A stretch of DNA of 64,000 nucleotides from Fibrobacter sp. (lineage in GTDB: Bacteria > Fibrobacterota > Fibrobacteria > Fibrobacterales > Fibrobacteraceae). The position numbers were made by a program, and so were the translations under genes. Below, piece by piece: positions 1 through 64,000 of this stretch (positions are counted from its first letter, which is position 1; every line of letters starts with the position of its first letter). The stretch covers positions 1 through 64,000 of the forward strand of contig JAKSIC010000008.1 in assembly GCA_024399015.1 (NCBI GenBank). The letters run 5' to 3'. The notes beneath the pieces were generated by a model. That model was not told the origin of the DNA, did not search any database, and saw only the letters and a list, made by a program, of their open reading frames with translations.

Positions 1-1
1 G

Positions 2-76
2 AAGTTCGGCGCACACCTTCCGAAGGAACTCTCTGACATCATCGACATGATTCAGAAGCGCCTCGAAAACGCTTAA
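2..76 (+). CDS. C-terminal fragment of an unidentified gene
   Basis: Frame 2 is open from the window edge to a TAA at 74-76 and encodes the last 24 residues of a protein ending in IQKRLENA. The codons (AAG, CTC, GAA, ATC) match those of the well-expressed genes elsewhere in the window, so I take it as the true end of a gene that starts to the left. The tail is helical and charged. It is too short to assign a family. Confidence 0.6.
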   Translation, partial: KFGAHLPKELSDIIDMIQKRLENA

Positions 77-88
77 TTAGCATTGGGT

Positions 89-116
89 GTCATCCCCGAC
101 TTGATCGGGGATCTCC
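89..116. repeat. 28-bp palindromic repeat, copy 1
   Basis: The 28 bases form an 8-bp perfect stem (91-99 region against 105-112) around a CTTGA loop, with a GTC at the left and CTCC at the right. A second copy lies at 28613-28640. The two copies differ only at two stem pairs, and both members of each pair have changed so that pairing is kept. It sits right after the stop codon of the first gene. Confidence 0.7.
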
Positions 117-120
117 TTTA

Positions 121-160
121 AAAACGGTTTGCAGCTTAACAGTTGCGAGCCGTTTTTTAT
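121..160 (+). terminator. Terminator-like hairpin upstream of the first lipoprotein
   Basis: AAAAACGG pairs with CCGTTTTT across a short inner stem (GCA/TGC), and a T-rich tract follows. It probably ends transcription of the gene that enters from the left edge. It lies directly before the TATATT box at 162-167. Confidence 0.5.
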
Positions 161-161
161 T

Positions 162-167
162 TATATT
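162..167 (+). promoter_or_regulatory. -10-like TATATT placed for a leaderless start
   Basis: TATATT at 162-167 ends seven bases before the ATG at 174, where transcription would be expected to begin. No Shine-Dalgarno sequence lies between them. I see no convincing -35 box. The same geometry occurs at 46953-46965. Confidence 0.4.
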
Positions 168-173
168 GTGTAC

Positions 174-638
174 ATGCGGTTAGGTGTTATAGCTTTATTT
201 TCTTGTATTGCCCTGTTGTCGGGCTGCAGCCGTCAATACGGAAATTTTTTCCGAATTGTTGTGAACGAAACTGTTCAGGACGAATCCCGAAATGACGAAA
301 TTGTATTTTCCGGTAGCAGATTTGATGTGGCTACACCGGAAGTTTCTGGGGATTCTCTGAAACAGTCTGTGCGCCGGATAGAAATCTCCCGCCCGTCGTA
401 CGCTCTTGAAGAATCTGAATACGACGATGACATGATTCTGTGGTATAGAGACGGCGTCCCGTATCAGGGGCTTTCTATCGTTTATAACAGGAGTGACAAA
501 AAATATACGGCAATCCTTTATAGCGATGTTAGCGAATCAAAAATTTTATTCAAGAAGTCAATGGAAATCCCTGTTGTAAAGGATGTTGTTGATTCACATC
601 TTGTCTTTCGGGTTGATCTGGAAAGCAGAAATCCATAA
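174..638 (+). CDS. Putative lipoprotein of unknown function
   Basis: The 154-residue product starts with a short basic stretch and a hydrophobic segment ending in the lipobox LLSGC, so it should be exported and lipid-modified at Cys17 or nearby. The mature part is acidic and has no motif I recognise. I chose ATG 174 over the in-frame ATG at 129 because the signal peptide begins there and 129 lies inside the upstream hairpin. No Shine-Dalgarno sequence is visible. The next gene, also a lipoprotein, begins 12 bases after the stop, so the two are probably co-transcribed. Codon use is AT-rich compared with the enzymes downstream. Confidence 0.75.
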   Translation: MRLGVIALFSCIALLSGCSRQYGNFFRIVVNETVQDESRNDEIVFSGSRFDVATPEVSGDSLKQSVRRIEISRPSYALEESEYDDDMILWYRDGVPYQGLSIVYNRSDKKYTAILYSDVSESKILFKKSMEIPVVKDVVDSHLVFRVDLESRNP

Positions 639-650
639 GAGGTTTGTTGG

Positions 651-1328
651 GTGATGAAAAAATGTGCTTTCCTTTTATTGTTTTTTTTTGCGCTTGTTTT
701 TTTTACGGGGTGTGGCGGATCTTCCAGGAAGTTTGTTGATCCCGCTTGGTTTGCTCCTCCCAGCTCTATTACGATTCTTGCGACGGAACCTTTTGTGGAT
801 AACGAGAGCGATGTTCTGGATGATTTTGGCTCGTTTAAAAGCTTTAGGCTATGGTACGTGTCTTATCTGGAAAGGGCTTTTAATCAGTATTTTGCTGCGA
901 CTCCTTATGTTAGGTCTGTTTCTGATGAGGATGTGGAGCCGAAACTTGTAAATTGGGACGGCAAGGATATGAAAATCCCATATTTTAAGCGGGACAAGTT
1001 AGATAGTCTTTCTGGACTTGTTGTCACTATTGACTCCCTACGTTTTTGGAGGGATGTTGAGCCCAACGCCAGGCAAAACTGGGTGGGTAAGCCAAGATTG
1101 AACGCAACTCTGTTCTATAGCATTTTCTCGATAGAGGATGATCGTTTGTTGGCTTATGGCAATGCTAGAGTTGACGATACGTTTGCCTTTGCGATGGATA
1201 GGGAGAACTGGGAAAATGTTTTAGATAGAGTTGTTCAGCGAGTTGTAGATTTTACGCCTCTAGGTAACGGTCGAAAAACTGAGAAATTAGGGGTGAATTC
1301 TCGTGTTATAGAAGGGCATTATAACTGA
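651..1328 (+). CDS. Putative lipoprotein of unknown function
   Basis: The 225-residue product opens with MMKK and a very hydrophobic segment ending in the lipobox FFTGC, followed by GGSS. It is therefore predicted to be a lipoprotein, with a mature part of about 205 residues. The start is GTG 651 or ATG 654; AGAGG at 638-642 serves either. The body has a segment beginning SITILATEPF and a C-terminal helix. It loosely recalls lipoproteins of the transporter-auxiliary type, but I cannot place it. It follows the lipoprotein at 174-638 by 12 bases. AT-rich codons suggest low expression or an accessory origin. Confidence 0.75.
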   Translation: MMKKCAFLLLFFFALVFFTGCGGSSRKFVDPAWFAPPSSITILATEPFVDNESDVLDDFGSFKSFRLWYVSYLERAFNQYFAATPYVRSVSDEDVEPKLVNWDGKDMKIPYFKRDKLDSLSGLVVTIDSLRFWRDVEPNARQNWVGKPRLNATLFYSIFSIEDDRLLAYGNARVDDTFAFAMDRENWENVLDRVVQRVVDFTPLGNGRKTEKLGVNSRVIEGHYN

Positions 1329-1475
1329 GTTTGTGATGAGCGCTGCGCAATCCCCTTGAACGAACTTCTGAAAATTTCTAATTTGGCACGCGAAAACAAC
1401 GCGTTTCCTTGTTGGAGTAAGTCCAGTTGTCCGCAATCCGCAATAGCGGGGAAGGCTAGAACGCGCATTCGAGTG

Positions 1476-1510
1476 AAGCGCGCGGCTGGACCGGGCGCTT
1501 GTTGTTTTTT
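1476..1510 (+). terminator. Hairpin with T tract in front of the efflux pump gene
   Basis: AAGCGCGCGG (1476-1485) pairs with CCGGGCGCTT (1491-1500) at 9 of 10 positions, and GTTGTTTTTT follows. It has the form of an intrinsic terminator. It lies between the lipoprotein pair and the Shine-Dalgarno sequence AAGGTG (1511-1516) of the next gene, so it could end the lipoprotein transcript or act as an attenuator for the pump. Confidence 0.55.
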
Positions 1511-1524
1511 AAGGTGTATACATC

Positions 1525-2697
1525 GTGAGTTCTAAAACAAAATTCACGTTCTTGATGTTCCTCCTGGGAATGCTCTCTGCCTTCGGGCCCTTCGTTACTG
1601 ACCTCTACCTGCCGGCTCTGCCCAACTTGGCGGATTACTTCAGGGCGACGCCCTCGGCATCCCAGCTGAGTTTGACCATGAGCATGCTTGGCCTGAGTGT
1701 AGGCCAGCTGTTCATCGGCCCGCTGAGCGACAAGTACGGGCGCAAGCGCCTGCTGGTAATTTGCCTTATCTTGTTTGTAATGAGCACCATGGCTTGCATT
1801 GTTGCACCAGACATTGCGGTCTTCAATGCCTGCCGCTTGGTTCAGGGTCTTGCTGCTTCCGGCGGTATTGTGATTGCTCGTTCCGTTTCTGCGGATTCTT
1901 ACCGTGGCCCTGTGCTCACCAAGTTTCTGGCTATGGTCAGCGCCGTGAATGGGGTGGCCCCTATTGCCGCTCCCGTGCTTGGTGGATTCCTTCTGAATTT
2001 CATGAGCTGGAAGGGAACTTTCGCTGTCTTGCTTCTCTATGGCTTTATTCTGCTGTTCATGGCAGGCAAGTTCCAGGAATCTCTGCCGACTCATCGCCGC
2101 AGCCAGATGTCCATTCTTGCAAACTTTAGTTTGTATGTAAAAGTGTTCCACAATGGCGAATTCGTTCGATTCTTTGCCGTTTGCACTGCTTCCATGATTG
2201 TGCTGTTCGGCTACATTGCTGCGTCGCCCTTCATTTTCCAGAAACTGTACGGATTGAGTCCCATGGGCTTTAGCTTCTGCTTCGCGATGATCGCCTTCTG
2301 TACTGCCGTAGGCTGCGCAACTTCTGGCAAAATCGGAAACGACCGCAAGGCCATCAAGATTGCTGGTATCGGTATTTTCATTGCCTCTCTTGCGGTGGCG
2401 GCTTGCCTTTTGACTCACGCTCCGCTGCCCCTGCTCCAGCTTAGCTTTATGGCTACGACCTTCATGTTCGGTCTGATGCAGCCGCCGGCCAGCGCGTTGG
2501 CCCTGAATGCCGAACGCAAGAATGCAGGCACGGCTTCTGCAGCCATGGGTGCCGCGGGCTTCCTCATGGGCGGTATCGCAAGCCCCATTGTGGGAATGGG
2601 GGATATTGCGGTCACCGCCTCCATCATGCTGGTTACGGGCGGATTCTTGACCATGCTTTTCATGATTGTCGCCAAGGCGAAAATGCCCAAGTCCTAG
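1525..2697 (+). CDS. Bcr/CflA-family multidrug efflux MFS transporter
   Basis: The 390-residue protein is an inner-membrane major-facilitator transporter with about 12 membrane segments. The N-terminal block (FGPFVTDLYLPALP) followed by the MFS motif A (GPLSDKYGRKR, around residues 68-78) is typical of the Bcr/CflA drug:H+ antiporter group, whose members export bicyclomycin, chloramphenicol or related small molecules. The length fits the family. GTG 1525 is preceded by AAGGTG at 1511-1516. The PadR-type regulator gene lies 150 bases downstream with its own promoter; PadR proteins often control efflux pumps, so a link is possible but not shown. The real substrate cannot be read from sequence. 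Confidence 0.88.
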   Translation: MSSKTKFTFLMFLLGMLSAFGPFVTDLYLPALPNLADYFRATPSASQLSLTMSMLGLSVGQLFIGPLSDKYGRKRLLVICLILFVMSTMACIVAPDIAVFNACRLVQGLAASGGIVIARSVSADSYRGPVLTKFLAMVSAVNGVAPIAAPVLGGFLLNFMSWKGTFAVLLLYGFILLFMAGKFQESLPTHRRSQMSILANFSLYVKVFHNGEFVRFFAVCTASMIVLFGYIAASPFIFQKLYGLSPMGFSFCFAMIAFCTAVGCATSGKIGNDRKAIKIAGIGIFIASLAVAACLLTHAPLPLLQLSFMATTFMFGLMQPPASALALNAERKNAGTASAAMGAAGFLMGGIASPIVGMGDIAVTASIMLVTGGFLTMLFMIVAKAKMPKS

Positions 2698-2738
2698 GCC
2701 TCGGGGTGGTGTCTGTGGCTTCACTTGGCCAAATTATT

Positions 2739-2766
2739 TTGAAAAAAACAAAAAAAAGTGTACAAT
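2739..2766 (+). promoter_or_regulatory. Sigma70-like promoter of the padR gene
   Basis: TTGAAA (2739-2744) and TACAAT (2761-2766) are separated by 16 bases. Transcription would start near 2773, upstream of the palindrome at 2796-2810. Confidence 0.55.
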
Positions 2767-2795
2767 CTCAAAAAAAAGGTGTATATTCAAGTTAT

Positions 2796-2810
2796 ATTCC
2801 AACTTGGAAT
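2796..2810. promoter_or_regulatory. Perfect 15-bp palindrome, candidate operator
   Basis: ATTCCAA-C-TTGGAAT is a perfect inverted repeat just downstream of the predicted padR transcription start, where binding would block transcription. Its 13-bp core recurs at 46897-46909 in front of the HD-GYP regulator gene. Confidence 0.6.
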
Positions 2811-2848
2811 ACTCTTAAAGAAGAGTGAATAGAAGAGGACATGGGTTT

Positions 2849-3475
2849 ATGAATCGTTATGATTTGGTATTGCTGGGTTTGATCCTGGAACACGAACGCA
2901 GCGGCTATGATATTATTACCGAAGTTCGTGAACGCGAACTTGACCGCTGGGCAAACCTGAGCACTTCCACCGTTTACAACCGTCTTACCACTCTCGAAAA
3001 GAACGAATGCATCGTGGGTCGTACAGAACGTGACGGCAACCGTCCGGAACGTGTTGTCTTCAATATTACAGACAAGGGTAGGGAAGTCCTCAAGAAAGAA
3101 GTTCTGAAGCATTTGACTGGCTTCAACGACGATCCCCGTACCCTCGGTTTTGCATTCCTTTTCGGTGCAGACAACAAGGAACTGATCCGCACTCTGGAAG
3201 CCCACGAACGCCGCCTGGTGCAGGAAATCGAGAACCTGGAAAAGATGATCGCCGAGGAACCGCGCCCCACCTTGTACCCCGAAGGTCCGTTCCTGAACTG
3301 CATGAGCCGCGACCACATTCTCGTGGAACTTAAGTATGTCCGTGCCGCTATCGGTATCCTGCGTGACCCGGTCCGTAACAAGAAGCTGGACGGCTACTTC
3401 TACATCAACTTCGGTAACCGCCCCTTCGAAAACTTCAAGCAGGCTGCTGAAGGCGAGGGTTCCACCGAAAAGTAA
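2849..3475 (+). CDS. PadR-family transcriptional regulator
   Basis: The 208-residue protein has an N-terminal winged helix (LVLLGLILEHERSGYDI, then a segment STSTVYNRLTTLEK, about residues 5-80) typical of PadR, followed by a long helical C-terminal dimerisation region with coiled-coil character (residues 105-150). PadR proteins are usually ligand-responsive repressors, often of efflux pumps. ATG 2849 is chosen because AGAGGA at 2833-2838 is well placed and the family normally begins a few residues before LVLLGLI; the upstream in-frame GTG 2825 has no such support. A sigma70-like promoter and a perfect palindrome precede the gene, which fits autoregulation. The neighbouring MFS pump is a candidate target. 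Confidence 0.85.
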   Translation: MNRYDLVLLGLILEHERSGYDIITEVRERELDRWANLSTSTVYNRLTTLEKNECIVGRTERDGNRPERVVFNITDKGREVLKKEVLKHLTGFNDDPRTLGFAFLFGADNKELIRTLEAHERRLVQEIENLEKMIAEEPRPTLYPEGPFLNCMSRDHILVELKYVRAAIGILRDPVRNKKLDGYFYINFGNRPFENFKQAAEGEGSTEK

Positions 3476-3586
3476 ACCAATTGTATACGCAACGGGGGAG
3501 ATTTCCTTCTCTCGTTGCACTTTTTATTTCTAGATTTTGAACTGAAAAGATGTACATAGGCTGTAGGTGATTGGCTTTGGCTCAAA

Positions 3587-3614
3587 CCTGGAACCTCGTA
3601 CCTCGAACCTTTTA
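3587..3614. repeat. Heptanucleotide tandem repeat (CCTCGNA-type), 4 units
   Basis: Four consecutive 7-mers (CCTGGAA, CCTCGTA, CCTCGAA, CCTTTTA) lie 30 bases before the cellobiose phosphorylase start. The same unit is repeated seven times before prfB (8273-8321). Confidence 0.65.
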
Positions 3615-3643
3615 TATCACAACCCCTCTATAACGGAGATAAA

Positions 3644-6160
3644 ATGGCTACAACAAAGACAAAGAAGCCCGCTGCAAAGAAGGTGTCCGCTAAGGCCGCC
3701 GCCAAGTACGGTTACTTCGATGACGCTGCTAAAGAATACGTTCTCACCAACCCGGCAACCCCGATCAAGTGGTGCAACTACGTTGGTACCCTGAACTTCG
3801 GTGGTATTGTTGATACTACCGGTGGTACCCTGGTTTGCAAGGGCGACCCCGCTCTGAACCGTATTACCAAGTACATCGCTCAGATGCCCTGCTCTGACTT
3901 CAAGGCAAGCACTGTTTACATCCGCGTTAAGGATGCTAAGGGCGGCTACAGCGTGTTCTCTCCGTTCGTGGTTCCGACCCTCACCAAGATGGACAAGTGG
4001 GAATGCCACGTTGGTCTGTCCTACATGCGTTGGATTGCTGAATGCCAGGGCGTTCGCACTCAGGTCACCATCTTCGTTCCGACCGGATCCAACACCCTCC
4101 TCCAGGACATCCAGGTTACCAATATCTCTAAGGCCGCTAAGGAAATTGATATTGTTCCCGTTTACGAATTCAGCCACTTCGAAGCTGAAAAGCAGCTCAC
4201 CAACGCTGACTGGGTTCCCCAGACCATGACCCTCAAGGCTCATCCGGAAAAGGATGGCTGCCTGGTTCTCGAACAGTACGCTTACATGAAGCGTGACTTC
4301 GCCGTGAACTACGTTACCGCCAACGGTAAGGTTTCCTCCTTCGATGGCGACCGCCGCGTATTCCTCGGCTCCAACGAAATGGGCTCCTGGGCTGCTCCGC
4401 TGTCCCTCGGCAACAAGGAACTTTCCAACTCTGAATGCGACCGTGGCGACAACATCGCTGCTCTCATGATTCACGCTGGCAAGGTTGCTGCCGGCAAGAC
4501 TTTCCGTACCTGCACTCAGCTCGGTCAGGAACAGTCTCTCAAGGTTGCTAACAAGGCTATCAAGAAGTACCGCGACCTCAAGAACGTCGACAAGGCTTTC
4601 GAAGAACTGGCTCAGTTCTGGGTCAAGTACCTCTCTACCATCCAGGTGGAAACCCCGGATGCAGCATTCAACTCCATGGTGAACGTGCACAATCCTCGTC
4701 AGTGCCACACCACCAAGAACTGGTCTCGTTACCTGTCCCTGTACCAGCTGGGCTACGGCACCAGCCGCGGTATCGGTTACCGTGACTCCAGCCAGGACCT
4801 CATGGGCGTTATGAGCCACATGCCGGAAGAAGCTCTGGAACTCGCTAAGAACCTTCTCTCCGTACAGCGCCCCGAAGGTAACGCAATGCACCAGTACGCT
4901 CCGCTCGCTCTTGCTGAAGACAACGGCAACGAAGCTAACGCCGGTGACTCCCGCGAAAAGGCTGGCGTCAAGGACGAAAAGGGCAATCCGATGTATGCCG
5001 ACTGGTACGGCGACGACCATCTGTGGATCGTTCTCACTGTTGCCAACTACCTGAAGGAAACCGGCAAGCTGGACCTCCTCAAGGAAGAAATTCCGTTCTA
5101 CGTTGCTGGCAAGAAGCGTGCTGACCGTCCGAAGGGCACTGTCCTCGAACACCTCAAGCGTTCTCTCGCTTTCACTCACTCCAACATGGGTAAGCATGGT
5201 CTTCCGCTCCTCGGCTTCGCTGACTGGAACGACTGCATGAACCTCCCGCTGGGTGCAGAATCCAACTTCAACTCCGGCTTGTACGCAAAGGCCCTTCTTG
5301 AAATGATGGACATCTGCGAAGCTCTCGGCGACAAGAAGTCCCTTGACATGTACAAGAAGTGGTACGAAGAAATCAAGAAGGCCTTCAACGACAGTTCTTG
5401 GGACGGCAAGTGGTGGATCCGCTGGTTCGGCAAGGACGGCACCGCTTACGGTACCAACAAGGCTAAGTACGGCAAGATCTATTGCAACAGCCAGTCTTGG
5501 TCTGTGATTTCTGGCATCGCTTACGGCGATCGCGCAGTACAGGGCATGGACAGCCTGAACAAGCTCCTGAACACTGCTAACGGTGTGAAGAGCTCTACTC
5601 CGGGTTACCGCGGCTTCGATCCGACCGTTGGTGGCATCTCCACCTATCCTCCCGGAGCAAAGGAAAACGGCGGTATCTTCCTCCACACCAACCCGTGGGT
5701 GATGATCGCTGAAACCATCCTTGGCCGTGGCGACAAGGCATTCCAGTACTACAACCAGATCAACCCCGCTGCAAAGAACGTCAAGCTGGACGAATTCGAA
5801 TCCGAACCGTACTGCTATCCGCAGAACATCCTCGGTGACGAACACAAGCAGTTCGGTATGGGCCGTAACGCATGGCTCTCCGGTACCTCTTCCTGGACCT
5901 ACCAGGCTGCTACCCAGTTCATCATCGGTGTTCGTGCAAGCTTCAAGGGCTTGATCATCAATCCTTGCATTCCTTCCGCATGGGGCGAATTCAAGGTGAC
6001 CCGTAAGTTCCGTGGCGCTACCTACGAAATCTCCGTGAAGAACCCGAAGCACGTCTGCAAGGGCGTTGCCAAGATGGTTGTCGACGGCAAGGAAATCGAT
6101 TCCAACGTCGCACCGGTGTTTACTAGCGGTACCCACAAGGTCGAAGTGACCTTGGGCTAA
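3644..6160 (+). CDS. GH94 cellobiose phosphorylase (probable)
   Basis: The 838-residue cytoplasmic enzyme belongs to glycoside hydrolase family 94, which cleaves cellobiose with phosphate to glucose 1-phosphate and glucose and so saves one ATP per disaccharide. The N-terminal beta-sandwich (about 25-300), the helical linker and the (alpha/alpha)6 barrel (about 340-780) are recognisable. The barrel carries the conserved catalytic segment GFADWNDC at about 525-531 and YGDDHLWI near 450. The length fits cellobiose phosphorylase better than cellodextrin phosphorylase (longer), but chitobiose activity is not excluded. Residues 1-21 form a Lys/Ala-rich tail absent from ordinary family members as I know them; PPi-PFK in this window has a similar C-terminal tail. 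CGGAGAT before ATG 3644 is the ribosome site. Codon use is strongly biased, suggesting high expression. Confidence 0.9.
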   Translation: MATTKTKKPAAKKVSAKAAAKYGYFDDAAKEYVLTNPATPIKWCNYVGTLNFGGIVDTTGGTLVCKGDPALNRITKYIAQMPCSDFKASTVYIRVKDAKGGYSVFSPFVVPTLTKMDKWECHVGLSYMRWIAECQGVRTQVTIFVPTGSNTLLQDIQVTNISKAAKEIDIVPVYEFSHFEAEKQLTNADWVPQTMTLKAHPEKDGCLVLEQYAYMKRDFAVNYVTANGKVSSFDGDRRVFLGSNEMGSWAAPLSLGNKELSNSECDRGDNIAALMIHAGKVAAGKTFRTCTQLGQEQSLKVANKAIKKYRDLKNVDKAFEELAQFWVKYLSTIQVETPDAAFNSMVNVHNPRQCHTTKNWSRYLSLYQLGYGTSRGIGYRDSSQDLMGVMSHMPEEALELAKNLLSVQRPEGNAMHQYAPLALAEDNGNEANAGDSREKAGVKDEKGNPMYADWYGDDHLWIVLTVANYLKETGKLDLLKEEIPFYVAGKKRADRPKGTVLEHLKRSLAFTHSNMGKHGLPLLGFADWNDCMNLPLGAESNFNSGLYAKALLEMMDICEALGDKKSLDMYKKWYEEIKKAFNDSSWDGKWWIRWFGKDGTAYGTNKAKYGKIYCNSQSWSVISGIAYGDRAVQGMDSLNKLLNTANGVKSSTPGYRGFDPTVGGISTYPPGAKENGGIFLHTNPWVMIAETILGRGDKAFQYYNQINPAAKNVKLDEFESEPYCYPQNILGDEHKQFGMGRNAWLSGTSSWTYQAATQFIIGVRASFKGLIINPCIPSAWGEFKVTRKFRGATYEISVKNPKHVCKGVAKMVVDGKEIDSNVAPVFTSGTHKVEVTLG

Positions 6161-6194
6161 AATTTCCCATAGCCGTCGCAATAGTTCGTCGTTC

Positions 6195-6228
6195 GCCCCC
6201 TTACGTACTACTTGTACGCTACGGGGGC
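6195..6228 (+). other. Intergenic hairpin after cellobiose phosphorylase
   Basis: GCCCCC (6195-6200) pairs with GGGGGC (6223-6228), and an inner CGTAC pairs with GTACG. It has no T tract and lies between the stop codon and the true terminator, so it may protect the 3' end of the mRNA or be a dispersed element. Confidence 0.5.
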
Positions 6229-6263
6229 TCACTCCTGCTCTTGCTAGGCTCTGAAAAATTTTT

Positions 6264-6299
6264 GAAGAGGAGGTTCTGGAAAGGACCTCTTCTTTTTTT
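6264..6299 (+). terminator. Intrinsic terminator of cellobiose phosphorylase
   Basis: A 13-bp stem with one wobble pair (GAAGAG-GAGGTTCT against AGGACCTC-TTC) and a GGAA loop is followed by TTTTTTT. Confidence 0.8.
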
Positions 6300-6354
6300 G
6301 CATATACTCTTGCTAGGTTATCTGTGATTTTTGAATCTGGAAAGATTTAAAGAG

Positions 6355-6380
6355 GCTCGTCTGCAAAGACGGGCTTTTTT
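6355..6380 (+). terminator. Second intrinsic terminator
   Basis: GCTCGTCT pairs with AGACGGGC around a GCAA loop and TTTTTT follows. Both this hairpin and the one at 6264 are preceded by CTCTTGCTAGG, as if the terminator module had been duplicated. Confidence 0.7.
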
Positions 6381-6489
6381 GATTTAGCGAAGAGTGTTTG
6401 GCCCTTATGAGACCTGGTTTGACATTGCCAAAGGCTTCTCCTATTCCCAACGATTGCATGTTGGCTTATTTCTATATTTGCGTTCGCTT

Positions 6490-7101
6490 ATGCTTCTCAT
6501 GATTCTTGACATTCTGGGAACTTTCGCCTTCGCTATTTCGGGGGCTGAAAAGGCTGTTCGTTACAGGCTGGACTGGCTTGGCCTTATTGTGCTTGCCACG
6601 GTTACAGGAATTGGGGGAGGTATCATGCGTGATGTGATGCTGGGGGCTACGCCGCCGGCGGCCTTGACCAATCCTATCTATATTCCCATCTGCATTGTGG
6701 GCGCGTTTTTTTATTTGGTTATGCGCAAGAGGATTCGTAAGATCCGAACCTTGATTCTTGTGGCAGATGCCTTGGGATTGGGCTTCTTTACTGCTGTTGG
6801 TGCAGCAAAGGCTAGCGCCATGGCGGCTGGACCTTATTCCATTATTTTGTTTGCAGCCATTACGGCGGCTGGTGGCGGCTTGATTCGCGACTTGTTGGTA
6901 AGCGAAATTCCTCAGGTTCTCAAAAGCGACTTTTATGCGACGGCGGCTCTGATTGGTGGAATTTTGTTTTATGCACTGGATTTTTCAAACCTAGGAAGCA
7001 CTCCGCAGATCTTAATAACAACTGCTTTTACGTTTGCACTACGTCTTTTTGTGATGCGCAAAAAAATCCAGCTGCCTAAGACCCGCAAAAGCGATTTCTG
7101 A
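6490..7101 (+). CDS. UPF0126/TRIC-type membrane protein
   Basis: The 203-residue product has about seven hydrophobic segments and two copies of the family signature: ISGAEKAVRY...GIGGGIMRDVML in the first half and TAVGAAKA...AAGGGLIRDLL in the second. These UPF0126 (glycine-transporter domain) proteins are related to trimeric intracellular cation channels; the ion or solute carried here is unknown. I start at ATG 6490, which matches the usual length of about 205. The frame stays open back to a GTG at 6394, but the added 32 residues are unlike the family and overlap the TATATT box at 6473-6478. No Shine-Dalgarno sequence is seen, so translation may begin near the 5' end of the mRNA. Confidence 0.8.
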   Translation: MLLMILDILGTFAFAISGAEKAVRYRLDWLGLIVLATVTGIGGGIMRDVMLGATPPAALTNPIYIPICIVGAFFYLVMRKRIRKIRTLILVADALGLGFFTAVGAAKASAMAAGPYSIILFAAITAAGGGLIRDLLVSEIPQVLKSDFYATAALIGGILFYALDFSNLGSTPQILITTAFTFALRLFVMRKKIQLPKTRKSDF

Positions 7102-7155
7102 CCCATTTTCAATTCCAATTCGGGCGGAAAAGTACTTCGTCGTAGTCACTTTTTC

Positions 7156-7161
7156 TATATT
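7156..7161 (+). promoter_or_regulatory. -10 element of the SurA/PpiC-like gene
   Basis: The context TTTTTCTATATTTTCCG is almost identical to that before glyQS (33511-33525), which supports TATATT as the local -10 consensus. No good -35 is visible here. Confidence 0.5.
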
Positions 7162-7193
7162 TTCCGTGAAAAATTTCTAACAAGGATAAAATA

Positions 7194-8201
7194 ATGTCCA
7201 TTAAATTGATTTCTCGTAGTGTTGCAGCAGTCCTTTTGACTGCAGGTATTGCTTCTGCTCAGTTGATGAATACAAAGAGCCTGGATGTGATCCGCGTCGA
7301 AAAGACCGGTATCTCTGCTGGCAAGATTGATAGCTTGGCCAAGATGCTTGGTGAACAGCAGCTCCGTGGTCAGAAAATCGACGACAAGACCATGACCCAG
7401 CTCCGTTATGCTGTGATTGACAACCTGGTTGGCCAGGAACTCATCAAGCTCGAATGCAAGAAGCAGGGCATCAAGGTTCCGGCAGCCAAGGTCGACAGCG
7501 TTACCAAGTTGTTCAAGGCTCAGTTCCCCAGCGAAGACGCTTTCCAGAAGGAACTCAAGAAGTCCAACACCACCATGGCTCAGTTCAAGGAAAAGATCGA
7601 AGATCAGCTGAAGAGCGAAATCATCTTGGAAAAGAAGGTTCCGTATCCTAAGGATCCCACCGAAAAGCAGAAGGAAGCTTTCTGGGAACTGAACAAGACC
7701 AAGGTTGCCATTAATGACTCCATCAGCGGTGCCCAGATCATCATCAAGACCAAGGGCAAGTCTGCTCAGGAAATCTCCGACGCTAAGGATATGTTGAAGG
7801 GTCTTGCAGCACAGGTTCGTGCCAAGAAGGCTACCTTCGCTCAGCTCGCTGCCATGTACAGTGACGATCCGGCTGCCAAGAAGAACGGCGGTGTAGTTCC
7901 CAAGTTCGTTGGCAAGTCCAAGGGCGACGCTTTCGCAAAGGCCGTGGCTAAGATCAAGGTCGGCGAAATCACTGACGTTTACGCAGAAAAGGACCAGGTG
8001 GCGATCTTCATGCTTACCGAAAAGAACGATGGTAAGTACGAAAGCTACAAGCACCAGATCGACTACATCCTCCGCGTGCAGGCCGAACAGGACCGTCAGG
8101 CTCAGCTCAAGGCTTATCTTGACCAGCTTGGCAAGACCTACAAGGTGCAGTACCTTGATGCTAAGTACACTCCGCCCCAGGCAATCGGCGGCAACAACTA
8201 A
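7194..8201 (+). CDS. SurA/PpiC-like peptidyl-prolyl isomerase, exported
   Basis: The 335-residue protein has a Sec signal peptide (residues 1-22, cleavage after ASA), a SurA-type helical N-terminal chaperone part (about 40-165) and one parvulin rotamase domain (about 178-278, with the segments AQLAAMYSDDPAAKKNGG and VGEITDVY). It is expected in the periplasm, helping outer-membrane proteins fold, which fits an organism with many surface proteins. Canonical SurA has two parvulin domains; here there is one. AAGGA at 7182-7186 precedes ATG 7194. Codon use indicates good expression. Its own promoter and terminator make it monocistronic. Confidence 0.87.
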   Translation: MSIKLISRSVAAVLLTAGIASAQLMNTKSLDVIRVEKTGISAGKIDSLAKMLGEQQLRGQKIDDKTMTQLRYAVIDNLVGQELIKLECKKQGIKVPAAKVDSVTKLFKAQFPSEDAFQKELKKSNTTMAQFKEKIEDQLKSEIILEKKVPYPKDPTEKQKEAFWELNKTKVAINDSISGAQIIIKTKGKSAQEISDAKDMLKGLAAQVRAKKATFAQLAAMYSDDPAAKKNGGVVPKFVGKSKGDAFAKAVAKIKVGEITDVYAEKDQVAIFMLTEKNDGKYESYKHQIDYILRVQAEQDRQAQLKAYLDQLGKTYKVQYLDAKYTPPQAIGGNN

Positions 8202-8218
8202 GTCGCTTACATCTTGAT

Positions 8219-8253
8219 AAAAAGCAGCGGCGACACAATGCCGTTGCTTTTTT
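8219..8253 (+). terminator. Intrinsic terminator of the PpiC-like gene
   Basis: AAAAAGCAGCGGC pairs with GCCGTTGCTTTTT over 13 positions (one wobble), followed by more T. Confidence 0.8.
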
Positions 8254-8272
8254 CTTTACCAGTCTTATTTTA

Positions 8273-8321
8273 CCTCGAGCCTCGCACCTCGCACCTGGGG
8301 CCTCGAGCCTCGTACCTCAAT
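8273..8321. repeat. Heptanucleotide tandem repeat (CCTCGNA-type), 7 units
   Basis: Seven uninterrupted 7-mers run CCTCGAG, CCTCGCA, CCTCGCA, CCTGGGG, CCTCGAG, CCTCGTA, CCTCAAT. They end 12 bases before the prfB start codon, just ahead of its GGAG Shine-Dalgarno sequence. Confidence 0.75.
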
Positions 8322-8333
8322 TGGAGAATTTAA

Positions 8334-9447
8334 ATGGCGTTTCAGACTACACATACCGGGCTAATCGACTTGCGCGCTCGCATCGATAAGCTCTGGGGGT
8401 ATCTTTGACTTAGAGGCTAAGACAGAAGAGCTCTACGTTCTCGAAAAGGACTCTAACGACCCCAACTTGTGGAATGACCAGGAAAAGGCTCAGTCCATGA
8501 TGAAGAAGATCGGCAACTTGCGCGAACTTCTGAACAAGTGGAATGAAGTCTCCAATACCTGCAACGATCTTGCAGAACTTTATGAAATGAGCAAGGATGA
8601 GGAGTCCGAAGACTTGACCAAGTCCATCGACGCTGACATTGCCGAACTGAAGGCAAAAATCGAGGAAATGGAATTCAAGAAGATGCTGAACGGTCCGGAC
8701 GATGCCTGTGCTTGCCTCTTGTCTATTCACCCGGGTGCCGGCGGTACCGAGTCTCAGGACTGGGCATTGATGCTGTTCCGCATGTATACCCACTTCTTTG
8801 AACGCGAAAAGATGGACTTTAAGGTGGTGGACTTCCAGGAAGCGGAAGACGCCGGCCTCAAGAGCGCCACCATCGAGGTGACCTGCGAAAACGCTTACGG
8901 TCTGCTCCGTTCTGAAATCGGCGTGCATCGTCTGGTGCGTATCAGTCCCTTTGACGCTAATGCTCGCCGCCATACTAGCTTTACCGCAGTGTATCTCTAC
9001 CCGGAACACGAAGACATCGAGTTCGATTTGGATATGTCTGAAGTCCGCGTGGATACCTACCGCAGTAGTGGTGCCGGTGGTCAGTACATCAACAAGACGG
9101 ACTCCGCAGTCCGTATGACGCACTTGCCCACAGGCATTATGGCTAGCTGCCAGACGGAACGTTCCCAGATCCAGAACCGTGAAACCTGTTACAAGATGCT
9201 CAAGACCATGGTGGCTGAACATTACCGCTTGGAAGAAGAAGCCAAGCGCGACGCCCGCATGGCCGAGAAGAAGAAGGTGGAATGGGGTAGCCAGATCCGC
9301 AGCTATGTTCTGCAGCCGTACCAGCTGGTGAAGGACCTCCGCACCAATGTGGAAACCTCCGACACCGCAGGCGTTCTCGATGGCAAGATTAAACCGTTTA
9401 TCAATGCCTACCTACTCAGCACCAGCGAACAGCAGGGTAACGGTTAG
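8334..9447 (+). CDS. prfB: Peptide chain release factor 2 with programmed +1 frameshift
   Basis: RF2 releases finished proteins at UGA and UAA codons. ATG 8334 opens a 24-codon frame that stops at an in-frame TGA (8406-8408) inside the classic shift site GGGGG-TAT-CTT-TGA-C; skipping T8406 joins it to the frame ending at TAG 9447, giving 370 residues. This is the well-known autoregulatory frameshift: when RF2 is scarce the ribosome pauses at UGA and slips. The SPF stop-recognition motif (about 204-206) and the GGQ hydrolysis motif (about 248-250) are both present and placed almost as in E. coli RF2. GGAG at 8323-8326 precedes the start. Treating 8467 as the start would lose the N-terminus. 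Confidence 0.96.
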
Positions 9448-9497
9448 TTTCGAACGCTGTTACGTCAATCGTTAAGTTCGTCGCAAAATTCAAACAG

Positions 9498-9530
9498 AAA
9501 AGGCTCCCGGCAATGCGCCGGGGGCCTTTG
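9498..9530 (+). terminator. Terminator between prfB and the convergent operon
   Basis: AAAGGC-TCCCGGC pairs with GCCGGGGG-CCTTT around a short loop. The stem is flanked by A on the left and T on the right, so it may serve both prfB and the minus-strand operon. Confidence 0.65.
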
Positions 9531-9557
9531 ATTCTTCGATTCTAAAATGTCTTATTT

Positions 9558-9869
9558 TTACTCGCCATCAATTGTCGTTTCAGCGGGCTCAACATGTTCT
9601 GTTTCTTCTGCAGGCTTGTTCTTTTTGAACTTTGCCTTTAAACGTTTTACGCCTTCCACGCCCAGGATGGTGATGCCTCCGTATTGGAATGTCTTGGCGA
9701 GTCCAAAGAATACAACCCAAAGCACACCCTTGGTGGACGCATCGATATCCAGGGCCATCTGGGCGAAGGAGAAAATGTAGCAGGGGATACAGAGAAGCAG
9801 GACGATGACGCCGGTCCTGAAGGACAATTTGGCCAGCTGTTCCTTGATTTTCTGGAAGAATTTTTTCAC
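9558..9869 (-). CDS. Small two-helix membrane protein, unknown function
   Basis: The 103-residue product has a basic amphipathic start (KKFFQKIKEQ), two membrane segments (about residues 19-41 and 47-70) and a basic then acidic tail ending in TTIDGE. It loosely resembles the short transporter-suffix membrane domain, but I am not sure. It is the third gene after ohrR and the small cysteine protein on the same strand, 76 bases after the latter, and probably belongs to that operon. A redox- or peroxide-related role could be guessed from position only. Confidence 0.65.
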   Translation of the reverse strand: MKKFFQKIKEQLAKLSFRTGVIVLLLCIPCYIFSFAQMALDIDASTKGVLWVVFFGLAKTFQYGGITILGVEGVKRLKAKFKKNKPAEETEHVEPAETTIDGE

Positions 9870-9945
9870 AGGCGGGGCTCCTTGGGTCTCGCGGGTGGAA
9901 TAATGGACGATAGTCGCGGGCTGCTTTCGTGCGACGGGTTGTTAA

Positions 9946-10116
9946 TTACTTGATATCGTACTTTTGGCAAATTTCAATACGTTCTTCGTCACTGAGGCTT
10001 TTCAGGTATGCCTTAAAACCTGGGCAGAACTTGGTGTGAAAATGCCAAAGACGGCCGATGACGGACTTGGGATTCTTGTCGTATTGAGCTCTAATTTTGC
10101 AGTTTGCACAAGCCAT
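9946..10116 (-). CDS. 56-residue cysteine-containing protein in the ohrR operon
   Basis: A complete short gene: AAAGGAG sits 7-8 bases before ATG 10116, and the frame runs 56 codons to TAA. The protein begins MACANCKIRAQYDKNP and has Cys at 3, 6, 31 and 50, with two His (25 and 27) before Cys31. A CxxC pair, His and further Cys suggest a metal site or redox-active thiols. It starts 14 bases after the stop of the OhrR-type regulator, so the two are almost certainly co-transcribed. I recall similar short proteins beside such regulators but know no function. A role as thiol target or metal-binding partner of the peroxide response is inference. Confidence 0.8.
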   Translation of the reverse strand: MACANCKIRAQYDKNPKSVIGRLWHFHTKFCPGFKAYLKSLSDEERIEICQKYDIK

Positions 10117-10129
10117 GATTCTTCTCCTT

Positions 10130-10564
10130 TTATTGAAGTGCGTGAATTAAATTGTCGAGAACGGGAGCGATGGAGCCCAGTTCCTTTAAGTTTACGTGTT
10201 TCTTGGACATTTCGCTGACTAGGCAGGAGGGGACTTCTTTCGCCTTGTCTTGCAGTTTTCTGCCTTTTGTCGTGAGGCTGATAATCTTCTGGCGTGCATC
10301 TTCCTTGCTGGGCATGCGCTTGATGAGGCCCAGGTCTTCCATGCGCTTCAGCAGGGGAGTAACGGTGTTTGTTTCGAGCAGCAAACGCTCCGTGATGGTG
10401 CTGATGCATACGTTGTCGCTTTCCCACAGGATCAGCATGACCAGGTATTGCGGGTAGGTAATTTTCAACTTGTCCAGTAACGGGCGGTAAGCCTGCGTTA
10501 CTAGGCGGGAGGCCGTATAAAGCCTAAAGCAAAGCTGATTGTCTAGTTTCAATTCTTCGTGCAT
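10130..10564 (-). CDS. ohrR: OhrR-type MarR-family redox regulator
   Basis: The 144-residue protein has the MarR winged-helix fold and the OhrR signature LCFRLYTASRLVTQAYRPLLDKLKITYPQYLVM. Cys12 (in QLCF) matches the reactive peroxide-sensing cysteine, and the two tyrosines that usually hydrogen-bond to it are also in place. OhrR represses until organic hydroperoxide or hypochlorite oxidises that cysteine. A TATATT -10 box lies at 10591-10596 and two inverted repeats at 10605-10637 cover the promoter, which fits autorepression. No ohr peroxidase gene is nearby; the co-transcribed partner is the 56-residue cysteine protein. Confidence 0.88.
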   Translation of the reverse strand: MHEELKLDNQLCFRLYTASRLVTQAYRPLLDKLKITYPQYLVMLILWESDNVCISTITERLLLETNTVTPLLKRMEDLGLIKRMPSKEDARQKIISLTTKGRKLQDKAKEVPSCLVSEMSKKHVNLKELGSIAPVLDNLIHALQ

Positions 10565-10590
10565 AGTTCTAATAATAAAGTTTTTTTGTT

Positions 10591-10637
10591 AATATAGCAA
10601 AATACATCGTGCACGATGAAAATAAATCGTGTGCGAT
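10591..10637 (-). promoter_or_regulatory. ohrR promoter with two operator-like palindromes
   Basis: Reading leftwards, TATATT (10596-10591) is preceded by the perfect 14-bp palindrome CATCGTGCACGATG (10605-10618), which covers the spacer and -35 position. A second, weaker one, ATCGTGTGCGAT (10626-10637), lies about two helical turns away. Both carry ATCGTG halves. This is the arrangement expected for cooperative binding of MarR dimers. Confidence 0.65.
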
Positions 10638-11010
10638 ACAAATTAGGTATTTCTGAACATAAAAAGGACTAAAAAGCGTTTCAATAAGGAAATAGTCCTT
10701 TGTTTGAGGCAGGTTTGTTGCGTTTTCTTGAAAAAATGCTGTTCGGCAAAGGGCTAAAATCTAAAAAATGAAAGTTTAGTCCTTTGTTCACCGAAAAAAC
10801 GCCCTTGAAATGCTTAAAAATGCCGAAAGGTAAGTAATCTTTAAAAAAGAAAGGCTCCCGCGCAATTGCGAGGGAACCTCTCTTTAAGCTTGTGCGGTCA
10901 CGACGAACTTAATCGACTGTGGCCTGCGACAATTACTGGCACACTTCGTGTGCAGTAATCTACGGCTCGGTTATGCGGATGCAAGCATCCGCGCAACTCT
11001 CGCCTTGCGA
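10638..11010. other. 373-base intergenic region with tandem hairpins
   Basis: There is no gene here. From left to right it holds two related hairpins (10661-10705 and 10742-10795) that share the arm TAGTCCTTTGTT, the pfp terminator (10848-10887), and, in the 3' untranslated part of pfp, two stable stem-loops: ATTACTG/CAGTAAT with an inner GCACAC/GTGTGC at 10932-10959, and the perfect GCGGATGC-AA-GCATCCGC at 10975-10992. The first part could be an unannotated small RNA; the second may stabilise the pfp mRNA. Confidence 0.55.
10848..10887 (-). terminator. Intrinsic terminator of the PPi-PFK gene
   Basis: On the minus strand, AAAGAGAGGTTCCCTCGC pairs with GCGCGGGAGCCTTTCTTT at 17 of 18 positions around AATT, and TTTTTT follows. 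The stem is unusually long. Confidence 0.8.
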
Positions 11011-12705
11011 TTACTTGCTCTTCTTAGCCGGCTTCTTAGCAGCAGCAATTTTCATTGCGCCGCGTTCCAGCTTGATGGTGAAGTTGGTAACGTCGCAAAC
11101 TTCGCTGGGACCCCAGTACTGGATCGGACCCGGATAGGTGTAGGATTCAGTCTTGGCCCATTCTTCGCGGTTAGCAGCAAAGAACTTGAACGGAGCACCG
11201 TCGAGAACAACGAGAGCCTTCTGGATAACCGGCTTGTCTGCACCGTGACGGCGTTCCATGTTCATCATCATGGTGATAGGAATGCCACCAGCGGTCCACT
11301 TTTCGATACCCTTGGTCAGGTCGCGGACAGAGCTCATGTAGCCGTTCATCTTGTTGAAAGCGAGAACGGAAGCGGTGTAGCCCAGGCTGTAGCAGTAGTC
11401 AGCGTCGAAGTTGGACGGAGCTGCGCAACGGCCTTCGTAACCGAAGAAGTGGTTGAGAGCAGAGAACTTGCCCTTGAAGTTCTTGCGGCTCTTGAGTTCG
11501 CTCTTCACCATGTCGATGATGAGCTTTTCTGTTTCGATGAGGGAAACCTGAACGTTACCGTGGGAGTCGCGGTCCAGCATGAGCTGTGCCTGAACGAATG
11601 CCGGGAGGGAAACGAGAACTTCAGCAGAAGCCTTGGAAACCCACTTGCAGAGCTTTTCAACCTTAGCAGCGGTGTCGAGACCTTCGACTTCCTTTTCGTG
11701 ATGAGCGAGAGCTTCGGAAAGTTCGGAAATGAGAACGCCAACATCCGGGATGAATTCCAGGAGGCCTTCCGGAATCAAAGCAACACCGAAGTTCTTGCCG
11801 TCAGCAGCACGAGCAGCAACGATGTCTGCAACATACTTGATGACCTGCTTCAGCTTCATCTTCTTGGCCTTGACTTCTTCAGAGATCAAGCAGATGTTCG
11901 GATGGGTCTGGAGAGCAGCTTCCAATGCGATGTGAGAAGCGGAACGGCCCATGAGCTTGATGAAGTGCCAGTACTTCTGAGCGGAGTTGGCATCGCGCAT
12001 GATGTTGCCGATGAGTTCAGAGTAGGTCTTCACAGCGGTGTCGAAACCGAAGGAGGTTTCGATGTATTCGTTCTTCAAGTCGCCGTCGATGGTCTTGGGG
12101 CAGCCGCAAACAACGCAGGAAGCGCCGTTAGCCTGGAAGTATTCACCGAGAACAGCAGCGTTGGTGTTGGAGTCGTCACCGCCGATGATGACGATAGCGT
12201 CCAGCTTCTGAGCCTTGGCAACAGCCATGCACTTCTTGAACTGTTCTTCAGTTTCCAGCTTGGTACGGCCGGACTGGATGATGTCGAATCCACCAGTGTT
12301 GCGGTAGGAGTCCATGATCTTTTCGTTGATCACGATGAACTTGCCGTTTTCGAGGCCAGACGGACCGCCGAGGAAGCCGAGAAGCTTGGAGGACTTGTTG
12401 ATGGACTTGATACCGTCGAAGAGACCTGCGATAACATTGTGGCCACCAGGTGCCTGACCGCCAGAAAGAACAACGCCAACGTTCAAAGCCTTAGCTTCGC
12501 CAGCAGCCTTGCCAGCCTTCAGCTGAATGTAGGGAGCACCGTAGGTGTTGGGGAACAGAGCCTTGATCTTCTTCTGATCAGAGACGGATTCGGTAGCCTT
12601 ACCCTTGTTGAGTGCCACATTGAGAGCGCCCTTGCGGAGAGCGACGGGGAGTTTCGGCTGGTAGGCCTTGCGAGCCTTGCCGAGGACGGACAGATTGTCA
12701 GCCAT
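11011..12705 (-). CDS. pfp: Pyrophosphate-dependent 6-phosphofructokinase
   Basis: The 564-residue enzyme phosphorylates fructose 6-phosphate with PPi, reversibly, in glycolysis. It is of the long plant-beta/Clostridium-like type: GVVLSGGQAPGGHN (about residue 77), GGDDSNTNA (about 178) and PKTIDGDL (about 207). The GGDD and the Lys in PKTIDGD mark PPi rather than ATP specificity, and MGRSASHIALE follows. The C-terminus is a Lys/Ala-rich tail (MKIAAAKKPAKKSK) that resembles the N-terminal tail of cellobiose phosphorylase at 3644. AAGGAAG precedes ATG 12705, and a TATATT box lies about 55 bases upstream. Strong codon bias indicates high expression. Together with phosphorolysis of cellobiose this saves ATP. 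Confidence 0.93.
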   Translation of the reverse strand: MADNLSVLGKARKAYQPKLPVALRKGALNVALNKGKATESVSDQKKIKALFPNTYGAPYIQLKAGKAAGEAKALNVGVVLSGGQAPGGHNVIAGLFDGIKSINKSSKLLGFLGGPSGLENGKFIVINEKIMDSYRNTGGFDIIQSGRTKLETEEQFKKCMAVAKAQKLDAIVIIGGDDSNTNAAVLGEYFQANGASCVVCGCPKTIDGDLKNEYIETSFGFDTAVKTYSELIGNIMRDANSAQKYWHFIKLMGRSASHIALEAALQTHPNICLISEEVKAKKMKLKQVIKYVADIVAARAADGKNFGVALIPEGLLEFIPDVGVLISELSEALAHHEKEVEGLDTAAKVEKLCKWVSKASAEVLVSLPAFVQAQLMLDRDSHGNVQVSLIETEKLIIDMVKSELKSRKNFKGKFSALNHFFGYEGRCAAPSNFDADYCYSLGYTASVLAFNKMNGYMSSVRDLTKGIEKWTAGGIPITMMMNMERRHGADKPVIQKALVVLDGAPFKFFAANREEWAKTESYTYPGPIQYWGPSEVCDVTNFTIKLERGAMKIAAAKKPAKKSK

Positions 12706-13013
12706 TGTTTCTTCCTTTTGGATTTAAGCCCACAAAAAAAGCGGGCGGGTTAAAAAATCTACGCACAAAATATAACAAAATTTTGGCGGGGGAAAAGTCC
12801 CCCTCGCTCACACCATGTTGTTCGCTACCCCCTTTCCTAGGGGGTGTGTTTTCACTCACCCCCTAAAACCCCCGCAAGCGAGAGTCTCGAAAAATGTGCT
12901 TGCACAATTTTTCATGACCGAGCGCTAAGGGTTTCTGCAAGACTCTGGCAACAAAAAAGACCTGCTTCCGTGAAGGTCGCAGGTCTGGGGGTTAGGAGGA
13001 AAATCGTTGCGGC
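12706..13013. other. 308-base intergenic region: pfp promoter and structured element
   Basis: Near pfp lies its leader with a -10-like TATATT (minus strand, about 12764-12769). Beyond it, hairpins follow in close order: GGGGG/CCCCC (12788-12803), ACCCCC/GGGGGT (12827-12845), and GAAAAAT-GTGC/GCAC-ATTTTTC (about 12889-12913) nested between AGAGTCT and AGACTCT arms. The cotH terminator ends the region. No coding frame with a ribosome site is apparent; this may be a structured RNA or a repeat element. Confidence 0.5.
12952..12987 (-). terminator. Intrinsic terminator of the CotH-like gene
   Basis: Minus strand: AGACCTGC pairs perfectly with GCAGGTCT, and TTTTTTG follows. Confidence 0.8.
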
Positions 13014-15254
13014 TTACTTGAACTGTGCGGAGATTGTGGTTGCACCGTTGATCTGCACGATGTGCGGATTCTCGCTGCTGCCATCGGACCAACCCATGAA
13101 CATTGCTCCAGAAGCGGGGACTGCCTCCAGCAACATGCTGTTACCGGCAAAGAACTTTCCATTGTAGCTGGAGCTAGGAAGTGCCGTTCCTTCAACAAGG
13201 ACGGATCCCTTACCGCTGGCGTTGATGGATACGCTAACTTCGTTTGAAAGGCCGAAGTACTGCATGGTTTCCTGCTTGAGGGTTTCAGTACGGTTTCTTG
13301 CAAACTGCATAATGTCGCTACCGTCCGGAGACCAGTGATATTTTGCCTGGTTGCGGGGCCATCTCTGTTCGTCACGCTGCTGTTCGGAAGAGGGGATGGT
13401 GGACATGATGTTCTGGAAAGCCTTCTGCACTTTTTCGTAAGTCAAGTATTCGTTTAGGAGAATGCTTGCCTGGTTGATGAATAGACGCTTGAAGTCGGGA
13501 TTGGAAAGAAGCTTCTTGAGCATTTGACCGAGGGTGGTATTTGCACCGCCGCCAAAGCCGCCGAAACCACCGCCAAAGCCGCCCATGTCCCAGCCGCCCA
13601 TGCCTGGCTGCTGACCGCCCTGGTTTCCACCATTGTTGTCCATGGTGGCGCTACCCAATACCCATTGGTACATGTTCTGGTTTTCTACATCAAAGCCCCT
13701 GATACCCGGAGTAAAACCATAACCATGGTCAAGGTCGAACATCATTGCCTTGAAGGGGATGCCTTTGTTGGGGCTACCCCAGAATCGAATATTGTTATTC
13801 GGCCAGTCTCCATTATGGGAGTACATTTCTGCGATCATGTACTGGGCAAAGCTGACCATGTTCAACTTTTCGGAAACCTGCTTGTAGGACTGGTTGTTTT
13901 CACCTTCGAAATTGCCGGTAGTAATTTGGTTTACCAACTGTGCAAATTCGTTGGCGGAGGCTTCGTTGGTACCGCTGGGGCACCATCCATTTTGATAGCC
14001 CTTGTCGCCGTTGCTGCAGTTCTTGACGACATTGATGGACTTGTTGTCGATGCCGTAGTTGGTTTCTGCAAAGCTGCGGTTCAAACGTTCACGCATGTCG
14101 TGGATGCCAAAATATTCGCCGTTGTAGAAAACTACAACCTGGCGGCTACGCTGGTAATCCACTTCGGTACCTTCCATCAGGCTGGTGAGCATGGCGTCTT
14201 CTGCGTAGTCGGTCCAGAAGCGGTTACCGTTGTTACGGAGATTGAAACTCTTGAAGCGTTTGGCTTCCGGACGAGTCTTGAAGAGGGAATACTTCAGACT
14301 CTTGTCGTTATAGAGGGAATCGTCCATCTTGATGGCAACGCTCTTCTTGGGCTTGTAACGGCTGTAGTTACCGATAATGGAAATGCCTGCGTCGATTTCC
14401 CAGTTCTTGGTCTTGGTGGAGCTTCCGTTTTCAAAGAATTCCACATGAACGGGGAGTTCGTCTTCTTTCCAGAAGTTGGCCTGTTTACAAGGTTCAGTAC
14501 ACTTGGGGTTGTTGGTGTCGTCACCGCCAACGTCCCAGCCGCCCATGCCACCCATGCCGCCGCCGGTCAGGTTGCCAGTAGCGTACAGGCCGTCGGTAGA
14601 GTCGAACATGTCGTGATGATTCACGGTCAATGCCACCACCGGCATGGAAACCCTTTCGTTTATGAAGTAAGTCTGGGTCGTTGTATCCAAGGCCTGGCCG
14701 TTCAAGAATTCAGAACAGCGGATGACAGTGTTTTCGGTAATCTGCTTGGCTGCCGTAATGGATTCGGAATTCTGGGTAGGGAAGGATCCGTCAAAAGTAC
14801 ACTTGACCTGGCCGCCCTGCTTTCCGCTGAGAGGCTGGATTGTCAGGTTGGAATAGAAGCCTGCTGCGGGCAGGTAGCTTTCCTTAGGGGCGTGGTTGTC
14901 GTTGTAGTCCTTGAGACCGCTGGAAGAACTCTGTACAGGAGCCTTTGCAGAGGAACTGCTGGCGGCAATGCCCTGCTGGATCGAGGAGCTGCTGATTCCA
15001 ATACCCATGGAAGAACTGCTGAAGCCCATGCCCAGGGAGGAACTGGACAAAAACTGGTTCGGGTTGTTGGGGTCTGTAATCTGGTTGTTAGGATCGTTGG
15101 GATCTAGGGGGGCAATAGGGCCCAGATTTCCGTTCGGGTCTTCAATTTGAGAATCACCGAGGCCGGAATCTACAATGGAATCGTTTTCGCCGCTGCAACC
15201 GATAATCGCCGCACCTGCAATAAAAGGCAAAAGTTGGAATAATTTTTTATTCAT
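13014..15254 (-). CDS. CotH-kinase-domain surface lipoprotein with poly-Ser linkers
   Basis: The 746-residue product starts MNKKLFQLLPFIAGAAIIGC, a lipoprotein signal, so I moved the start from 15287 to ATG 15254. Then come an Asn/Pro/Asp-rich stretch, four SSSS linkers (about 75-120), an Ig-like or chitobiase-type segment (about 130-210), and a CotH protein-kinase-like domain (about 250-620) with KSVAIKM, SFNLRNNGNRFW, the DMRERLNRSF loop and MFDLDHGYGF. It ends in a beta-repeat module (FMGWSDGS...TTISAQF). CotH phosphorylates spore-coat proteins in Bacillus; in non-sporing bacteria such domains occur in surface proteins of unclear role. Two glycine-rich inserts (GGMGGMGGWD and GGFGGGFGGFGG) interrupt it. 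Poly-Ser linkers are typical of Fibrobacter secreted proteins. Confidence 0.85.
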   Translation of the reverse strand: MNKKLFQLLPFIAGAAIIGCSGENDSIVDSGLGDSQIEDPNGNLGPIAPLDPNDPNNQITDPNNPNQFLSSSSLGMGFSSSSMGIGISSSSIQQGIAASSSSAKAPVQSSSSGLKDYNDNHAPKESYLPAAGFYSNLTIQPLSGKQGGQVKCTFDGSFPTQNSESITAAKQITENTVIRCSEFLNGQALDTTTQTYFINERVSMPVVALTVNHHDMFDSTDGLYATGNLTGGGMGGMGGWDVGGDDTNNPKCTEPCKQANFWKEDELPVHVEFFENGSSTKTKNWEIDAGISIIGNYSRYKPKKSVAIKMDDSLYNDKSLKYSLFKTRPEAKRFKSFNLRNNGNRFWTDYAEDAMLTSLMEGTEVDYQRSRQVVVFYNGEYFGIHDMRERLNRSFAETNYGIDNKSINVVKNCSNGDKGYQNGWCPSGTNEASANEFAQLVNQITTGNFEGENNQSYKQVSEKLNMVSFAQYMIAEMYSHNGDWPNNNIRFWGSPNKGIPFKAMMFDLDHGYGFTPGIRGFDVENQNMYQWVLGSATMDNNGGNQGGQQPGMGGWDMGGFGGGFGGFGGGANTTLGQMLKKLLSNPDFKRLFINQASILLNEYLTYEKVQKAFQNIMSTIPSSEQQRDEQRWPRNQAKYHWSPDGSDIMQFARNRTETLKQETMQYFGLSNEVSVSINASGKGSVLVEGTALPSSSYNGKFFAGNSMLLEAVPASGAMFMGWSDGSSENPHIVQINGATTISAQFK

Positions 15255-15479
15255 GTTAAAAAACACCTGAAAAAAAGAATTCACCAAACAACCAACTTAC
15301 CGGGTACAAAATATATTCTCAATTTGATTATGAAATCTTTGTTAACCTATTGTTTACATGCTTATGTGTAAGAGGCGTGTAAATGTGATGGCCATCAATG
15401 GGTGTGGAACAAAAAGTACCGAAAATTTTGATTAAAAACGGCATTTTTGTGTAAAAATTTTTCATGGTGGTGTATACGA

Positions 15480-15512
15480 AAAAGGCCCGCCGGCATTACG
15501 CCGACAGGGCTT
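15480..15512 (-). terminator. Intrinsic terminator of aquaporin gene
   Basis: Minus strand: GCCCTGTCGGC pairs with GCCGGCGGGC, and CTTTTTC follows. Confidence 0.75.
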
Positions 15513-15542
15513 CCCTGAGAAAAAATTGTTTGATGAAGAGGT

Positions 15543-16274
15543 TTACTTCTTACCACATTTACATTCAGCCAAGCACTTGTAGCCGAAGCCACCGAGAACG
15601 CCGCCGAGGATCGGGGCGACCCAGAAGAGCCACAGCTGCTTGATTGCGGTGCCGCCGACAAATACAGCCACAGCGGTAGAGCGGGCCGGGTTCACGGAGG
15701 TGTTGGTCACCGGAATGGAAATCAAGTGGATGAGGGTGAGGCAGAGGCCGATGGCGATGGGAGCAAAGCCAGCCGGAGCGCGGCCGTCGGTAGCGCCCAT
15801 GATCACGAAGAGGAAGATTGCAGTGAGTACCACTTCGATGAGGAATGCGCTGCACATGCCGAAGGTGGTGCCGCCGAATGCGTTACGGCCGCCTTCGAGG
15901 GATTCAGACCAGCCGTTGGTTGCGAATGCGCCAACACCAGCGTTGGTGAGGTCCGGGTGGGCGATGCAGAAGAGGACTGCTGCAGCAATGATGCCGCCGA
16001 TTACCTGTGCAATGATGTAGGCAGGAGCTTCCTTAGCCGGGAAGCGACCGCCAGCAACCTGGCCGAGAGTAACAGCCGGGTTCAGGTGGCAACCAGAGAT
16101 GTGGCCGAGAGCGTATGCCATGGTGAGAACGGTCAAACCGAAGGCGAGAGAAACGCCAACGTAGCCGATGCCAGTGTTGGGAACGCCGCATGCGAGAACA
16201 GCTGCACCGCAGCCGCCGAATACGAGCCAGAAAGTACCGATTGCTTCAGCAATTGCACGAGTAGAAAGTTTCAT
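15543..16274 (-). CDS. aqpZ: Aquaporin Z-like water channel
   Basis: The 243-residue inner-membrane protein has six membrane helices and both NPA loops: GCHLNPAVT (about residues 60-68) and TSVNPARS (about 190-197). The first helix ([20 protein letters not shown]) and the sequence length match AqpZ rather than the glycerol channel GlpF, so water is the likely substrate. The tail ends in a short Cys/Lys motif (CKCGKK), which is unusual and could bind metal or simply be divergent. GGAGAAG precedes ATG 16274. It stands alone with its own terminator. Confidence 0.93.
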
Positions 16275-16438
16275 TTTTACTTCTCCATGAGTTATTCCGG
16301 ACGAACCGGGATTTCGTTTGGTAGCGCAAAAATAAAAAATGGACTTTGTACGAACTGCTAAAAAAAGGTTATGTAAAAGAGAAGTTTCAAAACCCGGCCT
16401 GTATTGTGAACTAGGTCACATTTGGTATAACGTTGGTC

Positions 16439-17041
16439 TTACGGCTGTTTTGGCGCAAGCACATATCTGCTAGCGGGGAAGGCTTCTATTAGAACTTTAC
16501 CTTGATACACCGTGTAATGGGATTGATTGATAAAGGTGCTGTTGTAGGTTGTGCGGGAAACTTCTATTTCAGAACCGTTACCAAATCTCAAATAGTAGTC
16601 CTTTCCAGACTTTGTACTAATTGTGTATTTGTGAACTACATTTTCTGTTTGAACTTTCGGAGGTTCATTCAGTCGTTCGGGGAAGGTGGAGAGGGGAAGA
16701 ATTCCGAAACAGACAAATCCTGCTAAAGGAATGCCAATCACTCCGATAAGCAGGCTCCTATCTCTTTTCTTGATATACTTGTCTTTTAACGTCAGTCGTA
16801 GACCGATGCAATAAAAAATTAGGCCTGCAGCAAAGAATATTAAAATCGATAAGGTAACGAGTTGCGCTGTGTTGTATAGTTCGTACTGAACAAGATCATT
16901 CAAAAAGTTGTCGTCAATGATAACACCTGTATTTACAAACGAAGTTTTCTTTACGCTTAGAACCGCAGTAGCCACGGCAAAAATGACCTCCAGAATTATC
17001 CAGAGGATCATAATGCTTTTTCTGTAGATTATCTTGTTCAT
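16439..17041 (-). CDS. Four-helix membrane protein of unknown function, intact paralogue
   Basis: The 200-residue product starts at MNKIIYRKS (ATG 17041; an upstream ATG at 17065 is less likely). It has membrane segments at about residues 8-28, 55-80 and 95-120 and a C-terminal soluble domain with short beta strands ending in YTVYQGKVLIEAFPASRYVL. I do not recognise the family. A homologue that shares both ends (MNKLIYRKN...YFIVYQGDLDIGFYPTDKYQL) lies at 17973-18453 but is broken. The gene follows the methyltransferase by about 50 bases. Base composition is AT-richer than the surrounding housekeeping genes. Confidence 0.65.
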   Translation of the reverse strand: MNKIIYRKSIMILWIILEVIFAVATAVLSVKKTSFVNTGVIIDDNFLNDLVQYELYNTAQLVTLSILIFFAAGLIFYCIGLRLTLKDKYIKKRDRSLLIGVIGIPLAGFVCFGILPLSTFPERLNEPPKVQTENVVHKYTISTKSGKDYYLRFGNGSEIEVSRTTYNSTFINQSHYTVYQGKVLIEAFPASRYVLAPKQP

Positions 17042-17091
17042 AATGGACAGTCTTTCTATGGTCAAGGATCGCTTGGGAACGATAGAAAGGC

Positions 17092-17928
17092 TTATTCTGC
17101 ATGACCGAAGAATACGGTGGCGTGGTCTCCGTGTCCCTTCTGGTTGGCTTGCATGACTTTCTTGTTGATGTCAATCAGTTCAGTCTTCGTGAAGTACTTG
17201 GAAATCTCGTTGGGATTCTGCTTAAAGAAGGTAATGCCTTTCTTGTAGAAGTAGCTTCTAAGAATTGCAGAGTTGTTGGAGTCGTAAACGAAGCGTGCGA
17301 TTCGCATTCCGTGCTGACGAGCCAAAAGGCTGAGGCTCTGCTGTGAATGAAGAACAATGTGGCGAGGCGCATCAAGCTGGTACCAGTTTTCCTGGTACAT
17401 GTCGAATGCAATATTGGGGTACACCGGAAGAGTAATGCGTACAACGCCCTTGGGTGCAAGCAATCGCTTCAATGAATCAAACACTTCGTGTGGGTCGCTC
17501 ATGTGTTCAAAGGAATCGTTCAACATAATGATGTCGAATTCACCTTCCATTTCATGAATGCTCTTCTTGTAAATCTTGACGCCGTTTTCGTAGACGATGT
17601 CTGCTTCGATAAAAGGATCGCAACCTACGGGATCCTTGACGCCATTTGCAGCCATGGAACAAAGCATCGCGCCGGCGCCGCAGCCCACATCGAGAATGCG
17701 GTGGGTGTCCTTGATTTCGCCCTTGGTCTTGGTATCCTTCGGCGTTGCGTAGCTGTAGTAACGTTCTCCGTAGAAGTCGCCGAGATTCTCCGGGACCTGG
17801 GCAATCTGCAGACACTTGCAATGAGGGCATTCGAAATATTCAAAGTTGCCTGCGTTATCAAACATCATCTCCTTTGCGAAGATGGATTTTCCTTCAGATT
17901 CCTGTTTGCAAATTCTACAAGTATGCAT
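17092..17928 (-). CDS. Class I SAM-dependent methyltransferase with N-terminal zinc ribbon
   Basis: The 278-residue protein begins MHTCRICK, with a second CPHC about 27 residues on (Cys4, 7, 34, 37), a likely zinc ribbon. A Rossmann methyltransferase domain follows: motif I DVGCGAGA at about 80, then IIMLNDSFEHM at about 135 and a segment LLAPKGVVRITLPVYP. This arrangement is common in methyltransferases of surface-polysaccharide or secondary-metabolite sugars, but the substrate here is unknown. ATG 17928 is preferred to 17940. It lies between the intact and decayed copies of a small membrane protein, probably in one transcript. Confidence 0.82.
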   Translation of the reverse strand: MHTCRICKQESEGKSIFAKEMMFDNAGNFEYFECPHCKCLQIAQVPENLGDFYGERYYSYATPKDTKTKGEIKDTHRILDVGCGAGAMLCSMAANGVKDPVGCDPFIEADIVYENGVKIYKKSIHEMEGEFDIIMLNDSFEHMSDPHEVFDSLKRLLAPKGVVRITLPVYPNIAFDMYQENWYQLDAPRHIVLHSQQSLSLLARQHGMRIARFVYDSNNSAILRSYFYKKGITFFKQNPNEISKYFTKTELIDINKKVMQANQKGHGDHATVFFGHAE

Positions 17929-17972
17929 AAAAAGCCTCAAAGTAATTCTTTACAAAATATAATATACCGACT

Positions 17973-18453
17973 TTATTTGACTTTCAGTTGGTACTTGTCG
18001 GTAGGGTAGAATCCAATGTCTAAATCGCCTTGATAGACGATGAAATATTCCATTCCCAGGGGTGTGACTATATACTCGTCTTTGCTCACATCCACTTTGG
18101 TGCCGCTGTTGAATACGAAAGTGTAAGTGTGGCTTCGTTTGGATTCAGATGCCTCCTGCGAAAAACCATTTTTCGTTAAAGGACTTTGCGGGATTGCGAC
18201 GTACTCTTACAAATTCAATGATAAAGAGTACAAAGCCTAAACCTGTAAGCGCAATAAGACCTGCAGCCGTATCCTGTAAGGCGTCATAATACTTGTACTG
18301 AACCAAATTACTCAAAAAGTTTTGGTCAATGAGAAATCCTTGGGGCGTATAGGGAGCCTTCAGCTTCATCATCACAACACAGATGATTGAAAGAATCACT
18401 TCCAGGATTCCCCAGATAATCAGTACGTTTTTTCTGTAAATGAGTTTGTTCAC
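17973..18453 (-). pseudogene. Frameshifted, shortened paralogue of the membrane protein at 16439
   Basis: The first frame (18453-18145, MNKLIYRKNVLII...KWFFAGGI) matches the N-terminal two helices of the 16439-17041 product. The homologous C-terminal domain (SHTYTFVFNSGTKVDVSKDEY...YFIVYQGDLDIGFYPTDKYQLKVK) continues in another frame and stops at 17973-17975. Between them the third membrane segment of the intact copy is missing. I read this as a gene that lost about 70 codons and acquired a frameshift; a sequencing error could explain the shift but not the missing helix. A split pair of functional proteins is less likely. Confidence 0.7.
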
Positions 18454-18465
18454 AAAGACAAAAAT

Positions 18466-18502
18466 AAAAAAGCCGCGGGGCGTAAACCTCGCGACTTTTT
18501 AA
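18466..18502 (-). terminator. Intrinsic terminator of aspS
   Basis: Minus strand: AAAAAGTCGCGAGG pairs with CCCCGCGGCTTTTTT around TTTACG. Confidence 0.75.
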
Positions 18503-18522
18503 AAGTTCCGTTGAAAGAACGA

Positions 18523-20307
18523 TTAAGCCTTTTTAGGCATCTGCACGGCGATGTGGATGTCCTGCAACTGCTGCAGGTCAACGTCGCTGGGGCACTGGTC
18601 CATCGGGCTAGAAGCGCTGGTGTTCTTCGGGAATGCGATGAAGTCACGGATGGATTCTTCACCTTCCATAGTTGCAACAACGCGGTCGAGACCGAAGGCG
18701 AGACCTCCGTGGGGAGGAGCACCATACTTGAAGGCGTCGACGAAGAAGCCGAACTTTTCCTTAACCTGTTCTTCGGTAAGACCGAGGAGACGGAAGACCT
18801 TTTCCTGGACTTCGGGGTTATGGATACGGACGGAACCGCCACCGATTTCAACACCGTTAAGAACGAGGTCGTATGCTTCAGCGTTGCAATCCTTCAGGTT
18901 GCCGGAGAGCATCATGTCGAGATGTTCAGGCAGCGGGTTGGTGAACGGGTGGTGCATAGCCATGTAGCGGCCTTCGGTGTCGCTGTATTCGAACATCGGG
19001 AATTCAGTGATCCAGACGAATTCGCGCTTCTTCGGGTCGCGGAGGCCCTTGATGCGAGCGACTTCGAGACGGAGCTGACCCATAGCGGTTGCAGCAATCT
19101 TTTCCGGACCAGCGATGAAGAACATCATGTCGCCGCACTTAGCGCCGACTGCATCGCGGAGTTCGTTGAGCTGTTCGGTAGTGAAGAACTTGCCGACCTG
19201 AGTTTCAACTTCGTCATTTTCCTTGACGCGCATCCATACGAGACCCTTGGAACCGTACTTAGCAACGTAGGCGGTGAGTTCGTCAATCTGCTTACGGGTG
19301 AAGTCAACGCAGCCCTTAGCAGCGATACCGCGGATCTTGCCACCAGCGGCAACGCAGTTCTTGAACACGCCGAATTCGCTCTTGGCACCGATTTCGGAAA
19401 CGTCGTGGATTTCGAGGTCGAAGCGGAGGTCCGGCTTGTCGGAACCGTACTTGAGCATTGCTTCAGCCCACTTCATGCGACGGATCTTCTTGGGAGGTTC
19501 GAAGTTCCAAACCTTACCGAGAACTTCGGTAACGAACTTGTCGAACATGCCCATCACGTCGTCCTGGTCCACGAAGGACATTTCAACGTCGATCTGGGTG
19601 AATTCCGGCTGACGGTCGGCGCGGAGGTCTTCGTCACGGAAGCACTTGGCGATCTGGAAGTAGCGGTCCATGCCAGCGATCATGAGGAGCTGCTTGTACT
19701 GCTGCGGAGACTGCGGGAGAGCATAGAACTTGCCCGGGTTCACACGAGAGGGAACCAGGTAGTCACGTGCGCCTTCCGGAGTAGACTTACAGAGAACCGG
19801 AGTTTCGATGTTTTCGAAGCCGTTTTCATAGAAGAAGTCGTAGACAGCGCGGAGGAAGCGGCTCTTGAGCATGAGCTTTCTCTGGATCCACGGGCGACGG
19901 AGGTCCAGGTAACGATACTGGAGGCGGAGGTCGTCGTTTTCCTTACATTCTTCGTTGGGGTCGTTAATAGCGAGCGGGGAAGTAAGAGCTGCGTTCAAAA
20001 TGGTGAGTTCGCTAATCTTGACTTCGATGTCACCGGTAGCCAGCTTTTCGTTAGCATTGCCTTCTTCACGAGCGTAAACCTTACCGGTAACGCAAATCAC
20101 GTATTCGTTACGGAGGGTTTCAGCATTCTTAATAACGTCGGCGTTGTAGTCCGGATTGAAAACAATCTGGGTCTTGCCATACTTGTCGCGGAGGTCCACA
20201 AAAATCACACCACCGTGGTCACGGCGACGGTCCACCCAACCACAGAGAGTTACGGTCTGGCCAACATCTTCCTTACGAAGCTGGCCGCAGTTATGAGTAC
20301 GTTTCAT
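18523..20307 (-). CDS. aspS: Aspartyl-tRNA synthetase
   Basis: This 594-residue class II synthetase charges tRNA-Asp. It has the N-terminal anticodon-binding OB fold (CGWVDRRRDHGGVIFVDLRD, about residues 18-37), motif 2 (FRDEDLRADRQPEFTQIDVE, about 220), the bacterial GAD insertion (about 290-415) and motif 3 (GLAFGLDRVV, about 535). Length is that of bacterial AspRS. Two identical tRNA-Asp genes lie elsewhere in the window. A minus-strand TACATT in the context CTTTTTCTACATTTCACC (20348-20343) is a probable -10. I cannot tell discriminating from non-discriminating type from the sequence alone. Confidence 0.95.
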   Translation of the reverse strand: MKRTHNCGQLRKEDVGQTVTLCGWVDRRRDHGGVIFVDLRDKYGKTQIVFNPDYNADVIKNAETLRNEYVICVTGKVYAREEGNANEKLATGDIEVKISELTILNAALTSPLAINDPNEECKENDDLRLQYRYLDLRRPWIQRKLMLKSRFLRAVYDFFYENGFENIETPVLCKSTPEGARDYLVPSRVNPGKFYALPQSPQQYKQLLMIAGMDRYFQIAKCFRDEDLRADRQPEFTQIDVEMSFVDQDDVMGMFDKFVTEVLGKVWNFEPPKKIRRMKWAEAMLKYGSDKPDLRFDLEIHDVSEIGAKSEFGVFKNCVAAGGKIRGIAAKGCVDFTRKQIDELTAYVAKYGSKGLVWMRVKENDEVETQVGKFFTTEQLNELRDAVGAKCGDMMFFIAGPEKIAATAMGQLRLEVARIKGLRDPKKREFVWITEFPMFEYSDTEGRYMAMHHPFTNPLPEHLDMMLSGNLKDCNAEAYDLVLNGVEIGGGSVRIHNPEVQEKVFRLLGLTEEQVKEKFGFFVDAFKYGAPPHGGLAFGLDRVVATMEGEESIRDFIAFPKNTSASSPMDQCPSDVDLQQLQDIHIAVQMPKKA

Positions 20308-20748
20308 TGTATTACCCTTTGGATAAAAAATTTACGAGGTGAAATGTAGAAAAAGAGAACTGTATTTGATGGCTTCCTTATAAAAAACTGCCTGTTTTGA
20401 CTTCATTTTTCTCGTTTGTGTCGATCAATGGATTCCAAGTACTACTTATCACGAAAAATTATGAGTTTGTTCGCTATAAATTATGGTTTTTGGCGCAAAA
20501 AAGGCAATTGTTGAAAATTTTTGTAAAAAATGTCATGCTCGTTGTCGTTTCATCGGCGAAAAATGGTGCTTCATCGGCAAAATTTGACTTTTTTTGAAAA
20601 AAACGTTAAAAAATTGGTTCGTTTCTAAAAAATACTTGTATATTGGTATCGTCAATTTATGCTATCGGGTCCCGTATGGGATGTTTTGTGCTGTGCGCAT
20701 GCATATATGGAACTTGGATGGATAACGTTTTTATTGGAGACAAATAAT
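20308..20748. other. 441-base divergent promoter region between aspS and the V-ATPase operon
   Basis: There is no gene. The left side holds the aspS leader and -10. The middle is AT-rich. Two direct repeats (TTCATCGGC at 20549-20557 and 20570-20578) lie 21 bases apart, and a TATATT (20639-20644) lies further right as the likely -10 of the atp operon, leaving a leader of about 100 bases. A short in-frame extension of the first atp gene back to 20659 has no ribosome site and looks spurious. Confidence 0.5.
20549..20582. repeat. Direct repeats TTCATCGGC-AAAA, 21-bp period
   Basis: TTCATCGGCGAAAA (20549-20562) and TTCATCGGCAAAA (20570-20582) are two turns of helix apart and about 60-90 bases upstream of the presumed V-ATPase -10 box. 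This is a plausible site for a dimeric regulator. Confidence 0.45.
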
Positions 20749-21351
20749 ATGGCAGAAGATCTGCAATACCTTATGGAACGCATCCAGAAGGATGCCGTCG
20801 ATAAAGCTGAAAACGAAGCTGCAGCAATCATTGCAAAGGCTAAGGAAAAGGCTGCTGAAATCGTGAAGGCAGCTGAAGAAGAAGCCCAGGCAAAGCTTGC
20901 CAAGGCCGATAAGGACGCAGAAGCATTTACAGAACGTAGCGAACGTACCCTCGAACAGTCTGCTCGCGATCTTCTCCTCTCTGTAGGCAAGAACCTCGAA
21001 AAGATGATTCTTGACCTCCTCTCCCTCCAGGTTGAAAAGTCTCTGGACGAATCTACTGTCAAGGAAATGCTCCTTGCTGTTGCCAAGAGTTACACTTCCG
21101 ATGTGGAAGTTGACCTCTCCGAAGCCGATGCCAAGAAGCTCGCTTCCTTCGTCACTGGCGAATTTGCTAAGCAGGTTGCCGGCGGCGTCAAGGTCGAAAG
21201 CGATAAGGGTGTCAAGTTTGGCTTCCGCGTCAAGCTCGAAGGTGGCAAGGTCAGCCACGAATTTACTTCCGCAGCAATGGCTGATGCTCTTTCCGCATTG
21301 CTCCGTCCGCAGCTTGCAAAGGTTGTCAACGCTGCAGCACAGGCTAAGTAA
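20749..21351 (+). CDS. ntpE: V-type ATPase subunit E (peripheral stalk)
   Basis: The 200-residue product starts at MAEDLQYLMERIQ (ATG 20749 with TGGAGA at 20735-20740). Its first half is a long Ala/Glu/Lys-rich helix (about residues 10-75) and its second half a compact alpha/beta domain, as in subunit E of V/A-type ATPases, where it forms the stator stalk with a partner. No separate gene for the partner subunit (G/H) is seen; the N-terminal helix may pair with part of subunit I. It is the first gene of an eight-gene operon. Confidence 0.82.
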   Translation: MAEDLQYLMERIQKDAVDKAENEAAAIIAKAKEKAAEIVKAAEEEAQAKLAKADKDAEAFTERSERTLEQSARDLLLSVGKNLEKMILDLLSLQVEKSLDESTVKEMLLAVAKSYTSDVEVDLSEADAKKLASFVTGEFAKQVAGGVKVESDKGVKFGFRVKLEGGKVSHEFTSAAMADALSALLRPQLAKVVNAAAQAK

Positions 21352-21364
21352 TTAAAGGCTATCA

Positions 21365-21901
21365 ATGAGCGCTCCATCTTACTTAATGTCGTCGCTTCCC
21401 ATGCTGGAACTGGGTGACGTGCCCCCGCTGACTATGGAAGAATTCCGTAGCCGTTGCGAAGGCGTTCTCGACCAGCCTGAGTTGGAAGCTCTCGACGCGC
21501 TTTTGAATGGCGAAGAATCTGACGATGAATTCGTTTCTGCCTACCAGGCTCACGAAATCCAGATGAAGAACGTTTCCGGTAGGCTCCGCGCACAGGCATG
21601 GGGTCCCGAAGTTCGTTTCAGCGAACGTTCTTTCCCTGGCTACGACGTCACTTTCGCCAAGATGATTTCAGATGCGTTCGCCAAGGCAAGTCCTATTGAA
21701 AAAGAGCAGGACATCGACAAGGCTCGCTTCTGGCTCGTAGATACTCTCGCCGGTGTAGGGGAGGGTACTGTGAAGCACGTCTACGCTTATGCTATCAAGC
21801 TCCAGATTTGTGCACGTTGGGCCCGCCTTTCTGAAAAGGCCGGCGACGAAGCCGTTATCAAAGTTATTAATGCAAACGATCCTGCCTATGTGCAGGAATG
21901 A
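21365..21901 (+). CDS. DUF2764 protein of the V-ATPase operon
   Basis: The 178-residue protein begins YLMSSLPMLELGDVPPLTMEEF, which is the recognisable start of DUF2764 proteins found in V-ATPase operons of Chlamydiae and Bacteroidetes-type bacteria. It is mostly helical. It occupies the operon position where other V/A-ATPases carry subunit C, for which no gene is present, so it may be the socket that joins rotor and stalk; that is inference. It lies 13 bases after ntpE. The next gene starts 17 bases after its stop and has CCGGAGG at 21902-21908. Confidence 0.75.
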   Translation: MSAPSYLMSSLPMLELGDVPPLTMEEFRSRCEGVLDQPELEALDALLNGEESDDEFVSAYQAHEIQMKNVSGRLRAQAWGPEVRFSERSFPGYDVTFAKMISDAFAKASPIEKEQDIDKARFWLVDTLAGVGEGTVKHVYAYAIKLQICARWARLSEKAGDEAVIKVINANDPAYVQE

Positions 21902-21918
21902 CCGGAGGTCCATTTTCA

Positions 21919-23676
21919 ATGGCTAGTATCGGAAAAATCATCGGCGTCAACGGTAACTTGATTCGCGTCAAGTTCGAAAGCGCCGTGTCTCAAAACGAAG
22001 TGGCATACGCCAAGCTGCCTTCCAAGACAGCTGACGGCAAATCCGAAATTATTCCGCTGAAGAGCGAAGTCATCCGTATCCGCGGTGACTACGCTGAACT
22101 TCAGGTGTTCGAAGACACCACCGGCCTCAAGGCTGGCGACGAAGTTGAATTCACCGGCGAACTTCTTTCCGTTGAATTGGGCCCGGGCCTTTTGACCCAG
22201 GTGTTTGATGGTCTTCAGAATCCGCTGCCTGAACTTGCAGAACAGTGCGGCTTCTTCCTGCAGCGCGGTAAGTACCTGCCGGCACTGCCCCGCGACAAGA
22301 AGTGGGCTTTCACTCCGGTGGCTAAGCCGGGCGACGTTCTTGTTGCTGGTGACACCATCGGTACCGTACCGGAAGGCGTTTTCACTCACCGCATCATGGT
22401 GCCTTTCAAGGTTCTCGGTAAGGTTACCGTCGAATCTGTCGTTGCCGCTGGCGAACACGTTGTCGAAGACGTTGTCGCAGTCGTAAAGAACGACAAGGGC
22501 GAAAAGATTGAAATCAAGATGGTTCAGACCTGGCCGGTGAAGATGCCTATCAAGGCTTTCGAAGAACGTCTCCGCCCCACCAAGCCGCTGACCATGCAGC
22601 AGCGCATTGTGGATACCTTCTTCCCTGTGATGCAGGGCGGTACCTTCTGTACTCCGGGCCCCTTCGGTGCCGGTAAGACTGTGCTGCAGCAGCTCATGAG
22701 CCGTTACGCCGACGTGGACATCGTGATCCTCGCTGCTTGCGGTGAACGTGCTGGTGAAGTGGTGGAAACCCTTCGCGAATTCCCTGAGTTGATTGACCCC
22801 CGTACCGGTAACTCCCTCATGGAACGTACTTTGATTATTTGTAACACTTCTTCCATGCCGGTGGCTGCTCGTGAAGCTTCCGTTTATACTGGCGTGACCC
22901 TGGCTGAATACTACCGCCAGATGGGCCTGAACGTGTTGCTGTTGGCTGACTCTACTTCCCGTTGGGCTCAGGCTCTCCGTGAAATGTCTGGCCGCTTGGA
23001 AGAAATTCCGGGTGAAGAAGCCTTCCCGGCTTACCTCGAATCTGTGATCGCAGCCTTCTACGAACGCGGTGGCGTTGTTCGCCTGAAGGACGGTTCCACT
23101 GGTTCCGTGACCATCGGCGGTTCCGTTTCTCCGGCAGGTGGTAACTTCGAAGAACCGGTGACCCAGGCTACCCTTAAGGTGGTGGGCGCATTCCTCGGCC
23201 TTTCTCGTGAACGTTCCGACCAGCGCCGCTTCCCGGCAATCCACCCGCTGGATTCCTGGTCCAAGTACGAAGGCATCATCGATTCCAAGAAGGTTGCCGA
23301 AGCCCGCAAGATTCTTGCTGCTGGCGTTGACGTCAACAACATGATGAAGGTGGTGGGTGAAGAAGGTACTTCTATCGAAGACTTTATCACTTACCTCAAG
23401 TCTGAATACCTTGATGCGGTTTACCTGCAGCAGGACGCTTACCACGAAATCGACGCCGCCTGCACTGGCGACCGTCAGAAGTACGTATTCGACAAGGTCT
23501 ATAACATTTTGAAGACTCCTATGTCCTTCGCTGAAAAGGACGTTGCCCGTACCTTCTTCTTGAAGCTGACTCAGGCTACCAAGGACTGGAACCGCGTGGC
23601 AATGGATTCCGCTGAATTCAAGGATATCGAATCCAATATTACTGCTTCCGTGAAGGAGGTAACTGTCAATGCATAA
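21919..23676 (+). CDS. ntpA: V-type ATPase catalytic subunit A
   Basis: The 585-residue catalytic subunit hydrolyses ATP in the V1 head. The P-loop GPFGAGKTV (about residue 250), the A-subunit-specific non-homologous region (about 110-200) and the segment [31 protein letters not shown] (split here from a longer conserved block near 345) are present. ATG 21919 is chosen over 21898 because the Shine-Dalgarno sequence CCGGAGG lies between them. It overlaps the start of subunit B by 8 bases, indicating translational coupling and the usual 3:3 stoichiometry. Confidence 0.96.
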
Positions 23677-24970
23677 TGTTGCTTACCATCGTATTGAACG
23701 TATCGCCGGTTCTGTGATCTCTCTGAAGGCAGAAGGCGTTGCCAACCAGGAACTTGCCCAGGTTACCAGCTCTTTCGGTACTTCTCTCGCTCGCGTGATC
23801 CGTATCGACGGCGACATGGTTGACCTTCAGGTCTTCGCTGGTGCCCGTGGTATTTCTACCGATTCCGAAGTCCGCTTCCTGGGCGAACCTATGAAGGTTC
23901 CTTATTCCGAAGCACTCCTCGGCCGCGTATTCAACGGTGCTGGTCAGCCCCGCGACAACGGCCCCGAAGTTGACGGCGAACGCATTACCATTGGTGGTCC
24001 TTCTGTTAACCCGGCAAAGCGCGTGATCCCCAAGACCATGGTGCGTACCGGTATTCCCATGATCGACGTGTTCAACACTCTCGTGGTGTCCCAGAAGCTC
24101 CCGATTTTCTCTATCGCTGGTGAACCGTATAACGAACTTCTGGCCCGCATTGCTCTGCAGGCTGAAGTGGACGTCATCGTTCTTGGCGGTATGGGCCTTA
24201 AGCACGATGACTACCTGTACCTGAAGGACTTCTTGGAAAAGAACGGTGCACTTAGCCGTACCGTGATGTTCATGCACACTGCATCTGACCCCATCGTGGA
24301 ATGCTTGCTTGTTCCGGATGCTTCTCTTGCCGTTGCAGAAAAGTTTGCTACCGAAGGCAAGAACGTTCTCGTTCTCCTTACCGATATGACCAACTTCGCC
24401 GACGCCATGAAGGAAATCGCCATTACCATGGAACAGATTCCTTCTAACCGTGGCTATCCTGGCGACCTCTACTCTTCTCTCGCTAGCCGTTACGAAAAGG
24501 CTGTGGACTTCACCGACGCAGGTTCCATTACCATCCTCGCCGTGACCACCATGCCTGGCGACGACGTGACCCACCCGGTTCCGGATAACACCGGTTACAT
24601 TACCGAAGGTCAGTTCTATCTCCGTAAGGGCCGTATCGAACCGTTCGGTTCTCTGTCTCGTTTGAAGCAGCAGGTGAACGGCAAGACCCGTAGCGACCAC
24701 CGTACCATCATGAATACCATGATCCAGCTCTACGCTTCCTACAAGGAAACCCTTGAAAAGCAGTCCATGGGCTTTAACATGAGTAACTGGGACCAGAAGC
24801 TCTTGAAGTACGGTGCACGTTTCGAAAAGGAAATGATGGACCTGTCCGTGAACATTCCTCTGGAACAGGCTCTGGATCTGGGCTGGGCAATCCTTGCTGA
24901 TTGCTTCGAACCCGAAGAAACCGGTATTCCTTCCAAGATGATTAGTCAGTATTGGCCCAAGAAGGGGTAA
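23669..24970 (+). CDS. ntpB: V-type ATPase subunit B
   Basis: The 433-residue non-catalytic nucleotide-binding subunit alternates with A in the hexamer. It lacks a Walker A P-loop, as expected; at the equivalent place it reads [15 protein letters not shown] (about residue 150). The segments [18 protein letters not shown] (about 263) and the [18 protein letters not shown] block are typical. The family is usually about 440-460 residues, so this is slightly short. ATG 23669 overlaps the end of ntpA. Subunit D follows 3 bases after its stop. Confidence 0.95.
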
Positions 24971-24973
24971 TTA

Positions 24974-25615
24974 ATGGCTAAAGTCAAGTTAACCAAAAAC
25001 GCCCTCAAGGCGGAACGTGACGCGTTGAAGCGCTTCCAGCGCTATCTGCCCACGTTGTTGCTTAAAAAGCAGCAGCTGCAGATGGAAATGCGTACGCTCC
25101 AGGAGAGGGTGATGGCAAAGCGCGAGGAGGAAGACAAGCTCCGTAAGAGCATGGCTTCCTGGATTTCGCTGTATGCCGAGCCTATCGATTGGTCCAAGTA
25201 CCTGTCGGTGAAGGAAGTGCGCCAGGGCGAAGGTAACATCGCCGGTGTCCGCATTCCTACATACGATGGGGTGGACTTCAATATTTCCATTCCGGATTTC
25301 TTTACCACGCCGGTTTGGCTGGATGACGGTATCCGTTCTCTGCAGGGCCTTATTTCGCTCCGCCTGGAACGCCGCGTTCTCGAAAAGCAGTACGAATTGC
25401 TTTCTATGGAACTGCGTACCACAAGCCAGCGCGTGAACCTGTTCGAAAAGGTGAAGATTCCCGAAGCTAAGGATAATATCCGTAGAATCAACATTTTCTT
25501 GGGTGACCAGCAGACATCCGGTGTGGCCCGCAGTAAGCTTGCCAAGGGCAAGTCTACAGCCCGCGCCGCTGCTCAGGATGCCGCCGCCGCTAACGCTAAG
25601 GAGGCTGCCGCATGA
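24974..25615 (+). CDS. ntpD: V-type ATPase subunit D (central rotor)
   Basis: The 213-residue protein begins KVKLTKNALKAERDALKRFQRYLPTLLLKKQQLQMEM, the long N-terminal rotor helix of subunit D, and ends with a second long helix (about 130-180) that pairs with it. The last 25 residues are Ala-rich and probably disordered. It is the central shaft that transmits rotation between V1 and the membrane ring. No subunit F gene is found next to it. Its stop overlaps the ATG of subunit I (ATGA), so the two are coupled. Confidence 0.9.
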   Translation: MAKVKLTKNALKAERDALKRFQRYLPTLLLKKQQLQMEMRTLQERVMAKREEEDKLRKSMASWISLYAEPIDWSKYLSVKEVRQGEGNIAGVRIPTYDGVDFNISIPDFFTTPVWLDDGIRSLQGLISLRLERRVLEKQYELLSMELRTTSQRVNLFEKVKIPEAKDNIRRINIFLGDQQTSGVARSKLAKGKSTARAAAQDAAAANAKEAAA

Positions 25616-27546
25616 TTACTCCAATGAAGAAAGTTACCATCCTTACGGTGGCTGACGCCGTCGATGAGTCCCTGGCCGCACTCCGCGCCATGGAAATCAT
25701 CCATGTGACTCCGCTCCAGGCCGCCGCAGGATCCAAGGTGAACGCCGCCAAGGGCGAACTGAACCGTGTTCAGAAGGCTCTTGAAAACGTTCCGGACAAG
25801 GCTCCCAAGGGCGTTACCGCCATGGCTTCCGACGCTTCCGTTTCTGGCGTGTCTCTGGTGGACGAAATCCAGCAGTTGATGGCCGATTCCAAGCAGGCTG
25901 AAGCCGACAAGGAACATGCCGAAGAAGAACTTTCCAAGCTTGGTAAGTTTGGAAATCTTGACCCGGCTACTGTTTCTGCCCTGGCACAGAAGGGTGTCTT
26001 CGTCAAGCTCTATGTGGCTGACGTAAGAGTGGACTCTTTTGACGTGGATGGCGCAGGCTCTATCAAGGAATTCGGTTCCGACGACAACGGTACCTATTAC
26101 GCCGTATTCAGCATGGGCGAAGCTCCTGTGGCTGTGACTGGCCACTATAGCGAAATCGCTATGCCGGCCAAGTCTCTGGCAGAATACCGCGAAATGGAAG
26201 CAAATGCCAAGGCAACGCTTGCTCGCGTAGAAAAGCGCCTCGGTGAGCTTTCCGGCGTCAAGAACCAGATCGAAAGCCGCCTTTCCGAAGTTACCGACGA
26301 TTATAAAATGGCTGAAACTGCTGCCGGCATGGTCGGCGACAGTAACGTCGCTGCACTTCAGGGCTTCTGCCCGGCTCCCCGCATTGCCGAACTTCAGGCT
26401 GCCGCCAAGAAGAACGGTTGGGGCCTCCTGGTAGACGATCCCACCGAAGAAGATAATGTTCCCACGCTCCTGGGCTATAACAAGCTTACCAAGCCCATGC
26501 AGTGCCTCTACGACATTATCGGTATTTCTCCGGGCTACAACGAAGTGGACGTCAGCTCTGTGTTCCTTTGCTTCTTCAGCATATTCTTTGCAATGATTGT
26601 GGGCGATACCGCTTATGGTATCTTGTTCCTCGCCATCGCATTGTTTGCCCGCAAGAAGATGCCCAAGGCAAATTCCGCCGCATTCCATTTCATCTATCTG
26701 ATGAGTGGCGCAACCATTCTGTGGGGCGTCATCAATGCAAGCTTCCTGGGATTCTCTCCGGAAATTGCAGGTTGGAGCGCCTACCTGGATATTGCCTATT
26801 ACGATTTCCTCCCGGAACCGATCCGCAATGCGCTTTACTGGATCCGCAGTAACGCTCCCACGGACCCGGCTCGCTTCGAGGTTTACAAGCAGTTCTGCGA
26901 AGGCTTTACTTTCCTCCCGCAGACCTTTATCCCGAAGGCCGCCGGTGCTTCCCAGATGCAGCACATCCAGTTGTTCTGCTTCTGCATTGCAGTGGTTCAC
27001 TTGAGCATTGCTCACGCCTGGAACGTGGTGGTCCGCTTTAAGCGCAAGTCCTCCACCTTCATGGCTCAGGTGGGCTGGCTCATGGGCGCATGGGTTATGT
27101 TCTTCCTCGCTTGCAACATGGTGCTCGGCATCGAAATGCCTGGCTTCGTAATTCCCATGTTCATCGTGGAAGTGGTGCTTCTGCTCCTGTTCTCTGTGCC
27201 GCCTAGCCGCCTCAAGCAGGACTTCATTAGCATTCCCATGCTGGTGCTGGATATCGTGAACAGCTTCACCGATGTGATCAGCTATATCCGTCTGTTTGCA
27301 GTGGGTATGTCTGGTGCCGCCATCGCCGAAGCTTTCAATGGCATGCTCTCTCCGCTGTTTGGCTCCGCCATCGGCATTGCAGGCGCTGCTTTGATCCTTC
27401 TGTTCGTACATGGCCTGAATATCGCCCTCGCTGTCATGGGTGTGGCCGTTCACGCAGTACGTCTTAACACACTTGAATTTTCAAATGGCTTGAACCTTGA
27501 ATGGAGTGGCTTCGCCTTTACTCCGTTCGCCAAGCAAAAAAATTAA
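25612..27546 (+). CDS. ntpI: V-type ATPase subunit I (membrane stator, a-subunit type)
   Basis: The 644-residue protein has a cytoplasmic N-terminal half with coiled-coil arms (about 1-300) and a membrane half with about seven or eight helices (310-630). The conserved helix near the end, ISYIRLFAVGMSGAAIAEAFNG (positions about 557-578, split), supplies the Arg560-type residue needed for ion transfer past the K ring. The start ITPMKKVTILTVADAVDESLAALRAM is family-typical. It overlaps ntpD by 4 bases. Two K genes follow 39 bases later. Confidence 0.93.
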   Translation: MITPMKKVTILTVADAVDESLAALRAMEIIHVTPLQAAAGSKVNAAKGELNRVQKALENVPDKAPKGVTAMASDASVSGVSLVDEIQQLMADSKQAEADKEHAEEELSKLGKFGNLDPATVSALAQKGVFVKLYVADVRVDSFDVDGAGSIKEFGSDDNGTYYAVFSMGEAPVAVTGHYSEIAMPAKSLAEYREMEANAKATLARVEKRLGELSGVKNQIESRLSEVTDDYKMAETAAGMVGDSNVAALQGFCPAPRIAELQAAAKKNGWGLLVDDPTEEDNVPTLLGYNKLTKPMQCLYDIIGISPGYNEVDVSSVFLCFFSIFFAMIVGDTAYGILFLAIALFARKKMPKANSAAFHFIYLMSGATILWGVINASFLGFSPEIAGWSAYLDIAYYDFLPEPIRNALYWIRSNAPTDPARFEVYKQFCEGFTFLPQTFIPKAAGASQMQHIQLFCFCIAVVHLSIAHAWNVVVRFKRKSSTFMAQVGWLMGAWVMFFLACNMVLGIEMPGFVIPMFIVEVVLLLLFSVPPSRLKQDFISIPMLVLDIVNSFTDVISYIRLFAVGMSGAAIAEAFNGMLSPLFGSAIGIAGAALILLFVHGLNIALAVMGVAVHAVRLNTLEFSNGLNLEWSGFAFTPFAKQKN

Positions 27547-27585
27547 ACCAAGGGATAATTCCCGCTAATTAATGAGGATAAAAAA

Positions 27586-28041
27586 ATGGAACCGAATACA
27601 ATGGTGACTCTCGCTAAGATGGGCGCAGCTGCTGCTCTCGGCATTGCAGCAATGGGCTCTGCCCTTGGTTGCGGTACTGCAGGTATGTCTGCAATTACCG
27701 TATGGAAGAAGGCTTACGCACAGGGCAAGGGTGCTCTCTTCACTCTGCTCGTGTTCGTCGGTGCTCCGATTTCCCAGACCATTTACGGCATGCTTCTCAT
27801 GAACTTCATCTTGAGCAGCGCTGCTGCTGAAGGCTTTACCAACTGGGGCGGCTGCCTCGGTGCAGGTATCTTCGGTGGTCTCGGCATGATGTGCTCCGCT
27901 TGGTACCAGGGTAAGGCTGGTGCAGTGGCTTGCGACTCCCTCGGTGAAACCGGCAAGGGCATGGTGAACGACCTCATGGTTCTCGGTATCGTCGAAACCG
28001 TGGCTCTGTTCGTGCTCGTGTTCTCCATGATGGTGCTTTAA
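27586..28041 (+). CDS. ntpK: V-type ATPase proteolipid K, copy 1 (sodium-ligand set complete)
   Basis: The 151-residue proteolipid has four membrane helices (two fused hairpins) and forms the rotor ring. Compared with Enterococcus hirae NtpK, whose Na+ ligands are Thr64, Gln65, Gln110 and Glu139, this protein has Ser63-Gln64 in APISQTIYG, Gln108 in WYQGKAGA and Glu137 in IVETVALF. So each side-chain ligand position is filled, with Ser replacing Thr. That favours sodium coupling, although such residues also occur in some proton pumps. AATGAGGA before ATG 27586 contains the ribosome site. It is followed 18 bases later by a closely similar second K gene. Confidence 0.92.
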   Translation: MEPNTMVTLAKMGAAAALGIAAMGSALGCGTAGMSAITVWKKAYAQGKGALFTLLVFVGAPISQTIYGMLLMNFILSSAAAEGFTNWGGCLGAGIFGGLGMMCSAWYQGKAGAVACDSLGETGKGMVNDLMVLGIVETVALFVLVFSMMVL

Positions 28042-28059
28042 TCCTAAAGGAGCAACTTT

Positions 28060-28515
28060 ATGGATAATGAACAGCTTTTAACCTTGGCAAAGCTCGGTGC
28101 AGTGGCCGCTCTCGGTCTCGCTGCTATGGGTTCTGCCATGGGTTGCGGTACAGCCGGCATGGCTGCTATCGGAGCCTGGAAGAAGGCTTACCTGAAGGGT
28201 AAGAATGCGCTCTTTACGCTTCTTATCTTCGTGGGTGCGCCTATCGCTCAGACGATTTACGGCATGCTTCTCATGATGTACATTCTGAACAAGTCTGCCG
28301 CTGCTCCCGAAAACTGGGCCGCTTATCTCGGCGTAGGTATTTTCGGCGGTATCGGTATGCTTGCTTCTGCATGGTACGTGGGCAAGAGTGCTGCCGATGC
28401 CTGCAACGCCCTCGGTGAAACCGGTAAGGGCCTTGTGAACTACCTGATGGTGCTGGGCGTGGGTGAAACCGTTGCCTTGTTCGTCATGGTGTTCTCCATG
28501 ATGCTGGTGTCGTAA
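28060..28515 (+). CDS. ntpK: V-type ATPase proteolipid K, copy 2 (altered ion site)
   Basis: The 151-residue paralogue is very similar to copy 1 through all four helices and keeps the essential carboxylate (Glu136 in GETVALF) and Gln64. At the other two ligand positions it differs: Ala63 in APIAQTIYG where copy 1 has Ser, and Val107 in WYVGKSAAD where copy 1 has Gln108. Either this subunit carries protons, or it binds sodium more weakly and a mixed ring results. AAAGGAG lies 8 bases before ATG 28060. It is the last gene of the operon, followed by a hairpin (28523-28543) and a strong terminator. Confidence 0.92.
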   Translation: MDNEQLLTLAKLGAVAALGLAAMGSAMGCGTAGMAAIGAWKKAYLKGKNALFTLLIFVGAPIAQTIYGMLLMMYILNKSAAAPENWAAYLGVGIFGGIGMLASAWYVGKSAADACNALGETGKGLVNYLMVLGVGETVALFVMVFSMMLVS

Positions 28516-28569
28516 GTAGTTCCTGCGGTTTATAAAGCCGCAGAAATTGCCGCAAAACATCGCAATTAT

Positions 28570-28608
28570 GAACCTCGTTGGGGAATGGCCCCCGCGAGGT
28601 TCTTTTCT
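28570..28608 (+). terminator. Terminator of the V-ATPase operon
   Basis: GAACCTCGTTGGGG pairs with CCCCCGCGAGGTTC (GAATGG loop), and TTTTCTTT follows. A smaller perfect hairpin, CTGCGG/CCGCAG, lies just before at 28523-28543. Confidence 0.85.
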
Positions 28609-28612
28609 TTAT

Positions 28613-28640
28613 GTCATCCCGGGCTTGACCCGGGATCTCC
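28613..28640. repeat. 28-bp palindromic repeat, copy 2
   Basis: Same layout as 89-116: GTC, an 8-bp stem (ATCCCGGG against CCCGGGAT) around CTTGA, then CTCC. Two stem pairs differ from copy 1 by compensating changes. Like copy 1 it lies directly after a transcription unit. Confidence 0.7.
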
Positions 28641-28668
28641 CTTCTTTTCATTTTCTATCTTTGGGCCT

Positions 28669-30408
28669 GTGATAAGCCTCCAACAGCGCCTAGCCAAGTT
28701 TTTCGTTATTAACGGATACCTGCCCAAGATTTTCTTGGCGGCGGTTATTGGCTGCGTTACAGGTCTTGTGGCGGTGGCTTTCCATTTTGGCTTGGAAAGC
28801 ACCAGCGCGTGGATTCGTGGTCCCTGGACGGGGGAGAATGCGCTTCCTTGGTGGACATTCTCCATTATGCCGGCCATTGGCGGCTTGATTGTTGGCTTTA
28901 TCATCTATAGGCTGGCTGACGCTCCCGAAACAGCGGGGCAGGGCACCGACAACATGATCAAGGCCTTCCATCACGAAGGCGGAAAGATCCGTAAGCGCGT
29001 GGCTCCCGTCAAGTTCATCACCAGCATTATTACACTTTCTACAGGCGGAAGCGCCGGCTACGAAGGTCCTGTTTCCCAGATTGGTTCTGGTGTGGCTTCC
29101 ACTATCTGCAAGTTCTTTAAGGTCCCGCGATCGCTGCGGGGGCAGTTCACCCTGGCGGGCACTGCCGCGGGCCTGGGCGCTATCTTTAAGGCTCCTCTTT
29201 CGGGGGCATTGACCTCCGTCGAAGTCCTGTATCGCGAGGACTTTGAATCAAACGCCTTTGCCACTTCCATTATTTCCTCCGTCGTGGCCTTTACGGTCTA
29301 CATTGCATTTGTGGGAACGGCACCTGCCATTGCCGATGTGCCGGTTTTCCCCTTCACCAACGGTGCGGAACTTTTGGCTTGCGCCCTCCTGGGTATTCTT
29401 TGTTTTCCGTTCTCCTACCTGTACGTCCGCTGCTATAACGAATCCGAAACCAGGTTTGCCAAGTGGAACAAACCCAACTGGATCAAGCCTGCGGTAGGTG
29501 GTGCTTGCGTTTCTGCCATAATCTGGGCTTACCCCGAAGTGGCTGGCGGTGGCTTTGAGTTCATCACCGAAATCATGCACGACATGATGCCCCATACGGT
29601 CCTCGGAGTGTTCATTTTGCTGGCCATTGTGCTTGCCAAGATTATCGCTACGGCTCTTACGGTGGGTTCAGGCGGATCTGGCGGCGTGTTCGGCCCCTCA
29701 CTTTTCATTGGTGGCGTTCTGGGGGCAGCCTTCGCCGGCGTTATCGAACTGATTGCCCCGGGCGTTCTCCGCAATCCAGAAATGTTTATTCTCGTGGGTA
29801 TGGGTGCGTTCTTTGCAGGTGCGGCCAAGGCTCCCATTGCAGGCGTGGTCATGGTCTGCGAAATGACCGGAAGCTACAGCCTTTTGCCTGGCCTTTTGAT
29901 TGCAGCCGTGATGCACATCGCCTTCTCCCGCCCCTGGAGCATTTACAAGAGCCAGGTCCAGAACAAGTTTGCAAGCCCTGCACACCGCGGCGATATCGAC
30001 CAGGATATTCTCCGAATCACTACCGTGGGCGAAGTCATCGAACATTGCGAAATGAAGGTCCTCAAGGCAGAGGATTCCCTGGCCGATGTGCTGAAGGATA
30101 TTGAAGTCAACTACGTCTATCCGGTGTTTGATCAGGGTCGCTACATCGGGCTTCTGGACATGTCCGTGGTGAAGACCGCCTACATTTCCACTCCGGACTT
30201 GATCCAGCATTTGCTGATTTCTGACTGCACCGTCAAAGCGCCCATGCTTACGGACACCACAGACCTCCACACAGCGCTCCGCATCTTCGTGAACAACAAG
30301 ATTCAGGAACTTTGCGTCAAGGATTCCAGCGGCGAAGTCATTGGCACCCTGAGCCACGACGCCATTCTCAAGGCTTACGATAGAATTGTCAATCAAGCCA
30401 GGGAATAA
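28669..30408 (+). CDS. CLC-type chloride channel or H+/Cl- antiporter with CBS pair
   Basis: The 579-residue membrane protein has the CLC core (about residues 20-420): GSAGYEGPVSQIG, in which the Glu matches the gating glutamate of the GREGP motif, GTAAGLGAIFKAPLSGALTS, and GSGGSGGVFGPSLFIGG. A C-terminal pair of CBS domains (about 445-575) probably binds adenine nucleotides. Whether it is channel or antiporter is not decided; the proton-glutamate position is not obvious. I start at GTG 28669, which follows a TATCTT box by 7 bases without any Shine-Dalgarno sequence, so the mRNA may be leaderless. The longer frame from 28585 runs through the terminator and repeat and is not credible. Confidence 0.87.
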   Translation: MISLQQRLAKFFVINGYLPKIFLAAVIGCVTGLVAVAFHFGLESTSAWIRGPWTGENALPWWTFSIMPAIGGLIVGFIIYRLADAPETAGQGTDNMIKAFHHEGGKIRKRVAPVKFITSIITLSTGGSAGYEGPVSQIGSGVASTICKFFKVPRSLRGQFTLAGTAAGLGAIFKAPLSGALTSVEVLYREDFESNAFATSIISSVVAFTVYIAFVGTAPAIADVPVFPFTNGAELLACALLGILCFPFSYLYVRCYNESETRFAKWNKPNWIKPAVGGACVSAIIWAYPEVAGGGFEFITEIMHDMMPHTVLGVFILLAIVLAKIIATALTVGSGGSGGVFGPSLFIGGVLGAAFAGVIELIAPGVLRNPEMFILVGMGAFFAGAAKAPIAGVVMVCEMTGSYSLLPGLLIAAVMHIAFSRPWSIYKSQVQNKFASPAHRGDIDQDILRITTVGEVIEHCEMKVLKAEDSLADVLKDIEVNYVYPVFDQGRYIGLLDMSVVKTAYISTPDLIQHLLISDCTVKAPMLTDTTDLHTALRIFVNNKIQELCVKDSSGEVIGTLSHDAILKAYDRIVNQARE

Positions 30409-30412
30409 AATT

Positions 30413-30440
30413 GAACCATGGTGTGATTTAATAAAAGGGC
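30413..30440. repeat. Direct repeat flanking the Rpn/lipoprotein segment, left copy
   Basis: The core ATGGTGTGATTTAATAA (30418-30434) and its flanks match 32283-32310 at 23 of 28 positions, and all five differences are transitions. Confidence 0.45.
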
Positions 30441-30487
30441 TTGTCTTAAAAATAGGGCCGCGCCTTCAATGATGCGACTCTTTAAAA

Positions 30488-31288
30488 TTACAGTGCCTTG
30501 ATTTCCTCGGGGGAGAGGCCTGTTTGTTGGGCAATGACTTCTAAAGAAATTCCTGCATCGCGGAAGCCCTTAGCCAGAATCTTTCTTTCTTCAGCGCGTG
30601 TTCTCTTTTCGCGGATGTTGAGTTCCTGTTCCAGAGTCATATAAGCCTTCTTTGCTGCGGGATCCTTGCGGTACTTTTCAACCAGTTCGTGAATGCGCTC
30701 CATCTTCTTGGATTCGCATTTCTTGGTAGCGAAATACTGCATGTATTCGCGGGTCGCCTCGTCCTTGATGTTAGCGTACTTGTTAAATATATAGAAATTT
30801 TTGTAACAAAGGTCATTCAACAGTATTTCGTGGTCGCTTTCGTCACGGTTCTGGAACCTGTAAATGGACTTTCCCTTATGGAAGATGTCGTCCGGGCAGA
30901 TGAACAGGATGTACTGTTCCTGGAGTTCCTCGTAGTCACCACCCTTTGCCAAAGCATCCAAGTCGCACATGCCCTGGTAATAACGAGCCCGCTTCGGAAG
31001 TTCTCCCGTGTTTTCCACTTGCATCTCGATATCGAACTGCCTTCCCGCATTTGCCTTGCCGTCGGCACTAGGAATTTCCTCCCGCGCAAGCACGTCAAAA
31101 CGAACGCTCTTGTGGAATGGATCTTCCTGCGTTGTCGCTTCGGTGACAACTGTGATTTTCTCGATGGAAATCTTAAGGACATCCTGCAGGAAGTCCTTGG
31201 CCACATCCACGTTGCTGAATACTTTCACGAACATAAAGTTGTCTGTGATATCTAGCTCTTCGTACGGTTTGATTTTGTATTCGCTCAC
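30488..31288 (-). CDS. Rpn-family PD-(D/E)XK nuclease (recombination-promoting, transposase-like)
   Basis: The 266-residue protein begins SEYKIKPYEELDITDNFMFVKVF, the characteristic opening of Rpn/PDDEXK transposase-like proteins. The nuclease core shows FDVLAREE and then RQFDIEMQV (Asp and ExQ, about residues 82-110), followed by ARYYQGMCDLDALAKGGDYEEL. Members promote RecA-independent recombination or act as endonucleases and are often mobile or present in many copies. The C-terminus has a helical region (EKRTRAEERKILAKGF) typical of the group. GTG 31288 follows GGAGGG by a few bases and removes an implausible N-terminal extension. It is flanked by a distant pair of direct repeats (30413 and 32283). 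Confidence 0.82.
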   Translation of the reverse strand: MSEYKIKPYEELDITDNFMFVKVFSNVDVAKDFLQDVLKISIEKITVVTEATTQEDPFHKSVRFDVLAREEIPSADGKANAGRQFDIEMQVENTGELPKRARYYQGMCDLDALAKGGDYEELQEQYILFICPDDIFHKGKSIYRFQNRDESDHEILLNDLCYKNFYIFNKYANIKDEATREYMQYFATKKCESKKMERIHELVEKYRKDPAAKKAYMTLEQELNIREKRTRAEERKILAKGFRDAGISLEVIAQQTGLSPEEIKAL

Positions 31289-31557
31289 TTTCCCTCCATG
31301 TTTCGAGCGCTTGTTGCGCTCACTATTAACACGCAGGAAATTTCCCGACGAACCCGCCTTGAACGGAAAAATTTTCTTTACGCAAGTCCCACTTTTGGAA
31401 TAGTGTTCCGACAGCGACAGGGGCACTTTCCCACTTTATTTTGTCAGAACTGTGACACTTCTGTGATAAATGGCGGTTGCCTACCGTTTGCAAAAACTTA
31501 GCGCATAACCTTTAACAAATAATACTAAAAAAATGTGTATATTTATTCCATCAGCTA
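31289..31557. other. 269-base AT-rich region between the Rpn gene and a lipoprotein gene
   Basis: These are divergent genes. The right part holds a TATATT (31538-31543) 14 bases before the lipoprotein ATG. The left part contains the Rpn ribosome site. No further gene is visible. Confidence 0.5.
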
Positions 31558-32235
31558 ATGAATATGATTTATGAAAAACCCTCTATTAAAAAATCAATAA
31601 GTCCACTTTCTAAATGTGTTTTATTGATGCTTATAGCATTGCCGCTTCAGGGATGCTTTACGTTGTTCTTTACTTATTCGTATTTCCATTTTAAATATGA
31701 TGTAAACTTGGCTGCTTATGGAATTACTCTGGGCGGAACTCTTGAAAATATTCAACGTTACAATTTGAAAATTTTGGTTGATTCCCTTGATGTTTCTGAT
31801 GTATTTGGGGAACCTGACGTTTGTCTTGAAAAAAAATGTTTTCCTAAATCGTATCGAGACAAATATCCGGAAATATCACAGGAGGAACTCGTTGAGATGC
31901 GTGCTGGTGTTGGTTACTGTAACTCATCCTATGGCGGCGGCGATATTTATGGGTGTAACCGTAATATAGACCACGATGTAGTTGTTACGGCGATTTTATC
32001 AGATTCCATACAAGGGAAAAGTGTCATTCTTGATCAGCGAATTTTGACGACAGAAAAACATCGCATGATGAGTTCTCTTGTAAAGATGTATCTCGTAAAG
32101 GATCGAGAGAAATACAGGGATTTGAATCGTGGCAACCCATTCTCGTTTGACTCTGCTAAAGCAGTCCTTTTCCCTGGATTCCAAGACTCTATTTATATTT
32201 ACAAGACCGTTGAGATTTCTGACGAAGATTGGTGA
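31558..32235 (+). CDS. Putative lipoprotein of unknown function, AT-rich
   Basis: The 225-residue product has a polar start, a hydrophobic segment and the lipobox LPLQGC, so it should be lipid-anchored. The mature part has a second hydrophobic patch right after the cysteine and five more cysteines (VCLEKKC, GYC, YGC), which may form disulphides. I recognise no domain. The gene is clearly AT-richer than its neighbours and lies with the Rpn gene between two similar direct repeats, hinting at acquisition. ATG 31558 or 31564 may be used; neither has a Shine-Dalgarno sequence, and TATATT lies only 14 bases upstream. Confidence 0.7.
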   Translation: MNMIYEKPSIKKSISPLSKCVLLMLIALPLQGCFTLFFTYSYFHFKYDVNLAAYGITLGGTLENIQRYNLKILVDSLDVSDVFGEPDVCLEKKCFPKSYRDKYPEISQEELVEMRAGVGYCNSSYGGGDIYGCNRNIDHDVVVTAILSDSIQGKSVILDQRILTTEKHRMMSSLVKMYLVKDREKYRDLNRGNPFSFDSAKAVLFPGFQDSIYIYKTVEISDEDW

Positions 32236-32282
32236 TAGTGTAAGCTTCCACGTAACTAGGATGCTTCCTAATCTCAAAAAGT

Positions 32283-32310
32283 GGACTATGGCGTGATTTA
32301 ATAAGAGGGT
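32283..32310. repeat. Direct repeat flanking the Rpn/lipoprotein segment, right copy
   Basis: Core ATGGCGTGATTTAATAA (32288-32304); partner of 30413-30440, about 1.87 kb away in the same orientation. Confidence 0.45.
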
Positions 32311-32349
32311 TGCATAGTTACTATACGTCGTGCAAAAAGTTGTTTGTCA

Positions 32350-32386
32350 AAAAAAACGGCGCAACCTTCGGGCTGCGTCGTTTTTA
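32350..32386 (-). terminator. Terminator of the LysM/M23 gene
   Basis: Minus strand: AAAAACGACGCAGCC pairs with GGTTGCGCCGTTTTTT around CGAA. Confidence 0.75.
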
Positions 32387-32430
32387 ATTGCTTTGGATTG
32401 CTTGGACTTGGGGCCTCACGCCTTGGAACT

Positions 32431-33456
32431 TTAAGAACATCTCAGCACTTGGCCGGGGCGGATCATGTTGCCCTTGATGTTGTTCAGCTGCTTGAGGCGG
32501 GTAATGGAAATGCCGTATTTCTTGGCGATTTTGCCCAGGCAGTCACCGCGGCGGACCTTGTAGTAGCGGTGCTTGGATAGTTCCTTCTGGTATTCGTCTT
32601 CCACAGCCTGAATTTGGCTTTGGTCGATTTCAGCCATGGCACTGACAAAGGAACCTTCCTGGAAATTGAATACGGTGGTGGGGTCGATGTAGACGCCGTT
32701 ATACTTCATTTCGAAATGGAGGTGGGCTCCAAAGGAACGGCCTGTGTTTCCGCCGATACCGATGGTGTCGCCGGCCTGGACTTCGTCGCCGATGTTCACC
32801 TTCCAACTTGCTAGATGGGCGTAAAGGGTGGTGAGTCCGTTGCCGTGATCGATAATCACATACTTGCCGTAACCCTTGCGACGACCCTGGTTGCGTACCA
32901 GCTTTACCTTGCCGGAGAATGCCGCCACGATGGTGCGGTCTTCGCCGTGGCAAAGGCCCAGGTCAACGCCGCGGTGCATACGGTAGGTACGCATGCCGTA
33001 GGGGCCAGCGATGCGGCGGCTTTCGGTTGGAATAAAGGCGGTGGTCATGTCCAACACCAGCTTGTTGGAAAGCTTTGCGGAATCCTGCTGCAGGCTGTCC
33101 ATGGCGGAACCCATGGCGGCGGCCAGTTCGGCATCGGCCTCTTCCTGAGACATTTCCTTTTCGTCGTCGGCTTCCTGGTTGTCGGCGGAATCGGTGGTGG
33201 TGTCGGCTGCGGCTACTGCTGCTTCGGAGGCGGGGAAGTCGACGATTGCAGAAGCCGGGGCATCCACGTTGCCTGCGTCAGCGGAATCCAAGGAGGCGTT
33301 TCCAGAGAATTCGCTTTCGGTAACCTTGTCCACTACGTTTTCGTTTGCAGTAACTGCAGAATCTTGTACAGATTCAGTCAAATTGGCAGGATTACCCTCA
33401 TTGGCCCAAAGGGCAACGGGCAAAGCGCAGAATATGGCCAGTCTTTTCAAATTCAT
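32431..33456 (-). CDS. Exported M23 metallopeptidase with C-terminal LysM
   Basis: The 341-residue protein has a signal peptide (cleavage near ALWA), a long acidic Ala/Asp/Glu-rich linker (about 20-115), an M23 peptidase domain (about 145-255) and one LysM peptidoglycan-binding repeat at the C-terminus (YYKVRRGDCLGKIAKKYGI, about 297-340). The M23 zinc and catalytic residues are visible in HRGVDLG and GAHLHFE. It is likely a periplasmic cell-wall hydrolase or an EnvC/NlpD-like activator; since the HxxxD and HxH ligands are intact, real endopeptidase activity is plausible. It is divergent from glyQS and ends at its own terminator. Confidence 0.88.
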   Translation of the reverse strand: MNLKRLAIFCALPVALWANEGNPANLTESVQDSAVTANENVVDKVTESEFSGNASLDSADAGNVDAPASAIVDFPASEAAVAAADTTTDSADNQEADDEKEMSQEEADAELAAAMGSAMDSLQQDSAKLSNKLVLDMTTAFIPTESRRIAGPYGMRTYRMHRGVDLGLCHGEDRTIVAAFSGKVKLVRNQGRRKGYGKYVIIDHGNGLTTLYAHLASWKVNIGDEVQAGDTIGIGGNTGRSFGAHLHFEMKYNGVYIDPTTVFNFQEGSFVSAMAEIDQSQIQAVEDEYQKELSKHRYYKVRRGDCLGKIAKKYGISITRLKQLNNIKGNMIRPGQVLRCS

Positions 33457-33491
33457 AAGTATGAGGGCAAAGATAAGTTATTTCCCCCGGT

Positions 33492-33521
33492 TTGTCACTT
33501 ATGTAAGTTTTTTTCTATATT
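33492..33521 (+). promoter_or_regulatory. glyQS promoter
   Basis: TTGTCA (33492-33497) and TATATT (33516-33521) with an 18-base spacer. The -10 context TTTTTCTATATTTTCCG repeats that at 7151-7165. Confidence 0.6.
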
Positions 33522-33573
33522 TTCCGCCGTCAGGGCCTATCATCCAGGTAGGTTCCTAGTCCGGCCCAAGGAT

Positions 33574-33609
33574 ATGCCTCAAAGAAGGTTGGCCGAAAAA
33601 GGATTGTAA
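33574..33609 (+). CDS. Possible 11-residue leader peptide before glyQS
   Basis: ATG 33574 opens MPQRRLAEKGL and stops at TAA 33607-33609, two bases before the glyQS start. A weak AAGG lies immediately upstream. It could couple or regulate glyQS translation, but the frame is short enough to occur by chance. Confidence 0.25.
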   Translation: MPQRRLAEKGL

Positions 33610-33611
33610 AA

Positions 33612-35024
33612 ATGGCAAAGAAAGTTCAAGACGCCCTCAAAGACATCATTTCCCTCTGCAAGCGCCGCGGTTTCATTTTCCCGGGTTCCGAAATTTATGA
33701 CGGCCTGGCCAACACTTGGGACTACGGTCCGTACGGTGTTGAACTGAAGCGCAACATCAAGAACCTCTGGTGGAAGAAGTTCGTTACCAGCCGTAAGGAT
33801 GTGTTGGGCCTCGACAGTTCTATTCTCTTGAACCCCCGCGTTTGGAAGGCTTCCGGCCACGTGGGTAACTTCTCTGACCCTCTGGTTGACTGCCTCGCTT
33901 GCCACGAACGTTTCCGTGCAGACCACCTCCTCGAAGAAAAGCTGGGTGACGGCTGCTGCGCTGGCAAGAACTTCGACCAGATTGCCGAAATGATGGTGGA
34001 AAACAAGATCGAATGCCCGTCCTGCGGCAAGACCGAATTCACCAAGCCCCGCGCATTTAACCTCATGTTCCAGACCGAAATCGGCGTGATCGAAGGCGAA
34101 GGTAACAAGGTTTATCTCCGTCCGGAAACCGCTCAGGGTATCTTCGTCGACTTCAAGAACATCGTCGACAACGTTCGCCCCCGCATCCCGTTTGGCGTTG
34201 GTCAGATCGGTAAGTCTTTCCGTAACGAAATTACCCCGGGTAACTTCATCTTCCGTACCCGCGAATTCGAACAGATGGAACTGGAATTCTTCTGCGAACC
34301 GGGCACCGAACTTGACTGGTACAACTTCTGGCGTAAGTACTGCTTCAACTGGCTCATCAAGGACCTGGGCGTGAACGAATCCAAGCTCCGCCTCCGCGAA
34401 CATGCCAAGGAAGAACTTTCTCACTACTCCAACGGTACCACCGACGTGGAATACGAATTCCCGTTCGGTTGGGGCGAACTGTGGGGTATCGCAAGCCGTA
34501 CCAACTTCGACTTGACTGCTCACCAGAACGAATCCAAGGTCAAGCAGGAATACATTGATCCGGTGAAGAACACCCGCTACGTTCCTTACGTTGTGGAACC
34601 GTCCCTCGGTGTGGAACGCTTGCTCCTGGTTCTCCTCTGCGACGCTTACGAAGTCCAGAAGCTCGAAAACGACGAACGTACCGTTCTCCACTTCGACCCG
34701 AAGGTTGCTCCGGTGAAGGTTGCCGTTCTGCCTCTCGTTAAGAAGGGCCAGGTCAAGGCTAAGGCTGAAGAACTTTACGAACAGCTGCTCCAGCGCTGGA
34801 ACGTGGAATACGATGAAACCCAGTCCATCGGTAAGCGTTACCGCCGTCAGGACGAACTGGGTACTCCGTTCTGCGTCACCGTCGACTTCGACACCGTTGG
34901 CGAAGGCGAATCCGATCCGGCAAAGCTTGGCTACGTCACCGTCCGTGAACGTGACTCCATGCAGCAGGAACTGGTGAAGATCGACGAACTGGAAGCATAC
35001 CTGGCTGCAAAGCTCGGCTGCTAG
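33612..35024 (+). CDS. glyQS: Glycyl-tRNA synthetase, homodimeric class II type
   Basis: The 470-residue enzyme charges tRNA-Gly. It is the single-chain (alpha2) type found in archaea, eukaryotes and some bacteria, not the GlyQ/GlyS heterotetramer. Class II motif 1 is near residue 40, motif 2 reads FRNEITPGNFIFRTREFEQMELEFF (split: FRNEITPG at about 202 and FRTREFEQMELE), and motif 3 is SLGVERLLLVLL (about 335). The anticodon-binding domain occupies about 360-470. Two CxxC pairs (CLACHERF near 95 and CPSCGKTEF near 138) suggest a zinc site. AAAGGATTG precedes ATG 33612. An unusual 90-base leader carries a possible mini-ORF. Confidence 0.94.
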   Translation: MAKKVQDALKDIISLCKRRGFIFPGSEIYDGLANTWDYGPYGVELKRNIKNLWWKKFVTSRKDVLGLDSSILLNPRVWKASGHVGNFSDPLVDCLACHERFRADHLLEEKLGDGCCAGKNFDQIAEMMVENKIECPSCGKTEFTKPRAFNLMFQTEIGVIEGEGNKVYLRPETAQGIFVDFKNIVDNVRPRIPFGVGQIGKSFRNEITPGNFIFRTREFEQMELEFFCEPGTELDWYNFWRKYCFNWLIKDLGVNESKLRLREHAKEELSHYSNGTTDVEYEFPFGWGELWGIASRTNFDLTAHQNESKVKQEYIDPVKNTRYVPYVVEPSLGVERLLLVLLCDAYEVQKLENDERTVLHFDPKVAPVKVAVLPLVKKGQVKAKAEELYEQLLQRWNVEYDETQSIGKRYRRQDELGTPFCVTVDFDTVGEGESDPAKLGYVTVRERDSMQQELVKIDELEAYLAAKLGC

Positions 35025-35025
35025 T

Positions 35026-35106
35026 TTAGTGATTAGTGGTTGGTGGTTAGTGGTTAGTGGTTAGGAATGTAATTTAACTACTGTTTACTAACCACTGTTT
35101 ACTAAC
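35026..35106. repeat. Heptanucleotide tandem repeats in inverted orientation
   Basis: Six 7-mers of type TTAGTGG (35026-35067) are followed by a 14-base unit, ACTGTTTACTAACC, repeated twice (about 35079-35106), which contains the complementary TTTACTAACCACT. The two halves can pair into a long hairpin. It lies between the glyQS stop codon and its terminator. Confidence 0.65.
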
Positions 35107-35114
35107 CACTTATT

Positions 35115-35151
35115 AGGTCACTCCCGATTTTTTTCGGGGTGGCCTTTTTTT
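35115..35151 (+). terminator. Intrinsic terminator of glyQS
   Basis: GGTCACTCCCGA pairs with TCGGGGTGGCC around a T-rich loop, and TTTTTTT follows. Confidence 0.8.
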
Positions 35152-35274
35152 GTGTGATGTAGAACGCATTTTCTACCGAAATTGTTTGTTTTTTAGGCGT
35201 AATCCATAAAAAATGCCGTTTTTATAGTAAATTACAATTTGTATACAGCTATATAAGGATGTTTGTAATTCCAC

Positions 35275-36819
35275 ATGCTCAAATGGATTAAGAATTATTT
35301 GCTTTACGCCAAGGTGGACCCCGTCGAGCTTGCGAAGGTCAACGACGCAGTCTCCGAAAACAACAAGAAATCTCTGGGGGCCTACGCTCTCATGGGTGTG
35401 GCCTTTTTTACGATCATGTTCATTATTTCTGCGGTTTCAGCCGTGGCCTCCTTGAACAGCAATGTCATAGCATACTCCTCTGCCGCGCTCCTTTGTGCAG
35501 GAATCTTTGTTGCAACACGGTTTGTGACCAAGAAGAGCCCGAAAACGGTTCTTTTCCTCATGTACTTGTTCAATAGCGTGTTGCTGGCCTTTGGCCTCTA
35601 TATCGCCTTTGTAACATCGCCTGATCGCATTACCGTTTCCCTTTTGGTGATGCAGATGCTCACCCCGCTGATTTTCACGGACCGCCCTTACAGAGCCTTT
35701 ATTTGCGCTGCTGTGCTGGATCTGGTTTTCATCCACTTGGCAATACAGTTCAAGCCCGCTGATATTCTCGTGTTGGATATTCTGGACGTGGTCATTTACG
35801 GCTTTATTGGCCTTGTGGTGGGCTCCTACATGAGCCGAATGAAGTTCGAACGTTTTGTTCTGGAAAACAAGGTGGCCGAACTGAATGGCGATGAAGAGCT
35901 TAATCACTATATCCAAGCCATGGCCGACATCTACATTACGGTTGTTCAGATTGATGTGAAATCCGGAGCCTTCCGTGCCATAATCAACAAGACTAACATG
36001 GTGGAATTCGATGCCCATGAGGACTTTGGCAAGCAGCTTCGCCTGGCTATGAAGGATGCCATTGACGAGTCTTGTCAGGACGCAATTTTGCACTACTGTG
36101 ATATTCCTGCCGTGGCGGAATCTTTGAAGGGCAGGCGCACTGTAACCCAGGAATTTTTCGGCAAGCGTCTTGGCTGGTGTCGAGGCCGTTATGTGGCCGT
36201 GGGTCCCACTTCCAAGGGACGGGTTCCGGAACAGATTATCTTCGCTATCGAAAATATCAACGAGCAGAAGAACAAGGAAAACGAACTTATCACCGCCGCC
36301 GAAACGGACTTGATGACCGGCCTCTACAACCGCGTCGGAGGAGTCAACAAAATCAAGCAGGCGCTCCTGGCAAACAAGCCTGGCATGCTTTGCCTTTTCG
36401 ATATAGACAACTTCAAAAGCGTCAACGACAATTATGGCCATCAGGTTGGCGACAAGGTAATTATCGCTGTGGCCGAGGCAATGCAGACTACCTTCCGCGA
36501 CGAAGATATTCTGTTGCGACTTGGTGGAGACGAATACGTGGCCTTCCTGAACAAGGTGGGCTCAGAAGAACAGGGCATGTTGGCTATCGGCCGACTCTTT
36601 GCGGAAATTGAGAGGATTCTCATTGATGAAATCCCGGATTACAAGATATCCGTAAGTATTGGTGCCTCTTTCTTCAGAAAAGATTCTAATATTGACTTCG
36701 ATACATTGTACAAGCAGGCCGACGACTGTACTTATCAAAGCAAGAAGGTCGAAGGCAAGTCTTTCACCTTCTACCGCGAAATATCCCGCGATTTTGATTC
36801 CAGGTTAATGAATGCTTAA
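35275..36819 (+). CDS. Membrane-bound diguanylate cyclase (GGDEF)
   Basis: The 514-residue protein has five or six membrane helices (about residues 38-190), a PAS-like sensory part (about 215-335) and a C-terminal GGDEF domain (about 345-510) that makes cyclic di-GMP from GTP. The active-site loop reads LGGDEYVA, with Tyr for the usual Phe but both acidic residues kept, and LFDIDNFKSVND provides the metal and nucleotide site. RDED, five residues before it, matches the RxxD product-inhibition site. It should therefore be active and feedback-controlled. AAGGA lies 15 bases before ATG 35275. The next gene overlaps its end by 8 bases. Confidence 0.9.
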   Translation: MLKWIKNYLLYAKVDPVELAKVNDAVSENNKKSLGAYALMGVAFFTIMFIISAVSAVASLNSNVIAYSSAALLCAGIFVATRFVTKKSPKTVLFLMYLFNSVLLAFGLYIAFVTSPDRITVSLLVMQMLTPLIFTDRPYRAFICAAVLDLVFIHLAIQFKPADILVLDILDVVIYGFIGLVVGSYMSRMKFERFVLENKVAELNGDEELNHYIQAMADIYITVVQIDVKSGAFRAIINKTNMVEFDAHEDFGKQLRLAMKDAIDESCQDAILHYCDIPAVAESLKGRRTVTQEFFGKRLGWCRGRYVAVGPTSKGRVPEQIIFAIENINEQKNKENELITAAETDLMTGLYNRVGGVNKIKQALLANKPGMLCLFDIDNFKSVNDNYGHQVGDKVIIAVAEAMQTTFRDEDILLRLGGDEYVAFLNKVGSEEQGMLAIGRLFAEIERILIDEIPDYKISVSIGASFFRKDSNIDFDTLYKQADDCTYQSKKVEGKSFTFYREISRDFDSRLMNA

Positions 36820-37183
36820 TCCGTTTTTCAAGTCCGTTCTAGATCAGGACGATACCGCCATTGTCATCTGCAATTTAAAGCACGAAATCATCTATATGAA
36901 TCCGAAGGCTTGCGAAGCACAGGCCAAGCGTGGGGGAGCCGCTCTCATCGGCCGCAACTTGCTTAAGTGCCACAGCCCGGAATCCCAGGAGAAAATCCTC
37001 AAGGTGATGGCCTGGTTCCTGGCGGACAAGTCCCACAACTGGGTGCACACCTTCTTCAACGAAAAGCAGAACAAGGACGGCTACATGATCGCCCTCCGTG
37101 ACGAAAACGGCGAACTTATCGGCTACTACGAAAAGCACGAGTTTCGCACCAAGGATGAGACGCCTTTTTACCAATTAGGCTAA
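36812..37183 (+). CDS. Single-domain PAS protein co-translated with the diguanylate cyclase
   Basis: The 123-residue protein is one PAS domain: LDQDDTAIVICNLKHEIIYMNPKACE, then GRNLLKCHSPESQEKI, and a C-terminal strand pair around GYMIALRDENGELIGYYEKHEF. It resembles the PAS part of DUF438-type proteins and short stand-alone PAS proteins of anaerobes. It starts 8 bases inside the end of the GGDEF gene, so the two are translationally coupled and could act together, for example as a redox or ligand sensor for the cyclase. The ligand is unknown. Confidence 0.8.
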   Translation: MLNPFFKSVLDQDDTAIVICNLKHEIIYMNPKACEAQAKRGGAALIGRNLLKCHSPESQEKILKVMAWFLADKSHNWVHTFFNEKQNKDGYMIALRDENGELIGYYEKHEFRTKDETPFYQLG

Positions 37184-37216
37184 TCTTTGCTATCTTTATC
37201 CGTAGAGGTAAAGGTT

Positions 37217-38272
37217 ATGCGAGGAAAATTATTTCTTCTAGCATCAGCTAGTTTTATTTTTAACGCCTGTACCAGCGATCTTGGATATGATCCCAGCAGC
37301 AGGTACGATGGCAAGCCCGTCGAATATATTGTCAAATGCGGACACGTTTTCTGCAGCTCTGGTAACGATAATGACAATATTCCCAAATGTACCGAAGAGC
37401 TTGAAGGTGCAGTCTTCTTTATAAAGCAACAGGAAGCCTCCTATGCTTGCATCGATGGCCAGTGGACTAAAAAAAGGGAAATGACCCTTAAAGATGCAGA
37501 GAGGTATGGCGCAAAGCAATACGAAGGCGTCTACGATCCTGAAGGCAAGCAAAAGAGTTCCTCTTCTTATGGCAGTTCCAGTTCTTCCAATCGCTATGGA
37601 TATGATGACGATGACTGGGATGATGATTGGTACGACGATTATTACAGATCATCTTCTAGCAGCGCCCGTTCCTCTTCCAGTGTTGCCTCCTCTTCTTCCC
37701 GTACACCGGTTGATTACGGTAACGTTATTGATTCTCGAGACAATACTGTCTACCGTACAGTGACTATTGGAACCCAAACGTGGATGGCCGACAATCTGGT
37801 TTTCAAGGGTGAGGACATATTCTACGCTTCTTATCTGGATGATATGTGCCAGGGTGGCTTGTGCGTTCTGTACGGTCAGCCGGAAAGTAACCTTTGCCCC
37901 GAAGGTTTCCATATACCTTCTGAAGCAGATTGGGCAACTCTTTACCAGTATGCCGGTGACGTGAAACATTTGAAATCAACGACGTTCACTCAAAGAAACG
38001 GCATTCCCGGAGGCATTGACACCTACGGCTTTGACGCAGAACCTGTGGGCTTTGGCGATATAAAGGAAGAATTAGAAGATAGCGAACTTTTGGGTTATCA
38101 TGTTCTGGCTTGGTACTGGACCCAAGAAAATAGCATCGCCATGATTAGTCGTGATTCTGAAGACTTTACTACTTCGAAAACGCTTAAATACAAGGATTAC
38201 AATTCCAACCAAATTACAAGAACAATTGCGGAATCGGACTTCTTTGCCATTCGTTGTGTGGGGGATAACTAA
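37217..38272 (+). CDS. FISUMP-domain lipoprotein with Ser-rich linker
   Basis: The 351-residue product starts at MRGKLFLLASASFIFNAC (ATG 37217, AGAGGTAAAGG upstream), a lipoprotein signal. A cysteine-containing N-terminal region (about 25-105) is followed by an Asp/Tyr/Ser-rich linker with several SSSS runs (about 115-170) and a Fibrobacter succinogenes major-paralogue (FISUMP) domain (about 175-350): VTIGTQTWMADNL, LCPEGFHIPSEADWATL and a terminal FFAIRCVGDN. These domains are very abundant in Fibrobacter surface proteins; the fold is lectin-like and the function unknown. Its stop overlaps the start of the next gene (TAATG), so three genes form a coupled operon. Confidence 0.9.
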   Translation: MRGKLFLLASASFIFNACTSDLGYDPSSRYDGKPVEYIVKCGHVFCSSGNDNDNIPKCTEELEGAVFFIKQQEASYACIDGQWTKKREMTLKDAERYGAKQYEGVYDPEGKQKSSSSYGSSSSSNRYGYDDDDWDDDWYDDYYRSSSSSARSSSSVASSSSRTPVDYGNVIDSRDNTVYRTVTIGTQTWMADNLVFKGEDIFYASYLDDMCQGGLCVLYGQPESNLCPEGFHIPSEADWATLYQYAGDVKHLKSTTFTQRNGIPGGIDTYGFDAEPVGFGDIKEELEDSELLGYHVLAWYWTQENSIAMISRDSEDFTTSKTLKYKDYNSNQITRTIAESDFFAIRCVGDN

Positions 38273-38664
38273 TGAAAAAGTCTATTCTTTTCGTTCTTGT
38301 AGCTTTTGCAGCAATCGTTCTTTCTGGTTGTAGCGGCAAGATTGACTTAGTGATGGTATCCTATGATAAGCGTAAGCCGCTGACCCTTGATGATAAATTG
38401 CAGATTGCTTTCTCCAACGTGATTCCAGTTGCTCCTGAAAATGGCGTTCTTATTGCAACGATCAAGACTGACCCGGAAGTTGTTTGTTCTGGAGAAGCCG
38501 CAATGAATTTCCTGATAAAGACATCCCGCGAACTTGGCGCAAACTTCCTGTTCGTCAAGAAAGCAGAAGAAGCCAAGGTTGTTGTCGGTGCTGGCGTGTA
38601 CTATCGCGTCAAGCAGTGTACTACGCTTTATGCGGACTTCATGGAAGTTAAGGAGGAAAAGTAA
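38272..38664 (+). CDS. Small lipoprotein, DUF4156/RcsF-like
   Basis: The 130-residue product has the lipobox VLSGC after a typical signal and a small alpha/beta mature domain. The stretch ELGANFLFVKKAEEAK...GAGVYYRVKQC resembles DUF4156/RcsF-like outer-membrane lipoproteins, with two cysteines that may pair. It overlaps both neighbours by one base (TAATG at each junction). A structural or sensory role at the outer membrane with the FISUMP protein and the barrel protein is inference. Confidence 0.75.
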   Translation: MKKSILFVLVAFAAIVLSGCSGKIDLVMVSYDKRKPLTLDDKLQIAFSNVIPVAPENGVLIATIKTDPEVVCSGEAAMNFLIKTSRELGANFLFVKKAEEAKVVVGAGVYYRVKQCTTLYADFMEVKEEK

Positions 38665-40031
38665 TGAAAAAGCTTAGCATTATTTTTGCTCTTCTGTTGG
38701 TGATTCCTGTATTCGCCCAGAAATCTTCCAAAAAGGACTTCAGCGCTTTCGAACAAAGTTTGATGAACGATTCACCTGCGGAAACAGCAGCTGAAAGTTC
38801 CGATGAATCTGACACAACCTCTGTTTCTGAAAAAGGTTCTTCAGCCGACTTTGAAAGAAGTTTGATGGACCGCCCTTCGGAATTGAACGAGGTCTTTATT
38901 GCCCGTGACAACTTGCTTGAAGCAATTCAGCAGAAAAAGGGTGATCTTGTAAGGATCCGCATCAAGGAATTGGAAGACTTGAATTCTGAATCCGTTGTCG
39001 CCATCGAGAACGAAGAAAAGGAATACGCATTCTTCAAGCTCAGGATGTTCAAGGATCTTCTCAACGACCTTGTCAAGAGATACAAAACTGCATACGAACC
39101 TTCAAAATTCAATGAGAACACAAAGCACGCTTCCAATAGTGAAGACGCTTTGTTCATTGTGGTAAAAAAGGACCTGGATAGTCGCGATTCCGTCCACAAC
39201 ATTTATTACCAGTACTCGGACCAAATTGACCGTGCCCGTATGTCGGAACAAGAAAAGATGAAGTTAAAACTCATGCTCTTGTTGCGCAGCGCCTATTCCG
39301 AAAAAGACGTGATGAAGACTGCAACAAATCTTGCGAAGCGCTATGTGAAGGAATATCCGGACGATCCAGATTCTCCCTGGATTGAAAAGAGCGTTCTTGG
39401 TCCTCTCGAAAGAACGAATATCTATGAATACAAGTTCAAGATGAGAAAGGAAAACAAGGAAGCGGTCGTTAAGAACAAATTTTACACCGGCGGCTTTGGT
39501 ATCCGAATGGGCGTACCGCTTTACGGTTTCGGATTCCAGTTTGGCTTTAACGATTTCTATCGAAAAGATTTGTTTGAACCTGAAATATATATGATTGACA
39601 TGGAGGCTTTCTTACAAATTAATCGTTTTGTACTCTCTCTCGGTTTTGTCAATGCGGGCCTTGAAGGTGTTGGTGGCTTTGGTTTCGACTTTGGATACGT
39701 ACTGTATGAAAGTCGTTACTTCAAGGTCAGCCCCTTCGTTGGAGCCGCTTTCTCTGAAGCATCTTTCGAAACTAAGGAAAAAATCCCGTATTACGGGAAA
39801 TTCAAAGAAGAAATCGTCAGCGATGGCTCTGGTCTGAATACATTTACTTTGGGCATAAACGGAGACTTGAAATTCGGAACACCTTACTTCTTGCTCTCTG
39901 ACGAAAAACTGGTAAGCTTCTTGTTGAGCGTAAAGGCTTCCTTGAGCTATATCGACATCGATAGCCGATATTCAAGAGGAAACGGCCTTGTAGGCTCTAT
40001 ATCATGGAGCCTTGGCGTGTTCTTCTGGTAA
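38664..40031 (+). CDS. Exported helical protein with C-terminal outer-membrane beta-barrel
   Basis: The 455-residue product has a signal peptide (cleavage after VFA), a Ser/Glu-rich segment containing the repeated motif SxFExSLMD (about 27-35 and 60-68), a long charged helical region (about 75-255), and then a C-terminal part with alternating hydrophobic strands rich in Gly, Phe and Tyr (about 265-455) ending in FFW. A terminal aromatic is the usual signal for BAM-assembled barrels. It is the third gene of the TAATG-coupled operon. I recognise no specific family. Confidence 0.75.
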   Translation: MKKLSIIFALLLVIPVFAQKSSKKDFSAFEQSLMNDSPAETAAESSDESDTTSVSEKGSSADFERSLMDRPSELNEVFIARDNLLEAIQQKKGDLVRIRIKELEDLNSESVVAIENEEKEYAFFKLRMFKDLLNDLVKRYKTAYEPSKFNENTKHASNSEDALFIVVKKDLDSRDSVHNIYYQYSDQIDRARMSEQEKMKLKLMLLLRSAYSEKDVMKTATNLAKRYVKEYPDDPDSPWIEKSVLGPLERTNIYEYKFKMRKENKEAVVKNKFYTGGFGIRMGVPLYGFGFQFGFNDFYRKDLFEPEIYMIDMEAFLQINRFVLSLGFVNAGLEGVGGFGFDFGYVLYESRYFKVSPFVGAAFSEASFETKEKIPYYGKFKEEIVSDGSGLNTFTLGINGDLKFGTPYFLLSDEKLVSFLLSVKASLSYIDIDSRYSRGNGLVGSISWSLGVFFW

Positions 40032-40049
40032 GGACTGGTTCATCGAAAA

Positions 40050-40083
40050 AGAAAATGCCCGGCGGAAACGCTGGGCTTTTTTA
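40050..40083 (+). terminator. Terminator of the FISUMP operon
   Basis: AAAATGCCCGGCG pairs with CGCTGGGCTTTTTT around GAAA. Confidence 0.8.
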
Positions 40084-40130
40084 CTGCAATAGGGATCCCG
40101 TTATGACTTTGTAGGGGAGGGCATAAATGC

Positions 40131-40161
40131 AAAAAAGGACCTCTTTTCAGAGATCCTTTTT
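40131..40161 (-). terminator. Terminator of tRNA-Asp, copy 1
   Basis: Minus strand: AAAAAGGATCTCT-GAAA-AGAGGTCCTTTTTT, a short perfect-type stem with T run immediately after the tRNA 3' end. Confidence 0.75.
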
Positions 40162-40163
40162 AG

Positions 40164-40239
40164 CGGGATAGACGAGGCTTGAACTCGCAACCTCCGGCGT
40201 GACAGGCCGGTGCTCTAACCAAAATTGAGCTACCACCCC
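40164..40239 (-). tRNA. tRNA-Asp (GTC)
   Basis: The 76-base gene folds as a standard cloverleaf: acceptor GGGGTGG/CTATCCC (two wobbles), D stem GCTC/GAGC, anticodon stem CCGGC/GCCGG with loop CTGTCAC (anticodon GTC), T stem GCGAG/CTCGT, discriminator G as expected for Asp. CCA is not encoded. An almost perfect promoter lies at 40302-40274 and a terminator directly follows. Confidence 0.95.
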
Positions 40240-40273
40240 AGTGGTTTGTTAGGCTTTTCAACCGAACGACCCA

Positions 40274-40302
40274 TATATAGAAATAAGAATAAACCTTGTC
40301 AA
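40274..40302 (-). promoter_or_regulatory. Consensus promoter of tRNA-Asp, copy 1
   Basis: Minus strand: TTGACA (40302-40297), a 17-base spacer and TATATA (40279-40274). This is the strongest consensus promoter in the window and shows the local sigma70 preference TTGACA-N17-TATATT. Confidence 0.8.
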
Positions 40303-40440
40303 GGCGAATGCCTTATTTTTCTTCATTTTTCTCAAAAAATTTTCAACAAAATTCAAGCAACTGTTGTAAAACCGTACAACTCTTTCTTTCCTATTCCTCT
40401 AAACATCTTTTTGGTTGGTGTTTAATTTTAGGGCATGACT

Positions 40441-42096
40441 ATGAAAAAACTCTCTACTCTCTCTCTCAGCTTGCTGCTTGGCGCAACCGTTGCCTCTGCA
40501 GCAGAAACTATCTACACCGCTCCGTCTTTCTTTGATGACGGCGCTTACTTCGGCCCGGATTGCGATCAGACTAACTACTCTGGCGCATATTATACCGGTG
40601 ACTACACCAGCCCCTTCAAGACCTACTTGGGTAAGACCGACGCTGAAATCCAGGAAAAGATGGATCAGCTTTGGAATCACTACTTCAAGGGTGATAACAA
40701 TTCCAAGGTCTACTACGAAAATGGTAACGAAGCTTACATCAAGGATATCAACAATAACGATGTCCGTTCCGAAGGTATGTCTTACGGTATGATGATTGCC
40801 GTGCAGACTGGCCACAAGGAAGAATTTGACAAACTTTGGAATTGGGCCAAGAACCACATGTGGCATAAGAGCGGTGACTGGGACGGCTACTTTGCCTGGA
40901 AGCGTGGCGACAATGGTCAGGGTGGTGACGATAACTGCGCTCCCGATGGTGAACTTTACTTCATGATGTCTCTCCTCTTTGCTGCAAACCGTTGGGACAA
41001 TTCTCAGTACATGGAAGATGCTCAGTACATCCTGGACAAGATGTGGAGCAACTACAACCACAAGCTCTTCAATCAGGGCAACTACATCGTTACCTTCCAG
41101 CCGACTCAGGGCAACACCGATTTCTCTGATCCGTCTTATGACCTGCCGGCTTACCTGGATCTTTTCGCTCGCTGGTCTACCAAGCAGCAGGATAACTGGG
41201 CCAAGGCAACTAAGGCTACCCGCGATCACTTGTACAAGTCTTCCAACAGCCAGTCTGGCTTGTTCACTGACTACAATAACTTCGATGGCACTCCCCATGG
41301 AGTAAGCTTCAACGGCGACGCTGACAAGTATATGTACGATGCCATGCGTTGTGCCATGAACTTCGGTATGGACTACTATCTGTTCGGTGCCGATGCTTCT
41401 CGCCAAGAAGAAATGGCTAAGCGTATCATCAACTTCTTTGAAAAGGATGGCTATAAGCACGCTCGTTTCAACTGGGATGGCTCCAATCCTCGTGAAAGTT
41501 ACACCTTGGGCGAAACTGGTGCCAATGCTGTGGCAACCTATGCTTTGATGAATGATCCTTCCTATGAAGCTGCTATCAAGAAGAACCTCAAGATGGCTTG
41601 GGATGCTAGCCTCATGACCGGTCAGTATCGCTACTACGATGGCTTGGTTCACTACCTCTCTATGCTCCACCTGTCTGGTACTTTCAAGATTTGGAAGCCG
41701 AAGCCGACTATGGAAAAGAAGTCTATTGACGGCAACGAATACAATGGCGTTACCTACGACAAGGAAACCACCATCAATGCCTTCGAAGGTTGCAAGCTCT
41801 ACGAAGTGACCATTTCTGGCAAGTCTACTCAGGCTTCTATTGACACAACCACCAAGGATACTTCTCTCGCCATCAATTCTTCCGTGAAGTCTTTGACTGG
41901 CGCACGTGTGTGGTCCACCAACAGCGCTATCATGATTGAAAATGCAAAGGTTGGCAGCAACATCACCGTTACCGACATGAACGGCCGCGTGATGATGCGT
42001 TCCAGGGTTGGCTCTGCATCTCACGAAGTCCGCTTCGCAAACCGCGGTGCATTCCTGGTGATGGTCGGCAATAAGACCTTCAAGGTAATGAAGTAA
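40441..42096 (+). CDS. Secreted GH8 glycoside hydrolase with C-terminal sorting-like domain
   Basis: The 551-residue protein starts at MKKLSTLSLSLLLGATVASAAET (ATG 40441, with AGGG seven bases before; ATG 40435 is too close). The signal peptide is followed by a GH8 (alpha/alpha)6 catalytic domain (about 30-420). NDVRSEGMSYGMMIAV contains the catalytic acid Glu111, and APDGELYF (Asp169) lies in the cleft. The sequence resembles the xylanase / reducing-end-xylose-releasing branch of GH8 more than the cellulase branch, so xylan or xylo-oligosaccharides are likely substrates. A linker and a C-terminal beta domain (about 470-551, ending NKTFKVMK) resemble type IX-like secretion tails. Strong codon bias suggests high expression. 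Confidence 0.88.
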   Translation: MKKLSTLSLSLLLGATVASAAETIYTAPSFFDDGAYFGPDCDQTNYSGAYYTGDYTSPFKTYLGKTDAEIQEKMDQLWNHYFKGDNNSKVYYENGNEAYIKDINNNDVRSEGMSYGMMIAVQTGHKEEFDKLWNWAKNHMWHKSGDWDGYFAWKRGDNGQGGDDNCAPDGELYFMMSLLFAANRWDNSQYMEDAQYILDKMWSNYNHKLFNQGNYIVTFQPTQGNTDFSDPSYDLPAYLDLFARWSTKQQDNWAKATKATRDHLYKSSNSQSGLFTDYNNFDGTPHGVSFNGDADKYMYDAMRCAMNFGMDYYLFGADASRQEEMAKRIINFFEKDGYKHARFNWDGSNPRESYTLGETGANAVATYALMNDPSYEAAIKKNLKMAWDASLMTGQYRYYDGLVHYLSMLHLSGTFKIWKPKPTMEKKSIDGNEYNGVTYDKETTINAFEGCKLYEVTISGKSTQASIDTTTKDTSLAINSSVKSLTGARVWSTNSAIMIENAKVGSNITVTDMNGRVMMRSRVGSASHEVRFANRGAFLVMVGNKTFKVMK

Positions 42097-42135
42097 TCTT
42101 GCGCTAGCGAAAACAATTCATATATCAATCCAGAA

Positions 42136-42166
42136 CAGGACGGTCATTTGACCGCCCTGCTTTTTT
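42136..42166 (+). terminator. Terminator of the GH8 gene
   Basis: CAGGACGGTC pairs with GACCGCCCTG (one mismatch) around ATTT, and TTTTTT follows. Confidence 0.8.
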
Positions 42167-42188
42167 GTATTGAGGGGCACGTTCAAAC

Positions 42189-42255
42189 AAAAGTCCGCCG
42201 ATGAGTAGACGAGTCGCGCTGTGTGCAAATTCTTCGGTGGGGGAGGAGGACTTTT
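42189..42255. other. 67-base inverted-repeat element between convergent genes
   Basis: AAAAGTCC (42189-42196) and GGACTTTT (42248-42255) can close a long hairpin. It lies between the terminators of the GH8 and nifJ genes. A strong-looking GGAGGAGG followed by ATG encodes only seven residues and is probably chance. Confidence 0.35.
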
Positions 42256-42285
42256 ATGAGGCGACAACGTTTGGCTTGAATAAAC

Positions 42286-42320
42286 AAAAAAAGGGCTCCT
42301 CTTGCGAGGAGTCCCTTTTT
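42286..42320 (-). terminator. Terminator of the pyruvate:ferredoxin oxidoreductase gene
   Basis: Minus strand: AAAAAGGGACTCCTC pairs with GAGGAGCCCTTTTTTT around GCAA. Confidence 0.85.
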
Positions 42321-42342
42321 AACCGTTAGGCTTTAGCCTTGA

Positions 42343-45300
42343 TTACAGGCTAATCAGACCTTCAGTGTCCTGGGACATTGCGGTGTAGAATGCAAAGCGT
42401 GCATCCACTTCCTTCTGGAGGTCATCGGCCAGCTTCTTAGCAACTTCCGGGTTGTTACGGGTGAGCTGCTTGTAGCGGTTTTCGGTGTAGATGTATTCTG
42501 CAACCGGGATAGTCGGGGCCTTGGAGTCGAGAACAAGGGGAGCCTTGCCTTCGGCGGCGAGAGCCGGGTTGTAGCGGAGCAGAGTCCAGTAACCGGAATC
42601 CACAGCCATCTTCTGGTGTTCCAGCTGGCTGTTGAGATCGAAGCCGTGGTTGATGCAGGGGCAGTAGCAGATGATCAGAGACGGACCATTGTGAGCTTCT
42701 GCTTCCTGGAGAACCTTCAGAGCCTGAGCGTCGTTTGCGCCGATGGCGATACGGCCAACGTACACATTCTTGTAGCTCATGGCGATAAGACCGAGGTCCT
42801 TCTTGCCAGCGCGCTTACCAGCGGCAGCGAAGAGGGCGACGGCGCCACGGTTGGTGGACTTGGAAGCCTGTCCACCAGTGTTGGAGTAAACTTCAGTGTC
42901 GAGGACGCAGATGTTCACATTTTCACCGGTTGCCATGACGTGGTCGAGACCACCGTAACCGATGTCGTATGCCCAACCGTCACCACCGAAGATCCATACG
43001 GACTTCTTGACCAGGTAGTCGGCGAATTCGTCGCGGAGGCTTACGGAAGCTTCGTCGGTTGCACCAGCGAGAGCAGCCTTCAGTTCAGCAACGTTAGCGC
43101 GCTGAGCCTGGATGCCGGCTTCGTCGGACTGATCCTGAGAAGTGAGCTTAGCCTTGAGTTCAGCAGGAACGTTCACAGCTTCGAGGAGGCTTACAGCCTG
43201 GTTTGCATGCTTGGTGATTGCAAGACGCATACCGAGACCGAATTCAGCGTTGTCTTCGAACAAGCTGTTAGCCCAAGCCGGACCGCGGCCTTCCTTGTTC
43301 TTTGCCCACGGAGTAGTGGGGAGGTTACCACCGTAAATGGAGGAGCAACCAGTTGCGTTTGCGACAACCATGCGGTCGCCGAAGAGCTGAGAAACGAGAC
43401 GGACGTAAGCGGTTTCGCCACAGCCTGCGCAGGAGCCGGAGAATTCGAACAGAGGTTCGAGGAGCATAGCCTGCTTGACAAGGTTCTTGTTAACCTTGGT
43501 GCGGTCAAATTCGGGGAGATCAACGAAGAAGTCCCAGCACTTGCCTTCCTGAACCTTGATGGGTTCCTGCGGCACCATGTTGATGGCCTTCTTGCCTTCT
43601 TCATTCTTGTCCTTACCGATACAAGCCTGAGTACAGACGCCGCAACCAGTACAGTCGTAGCTGGAGACGGAGATTGCGAATACGGGCTTTTCGGAGCCTT
43701 CGAGCTTGAAGCCCTTGGCTGCGGTAAACTTGAAGCCTTCCGGTGCGTTAGCAACAGCGGATTCGTCCACAACCTTCACGCGGATAGCAGCGTGGGGGCA
43801 GACCATAGCGCACTTGCCGCACTGTACGCAAGCGTCCGGATTCCAGGACGGGATGTTCAGGGCGAGGTCGCGCTTTTCGTACTTGGTAGTGCCGGTGGGG
43901 AATACACCGTCGCAGGGCATCTTGGAAACGGGGAGCTTTTCGCCGTTGCCCTTGATGATTTCTGCAGTAACTTCGTTAACGAATGCAGGAGCGTTGCCGT
44001 GGATCGGAGCGCGGAATTCCTTGGTGCTGGTAACAGCAGCCGGAACCTTGACTTCGAAGAGGTTTGCAAGAGAAGCATCGATAGCGTCCCAGTTCTTCTG
44101 GACCACTTCCATACCCTTCTTGGCGTAGGTCTTTTCGGCATACTTCTTGATGTACTTGATAGCGGTATCGGAATCGAGAACGTTACCCAGCTTGGAGAAG
44201 AAGCAGGTCTGCATCACAGTGTTGATGCGACGGCCCATGCCAGTCTTTGCGGCCACTGCGTATGCGTCGATGACGTAAACCTTGAGCTGCTTCTTGATGA
44301 TGACTTCCTGAACCGGACGCGGGAAGGTATCCCAGACGGTTTCTGCGGAGTGCGGGGTGTTCACCAGGAAGGTTGCGCCGTTCTTAGCATACTTCAGCAT
44401 GTCCACGGATTCGAGATGCGGAGTATGGTGGCAAGCAACGAAGTCAGCTTCGTTTTCACCGATCAGGTACGGAGCGTCGATGATGCTCTTACCGAAGCGG
44501 AGGTGAGAAGTGGTCATGGAACCAGACTTCTTGGAGTCGTATACGAAGTAACCCTGAGCGTTGTTTTCGGTTTCGTTACCGATAATCTTGATGGAGTTCT
44601 TGTTTGCGCCAACGGTACCGTCGGAGCCCAGACCGAAGAACATAGCCTGGAAGAAGTCGGAATCCAGCTTGAAGTCCGGATCGATGGGGAGGCTGGTGTT
44701 GCAGACGTCGTCGTTGATACCGACGGTGAAGCGTGCGCGCGGAACTTCGAGAGAAAGTTCGTCGAAGATAGCCTTGACCATTGCCGGGGTGAATTCCTTG
44801 GAGGAAAGACCGTAGCGGCCGCCGATCATCTTCGGCATAGCCATCTTGCCGGCCATCACTGCTTCAGAAACAGCGGTAAGAGCGTCCTGGAAGAGCGGTT
44901 CGCCTGCAGAACCCGGTTCCTTGCAGCGGTCGAGAACAGCGATCTTCTTGACGGTCTTGGGGAGAGCTGCAACAACTGCTTCCATGGGGAACGGACGGTA
45001 CAGACGAACGTTTACGAGACCGACCTTTTCGCCCTTGGAGTTGAGATACTTAACGGTGTCACCGATGGTGCAGGTAGAAGAACCCATGGAGATGATAACG
45101 CGTTCTGCATCGGGTGCGCCAACGTAGTCAACAATGTGATACTGACGACCGGTGAAGGAAGCAACCTTGTCCATGTACTTCTGGACGATTTCCGGAACCT
45201 TGTTGTAGAACGGGTTCACGGTTTCGCGGCCCTGGAAGTAGACGTCCGGGTTCTGAGCGGTACCGCGCATAGTCGGGCGGTCCGGGGTAAGGCAGCGTTC

Positions 45301-45912
45301 GCGGCAAGCCTTCACATACTTTTCGTCGATGACGCTACGGATAACGCCGTCTTCGAGAGCTTCGATCTTCATCACTTCGTGAGAGGTACGGAAACCGTCA
45401 AAGAAGTGAACGAACGGAACGCGAGCTTCGAGAGTAGATGCGTGAGCCACGAGAGCCATGTCCTGGCATTCCTGAACGGAGGAAGAGCCCAGCATAGCGA
45501 AACCGGTCTGGCGGCAAGCCATGATGTCGGAGTGGTCACCGAAAATAGAAAGGCCCTGCATAGCAAGAGCACGGGCGGTCACATGGAAGACGGTCGGGGT
45601 AAGTTCGCCGGCGATCTTGTACATGTTGGGGATCATCAAGAGAAGACCCTGGGAAGCGGTAAAGGTGGTGGTCAAAGCACCAGCCTGCAGAGCACCGTGA
45701 ACGGTACCGGCAGCGCCACCTTCGGACTGCATTTCAAAAACGCGAGGGATCTGACCCCAAATATTCTTCTTGCCTGCTGCACTCCAGTTGTCGGCGTGTT
45801 CAGCCATCGGGCTAGACGGTGTAATCGGGTAGATAGCTGCCACTTCGCTAACTGCAAAAGCAACGTTAGCGGTAGCTTCGTTACCGTCACACGCAATCAT
45901 CTTCTTTGCCAT
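42343..45912 (-). CDS. nifJ: Pyruvate:ferredoxin (flavodoxin) oxidoreductase
   Basis: The 1189-residue enzyme oxidises pyruvate to acetyl-CoA and CO2, reducing ferredoxin. All domains of the single-chain form are present in order: pyrimidine-binding domain (YPITPSSPMAEHAD, about residue 27), gamma-type domain (about 420-630), a 2[4Fe-4S] ferredoxin domain (CVQCGKCAMVCPHAAI, about 690, and CTGCGVCTQAC, about 750), and a TPP domain (SCAGCGETAYVRL, about 815; GGDGWAYDIGYGGLDH, about 960). ATG 45912 follows GGAG by 6 bases and begins AKKMIACDGNEA; an upstream TTG in frame is unlikely. Strong codon bias marks a central enzyme. Its promoter region carries a large inverted repeat (45995-46099). Confidence 0.96.
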   Translation of the reverse strand: MAKKMIACDGNEATANVAFAVSEVAAIYPITPSSPMAEHADNWSAAGKKNIWGQIPRVFEMQSEGGAAGTVHGALQAGALTTTFTASQGLLLMIPNMYKIAGELTPTVFHVTARALAMQGLSIFGDHSDIMACRQTGFAMLGSSSVQECQDMALVAHASTLEARVPFVHFFDGFRTSHEVMKIEALEDGVIRSVIDEKYVKACRERCLTPDRPTMRGTAQNPDVYFQGRETVNPFYNKVPEIVQKYMDKVASFTGRQYHIVDYVGAPDAERVIISMGSSTCTIGDTVKYLNSKGEKVGLVNVRLYRPFPMEAVVAALPKTVKKIAVLDRCKEPGSAGEPLFQDALTAVSEAVMAGKMAMPKMIGGRYGLSSKEFTPAMVKAIFDELSLEVPRARFTVGINDDVCNTSLPIDPDFKLDSDFFQAMFFGLGSDGTVGANKNSIKIIGNETENNAQGYFVYDSKKSGSMTTSHLRFGKSIIDAPYLIGENEADFVACHHTPHLESVDMLKYAKNGATFLVNTPHSAETVWDTFPRPVQEVIIKKQLKVYVIDAYAVAAKTGMGRRINTVMQTCFFSKLGNVLDSDTAIKYIKKYAEKTYAKKGMEVVQKNWDAIDASLANLFEVKVPAAVTSTKEFRAPIHGNAPAFVNEVTAEIIKGNGEKLPVSKMPCDGVFPTGTTKYEKRDLALNIPSWNPDACVQCGKCAMVCPHAAIRVKVVDESAVANAPEGFKFTAAKGFKLEGSEKPVFAISVSSYDCTGCGVCTQACIGKDKNEEGKKAINMVPQEPIKVQEGKCWDFFVDLPEFDRTKVNKNLVKQAMLLEPLFEFSGSCAGCGETAYVRLVSQLFGDRMVVANATGCSSIYGGNLPTTPWAKNKEGRGPAWANSLFEDNAEFGLGMRLAITKHANQAVSLLEAVNVPAELKAKLTSQDQSDEAGIQAQRANVAELKAALAGATDEASVSLRDEFADYLVKKSVWIFGGDGWAYDIGYGGLDHVMATGENVNICVLDTEVYSNTGGQASKSTNRGAVALFAAAGKRAGKKDLGLIAMSYKNVYVGRIAIGANDAQALKVLQEAEAHNGPSLIICYCPCINHGFDLNSQLEHQKMAVDSGYWTLLRYNPALAAEGKAPLVLDSKAPTIPVAEYIYTENRYKQLTRNNPEVAKKLADDLQKEVDARFAFYTAMSQDTEGLISL

Positions 45913-45994
45913 GTGTGTCTCCAATTATTGTGTTAGTTATATAAAATCGTGATTTTACAAAAATCCAACGTAAATTTACTTAGTTTTTTTAAGG

Positions 45995-46099
45995 AAAAGC
46001 GAACTTTTTTCAAATTTTTCCTAAAAATTACCGATTTTTTTAACGTCCTGTGTAAAGGTGTGATGAAAAACGGACTTGCGGAAGGCAAAGTTCGCTTTT
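45995..46099. repeat. 13-bp perfect inverted repeat with a 79-base interval
   Basis: AAAAGCGAACTTT (45995-46007) and AAAGTTCGCTTTT (46087-46099) are exact complements. They lie between the nifJ promoter and the divergent gene at 46201. They may be paired operator sites for looping or the arms of a long RNA hairpin. Confidence 0.5.
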
Positions 46100-46200
46100 A
46101 AAAGTTTACAAAAATGTTATTTATGCTGAAAACGCCTATTTTTTCCTGAAAAATTTTTATTCAAACCGGCGGGAAATGTTTTATTTGTAACTTTTGGCCT

Positions 46201-46836
46201 ATGGAAAGCACACCGAGAAATTTGAGACTTTGGCTGGTCACCTGCCCAGATGGTTTTTCTGCAGAATACGAGGACATCGAGGAGATGTTCCGCCGGGGGC
46301 TTTCACGCCTGATTCTGGACAAGAGAAGCCGAGGCGGTCAGCCGAGAGCTACCGACGACGAATACGAGCGTTGGCTCCTGAGCCTTTCCATGGAGTATCG
46401 CGACCGCATCTGGGTTCGTGGAACGCCTGACTTGGCCAACCGTCTGGATGTCCGCGGGTGCGTCACCGAGGCCCGCAGCCTCATGGGGGAGGTTCCGGAA
46501 TGCTGGAAGCGAGTAAACTGCGTCGCCCTCTGCAATAGTCTCGAAGAGTACAGCCAGTTGCCGGACTGGATCAGCGGCGCTCTCCTTGGCCCGATTTATC
46601 AGCCCTTGTCAGCCCTGGAACCTATGAAAACCTTGAATCCCGCAATCCTCAATTCCCTTCAGGAACCGGTGAGAATTCCCTTAATCGCCTGGGGCGGGGT
46701 AGAACCCGAAACCATGGCGGATTTCAAGAAGCTGCCCTTGGCCGGAGTGGCTACCTTAGGCGGAATCTGGAACTACGCAGACCCCATCAACGCCTTTATC
46801 AAGCTCCAGAGAGCCTGTTCTAGTCACATAATGTGA
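46201..46836 (+). CDS. Thiamine-phosphate-synthase-like TIM-barrel protein
   Basis: The 211-residue protein resembles the ThiE/TenI family: an N-terminal strand RLWLVTCPDG, a central part with LLGPIYQPLSALEP and a C-terminal IPLIAWGGVEPETMADFKKLPLAGVATLGGIW, matching the phosphate-binding GPIF...P and AIGGI segments. Several active-site positions look divergent, so it may be a degenerate relative such as those in Bacteroidetes-type thiamine operons. No other thiamine gene is adjacent. ATG 46201 has no Shine-Dalgarno sequence; TAACTT ends seven bases upstream in a context like that of the CLC gene, suggesting a leaderless mRNA. Confidence 0.6.
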   Translation: MESTPRNLRLWLVTCPDGFSAEYEDIEEMFRRGLSRLILDKRSRGGQPRATDDEYERWLLSLSMEYRDRIWVRGTPDLANRLDVRGCVTEARSLMGEVPECWKRVNCVALCNSLEEYSQLPDWISGALLGPIYQPLSALEPMKTLNPAILNSLQEPVRIPLIAWGGVEPETMADFKKLPLAGVATLGGIWNYADPINAFIKLQRACSSHIM

Positions 46837-46896
46837 TGAATCGCATAAGAAAAAAATAAGAAATCCCGATTTTTAGGCTAAAAAAGCCACTTTTTG

Positions 46897-46909
46897 TTCC
46901 AAGTTGGAA
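46897..46909. promoter_or_regulatory. 13-bp palindrome upstream of the HD-GYP gene
   Basis: TTCCAA-G-TTGGAA is a perfect palindrome with the same arms as the one before padR (2796-2810). The flanks are not similar, so only the palindrome itself is shared. Confidence 0.5.
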
Positions 46910-46952
46910 TAAACTAGAATGATTTATTTCATTGTGGATGCATTTATGTACA

Positions 46953-46958
46953 TATATT
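46953..46958 (+). promoter_or_regulatory. -10-like TATATT placed for a leaderless start
   Basis: TATATT ends seven bases before ATG 46965, the same geometry as at 162-174. No Shine-Dalgarno sequence intervenes. Confidence 0.4.
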
Positions 46959-46964
46959 ATGAAC

Positions 46965-48029
46965 ATGGAACTAGGTAGAGCGAAAATTTTGGTCGTTGAC
47001 GATACCAAGACGAATATTGAAGTCTTAGAGGGTATCCTTTCTAACGACTACGACATGTATGTGGCCCTTAACGGAAAAAAGGCCATCATGCTGACAGAGA
47101 AGGTGAAGCCGGATCTAATCCTTCTGGATGTCATGATGCCCGAAATGGACGGCTACGAAACTCTCAAGCAAATGCGAATCCAGGGTCTTGTGGATAATAC
47201 CCCGGTGATTTTCTTGACGGCAAAGGCCGACTCCAAGAGTGAACAAACCGGCCTCGACCTTGGGGCTGTAGACTACATTACCAAGCCCTTCAACCCGGAC
47301 TTGGTTCGCCTCCGTATTAAGAACCAACTTGAATTTAAGCACCAGCGCGATCATCTCAAGGATATTGTTAACGAACAGACGAAGACTCTCCGAAGAACCG
47401 TCAATGTTCTTTTGACCAGCTTGGGTGCCTTGGCAGAACACCGCGACACAGATACCGGTGAACACATTAAGCGTACCCAGGTTCTCGTGGAAATGCTTGC
47501 AAACAAATTGAGGGTTCACCCCAATTTTGCAGAAGCTATTCCTAGCCAGGATTATGTGGATTTCTACGCCAGCGCCGCTCCGCTCCATGATATCGGCAAG
47601 GTCGGCATTCCTGATGAAATTCTGCATAAACCGGGTAGACTCGACGACAATGAACGTGCAGTCATGAGCGAACATCCGCAAATCGGTTTTGATGTGCTTA
47701 CCAGGGCAACCCGCGAACTTGGCGGAAATCCCCTGATCAAGATTGCTGCAGACATTACCTTGTTCCATCATGAACGTTGGGACGGCCTCGGATACCCTAC
47801 AAAGAAGAAGGGCGCAGAAATTCCTGTTGGCGCACGCCTTATGGCTGTGGCCGACGTGTACGATGCACTGGTTTCCCGCAGACCGTATAAGGAACCGTTC
47901 CCACACGACGTAGCTGTAAATGAAATTAAGAAGGGAAGTGGCACCCAGTTCGACCCGGATGTGGTAGAAGCCTTCTTGGAAATTGAAAGCGAACTTCCTT
48001 CTATTTACGACAAATTTAAAGATGCTTAG
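46965..48029 (+). CDS. Response regulator with HD-GYP phosphodiesterase domain
   Basis: The 354-residue protein joins a receiver domain (about 5-125; KILVVDDTKTN, phospho-acceptor Asp in LILLDVMMPEMDG, Lys in YITKPFN) to an HD-GYP domain (about 155-340; HDIGKVGIPDEIL, then HHERWDGLGYP), which hydrolyses cyclic di-GMP. Metal-binding HD and GYP residues are intact. ATG 46965 or 46959 may be used; neither has a ribosome site. A hybrid histidine kinase gene begins 17 bases after its stop with a strong Shine-Dalgarno sequence, so the kinase is the likely partner. A 13-bp palindrome lies about 55 bases upstream. Confidence 0.92.
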   Translation: MELGRAKILVVDDTKTNIEVLEGILSNDYDMYVALNGKKAIMLTEKVKPDLILLDVMMPEMDGYETLKQMRIQGLVDNTPVIFLTAKADSKSEQTGLDLGAVDYITKPFNPDLVRLRIKNQLEFKHQRDHLKDIVNEQTKTLRRTVNVLLTSLGALAEHRDTDTGEHIKRTQVLVEMLANKLRVHPNFAEAIPSQDYVDFYASAAPLHDIGKVGIPDEILHKPGRLDDNERAVMSEHPQIGFDVLTRATRELGGNPLIKIAADITLFHHERWDGLGYPTKKKGAEIPVGARLMAVADVYDALVSRRPYKEPFPHDVAVNEIKKGSGTQFDPDVVEAFLEIESELPSIYDKFKDA

Positions 48030-48045
48030 CTCTTAAGGAGTTAAC

Positions 48046-51000
48046 GTGACCCATAGTCCTTTAAACGCACAACGTAGACGTCTTCGTTGGAAGATTTCTC
48101 TCGTTTATACGATCCCGGTACTAATTGCCGCCTTTATTTTGGTCTTTGTCTTTTCTTCTGCAGTAAAGGACATTCTTGTAACATCATCTTACAAAGCTAC
48201 AGAGTCAACCTTGCAGGACAAGGTTGTCAATGAGATGGACGGACTTCTTGAACGTTACAAGAATTCCTTCATGAACGTAGCAAAGAAGATGCAGTCCAAC
48301 GTGGCCAAGGATATGCAGTCCAGGCCGCTGCTCTACAGACATTACCAGTCCAACGACGCCATTGTCGATGTTTACTATGGCAATAAGGAAGGCGAGTTCC
48401 TTTCTGGTCGTGGCATTAAGCTGAACACCGAAAAAGGCGAAGTCAGAACCAAGGCATGGTACCTTGAATCTTCCAGAAAGCGCGGCCTTGCCGTTACCGG
48501 CCCGGAAGTGCGTTCCGACATCAACAAGCAGGTCATGACCATTTCTTACCCCGTTTGGGACAAGAACAAGAAATTCAGAGGTGCGGTTGCCGAAGACCTT
48601 GACCTTTACAAGATCCGAGTGGCCATGGGCAACCTTGCACGAGACGAAGGTGGCATTACCGTTCTCATGGGAACGGAAAATGACAACATGTTTACATACT
48701 TCCCGTATGAAACTAGCCGTGGTAAAATCCTTCAGGATACCGTCTCCAACCTCCTGCAGTTGATTAGCGGCAAGTACAGTGCCGACACTTTAAAGGCAGG
48801 AACCGTCATTCGTTTCGAACAAACGAACCAGCAGCATCAGCAGATGGTCTTCATGGTGGCTCCCCTTAAGAACTCCCCGTTCTACGTGGTGCATGTCATG
48901 CAGCAGAACCGAATTGTTGCTGGCATCGAAAACAATCTTTCCAAGGTTCTTCTGATTGTTGCCATCGTCGTTCTTGTAATGATGGGCCTGGCCGCATTGA
49001 TCGCTCACATCTTGTTCATCAAGTTTATTCAGAAGGACTTGAACGAAAGCGTCAGCTCCAGTACCATGTTCGATACGTTGCTGGGCAGTGACAACTTCAG
49101 GTTGATTCTTACAAACGACTCCTTCGATATTCTTCATGCCAGCGCCTACATCGTCGACTTTTTAAACGACGGGGAAGACATCAAGGGCGACATCCTGTTC
49201 AAGTATTTCCCCTCGGATCACTTCAAAAAGTTCGCTCACCGCGTGGCTATGGGTGGCGAAATGCTGGCCAGCGAACGTAAGATTCTTGTCCCGGTTCGCA
49301 ATACAGACGGTGAAATTGCATGGTGGAGCATTGTGTTCCAGGTGCTTGTGGAAGACGACGGTGCAATGCGCTACCTCTTCATGATTAACGATGAAACCAG
49401 TGGCATCCAGAAGGATACCATCTTGGATACCATCATGACTTCTGCAGACCACTCCATTGTCATAATTTTCGATCGCGCCCGTAAGATCAAATATGTTTCT
49501 CGCCAGTTGGCAGAATTGCTCGGTGTGGAATGGCGAAAGATGATTGGCCTTTCCCTGAAGGACTTGAAGGACGTGGGTATTCCCGAGGAAGTGATTCACT
49601 CCCTGAAAACCACCTTCGACAAGAAGGAACTTTGGAAGGATTCCTTTGCACTGAAGTCCAGCACCAACCAGAGTGAAATTTGGTTCCGTGGCGAAGCTTG
49701 TACCTTGAAGGTGCAGGAGTCTGTCGTGGGTTACATGGTAACCATGATTGACATTTCCGAAGTGGTGGAGGCCCGAGAAATCGCAGAACAGGCCACCTTG
49801 GCCAAGAGCGAATTCCTGGCCAATATGAGTCATGAAATCCGTACGCCGATGAACGCCATTATCGGTATGGCTCACTTGATTTCCGAAACCCAGCTGGATG
49901 AACGTCAGCACAGTTTTGTGGACCGCATCAGTAGCGCAGCAAAGTCTCTGCTTGGCATTATCAACAACATTCTGGACTTCTCCAAGATTGAAGCCAAGAA
50001 GCAGGAACTTGAAATCACCCAGCTCGTTCTCCACGATGTTATCGGTGAAGTGGCGGCATTGGCTGAAGTCCGTATCGCAGGCCGTCCCATCGAATTGATT
50101 GTGGACGTGGATCCTGAAATTCCTGAAGTGTTGATGGGTGACCCCTTGAGACTTTCTCAGATTTTCACCAACTTGATCAATAACGCCACCAAGTTCACTG
50201 AAAAGGGCGACATTACCCTGATTGTCAAGCTTCTCCAGAAGAAGGGCAACAACGTGAAGCTTTCCTTCTGCGTGAAGGATACGGGTATCGGTATGACCCC
50301 GGAACAGGTGGGCAAGTTGTTCAACGCCTTTACACAGGCCGACGGATCTACAACCCGTAAGTATGGCGGTACAGGCCTTGGCCTTGTGATTTCCAAGTCC
50401 CTTGTGGAATTGATGGGCGGTCAGCTCCAGGTTTCCAGTGAAGCAGGTGTCGGTTCCCAGTTCTTCTTCACCATTACGCTGCCGGTGGCTCCCAATGCCG
50501 AAGAGCCCCGCTGGACTACGGTGCAGACTTTCCGCAACAAGAATGTCTTGCTGGTGGATGACTGCGACAACCTCCGCGATGTACTGCGCCATTACCTTGA
50601 AAAGTTGCAGTGCGTTGTGGAAGAAGCCCACTCTGTGGACGAAGCCCTTGACTTGGTGCAGGCTCACGAAGAGGCCGGCGAAGATCCCTACGACCTGTTC
50701 CTGGTGGACTATGCCATGCCCATTACAAACGGCCTGGAATTTGCCCGCGGCCTCAGCGCCTCCATGCTGAATATTCCCAAGGTGCTGATGCACCCGCTGG
50801 ATTTCGACGAAGCCCACACCACCATGGCAACGGAACTTGGCTTCAACAGCTTTATCCCGAAGCCGCTGCAGATCAGTTCCTTGCTGAGTGGTATGCAGGA
50901 AGCCGTAGGGGAGGATTTGACCTACCAGAAGGTTTCCAAGAAGGAAAAGCGCAAGATTTTCTTCAAGGAAGCAAAGATCCTCTTGGTTGAAGACAACCAG

Positions 51001-52029
51001 ATGAACCAGGAACTTGCAGTGTCCTTGCTGAACAGTGTCGGCCTTACGGCAATGATTGCAAACAACGGTAAGGAAGCTTTGGACCTGTTGAAGGAAAATG
51101 CATTCAACCTTGTTCTGATGGACATCCAGATGCCTATTATGGACGGTCTCACCGCCACCAAGGCCATCCGTTCCCGTCCAGAAAAGTACTTCAAGGAAGT
51201 GCCGATTCTCGCTATGAGTGCCCGCGCCTTCCAGAAGGATACCGAGGAATGCTTGCAGGCCGGCATGAATGCCCATATCGTAAAGCCCATCGACCCGACG
51301 CTCCTTTACGAAGAAATGGCAAAGTTCCTGCCCATCGACTCCAATGCCGATGCCGACAACATCGTGGACATCATGAAGAAGGATGAGGAAGAAGTGTCTT
51401 CTGAAGACGAAGCATTCATTTCCATGTTCCAGAAGATCGATAACTTTGATGCCAAGCTTGGCTTGTACCACGCTAATAACAACAAGACAATTTACTTGAA
51501 GATTCTCCAGGGATTTGTCAGAGACTTCAATAATCGTCATGGTTCTATCTTAAAGCATATTGGCAAGGATCAATACGAAGATGCCGCAAGAATTGCCCAT
51601 ACGGTGAAGGGGCTCAGCGGTACCATGGGTGCCACAGCAATGCAAGCCATTGCCTTAAAGTTGGAAACGAGACTGCTCCAAAAGGAATTTGACCAGAACG
51701 AATACAACGAGTTTGATATTACTCTGATTAACCTTGTGGAAGGCCTTGAAAAGGCTTTGGCAAATATCGCTTCTGAACAGAACAGTATCACGGAAAAGAA
51801 GAAGGATCCTGAGGCTCAAAACAAGCTTAAGGACGCCATCGAAAAGCTTAAGTCCGCAGTGGAATCCTGCTCTTCTACACACTGCAAGCGCGCTCTGGAC
51901 GACATCGAAAACATTGCTTTCGAGAAGGATCAGGAACGTATGTTGCAAAAGCTAAAGGAACAGATCGACGACTACGACTTTACCGAGGCCGAAGAAACTC
52001 TGGAAGCCTTGGAAAAGACTGTAGGATAA
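48046..52029 (+). CDS. Hybrid sensor histidine kinase with two receivers and Hpt
   Basis: The 1327-residue membrane kinase has two membrane helices (about 18-40 and 300-325) around a periplasmic dCache-type sensor (about 45-295). Then come PAS-like segments (about 340-580), HisKA (FLANMSHEIRTPMNAIIG, His near 596), HATPase (about 700-825, GIGMTPEQ and GTGLGLVIS), a first receiver (about 830-960, LLVDDCDN and LVDYAMP), a second receiver (about 975-1095, LLVEDNQMNQ and LMDIQMP) and an Hpt domain (about 1145-1230, AHTVKGLSG). A helical tail of about 90 residues follows. GTG 48046 has AAGGAG 7 bases before it. It probably phosphorylates the HD-GYP regulator encoded just upstream. Confidence 0.93.
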   Translation: MTHSPLNAQRRRLRWKISLVYTIPVLIAAFILVFVFSSAVKDILVTSSYKATESTLQDKVVNEMDGLLERYKNSFMNVAKKMQSNVAKDMQSRPLLYRHYQSNDAIVDVYYGNKEGEFLSGRGIKLNTEKGEVRTKAWYLESSRKRGLAVTGPEVRSDINKQVMTISYPVWDKNKKFRGAVAEDLDLYKIRVAMGNLARDEGGITVLMGTENDNMFTYFPYETSRGKILQDTVSNLLQLISGKYSADTLKAGTVIRFEQTNQQHQQMVFMVAPLKNSPFYVVHVMQQNRIVAGIENNLSKVLLIVAIVVLVMMGLAALIAHILFIKFIQKDLNESVSSSTMFDTLLGSDNFRLILTNDSFDILHASAYIVDFLNDGEDIKGDILFKYFPSDHFKKFAHRVAMGGEMLASERKILVPVRNTDGEIAWWSIVFQVLVEDDGAMRYLFMINDETSGIQKDTILDTIMTSADHSIVIIFDRARKIKYVSRQLAELLGVEWRKMIGLSLKDLKDVGIPEEVIHSLKTTFDKKELWKDSFALKSSTNQSEIWFRGEACTLKVQESVVGYMVTMIDISEVVEAREIAEQATLAKSEFLANMSHEIRTPMNAIIGMAHLISETQLDERQHSFVDRISSAAKSLLGIINNILDFSKIEAKKQELEITQLVLHDVIGEVAALAEVRIAGRPIELIVDVDPEIPEVLMGDPLRLSQIFTNLINNATKFTEKGDITLIVKLLQKKGNNVKLSFCVKDTGIGMTPEQVGKLFNAFTQADGSTTRKYGGTGLGLVISKSLVELMGGQLQVSSEAGVGSQFFFTITLPVAPNAEEPRWTTVQTFRNKNVLLVDDCDNLRDVLRHYLEKLQCVVEEAHSVDEALDLVQAHEEAGEDPYDLFLVDYAMPITNGLEFARGLSASMLNIPKVLMHPLDFDEAHTTMATELGFNSFIPKPLQISSLLSGMQEAVGEDLTYQKVSKKEKRKIFFKEAKILLVEDNQMNQELAVSLLNSVGLTAMIANNGKEALDLLKENAFNLVLMDIQMPIMDGLTATKAIRSRPEKYFKEVPILAMSARAFQKDTEECLQAGMNAHIVKPIDPTLLYEEMAKFLPIDSNADADNIVDIMKKDEEEVSSEDEAFISMFQKIDNFDAKLGLYHANNNKTIYLKILQGFVRDFNNRHGSILKHIGKDQYEDAARIAHTVKGLSGTMGATAMQAIALKLETRLLQKEFDQNEYNEFDITLINLVEGLEKALANIASEQNSITEKKKDPEAQNKLKDAIEKLKSAVESCSSTHCKRALDDIENIAFEKDQERMLQKLKEQIDDYDFTEAEETLEALEKTVG

Positions 52030-52060
52030 AAAAAGCGCGGGTTTAACCCGCGTTTTTCTT
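52028..52060 (+). terminator. Bidirectional terminator after the hybrid kinase
   Basis: AAAAAAAGCGCGGGT-TTA-ACCCGCGTTTTTCTTTT: A and T runs flank the stem, so it can act for the convergent gene at 52061 as well. Confidence 0.8.
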
Positions 52061-52327
52061 TTAATGAATGACCATGGCCGCCATAAAGGCCAGGGCCACG
52101 ATGATAGCAGCGATGGTGCCGACGACGCCCATGCCTTTCTTCTTTTTGGCGTAGGGACTGTTGGGATCGTCGCCAAACTCGTTCTCCAGGATTTCGTCGT
52201 AGTCGGGGAGTTCCTCGTCGGCGAATTCAGCACCGTCTTTCCAGCCGGTGTTCTTGTCGCTACCGCAGTGGCGGCAGAAAGTTGCGCCAGGTTTAAGTTC
52301 GGCGCCGCAGTGGGGGCAAGTATTCAT
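52061..52327 (-). CDS. Zinc-ribbon protein with C-terminal membrane anchor
   Basis: The 88-residue protein begins MNTCPHCGAELKPGATFCRHCG, a CxxC-x-CxxC zinc ribbon (residues 4-21), continues with an acidic linker (about 35-58) and a basic KKKK, and ends in a single membrane helix (about 66-87). Such small ribbon-plus-anchor proteins are common in bacteria and have no fixed role. It faces the hybrid kinase tail to tail and follows a small lipoprotein gene by 14 bases on the same strand. Confidence 0.8.
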   Translation of the reverse strand: MNTCPHCGAELKPGATFCRHCGSDKNTGWKDGAEFADEELPDYDEILENEFGDDPNSPYAKKKKGMGVVGTIAAIIVALAFMAAMVIH

Positions 52328-52341
52328 GGAAATTTCTCGGT

Positions 52342-52560
52342 TTATTCTTTGATATAACAGGCTTCTTCTACGGCAATGTCACATGCTATTGAACCTAAGA
52401 TTGAATCTTCTACATTTTTCATGCATTCTTTATATGTGTTTTTTTCGCATTCTGGGTCAAATGTTTTACCTGCTTCTGTGGAGGAATTTGAGTCGCAGCC
52501 TCCACAAAAACATGCTGTGAAAACAAGTGCAATTGAAGCGATGTATTTTGAGCGTGTCAT
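52342..52560 (-). CDS. Small cysteine-rich lipoprotein
   Basis: The 72-residue product starts MTRSKYIASIALVFTACFCGGC (ATG 52560; 52575 is less likely), with lipobox FCGGC. The mature part of about 50 residues has four or five cysteines (DPECEKN, KECMKN, IACDIA, EACYIKE) spaced as if for two disulphides. Unknown function. It is followed 14 bases later by the zinc-ribbon membrane protein gene. Confidence 0.65.
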   Translation of the reverse strand: MTRSKYIASIALVFTACFCGGCDSNSSTEAGKTFDPECEKNTYKECMKNVEDSILGSIACDIAVEEACYIKE

Positions 52561-52573
52561 ATTTTCAATATAC

Positions 52574-52605
52574 AAAAAAGACCTGCCTTGTGGGGCAGGT
52601 CCTTT
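52574..52605 (-). terminator. Terminator of fructose-bisphosphate aldolase gene
   Basis: Minus strand: AAAAGGACCTGCC pairs with GGCAGGTCTTTTTT. Confidence 0.8.
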
Positions 52606-52645
52606 TCATGCTTGTTAGAAAGTTGCGAGCGGAGCTCGCAATCTA

Positions 52646-53644
52646 TTACAGCTTGTCGTTAGAACCAAGAACGTCGACGATCTTGTGTTCGTACATCTTC
52701 TGCATGTTTTCGCGAGCCGGCTTCAGGTACTGACGCGGGTCGAAGTGATCCGGGTGTTCGTTGAAGTACTTACGAACTGCAGCAGTCATAGCGAGACGAG
52801 AGTCGGAGTCGATGTTGATCTTGCAAACTGCAGACTTGGAAGCCTTGCGGAGCTGTTCTTCCGGAATACCAACTGCATCGGGGAGCTTACCGCCGTTTTC
52901 GTTGATGGTCTTAACTTCGTCCTGAGGAACGGAAGAAGAACCGTGGAGAACGATGGGGAAGCCCGGGAGTTCCTTTTCGATGGCTTCGAGAACGTCGAAT
53001 GCCAGGGGAGGCGGAACCAGGATGCCGTCAGCGTTGCGAGTGCACTGTTCCGGCTTGAACTTGTAAGCACCGTGAGAAGTACCGATGGAGATTGCGAGAG
53101 AGTCGCAACCAGTACGGGTAGCGAAGTCAACAACTTCTTCCGGCTTGGTGTAGTGAGAAACTTCAGAAGCAACTTCGTCTTCAACACCGGCGAGAACACC
53201 GAGTTCAGCTTCGACGGTAACGTCGTGAGCGTGAGCGTATTCAACAACCTTCTTGGTGAGGGCGATGTTTTCTTCGTACGGGAGGTGAGAACCGTCGATC
53301 ATAACGGAAGAGAAGCCGTTGTCGATGCAGTCCTTGCACAGTTCGAAAGAGTCACCGTGGTCGAGGTGGAGAACGATCTGCGGATTTGCGCAGCCGAGTT
53401 CCTTGGCGTATTCAACAGCACCCTGAGCCATGTAGCGGAGGATGGTGCCGTTTGCATAGTTACGAGCACCCTTAGAAACCTGCATGATAACCGGAGACTT
53501 CTGCTTGACGGAAGCCTGAACGATAGCCTGCATCTGTTCCATGGTGTTGAAGTTGAAAGCCGGGATAGCGTAGCCACCAGCAACAGCCTTAGCAAACATT
53601 TCCTTGGTGTTGACCAAGCCGAGTTCCTTATAAGAAACTGCCAT
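52646..53644 (-). CDS. fba: Class II fructose-bisphosphate aldolase
   Basis: The 332-residue zinc-dependent aldolase splits fructose 1,6-bisphosphate in glycolysis. The start MAVSYKELGLVNTKEMFAKA fits the family; the frame is open 339 codons further upstream but that part reads antisense through another gene. Visible motifs are PAFNFNTMEQ, HLDHGDSFE (zinc ligand and catalytic Asp), DGSHLPYEENI, VEAELGVLAGVEDE (zinc Glu), GTSHGAY and VLHGSSSVP, and a second zinc-binding His lies in the latter blocks. AAGAGG precedes ATG 53644. Codon bias is very strong. It acts directly after PPi-PFK, encoded 40 kb away. Confidence 0.95.
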   Translation of the reverse strand: MAVSYKELGLVNTKEMFAKAVAGGYAIPAFNFNTMEQMQAIVQASVKQKSPVIMQVSKGARNYANGTILRYMAQGAVEYAKELGCANPQIVLHLDHGDSFELCKDCIDNGFSSVMIDGSHLPYEENIALTKKVVEYAHAHDVTVEAELGVLAGVEDEVASEVSHYTKPEEVVDFATRTGCDSLAISIGTSHGAYKFKPEQCTRNADGILVPPPLAFDVLEAIEKELPGFPIVLHGSSSVPQDEVKTINENGGKLPDAVGIPEEQLRKASKSAVCKINIDSDSRLAMTAAVRKYFNEHPDHFDPRQYLKPARENMQKMYEHKIVDVLGSNDKL

Positions 53645-53805
53645 TTTTTTACCTCTTGTTTTTGTAATGGCGACTTGCGCCGCCGGTTTAAGAATTACGG
53701 GATTGAATTTAGCAAAAATGCGCCCGTTTGGAAACGATAAACGGAAAAAATAAGTGTTTCGGGCACCTATTTTGGCTCGACCTGTAGCCTGCGTCAAATT
53801 TTTAC

Positions 53806-53834
53806 TTGATGTTGTTACAAATTTTGGATAAATT
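53806..53834 (+). promoter_or_regulatory. Promoter of the secreted zincin gene
   Basis: TTGATG (53806-53811), 17 bases, TAAATT (53829-53834). Confidence 0.45.
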
Positions 53835-53860
53835 TCACAATGGTGTTGGACTGGAGTGTT

Positions 53861-55051
53861 ATGAAGAAAGCCCTTATTGTACCCATTTCTGCAATTTTCG
53901 CACTGACTATGACGGTCAGCGCCCAGGCAAAAGTGGAATATCACCTGAACAAGGTGGAAAATCCTTCCGAAGACGAACTGGATGCCTACAAGCGCATCTC
54001 TGCGGCCATGGATTCCGCGGTGTATATGTACAACAAGTACACCCACATGTCCAAACACATCGAAGTTTACTACAACACTGGCGTCCAGACTGCGGATGCC
54101 AGCTACAACGGCACCATGCGCTTTGGTGCGGGCCGAGCCTACATGAACGTACGTACCGCCATGCACGAAATGGGCCACACCATGGGCATGGGTACCACCA
54201 GCGAATACCGCGACATGCTTAAAGACGGCGTGTTCCAGGGTGAAACAGCCCAGGCCAAGCTGAAGGAATTGACCGGCGATCCTACCGCCGTGCTGAAGGG
54301 CGATAGCCAGCATTTCTGGCCCTACGGCCTGAACTACGATTCCGAACTCCATTCTGAACAGGACTTGATTATCCACTGCCAGATTGTAGAAGCCATGTAC
54401 CAGGACATCTTCAAGGAGAAGTTCTACATGACCGCCCGCGTCAAATCCCTGACTGACGGCAAGTGCATCGGCAAGACTTCCTCCAACGCTTTGGAAATGA
54501 TGGACTGTTCCGGGGAAGAGACCGTGGCAAAGATCTGGAGTATCGGCGACAGTCCGGTGACCTACCGCTTTGAATATGGCGACAGGGTCATCGACGTGCC
54601 CAACGAATCTACCGCTGCAGGCGTTATCTTGGGGACTTACTCCTGGAACTCGGGAGCCCACCAGCGCTACGTGCTGGAAAACGCCCCGGTGAATACGCCC
54701 AATGCGTTCTACCTGCAGAATTTCAAGAGCAAGCTCTACATGCTGCCCTCGGGCAAGAATATTGTGCAGGACCAGCGTAGCCGAGATATACAGTCCGGCG
54801 TGTGGATTTTCGTGCAGGTGGCGGAAAGCGGCGAAGGTGGGGTAGGTGACACTACCGTTGCTGACACCTCCATTACAGACACATCAACAACAGACACCAC
54901 AGAATCCATCCGCAAGCTTGATCGCGTCAAGGCCCGTCTGTTGGCTCCGAACCCCCAGCAGTTCGACCTGAAGGGCCGCGCCCTGGGACGAGAACGCGCC
55001 CTTAACGCTAGCCGCCGTCAGACCAAGTACATCAAGATTTTCGAGAAGTAG
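53861..55051 (+). CDS. Secreted zinc-metalloprotease-like protein with ricin-type domain
   Basis: The 396-residue protein has a signal peptide (MKKALIVPISAIFALTMTVSAQA; ATG 53861 preceded by GGAG), a small zincin domain (about 25-185) with the zinc motif MHEMGHTMGMG, and a beta-trefoil or ricin-lectin-like region (about 190-325; DGKCIGKTSSNALEMMDC and FYLQNFKSKLYMLPSG). A Thr/Asp-rich linker (DTSITDTSTTDTT, about 333-348) and a basic tail ending KYIKIFEK follow, as in other Fibrobacter secreted proteins. It may bind plant polysaccharide and cut protein, but neither substrate is known. Confidence 0.78.
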   Translation: MKKALIVPISAIFALTMTVSAQAKVEYHLNKVENPSEDELDAYKRISAAMDSAVYMYNKYTHMSKHIEVYYNTGVQTADASYNGTMRFGAGRAYMNVRTAMHEMGHTMGMGTTSEYRDMLKDGVFQGETAQAKLKELTGDPTAVLKGDSQHFWPYGLNYDSELHSEQDLIIHCQIVEAMYQDIFKEKFYMTARVKSLTDGKCIGKTSSNALEMMDCSGEETVAKIWSIGDSPVTYRFEYGDRVIDVPNESTAAGVILGTYSWNSGAHQRYVLENAPVNTPNAFYLQNFKSKLYMLPSGKNIVQDQRSRDIQSGVWIFVQVAESGEGGVGDTTVADTSITDTSTTDTTESIRKLDRVKARLLAPNPQQFDLKGRALGRERALNASRRQTKYIKIFEK

Positions 55052-55080
55052 ACGCGAGCTGAAGCGGACCTTCAAAAAAT

Positions 55081-55115
55081 AAAGCCCGTGCAGTGAGCGC
55101 GGGCTTTTGCTTTTT
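55081..55115 (+). terminator. Terminator of the zincin gene
   Basis: AAAGCCCGTGC pairs with GCGCGGGCTTTT around AGTGA, and T-rich sequence follows. Confidence 0.75.
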
Positions 55116-55149
55116 ATGTAGAGGGACGTCGCAGCGAATCTAAGGTCGA

Positions 55150-55509
55150 CTACTTGGAGCCTAGATTCAGGGAATCCAAAGCTTCGCCGGCAAGAGCCAC
55201 GCAGCGGTTGCAGGGGATAATGGCATTGGGGCGAATTTCACGGCAAAGGGAGCATCCTTGCGCGCCCTTCTTGAAAAATTCAGCCAGCGCCTCGGCGTGT
55301 TCCGGTTCCAGCAGTTTCGCGGCATGCAATGCGCCGCAGGTTCCATCCGGTGAACGGCCACCACAGTATGCCTTCATTTCTTCCGCCAAGGCAAGCGCTT
55401 CTTCATCAGATTTTCCCTTGGCACGCCAGTAGCCATAAGCTAGAGACACAGCGCAACGACCGTGGTTCAGGTGATAATCCTTTGCAATGTCGGAAATCTT
55501 TTCAGCCAT
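55150..55509 (-). CDS. C_GCAxxG_C_C-type redox-active protein
   Basis: The 119-residue cytoplasmic protein starts at MAEKISDIAKDYH (ATG 55509 rather than 55536). It has the cysteine pattern of the C_GCAxxG_C_C family: AYCGGRSPDGTCGALHA (about 46-62), then GCSLC and IPCNRC (about 83-102), so up to six cysteines could bind a metal cluster or form disulphides. Members are found in anaerobes, often near electron-transfer genes, without a firm function. Downstream, its stop lies near the zincin terminator. Upstream are the tRNA genes, from which it is separated by a terminator. Confidence 0.8.
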   Translation of the reverse strand: MAEKISDIAKDYHLNHGRCAVSLAYGYWRAKGKSDEEALALAEEMKAYCGGRSPDGTCGALHAAKLLEPEHAEALAEFFKKGAQGCSLCREIRPNAIIPCNRCVALAGEALDSLNLGSK

Positions 55510-55534
55510 AATAAACCTCAGCAGAGAATGTAGC

Positions 55535-55565
55535 AAAAAAGGACCTCTTTTCAGAGATCCTTTTT
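55535..55565 (-). terminator. Terminator of the tRNA-Val/tRNA-Asp transcript
   Basis: Same hairpin and T run as at 40131-40161. Confidence 0.75.
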
Positions 55566-55567
55566 AG

Positions 55568-55643
55568 CGGGATAGACGAGGCTTGAACTCGCAACCTCCG
55601 GCGTGACAGGCCGGTGCTCTAACCAAAATTGAGCTACCACCCC
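55568..55643 (-). tRNA. tRNA-Asp (GTC), second copy
   Basis: Identical to the gene at 40164-40239. Here it follows tRNA-Val by 25 bases and the small membrane protein gene, so it is probably made as part of one transcript from the promoter at 56004-55977. Confidence 0.95.
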
Positions 55644-55668
55644 AAAACGTTTCCGTTTTATTTGGTAG

Positions 55669-55743
55669 TGGGCGATAACGGATTCGAACCGCTGACATTC
55701 TGCTTGTAAGGCAGACGCTCTGAACCAGCTGAGCTAATCGCCC
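55669..55743 (-). tRNA. tRNA-Val (TAC)
   Basis: The 75-base cloverleaf has acceptor GGGCGAT/ATCGCCC, D stem GCTC/GAGC, anticodon stem TCTGC/GCAGA with loop CTTACAA (anticodon TAC), T stem AGCGG/CCGTT and discriminator A. CCA is not encoded. Confidence 0.95.
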
Positions 55744-55751
55744 GAATGGGT

Positions 55752-55940
55752 TTACTTATCGTCTTTCTTGCCCTTCCAGAGAATTCCAAGAGGAATGATC
55801 ACCAGGTAGGCGAGACAGAGAATAAGAGGTGCAACCGTGAGAGAAACCGGATTATCAGCAGGGCCTGTTGCCAGGCAGAGGAAACCGATAACGAGGAGCA
55901 GGACACCGACTGCAATCAAAACGAGATTGTTCTTTTTCAT
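55752..55940 (-). CDS. 62-residue two-helix membrane protein, DUF3098-like
   Basis: The protein consists of a short basic start (MKKNN), a membrane helix (about 6-25), a polar turn (GPADNPVS) and a second helix (about 35-54) with a basic tail (WKGKKDDK). Size and layout recall DUF3098 proteins, but similarity is slight. It begins just after a consensus promoter (55977-56004) and ends 8 bases before tRNA-Val, so the tRNAs appear to be processed from a transcript that starts with this mRNA. Confidence 0.65.
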   Translation of the reverse strand: MKKNNLVLIAVGVLLLVIGFLCLATGPADNPVSLTVAPLILCLAYLVIIPLGILWKGKKDDK

Positions 55941-55976
55941 CAGTTACCTTAACCTGTTCTCAAGATTACGAAGCCA

Positions 55977-56004
55977 AATATACAAAGATTTAGACCTTTG
56001 TCAA
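55977..56004 (-). promoter_or_regulatory. Promoter of the membrane protein/tRNA-Val/tRNA-Asp unit
   Basis: Minus strand: TTGACA (56004-55999), 16 bases, TATATT (55982-55977). Confidence 0.7.
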
Positions 56005-56040
56005 GGGAAAATCGGGAATTTTTCATAAAAAATCCCAATT

Positions 56041-58329
56041 TTATTTCTGTCCGGGATACTTCACGCGTGTATGGTACGTTCCATCCAAGCTATCCAGGAA
56101 GGCCTTTTCCAACTTGAACAGGTCCTTCACGGAGAGATTACTTTCGTTGAACTGGCCTTCCATGAAGCGGCCTTCGATGGTCTTGTGGATCATGGCGGCA
56201 AGAGCTTCTGGACTAGTGTCGGTCATGGAGCGGCTGGTTGCTTCGATGATATCGGCCAGCATCAAGATGGCGGTTTCCTTGCTCTGGGGCTTGGGGCCCT
56301 TGTAGCTGTAATCCTCGATCTTTACGGTACCGCCCTTTTCTGCAGCAAGTTCCTTTGCCTTATGGTAGAAGAACTTGATTTCAGAAGAACCATGGTGTTC
56401 ACGGATACCATCAGCAACCATATCCGGAATATTGTATTCCTGGGCGAGGAGAGCACCCTGTTCTACGTGGCCAACAATAATCTTCACGGACTGAGCCGGG
56501 TCAAGGGAATCATGGGGGTTCACGCCCTGCTTCTGGTTTTCAGTAAAGTATTCCGGACGCATAGTCTTGCCCAAGTCGTGGTACAGAGCCATAACACGAA
56601 CCAGGAGGGAATTAGCACCGATACTGTCAGCCACCTTTTCAGCCAAGTTGGAAACCTGGATGCTATGGTGGAATGTACCCGGGGCATATTCGGAAATACG
56701 CTTGAGGGCCGGACGGTTGAAGTCGGACATTTCCATAAGGGTAAGCACCGTGGTAATGCCGAACACACGTTCTGCCAAGTGAACCAAAAGCACAGATGCC
56801 AAAGCGGAGCAAACGATGATGTTTGCGCTACCCACGATGACGTTCTGGTAGAAAGCTTCGAAGGAAAGGCGGTTACGGAGCAGGAACATGATGGCGATAG
56901 CAGCAGCCATGGCACCAACGCCAGCGATAATGCTCCACACAAACTGCACGCGGTAACGCATTCTGATCAAGGGCAGCATTGCTACGCAAGTGATGGCAAT
57001 TGCAAAAATAGTTGCCGCAAGGTCGTAGCCGTTCAAGAGGCCGAAAATGAATGCGGAGAAGATGGTAAAGCCAAGACCAAAACGATGGTCGAAAAGAACC
57101 GTTGCAGTCACCGGGGCGAGGGCAAAGGGATACAGCCACATGAATTCAAAGTTTTCCGGCAGCACCGGAATGTCAACGGAGTTCAAGCTTCCGGAGAAGT
57201 TGTGCATAACCCAGAAGGCCACCAGCTGCAGCAAGGTAAGGGCAATAACGCTCCAGAGCTGACGAGGAGTCTTGAACAAACGGTTGGACGGAGTAACGAA
57301 AATAAAGAGGAAGAAGAAGGTGATGATGATGACCAGCACCAAAGCGTTACCGTAGACGGCGGTGAACTTTCTGGAGTTTTCTTCCTTCTGCTGGGCACGC
57401 TGCAAGGCGTCCAGCTTTTCAAGAATGTCCTTGGTGATGGGGGAGCCCTGGGCCACGATTTCCATACCGCGGGGCACCATACCCTTGATGAGGGTCACCT
57501 TCTGGCGAGCTTCCAGACGGCTTGCGTCGGTCTCCTTTTCCAGATAGAAAACGTTGGGAAGCATGAACACAAACAAAGTTTCGTAGAAGGAGCTGAGCAG
57601 GCCCTGATCGTTGGGGAAACTCATCTGCAACTGGGCGAAAGCTTCGTCGATGCGGCGACGGAGGGGCTGGATACCACCGGCTTCCACAGAGGACTTTTCG
57701 TTATCCTTGAGGAGGGTGATGGTGGGCTTGGTATAGACGATATACTTGAAGTCGTCCTGAAGCTTATAGTTGTCGCGGTAGAGCTGTGCTGCGGTTTCAG
57801 ATGTTGCGATGAAAGTGTTGGACACACCCTTCTGCAAAGCCTGGTTGAACACAGAAAGCAGGGAGTCGCGGGCCTTGGCATTCACGCTCAAGGGCTTGAT
57901 AGCGGAGGTAGAAATACGCTGCTTCAGCACGTCGTAAACGCGGCTAGCCTGAATCACCTTGACCTGCACAGAGGAGTCTCCACCTTCAAGTGCACTGGCC
58001 TGGTTGATCTGGTTCTGCAAAGAACCATACTGGCCCACCTTGTGGAGGAAGGTCTTCAGTTCTTCATAAATGCGCTTGGTCTCGTCGTTGTTGAACTCGA
58101 AAATAGCGTTCACCTTGTCGGCGGCGCGATTGCGTTCCGTTTCAATTTCCTGTTCGGACTTGGGAACTTCGAAATTGATGGGTGCCACGATGGTGCGGGA
58201 GCTAGCCTGACCAAGATGGGGACGTTCCGCCTGAAGGGCGATGTTCTTGTCGGGGAAAAGGAAGAGGGCGGCAATGACAACAATCGCCCAACCAATGATG
58301 AGATGAAGTTTCTTCTGCTTCTTCTTCAT
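56041..58329 (-). CDS. pgpH: PgpH-type 7TM-HD cyclic-di-AMP phosphodiesterase
   Basis: The 762-residue protein has a first membrane helix (about 9-26), a large extracytoplasmic 7TMR-HDED domain (about 30-310), seven more helices (about 320-520) and a cytoplasmic HD hydrolase domain (about 530-740) with [16 protein letters not shown] and [14 protein letters not shown]. This layout is that of PgpH/YqfF, which degrades cyclic di-AMP in Listeria; the ligand is likely but not proven here. Its start lies one base beyond the stop of phoH, and phoH-yqfF pairing is common in Firmicutes and others. ybeY, the usual third gene, is absent downstream. Confidence 0.9.
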
Positions 58330-58330
58330 A

Positions 58331-59281
58331 CTACTTGTCCTTTTGTTCGTAAGCTTGCAAAATGTCCTTGACCAAGTGATGGCGCAGGACGTCGGTGGCG
58401 GTAAAGTCCACCTGGGCGATTCCAGGAATGCCCTTTAAAATTTTCATGGCATGAACCAGGCCGGATTTCTGGCCCTTGGCCAAGTCCACCTGGGTGGCGT
58501 CGCCGGTAATGATTGCCTTGCTGTGGGGGCCGAGGCGTGTGAGGAACATCTTCATCTGTTCCGGCGTAGTATTCTGGGCTTCATCCAGAATGATGAAGGC
58601 TCGCTTCAGAGTACGACCGCGCATGTAGGCCAAGGGGGCGACTTCGATTGCGCCCGCTTCCTCGTAACGGCGGAGCTTTTCAGTAGGCAGCAATTCTGCA
58701 AGGCTGTCGTGAATGGGGCGGAGGTAAGGAGCGATCTTCTCCTTCAGGTCGCCAGGCAGGTAGCCTAATGATTCGCCAGCTTCCACTGCCGGACGGACCA
58801 GGCAAATACGTTCCGCCTCATGACGTTCCAGGCTTGCAACTGCCAAAGTGACCGCAAGGAAGGTCTTACCGGTACCAGCAGGCCCCTTTGCGAAAATCAC
58901 GTCATTCTTTTCGACGGCGTTCACCAGTTCGGCCTGTGCCTGAGTCTTTGCGAAAACGGAAACACCAAAACGGTTCCTGAAAACGGGAGTGCCGGGAATG
59001 CAGTTGCCGAGGTTTTCTTCAACCTCGACCGGACCCAGCAGTCGTTCCACCTGTCTGGAGGTAAGAACTTCACCGTTCTTGGCGGCCATTTTCAATTGAT
59101 CGAGAACAGCAAAAACACCCGCTATGTCGCCATTTTCCTTGGCCACAACGGTTAGGCCTGGCAAGCGGGTTTGTATTTGAACACAAAAACGGCTCTCCAG
59201 CAAGCGGAAAACCGTTTCGTTCTCACCTGAAATTGTTCGTTTCAGGTCATCTGATAAAGAATAGCGCTGTATCTCGCTCAT
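58331..59281 (-). CDS. phoH: PhoH-family ATPase
   Basis: The 316-residue protein has an N-terminal KH-like region (about 25-90) and a P-loop NTPase domain (about 105-315) with Walker [10 protein letters not shown] (about 134-142), ILDEAQN (Walker B, about 232) and the following [13 protein letters not shown] helix, all typical of PhoH (YbeZ). It is thought to act in ribosome or RNA maturation together with YbeY, which is not seen nearby. It is followed immediately by pgpH on the same strand and preceded by a small lipoprotein 9 bases away. Confidence 0.92.
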
Positions 59282-59290
59282 TCAATCCAA

Positions 59291-59614
59291 TTACTGTGCG
59301 TCTTCTTCTGCAGCAGGTGCAGTAGACATACCCAGCTTGTTCTTGGCGTCGAAGATTTCCTTACGGAGCTTGTGGTTATCTTCATTGATAGCGGTAGCTT
59401 CCTGTTCAGCCTTCTTCAACTTATTTTCGTCGATGACTTCCTTCGGGGCTTCCTTCTTCTTCTTGGCCTTTACGCCATCAGCGGTTGCTGCCGGGGAATC
59501 ATCATCATCATATGCTGCATCGTCAGAATCGCCGTTAGAACCACCAGCGCAAGCAGTAAACATAGCAACGGTCATAGTTGCAACAATCAATTTCCAATTC
59601 TTAAAAAGAGACAT
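59291..59614 (-). CDS. Small helical lipoprotein
   Basis: The 107-residue product starts at MSLFKNWKLIVATMTVAMFTAC (ATG 59614), with lipobox MFTAC. The mature part has an acidic run (DDAAYDDDD), a basic stretch (KAKKKKEAPK) and a coiled-coil-like helix (about 60-92). It may tether the outer membrane or serve as a small structural lipoprotein. The upstream minus-strand sequence TTACAA-N17-TATATA is a likely promoter, so it probably heads the phoH-pgpH unit. Confidence 0.75.
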   Translation of the reverse strand: MSLFKNWKLIVATMTVAMFTACAGGSNGDSDDAAYDDDDSPAATADGVKAKKKKEAPKEVIDENKLKKAEQEATAINEDNHKLRKEIFDAKNKLGMSTAPAAEEDAQ

Positions 59615-59756
59615 TAGTTCAGGCTCCATTTTAGTCTGTGATGGCTAAAATGTATATAAATAATTCTAAAAAGAATTGTAAAAAAGGAAAAATTATCAGC
59701 GAAAATCGGCTTTTTTTAGATATTTTAGCCTTTGGATGTGTTTAAAGAGGTCTAAA

Positions 59757-61118
59757 ATGACTGCAAGCGCCTATTCGCAAGTTTTTATTTCGTCTAAAGA
59801 GTACAATAGCAAGAATATTTATAGTGCCCGTCGCAAGGCTTTTATGAAAAAACTGGACTCCGTCTGCCTCGTGGCAGGGATGCCCATAGACCCCGGTTCC
59901 GAGGAAGCTTTTGTGCAGACCTGGAACAAGATGATCCAGGAACCCGCCTTTTTGTACCTCACCGGTATCAACCAGGCCGGCTGCTATTTGCTCCTGAATC
60001 CCAAGACCATGGAAGAAACCCTTTTTGTTCCCCGAAAGAACCCCTTCAAGGAATTCTGGAACGGCAAACGCCTTGGTTACTTGGATGATGACAACGAGGT
60101 TGCCCGTATCACGGGAATCAAGGATGTTCGCCCGGTCGATGAAATTTGGGAAACAGTCCAGGACATTGCTGCGAAATTGGCCAAGAGAACTCCCGACGAA
60201 CGCTTCATTTACGCCTATTATTTTGAAAAGTTCAAGGAAGACCACAACGATCATTTCAAGAACCAGCTCCAGCGTGCCATCAAGGGCTCCGGCGTCAAGA
60301 TCCGCTCGGCAGCAGACATTCACTGGAAACTTCGCCTGCCTCTGGAAAAGCAGCGCATTCAGGACGCAGAAAAGGCCCAGGACATTACCGACAAGGCCTT
60401 CCGCACCGTTCTCGCCAACATGTCCAAGCTGAAAAACGAACGTCAGCTGGGCCTCCTTCTGGACTACGAAATGCAGAAGAACAGCGACGGCGACCTGGCG
60501 TTCCCAACCATCGTTGCGAGCGGCGCAAACGCCTGCTGCCTCCACTACGTCAAGAAGGACGAGCCTTTGAAGGCGGGGGAGCTTTGCCTCCTGGACTTTG
60601 GCATCCGCTGGAACTCCTTGCATAGCGACATTTCAAGAACCATTCCCGTTGGCGGCAAGTTCAACCCCCTCCAGAAAATGTTGTACGAAATCGTCCTGGA
60701 TTCCCAGGTGGAATACCAGAAGTTCGTGAAGCCCGGCGTATCCCTTAGAGAAATCGGCATGGTTCCCTGGGAATTTATTATGAAGGCTCTGGATGAACGC
60801 CTGGTGAAGGGCGCAAAGGGCAAGTTCAAGCTCCTTTACGATGTTCGCCCCCACGGTGTAAGCCATTTCATTGGCGAGCAGATTCATGAAGGTGATCCGG
60901 GCAGTCGCTCCTTGGATGTGGTGCTGGAACCGGGAATGCTGATTTCCTGCGAGCCTGGCTTGTACGGCGAATTTGAGGCCACCATCAACGGCAAGCATTA
61001 CAAGGAAAAAATTGGAATCCGCATTGAAGATGACCTGCTCATTACCAAAAACGGCTTCCGTAACATTTCTGTAAGCATTCCAAAGACCGTAAAGGACCTG
61101 GAATCACTTATTAAATAG
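59757..61118 (+). CDS. M24B metallopeptidase (Xaa-Pro aminopeptidase type)
   Basis: The 453-residue enzyme has an N-terminal creatinase-like domain (about 1-165) and a pita-bread catalytic domain (about 185-440). All five metal ligands of M24 are visible: Asp in LLDFGIRW, Asp in HSDISRT, His in GVSHFIGEQIHE, Glu in SCEPGLYG and Glu in GIRIEDD. It removes N-terminal residues before proline from peptides. The start is ATG 59757, with AGAGG about seven bases upstream; an ATG at 59736 is in frame but has no support. Confidence 0.88.
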   Translation: MTASAYSQVFISSKEYNSKNIYSARRKAFMKKLDSVCLVAGMPIDPGSEEAFVQTWNKMIQEPAFLYLTGINQAGCYLLLNPKTMEETLFVPRKNPFKEFWNGKRLGYLDDDNEVARITGIKDVRPVDEIWETVQDIAAKLAKRTPDERFIYAYYFEKFKEDHNDHFKNQLQRAIKGSGVKIRSAADIHWKLRLPLEKQRIQDAEKAQDITDKAFRTVLANMSKLKNERQLGLLLDYEMQKNSDGDLAFPTIVASGANACCLHYVKKDEPLKAGELCLLDFGIRWNSLHSDISRTIPVGGKFNPLQKMLYEIVLDSQVEYQKFVKPGVSLREIGMVPWEFIMKALDERLVKGAKGKFKLLYDVRPHGVSHFIGEQIHEGDPGSRSLDVVLEPGMLISCEPGLYGEFEATINGKHYKEKIGIRIEDDLLITKNGFRNISVSIPKTVKDLESLIK

Positions 61119-61222
61119 ACTTTGAGAGCCTTTCCTAGAACATAGGGGGGGGCTTTAATTCTAGATTGTAGAACTATAAAATTGTTTGGGTAAACAAGAG
61201 GGATAATTAAAAAGGATAACTT

Positions 61223-64000
61223 ATGTGGAAAGTTAAAGGTGCAACTCGCTACTTCCTCTCTATTCTAGCAACCACTTTTGTTCAGCTCGGCGTATTCATT
61301 TACGCCCAGAAGATTCTTGCCGGATCTTTCTCCGATGCAAACGGAATGATTTGGCAGACCTTCATGCTGCAGGTGTTCTTTGTGGCACCTTACATCCTGA
61401 TGGTTTTGCTGGCAGGCTTCTTTACCAACCGTTTCTCCAAGAATAAGGTGCTGGCCTGGTCCTCCCTGTTCATGACCTGCTTTGTGGTAGCCCAGTCGGT
61501 TCTCGTCACCTGCGGATGCCCCAAGGTCGCCTTCTGGCTTTCTATTGGCCTGGGCTGCGGATTTGCAGTTCATAGTGCAGCCAAGTATGGCATTCTTAAG
61601 GAAATGTTCGGCGTTCGAAACCTGAGCTACGCCAACGCCTTCCTCCAGATTTTCGGCATCGCCGGCATTATTTGCGCCTCCTGGCTGGTGATTGTAGGTG
61701 TGAACCTCATTGATCTTGAAGCACTGCAGTCCTATGCCGCAGTTCACCGCATTACCTCCAACTCCATCGTTATTCCCTGGCTTCTTTCTGGAGCAAGCAT
61801 TCTTGGCACCGTAGCCAGCTTCCTGATTCCCAAGGTAAAGTACGAAAACAAGAACACCAACATGTCCAAGGTCAAAAAGCACCTTACCTTGGGCTGGCGT
61901 GTTCCCAACCTTCGCGGTTCCATTATCGCTCTTGCTATGTTCTGGGCCTTCGCCCAGGTGTTCGTTCTCGTGTTCCAGGATGTATCCGGATCCAACGTGG
62001 TGAACATGTTCCAGGACTACATGATGTTCGCCATCGGCGGCCTCATGGTGGGGTCCATCTTTGCTGCCCACAACTCCAAGGACTTCATTGAAACGGGCTT
62101 TATCCCCATGGGCATGATCGGCCTTACGGTGTGCATGGGCTTGCTTCCGTTCATGGTCAATCCCATTACCCTTTCCGTTATCTATGCCCTGATCGGTTTC
62201 TTCGGTGGTATGTTCCTGGTTCCTGTGAACGCATTGTTGCAGTACAACACCCGCCCCAACAATTCCGGTTCCGTACTTGCCTTCGCCAACTTGATTCAGG
62301 CCTTGGTGCTGATTGCCTTCCTCTTTGGCTATACCGCCCTGACCAACTACACCAGCATGGACCATAAGATGTACTTCCTGATCATTGCAGCGATTTCTCT
62401 TATCGTTTTCATGTGGACTCTTTCCAACTTGCCTCAGGCCCTGGTTCGTTCCGTTCTCCGCGTGGCATTCTACCGTTACAAGATTCGCGTGGTAGGCGTG
62501 CAGAACATTCCCAACGACGGTCCTGTACTTTTGGTAGGTAACCATCACAGCTTTATTGACTGGGCTATGATCCAGATGGCTTCTCCTAGAGCTCTTGTGG
62601 TGGCCAGCAACAAGGACCATTTTGAAAAGTGGTACCTTCGTGCAATCATGAAGCGTTTGGGTACAATCCGTATCGACAACAACGACCCGAAGCCCGCCAT
62701 GGACAAGATTCACGAAGCTCTGCTTGCAGGCAAGGCCGTGGTCATGTTCCCCACAGGCGAAGTTTCCAAGTCTCCTCACGTGGAACCCTTCAGCATCGAC
62801 TATTCTTCTGCCGTTGAAGGAACAGAAGCCTCTGTAATCCCGTTCTACATCCAGGGTCTCTGGGGTTCCAACTACAGCTATAGCGGTTCCGACATGTACG
62901 CCTCCGCTGCCGACAAAACTGTGGTGGTGGGTTTCGGTGACGCAATTCCTGCAGACACGGATCCAGATGAAGTCCGTCATATTGTCCGTAAGATTTCCAT
63001 TGAAGCTTGGGCATACGCCACCAACTTCTACAAGCCTATTGCAGAAACCTGGCTTAGCACTTGCAAGAAGTACGTGAAGAACGGCCCCGCAATCTATAAT
63101 CCTGATGGAGGCCACTTCTCCGGTTACAAGCTGATTGGTGCAGTCATGGGATTCCGCGGCCTCCTGAAGAAAAAGCTTGGCAAGAACGAAGTGAACGTGG
63201 GTATCATGCTTCCGCCCAGCCCCGCAGGCGTTATCGTGAACCTGGCCCTCTGGGTCCTTGGCAAGACCAACGTGAACCTGAACTACACCTCCTCTGTAGA
63301 CAACGTAAAGTACTGCTGCGAAAGGGCTGAAGTTTCTACCGTCATTACCAGCCGCATGTTTGTGCAGAAGCTGAAGGGGAGGGGAGGCGACTATAGCCAG
63401 GTAGCATCAGACAAGGTCCGCATCCTTTATGCCGAAGACCTGATGAAGGAAATTCCCAAGGCAAAGATTGCAGCCCACTTGCTGTTCTGCGCCGCCATTC
63501 CCACCTGGCTCATCAAGATGCTTTACTTCAAGCGCACCAAGCTTGATAACAACGCCGTGATCGTGTTCAGTTCCGGTTCCGAAGGTACCCCGAAGGGCAT
63601 TGAATTGACCCACCGCAATATGATCGGCAACATGCACCAGTTGGCTTGTATCTTGAATATTAGCCGTGGTGACGTGATGCTTTCTGAACTTCCGCTGTTC
63701 CATAGCTTTGGCCTTACCGTGACCACCTTGCTGAACCTTGTGGAAGGTTGCCCCATTGTGGCTGTGGCTGATCCCACCGACGTGAAGACCATGGCCCGTG
63801 TGTGTGCCGAATTCAAGGTGACCTGCCTGGTGGCAACTCCCACCTTCCTCCGTGCCTTTACCGTTAGCCGCTACGTGCATCCGTTGATCTTCAAGCACGT
63901 GCGCTTGATTATCGCCGGTGCAGAAGCCTTGCGCCCGGAACTTACCCAGGCATTCCGTATTAAGTTCGGTAAGGAAATCTTCGAAGGCTACGGCTGTACC
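61223..64000 (+). CDS. LplT-like MFS / PlsC acyltransferase / acyl-ACP synthetase fusion, partial
   Basis: The frame is open for 926 codons from ATG 61223 (AAAGGA at 61211-61216) to the window edge and continues beyond it. Residues 1-about 410 form a 12-helix MFS transporter like LplT (lysophospholipid flippase). About 425-640 is a PlsC-type acyltransferase with NHHSFIDW (HX4D) and a later MFPTGE block. From about 740 an AMP-binding acyl-ACP/acyl-CoA ligase begins, with VIVFSSGSEGTPKGIELTHRN. E. coli makes the same functions from lplT and aas; here they are one chain. It would import and re-acylate lysophospholipids at the inner membrane. Confidence 0.9.
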   Translation, partial: MWKVKGATRYFLSILATTFVQLGVFIYAQKILAGSFSDANGMIWQTFMLQVFFVAPYILMVLLAGFFTNRFSKNKVLAWSSLFMTCFVVAQSVLVTCGCPKVAFWLSIGLGCGFAVHSAAKYGILKEMFGVRNLSYANAFLQIFGIAGIICASWLVIVGVNLIDLEALQSYAAVHRITSNSIVIPWLLSGASILGTVASFLIPKVKYENKNTNMSKVKKHLTLGWRVPNLRGSIIALAMFWAFAQVFVLVFQDVSGSNVVNMFQDYMMFAIGGLMVGSIFAAHNSKDFIETGFIPMGMIGLTVCMGLLPFMVNPITLSVIYALIGFFGGMFLVPVNALLQYNTRPNNSGSVLAFANLIQALVLIAFLFGYTALTNYTSMDHKMYFLIIAAISLIVFMWTLSNLPQALVRSVLRVAFYRYKIRVVGVQNIPNDGPVLLVGNHHSFIDWAMIQMASPRALVVASNKDHFEKWYLRAIMKRLGTIRIDNNDPKPAMDKIHEALLAGKAVVMFPTGEVSKSPHVEPFSIDYSSAVEGTEASVIPFYIQGLWGSNYSYSGSDMYASAADKTVVVGFGDAIPADTDPDEVRHIVRKISIEAWAYATNFYKPIAETWLSTCKKYVKNGPAIYNPDGGHFSGYKLIGAVMGFRGLLKKKLGKNEVNVGIMLPPSPAGVIVNLALWVLGKTNVNLNYTSSVDNVKYCCERAEVSTVITSRMFVQKLKGRGGDYSQVASDKVRILYAEDLMKEIPKAKIAAHLLFCAAIPTWLIKMLYFKRTKLDNNAVIVFSSGSEGTPKGIELTHRNMIGNMHQLACILNISRGDVMLSELPLFHSFGLTVTTLLNLVEGCPIVAVADPTDVKTMARVCAEFKVTCLVATPTFLRAFTVSRYVHPLIFKHVRLIIAGAEALRPELTQAFRIKFGKEIFEGYGCT

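Follow-up and report, generated by a model that had tools for sequence, protein, structure and literature searches.

The V/A-type ATPase operon of a Fibrobacter genome encodes two tandem proteolipids, here called K1 and K2. K1 carries the full set of side chains that bind Na+ in the rotor of Enterococcus hirae and K2 lacks two of them, a division of residues that is conserved among relatives. This conserved split suggests a rotor that would serve two different ions. In the best explanation, to which we give about an even chance, K1 and K2 would co-assemble in one ring, with K1 sites taking Na+ and K2 sites biased to H+; co-assembly, expression of both K genes and the ion preference of K2 are what we infer here from sequence. 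Among the options raised in a first-pass annotation of this DNA, a mixed ring with altered ion specificity appears to be the best reading. A changed gear ratio, also raised there, is less supported, since K2 keeps the essential carboxylate; with Glu retained in both K proteins, each subunit may still offer as many ion sites as before, although the number of Na+ moved per ATP could change.

The operon occupies positions 20659-28515 of the window (the whole 64,000-nucleotide stretch of DNA that was analyzed). Its genes run E, DUF2764, A, B, D, I, K1, K2, and it belongs to a genome of 3.34 Mb in 43 contigs that is 99.85% complete. Its features are as follows.

20659-21351, plus strand: V-type ATPase subunit E (NCBIfam PRK01558, E 1.4e-37, under the curated cut-off)
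21365-21901, plus strand: DUF2764 protein, the operon's unknown gene (Pfam PF10962, 31.3 bits, cut-off 24.1)
21898-23676, plus strand: V-type ATPase subunit A (NCBIfam PRK04192, 784.5 bits)
23669-24970, plus strand: V-type ATPase subunit B (NCBIfam PRK02118, 761.8 bits)
24974-25615, plus strand: V-type ATPase subunit D, the central rotor (NCBIfam PRK02195, 253.5 bits)
25612-27546, plus strand: V-type ATPase subunit I, the stator (NCBIfam PRK05771, E 2.2e-108, under the curated cut-off)
27586-28041, plus strand: K1 proteolipid (NCBIfam PRK06649, 206.7 bits, cut-off 127)
28042-28059, plus strand: K1-K2 spacer of 18 bp with a strong ribosome-binding site, AAAGGAG (read from the sequence)
28060-28515, plus strand: K2 proteolipid (NCBIfam PRK06649, 209.4 bits, cut-off 127)
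28570-28610, plus strand: GC-rich hairpin followed by TTTTCTTT, 3′ of K2 (fold of 28540-28620, -27.1 kcal/mol)

The true start of subunit E is probably near 20746 (MAEDLQYL), as the 5′ extension of the ORF is not covered by the PRK01558 match. The hairpin and TTTTCTTT downstream of K2 probably mark the end of the operon and its transcript; the hairpin was not among the matches of a stricter consensus scan. Among the operon genes scanned, none was recognized as coding for subunit C, F or G, and it is within this gene set that the DUF2764 protein (21365-21901) sits. K1 and K2, both within the window, are the only c/K genes in the genome. An F-type a subunit was not found in the genome, making the V/A-type ATPase the only rotary ATPase detected there.

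Both K proteins are 151 amino acids long, are 69% identical to each other and exceed the curated cut-off for bacterial V/A-type subunit K. Each is predicted to fold as a double hairpin of four helices, the last of which bears the single essential Glu, and shares its operon with A, B, D, and I. The AlphaFold models (mean pLDDT 93.5 for K1 and 94.6 for K2) superpose on E. hirae NtpK (2bl2_A) with Z scores of 18.9 and 19.0, respectively, and an rmsd of 2.0 Å over 146 residues. The register on 2bl2 was taken from a family profile search, which supplied the NtpK match in the PDB (a single-sequence PDB search did not return NtpK), and pairs Ser63 with Thr64, Gln64 with Gln65, Tyr67 with Tyr68, Gln108 with Gln110, Val136 with Val138, and Glu137 with Glu139. 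In E. hirae, the ligands are the Leu61 carbonyl, Thr64, Gln65, Gln110, and Glu139, and Tyr68 belongs to the second shell (PMC2359735, PMC10382590). The site is formed within one subunit by the four-helix bundle (PMC2359735), and each Fibrobacter K should therefore carry its own complete or incomplete site. K1 (Ser63, Gln64, Tyr67, Gln108, Val136, Glu137) has the whole NtpK-type ligand set, that is, Thr/Ser64, Gln65, Gln110, and Glu139 in E. hirae numbering. K2 (Ala63, Gln64, Tyr67, Val107, Gly135, Glu136) does not; two of its four Na+ ligands have given way to Ala63 and Val107, while Gln64 and the carboxylate of Glu136 are retained. In single-hairpin c subunits, the loss of even one ligand is regarded as likely to hamper Na+ binding, and missing ligands are taken to mean that Na+ is no longer used (PMC2359735). 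At the position of Gln65, every predicted Na+ enzyme has a polar residue, whereas predicted H+ enzymes have an aliphatic one (PMC2359735). Since Gln64 is invariant throughout K2, as are Tyr67 and Glu136, K2 would be classed by this position as intermediate and not as a typical H+ site.

Relatives were gathered by a scan of genome contigs together with a phylum-wide genome search. In the resulting alignment, Ser/Gln/Gln was found in 29 of 29 distinct K1 and Ala/Gln/Val in 33 of 33 distinct K2, counts that taken alone are partly circular because K2 was defined for counting by Ala63/Val108. Gene order (79 locus records), alignment columns 45, 117, 126, and 136, and the tree independently agree with the division; K2 follows K1 by 18-176 bp in the 79 records, not all of which are independent. 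Ser/Gln/Gln also occurs in each of the 15 single-K Fibrobacteraceae, and Thr or Ser/Gln/Gln in 35 of 35 outgroup K proteins (Spirochaetota, Omnitrophota, Chlamydiota, Lentisphaerota, and others). A second outgroup set of 64 K, partly overlapping the first and including two-K genomes, held no exception to Ser/Thr, Gln, Gln. In Spirochaetota (393 genomes), nearly all genomes with a match have a single K, and the few two-K members examined retained Thr/Ser, Gln, Gln. Split pairs in other phyla were absent from the best loci of these 393 genomes and of the genomes behind 26 loci. The coordinates and residue assignments of the first-pass annotation were borne out. Translations and profile alignment agree that Ser63 and Gln108 of K1 match Thr64 and Gln110 of NtpK and that K2 has Ala63 and Val107, the essential Glu (137 and 136) and Gln64 are present in both, and alignment with NtpK supports one subunit with a complete Na+ set beside a neighbor without two ligands. 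Among homologues, the Ser/Gln versus Ala/Val division is conserved and does not vary at random.

Two partial exceptions were encountered, both of them K1/K2 hybrid genes (L071:597-1052; L073:281-688 and L146:7995-8402) that join K1-type Ser63/Gln108 to a K2-type Gly before Glu and a K2 C-terminus. One comes from a foreign bin, on a contig of 3 kb, and the other is fragmentary, missing the K N-terminus and any adjoining I gene. Both may be artefacts or pseudogenes, arising as deletion products or by assembly collapse; a natural recombinant is possible.

Fixed differences between K1 and K2 occupy 6 of 151 columns (45, 63, 108, 117, 126, and 136). They include two of the four columns for ligand side chains (hypergeometric P for at least two, 0.0077). 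A third fixed difference, overlooked in the earlier annotation, lies beside the carboxylate, where Val136 of K1 corresponds to Gly135 of K2. The changes at 45, 117, and 126 fall outside the ligand set; Asp117 of K1, which is outside the ion site and shared by 34 of 35 outgroup proteins, is replaced by Asn throughout K2. These three changes, the replacement of a near-invariant Asp in particular, could reflect a structural role for K2 in setting ring size, asymmetry, assembly, or contact with the rotor, to which the ligand changes would be secondary. The K1 and K2 models also match c-type subunits of eukaryotic mixed rings, where c′ and c″ have a structural role of this kind. However, the ion site and its immediate flank account for half of the fixed changes, more than expected by chance, and we consider a primarily structural role unlikely.

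K2 forms one clade in the tree (support 100/99) and K1 groups with the single-K relatives. With the six diagnostic columns masked, the tree gave one change each for K1 and K2, with weak support (52 and 64). Because the single-K Fibrobacteraceae and the outgroups have Ser/Thr, Gln, Gln, K2 represents the derived state. The dN/dS ratio is ~0.10 within K1 and likewise within K2, which indicates that K2 is not a decaying copy and is under purifying selection as K1 is.

The mixed ring could have arisen and could work as follows. A single duplication within Fibrobacteraceae would have given the second K copy, whose pocket would have been rebuilt by exchange of the Ser/Thr and Gln ligands for Ala and Val and of the residue before the carboxylate for Gly, with Glu, Tyr, and one Gln staying in place; strong constraint would then have acted on both copies. 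The K1 and K2 proteins would occupy the same ring and turn against one shared subunit I. At gut Na+ levels, K1 sites would load Na+, K2 sites, having fewer polar ligands, would take H+ (or Na+ much more weakly), and the K1:K2 composition would determine the ratio in which the two ions are moved. The composition of the site and the concentrations of the ions are both stressed as determinants of selectivity (PMC3692424). A more far-reaching version, possible but doubtful in our view, is a genetically encoded dual-ion rotor: in one V-type ring, K1 sites would carry Na+ and K2 sites H+, their ratio being either fixed or tunable, with ATP turnover obligatorily linked to both gradients.

Both gradients could be made by this organism, as its genome encodes the Na+ decarboxylase beta subunit OadB, a Na+ pump, and has six matches to complex I antiporter-type subunits in two clusters. 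Neither Rnf/NQR nor a membrane pyrophosphatase was found in the genome. A gain of K2 that tracks complex I was considered and rejected: PF00361 was present in 74 of 74 Fibrobacteraceae searched, with a K pair or a single K, and complex I subunits thus do not explain which species have K2. No compensating change in the stator for K2 was found. When 32 subunit I sequences from lineages with the pair were compared with 15 from single-K lineages, no fixed changes emerged, and Arg560 and Arg617 of the stator are invariant in 47 of 47 aligned I sequences; K2 would therefore work against the stator without a fixed change in it.

The retained polar residues of K2 leave room for another reading, in which K2 would bind Na+ with lower affinity through Glu136, Gln64, a backbone carbonyl, and water, and the mixed ring would tune Na+ affinity or rotation kinetics while remaining a Na+ pump. 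The invariance of Gln64, Tyr67, and Glu136 in K2 is consistent with this, as is the description of the E. hirae ring as almost non-selective, with the Na+/H+ concentration ratio of importance (PMC3692424). Against it, two of the four ligand side chains are aliphatic in every K2, and we judge this reading improbable, to the same degree as the structural role.

K1 and K2 could instead form alternative homomeric rings, a Na+ enzyme from K1 and an H+ enzyme from K2, chosen according to conditions by differential translation or stability, and the two genes do have separate ribosome-binding sites of unlike sequence. However, they share one operon with a single I subunit and lie only 18 bp apart, and a sequence scan found no promoter-like site between them. 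The use of the two genes under different conditions, another early suggestion, is for these reasons less supported than co-assembly, and we allow alternative rings only a small chance. Tandem duplication in highly expressed operons is common, and further broken K copies occur in some strains, but a mere dosage duplication, in which the many K needed per ring would tolerate a drifted second copy with lost ligands, is very improbable because the new residues are fixed, not variable, across K2 and the dN/dS of K2 is no higher than that of K1.

Mixed rotor rings are already known. Eukaryotic V-ATPases combine c, c′, and c″, which resemble the Fibrobacter pair as paralogous proteolipids that each have an essential Glu in one V-type ring; to our knowledge all are H+ subunits, with no division into Na+-complete and Na+-incomplete members. 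The ring of Acetobacterium woodii is a bacterial Na+ rotor that combines different kinds of c subunit, including a V-like one with four helices. The K1 and K2 models match chain 4bem_J of this Na+ F-type ATP synthase (PDB 4bem) with Z ~16. The A. woodii enzyme is F-type and mixes two-helix with four-helix subunits, whereas that of Fibrobacter is V-type and has two four-helix subunits of equal length that differ in ligands and both keep Glu. The NtpK ring of the E. hirae Na+ V-ATPase (PDB 2bl2) has a four-helix K of the same fold (Z ~19) and the same ligand positions, and K1 has all of its ligand side chains; it consists of ten identical K, while Fibrobacter adds a K2 without equivalents of Thr64 and Gln110. 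Enzymes coupled to both Na+ and H+ are likewise already on record (PMC3692424). The A-type ATP synthase of Methanosarcina acetivorans is reported to couple to both ions, which is ascribed to binding-site selectivity, and the passages cited here make no mention of a second kind of rotor subunit (PMC3692424). Within the phylum of Fibrobacter, the V-ATPase operon of Chitinispirillum alkaliphilum has a predicted Na+ motif in K, and its subunits are listed as KIDBACE, with a single K as opposed to the pair (PMC4814513). A literature search of partial coverage returned neither a V-type ring whose paired K proteins show a systematic difference in Na+ ligands nor a publication on the Fibrobacter K pair.

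A single c/K sequence is usually taken to tell whether a rotary ATPase runs on Na+ or H+. A ring of Na+-complete and Na+-incomplete subunits would, if true, break this one-sequence rule and offer a natural test of whether one rotor carries two ions at once, for which the single-K relatives in Fibrobacteraceae are natural controls. It would also bear on the energy metabolism of Fibrobacter, a major rumen fiber degrader, through the only rotary ATPase detected in the genome.

Second, partial K copies are present in some Fibrobacter genomes (L148:6840-7900, L152:7500-8600, L142:13200-13764, L149:15130-15763). In L148 and L152, the 3′ end of I precedes the extra K1 and K2. A short hairpin-rich repeat (GAGCCAGAAAGCGACTCAGCGTAAGCGAGTCG...), absent from the window, breaks K1 near codon 11 in L148 and L152 and precedes the K2 copy in L142. 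Downstream of the operon, a gene for a ClC-type chloride channel/exchanger with a CBS domain (28585-30408) starts 69 bp after K2; a ClC-type neighbor recurs in a distant branch (L138, L140, L141), perhaps for charge compensation. A transposase of the PD-(D/E)XK nuclease family lies beside the operon on the minus strand (30488-31426).
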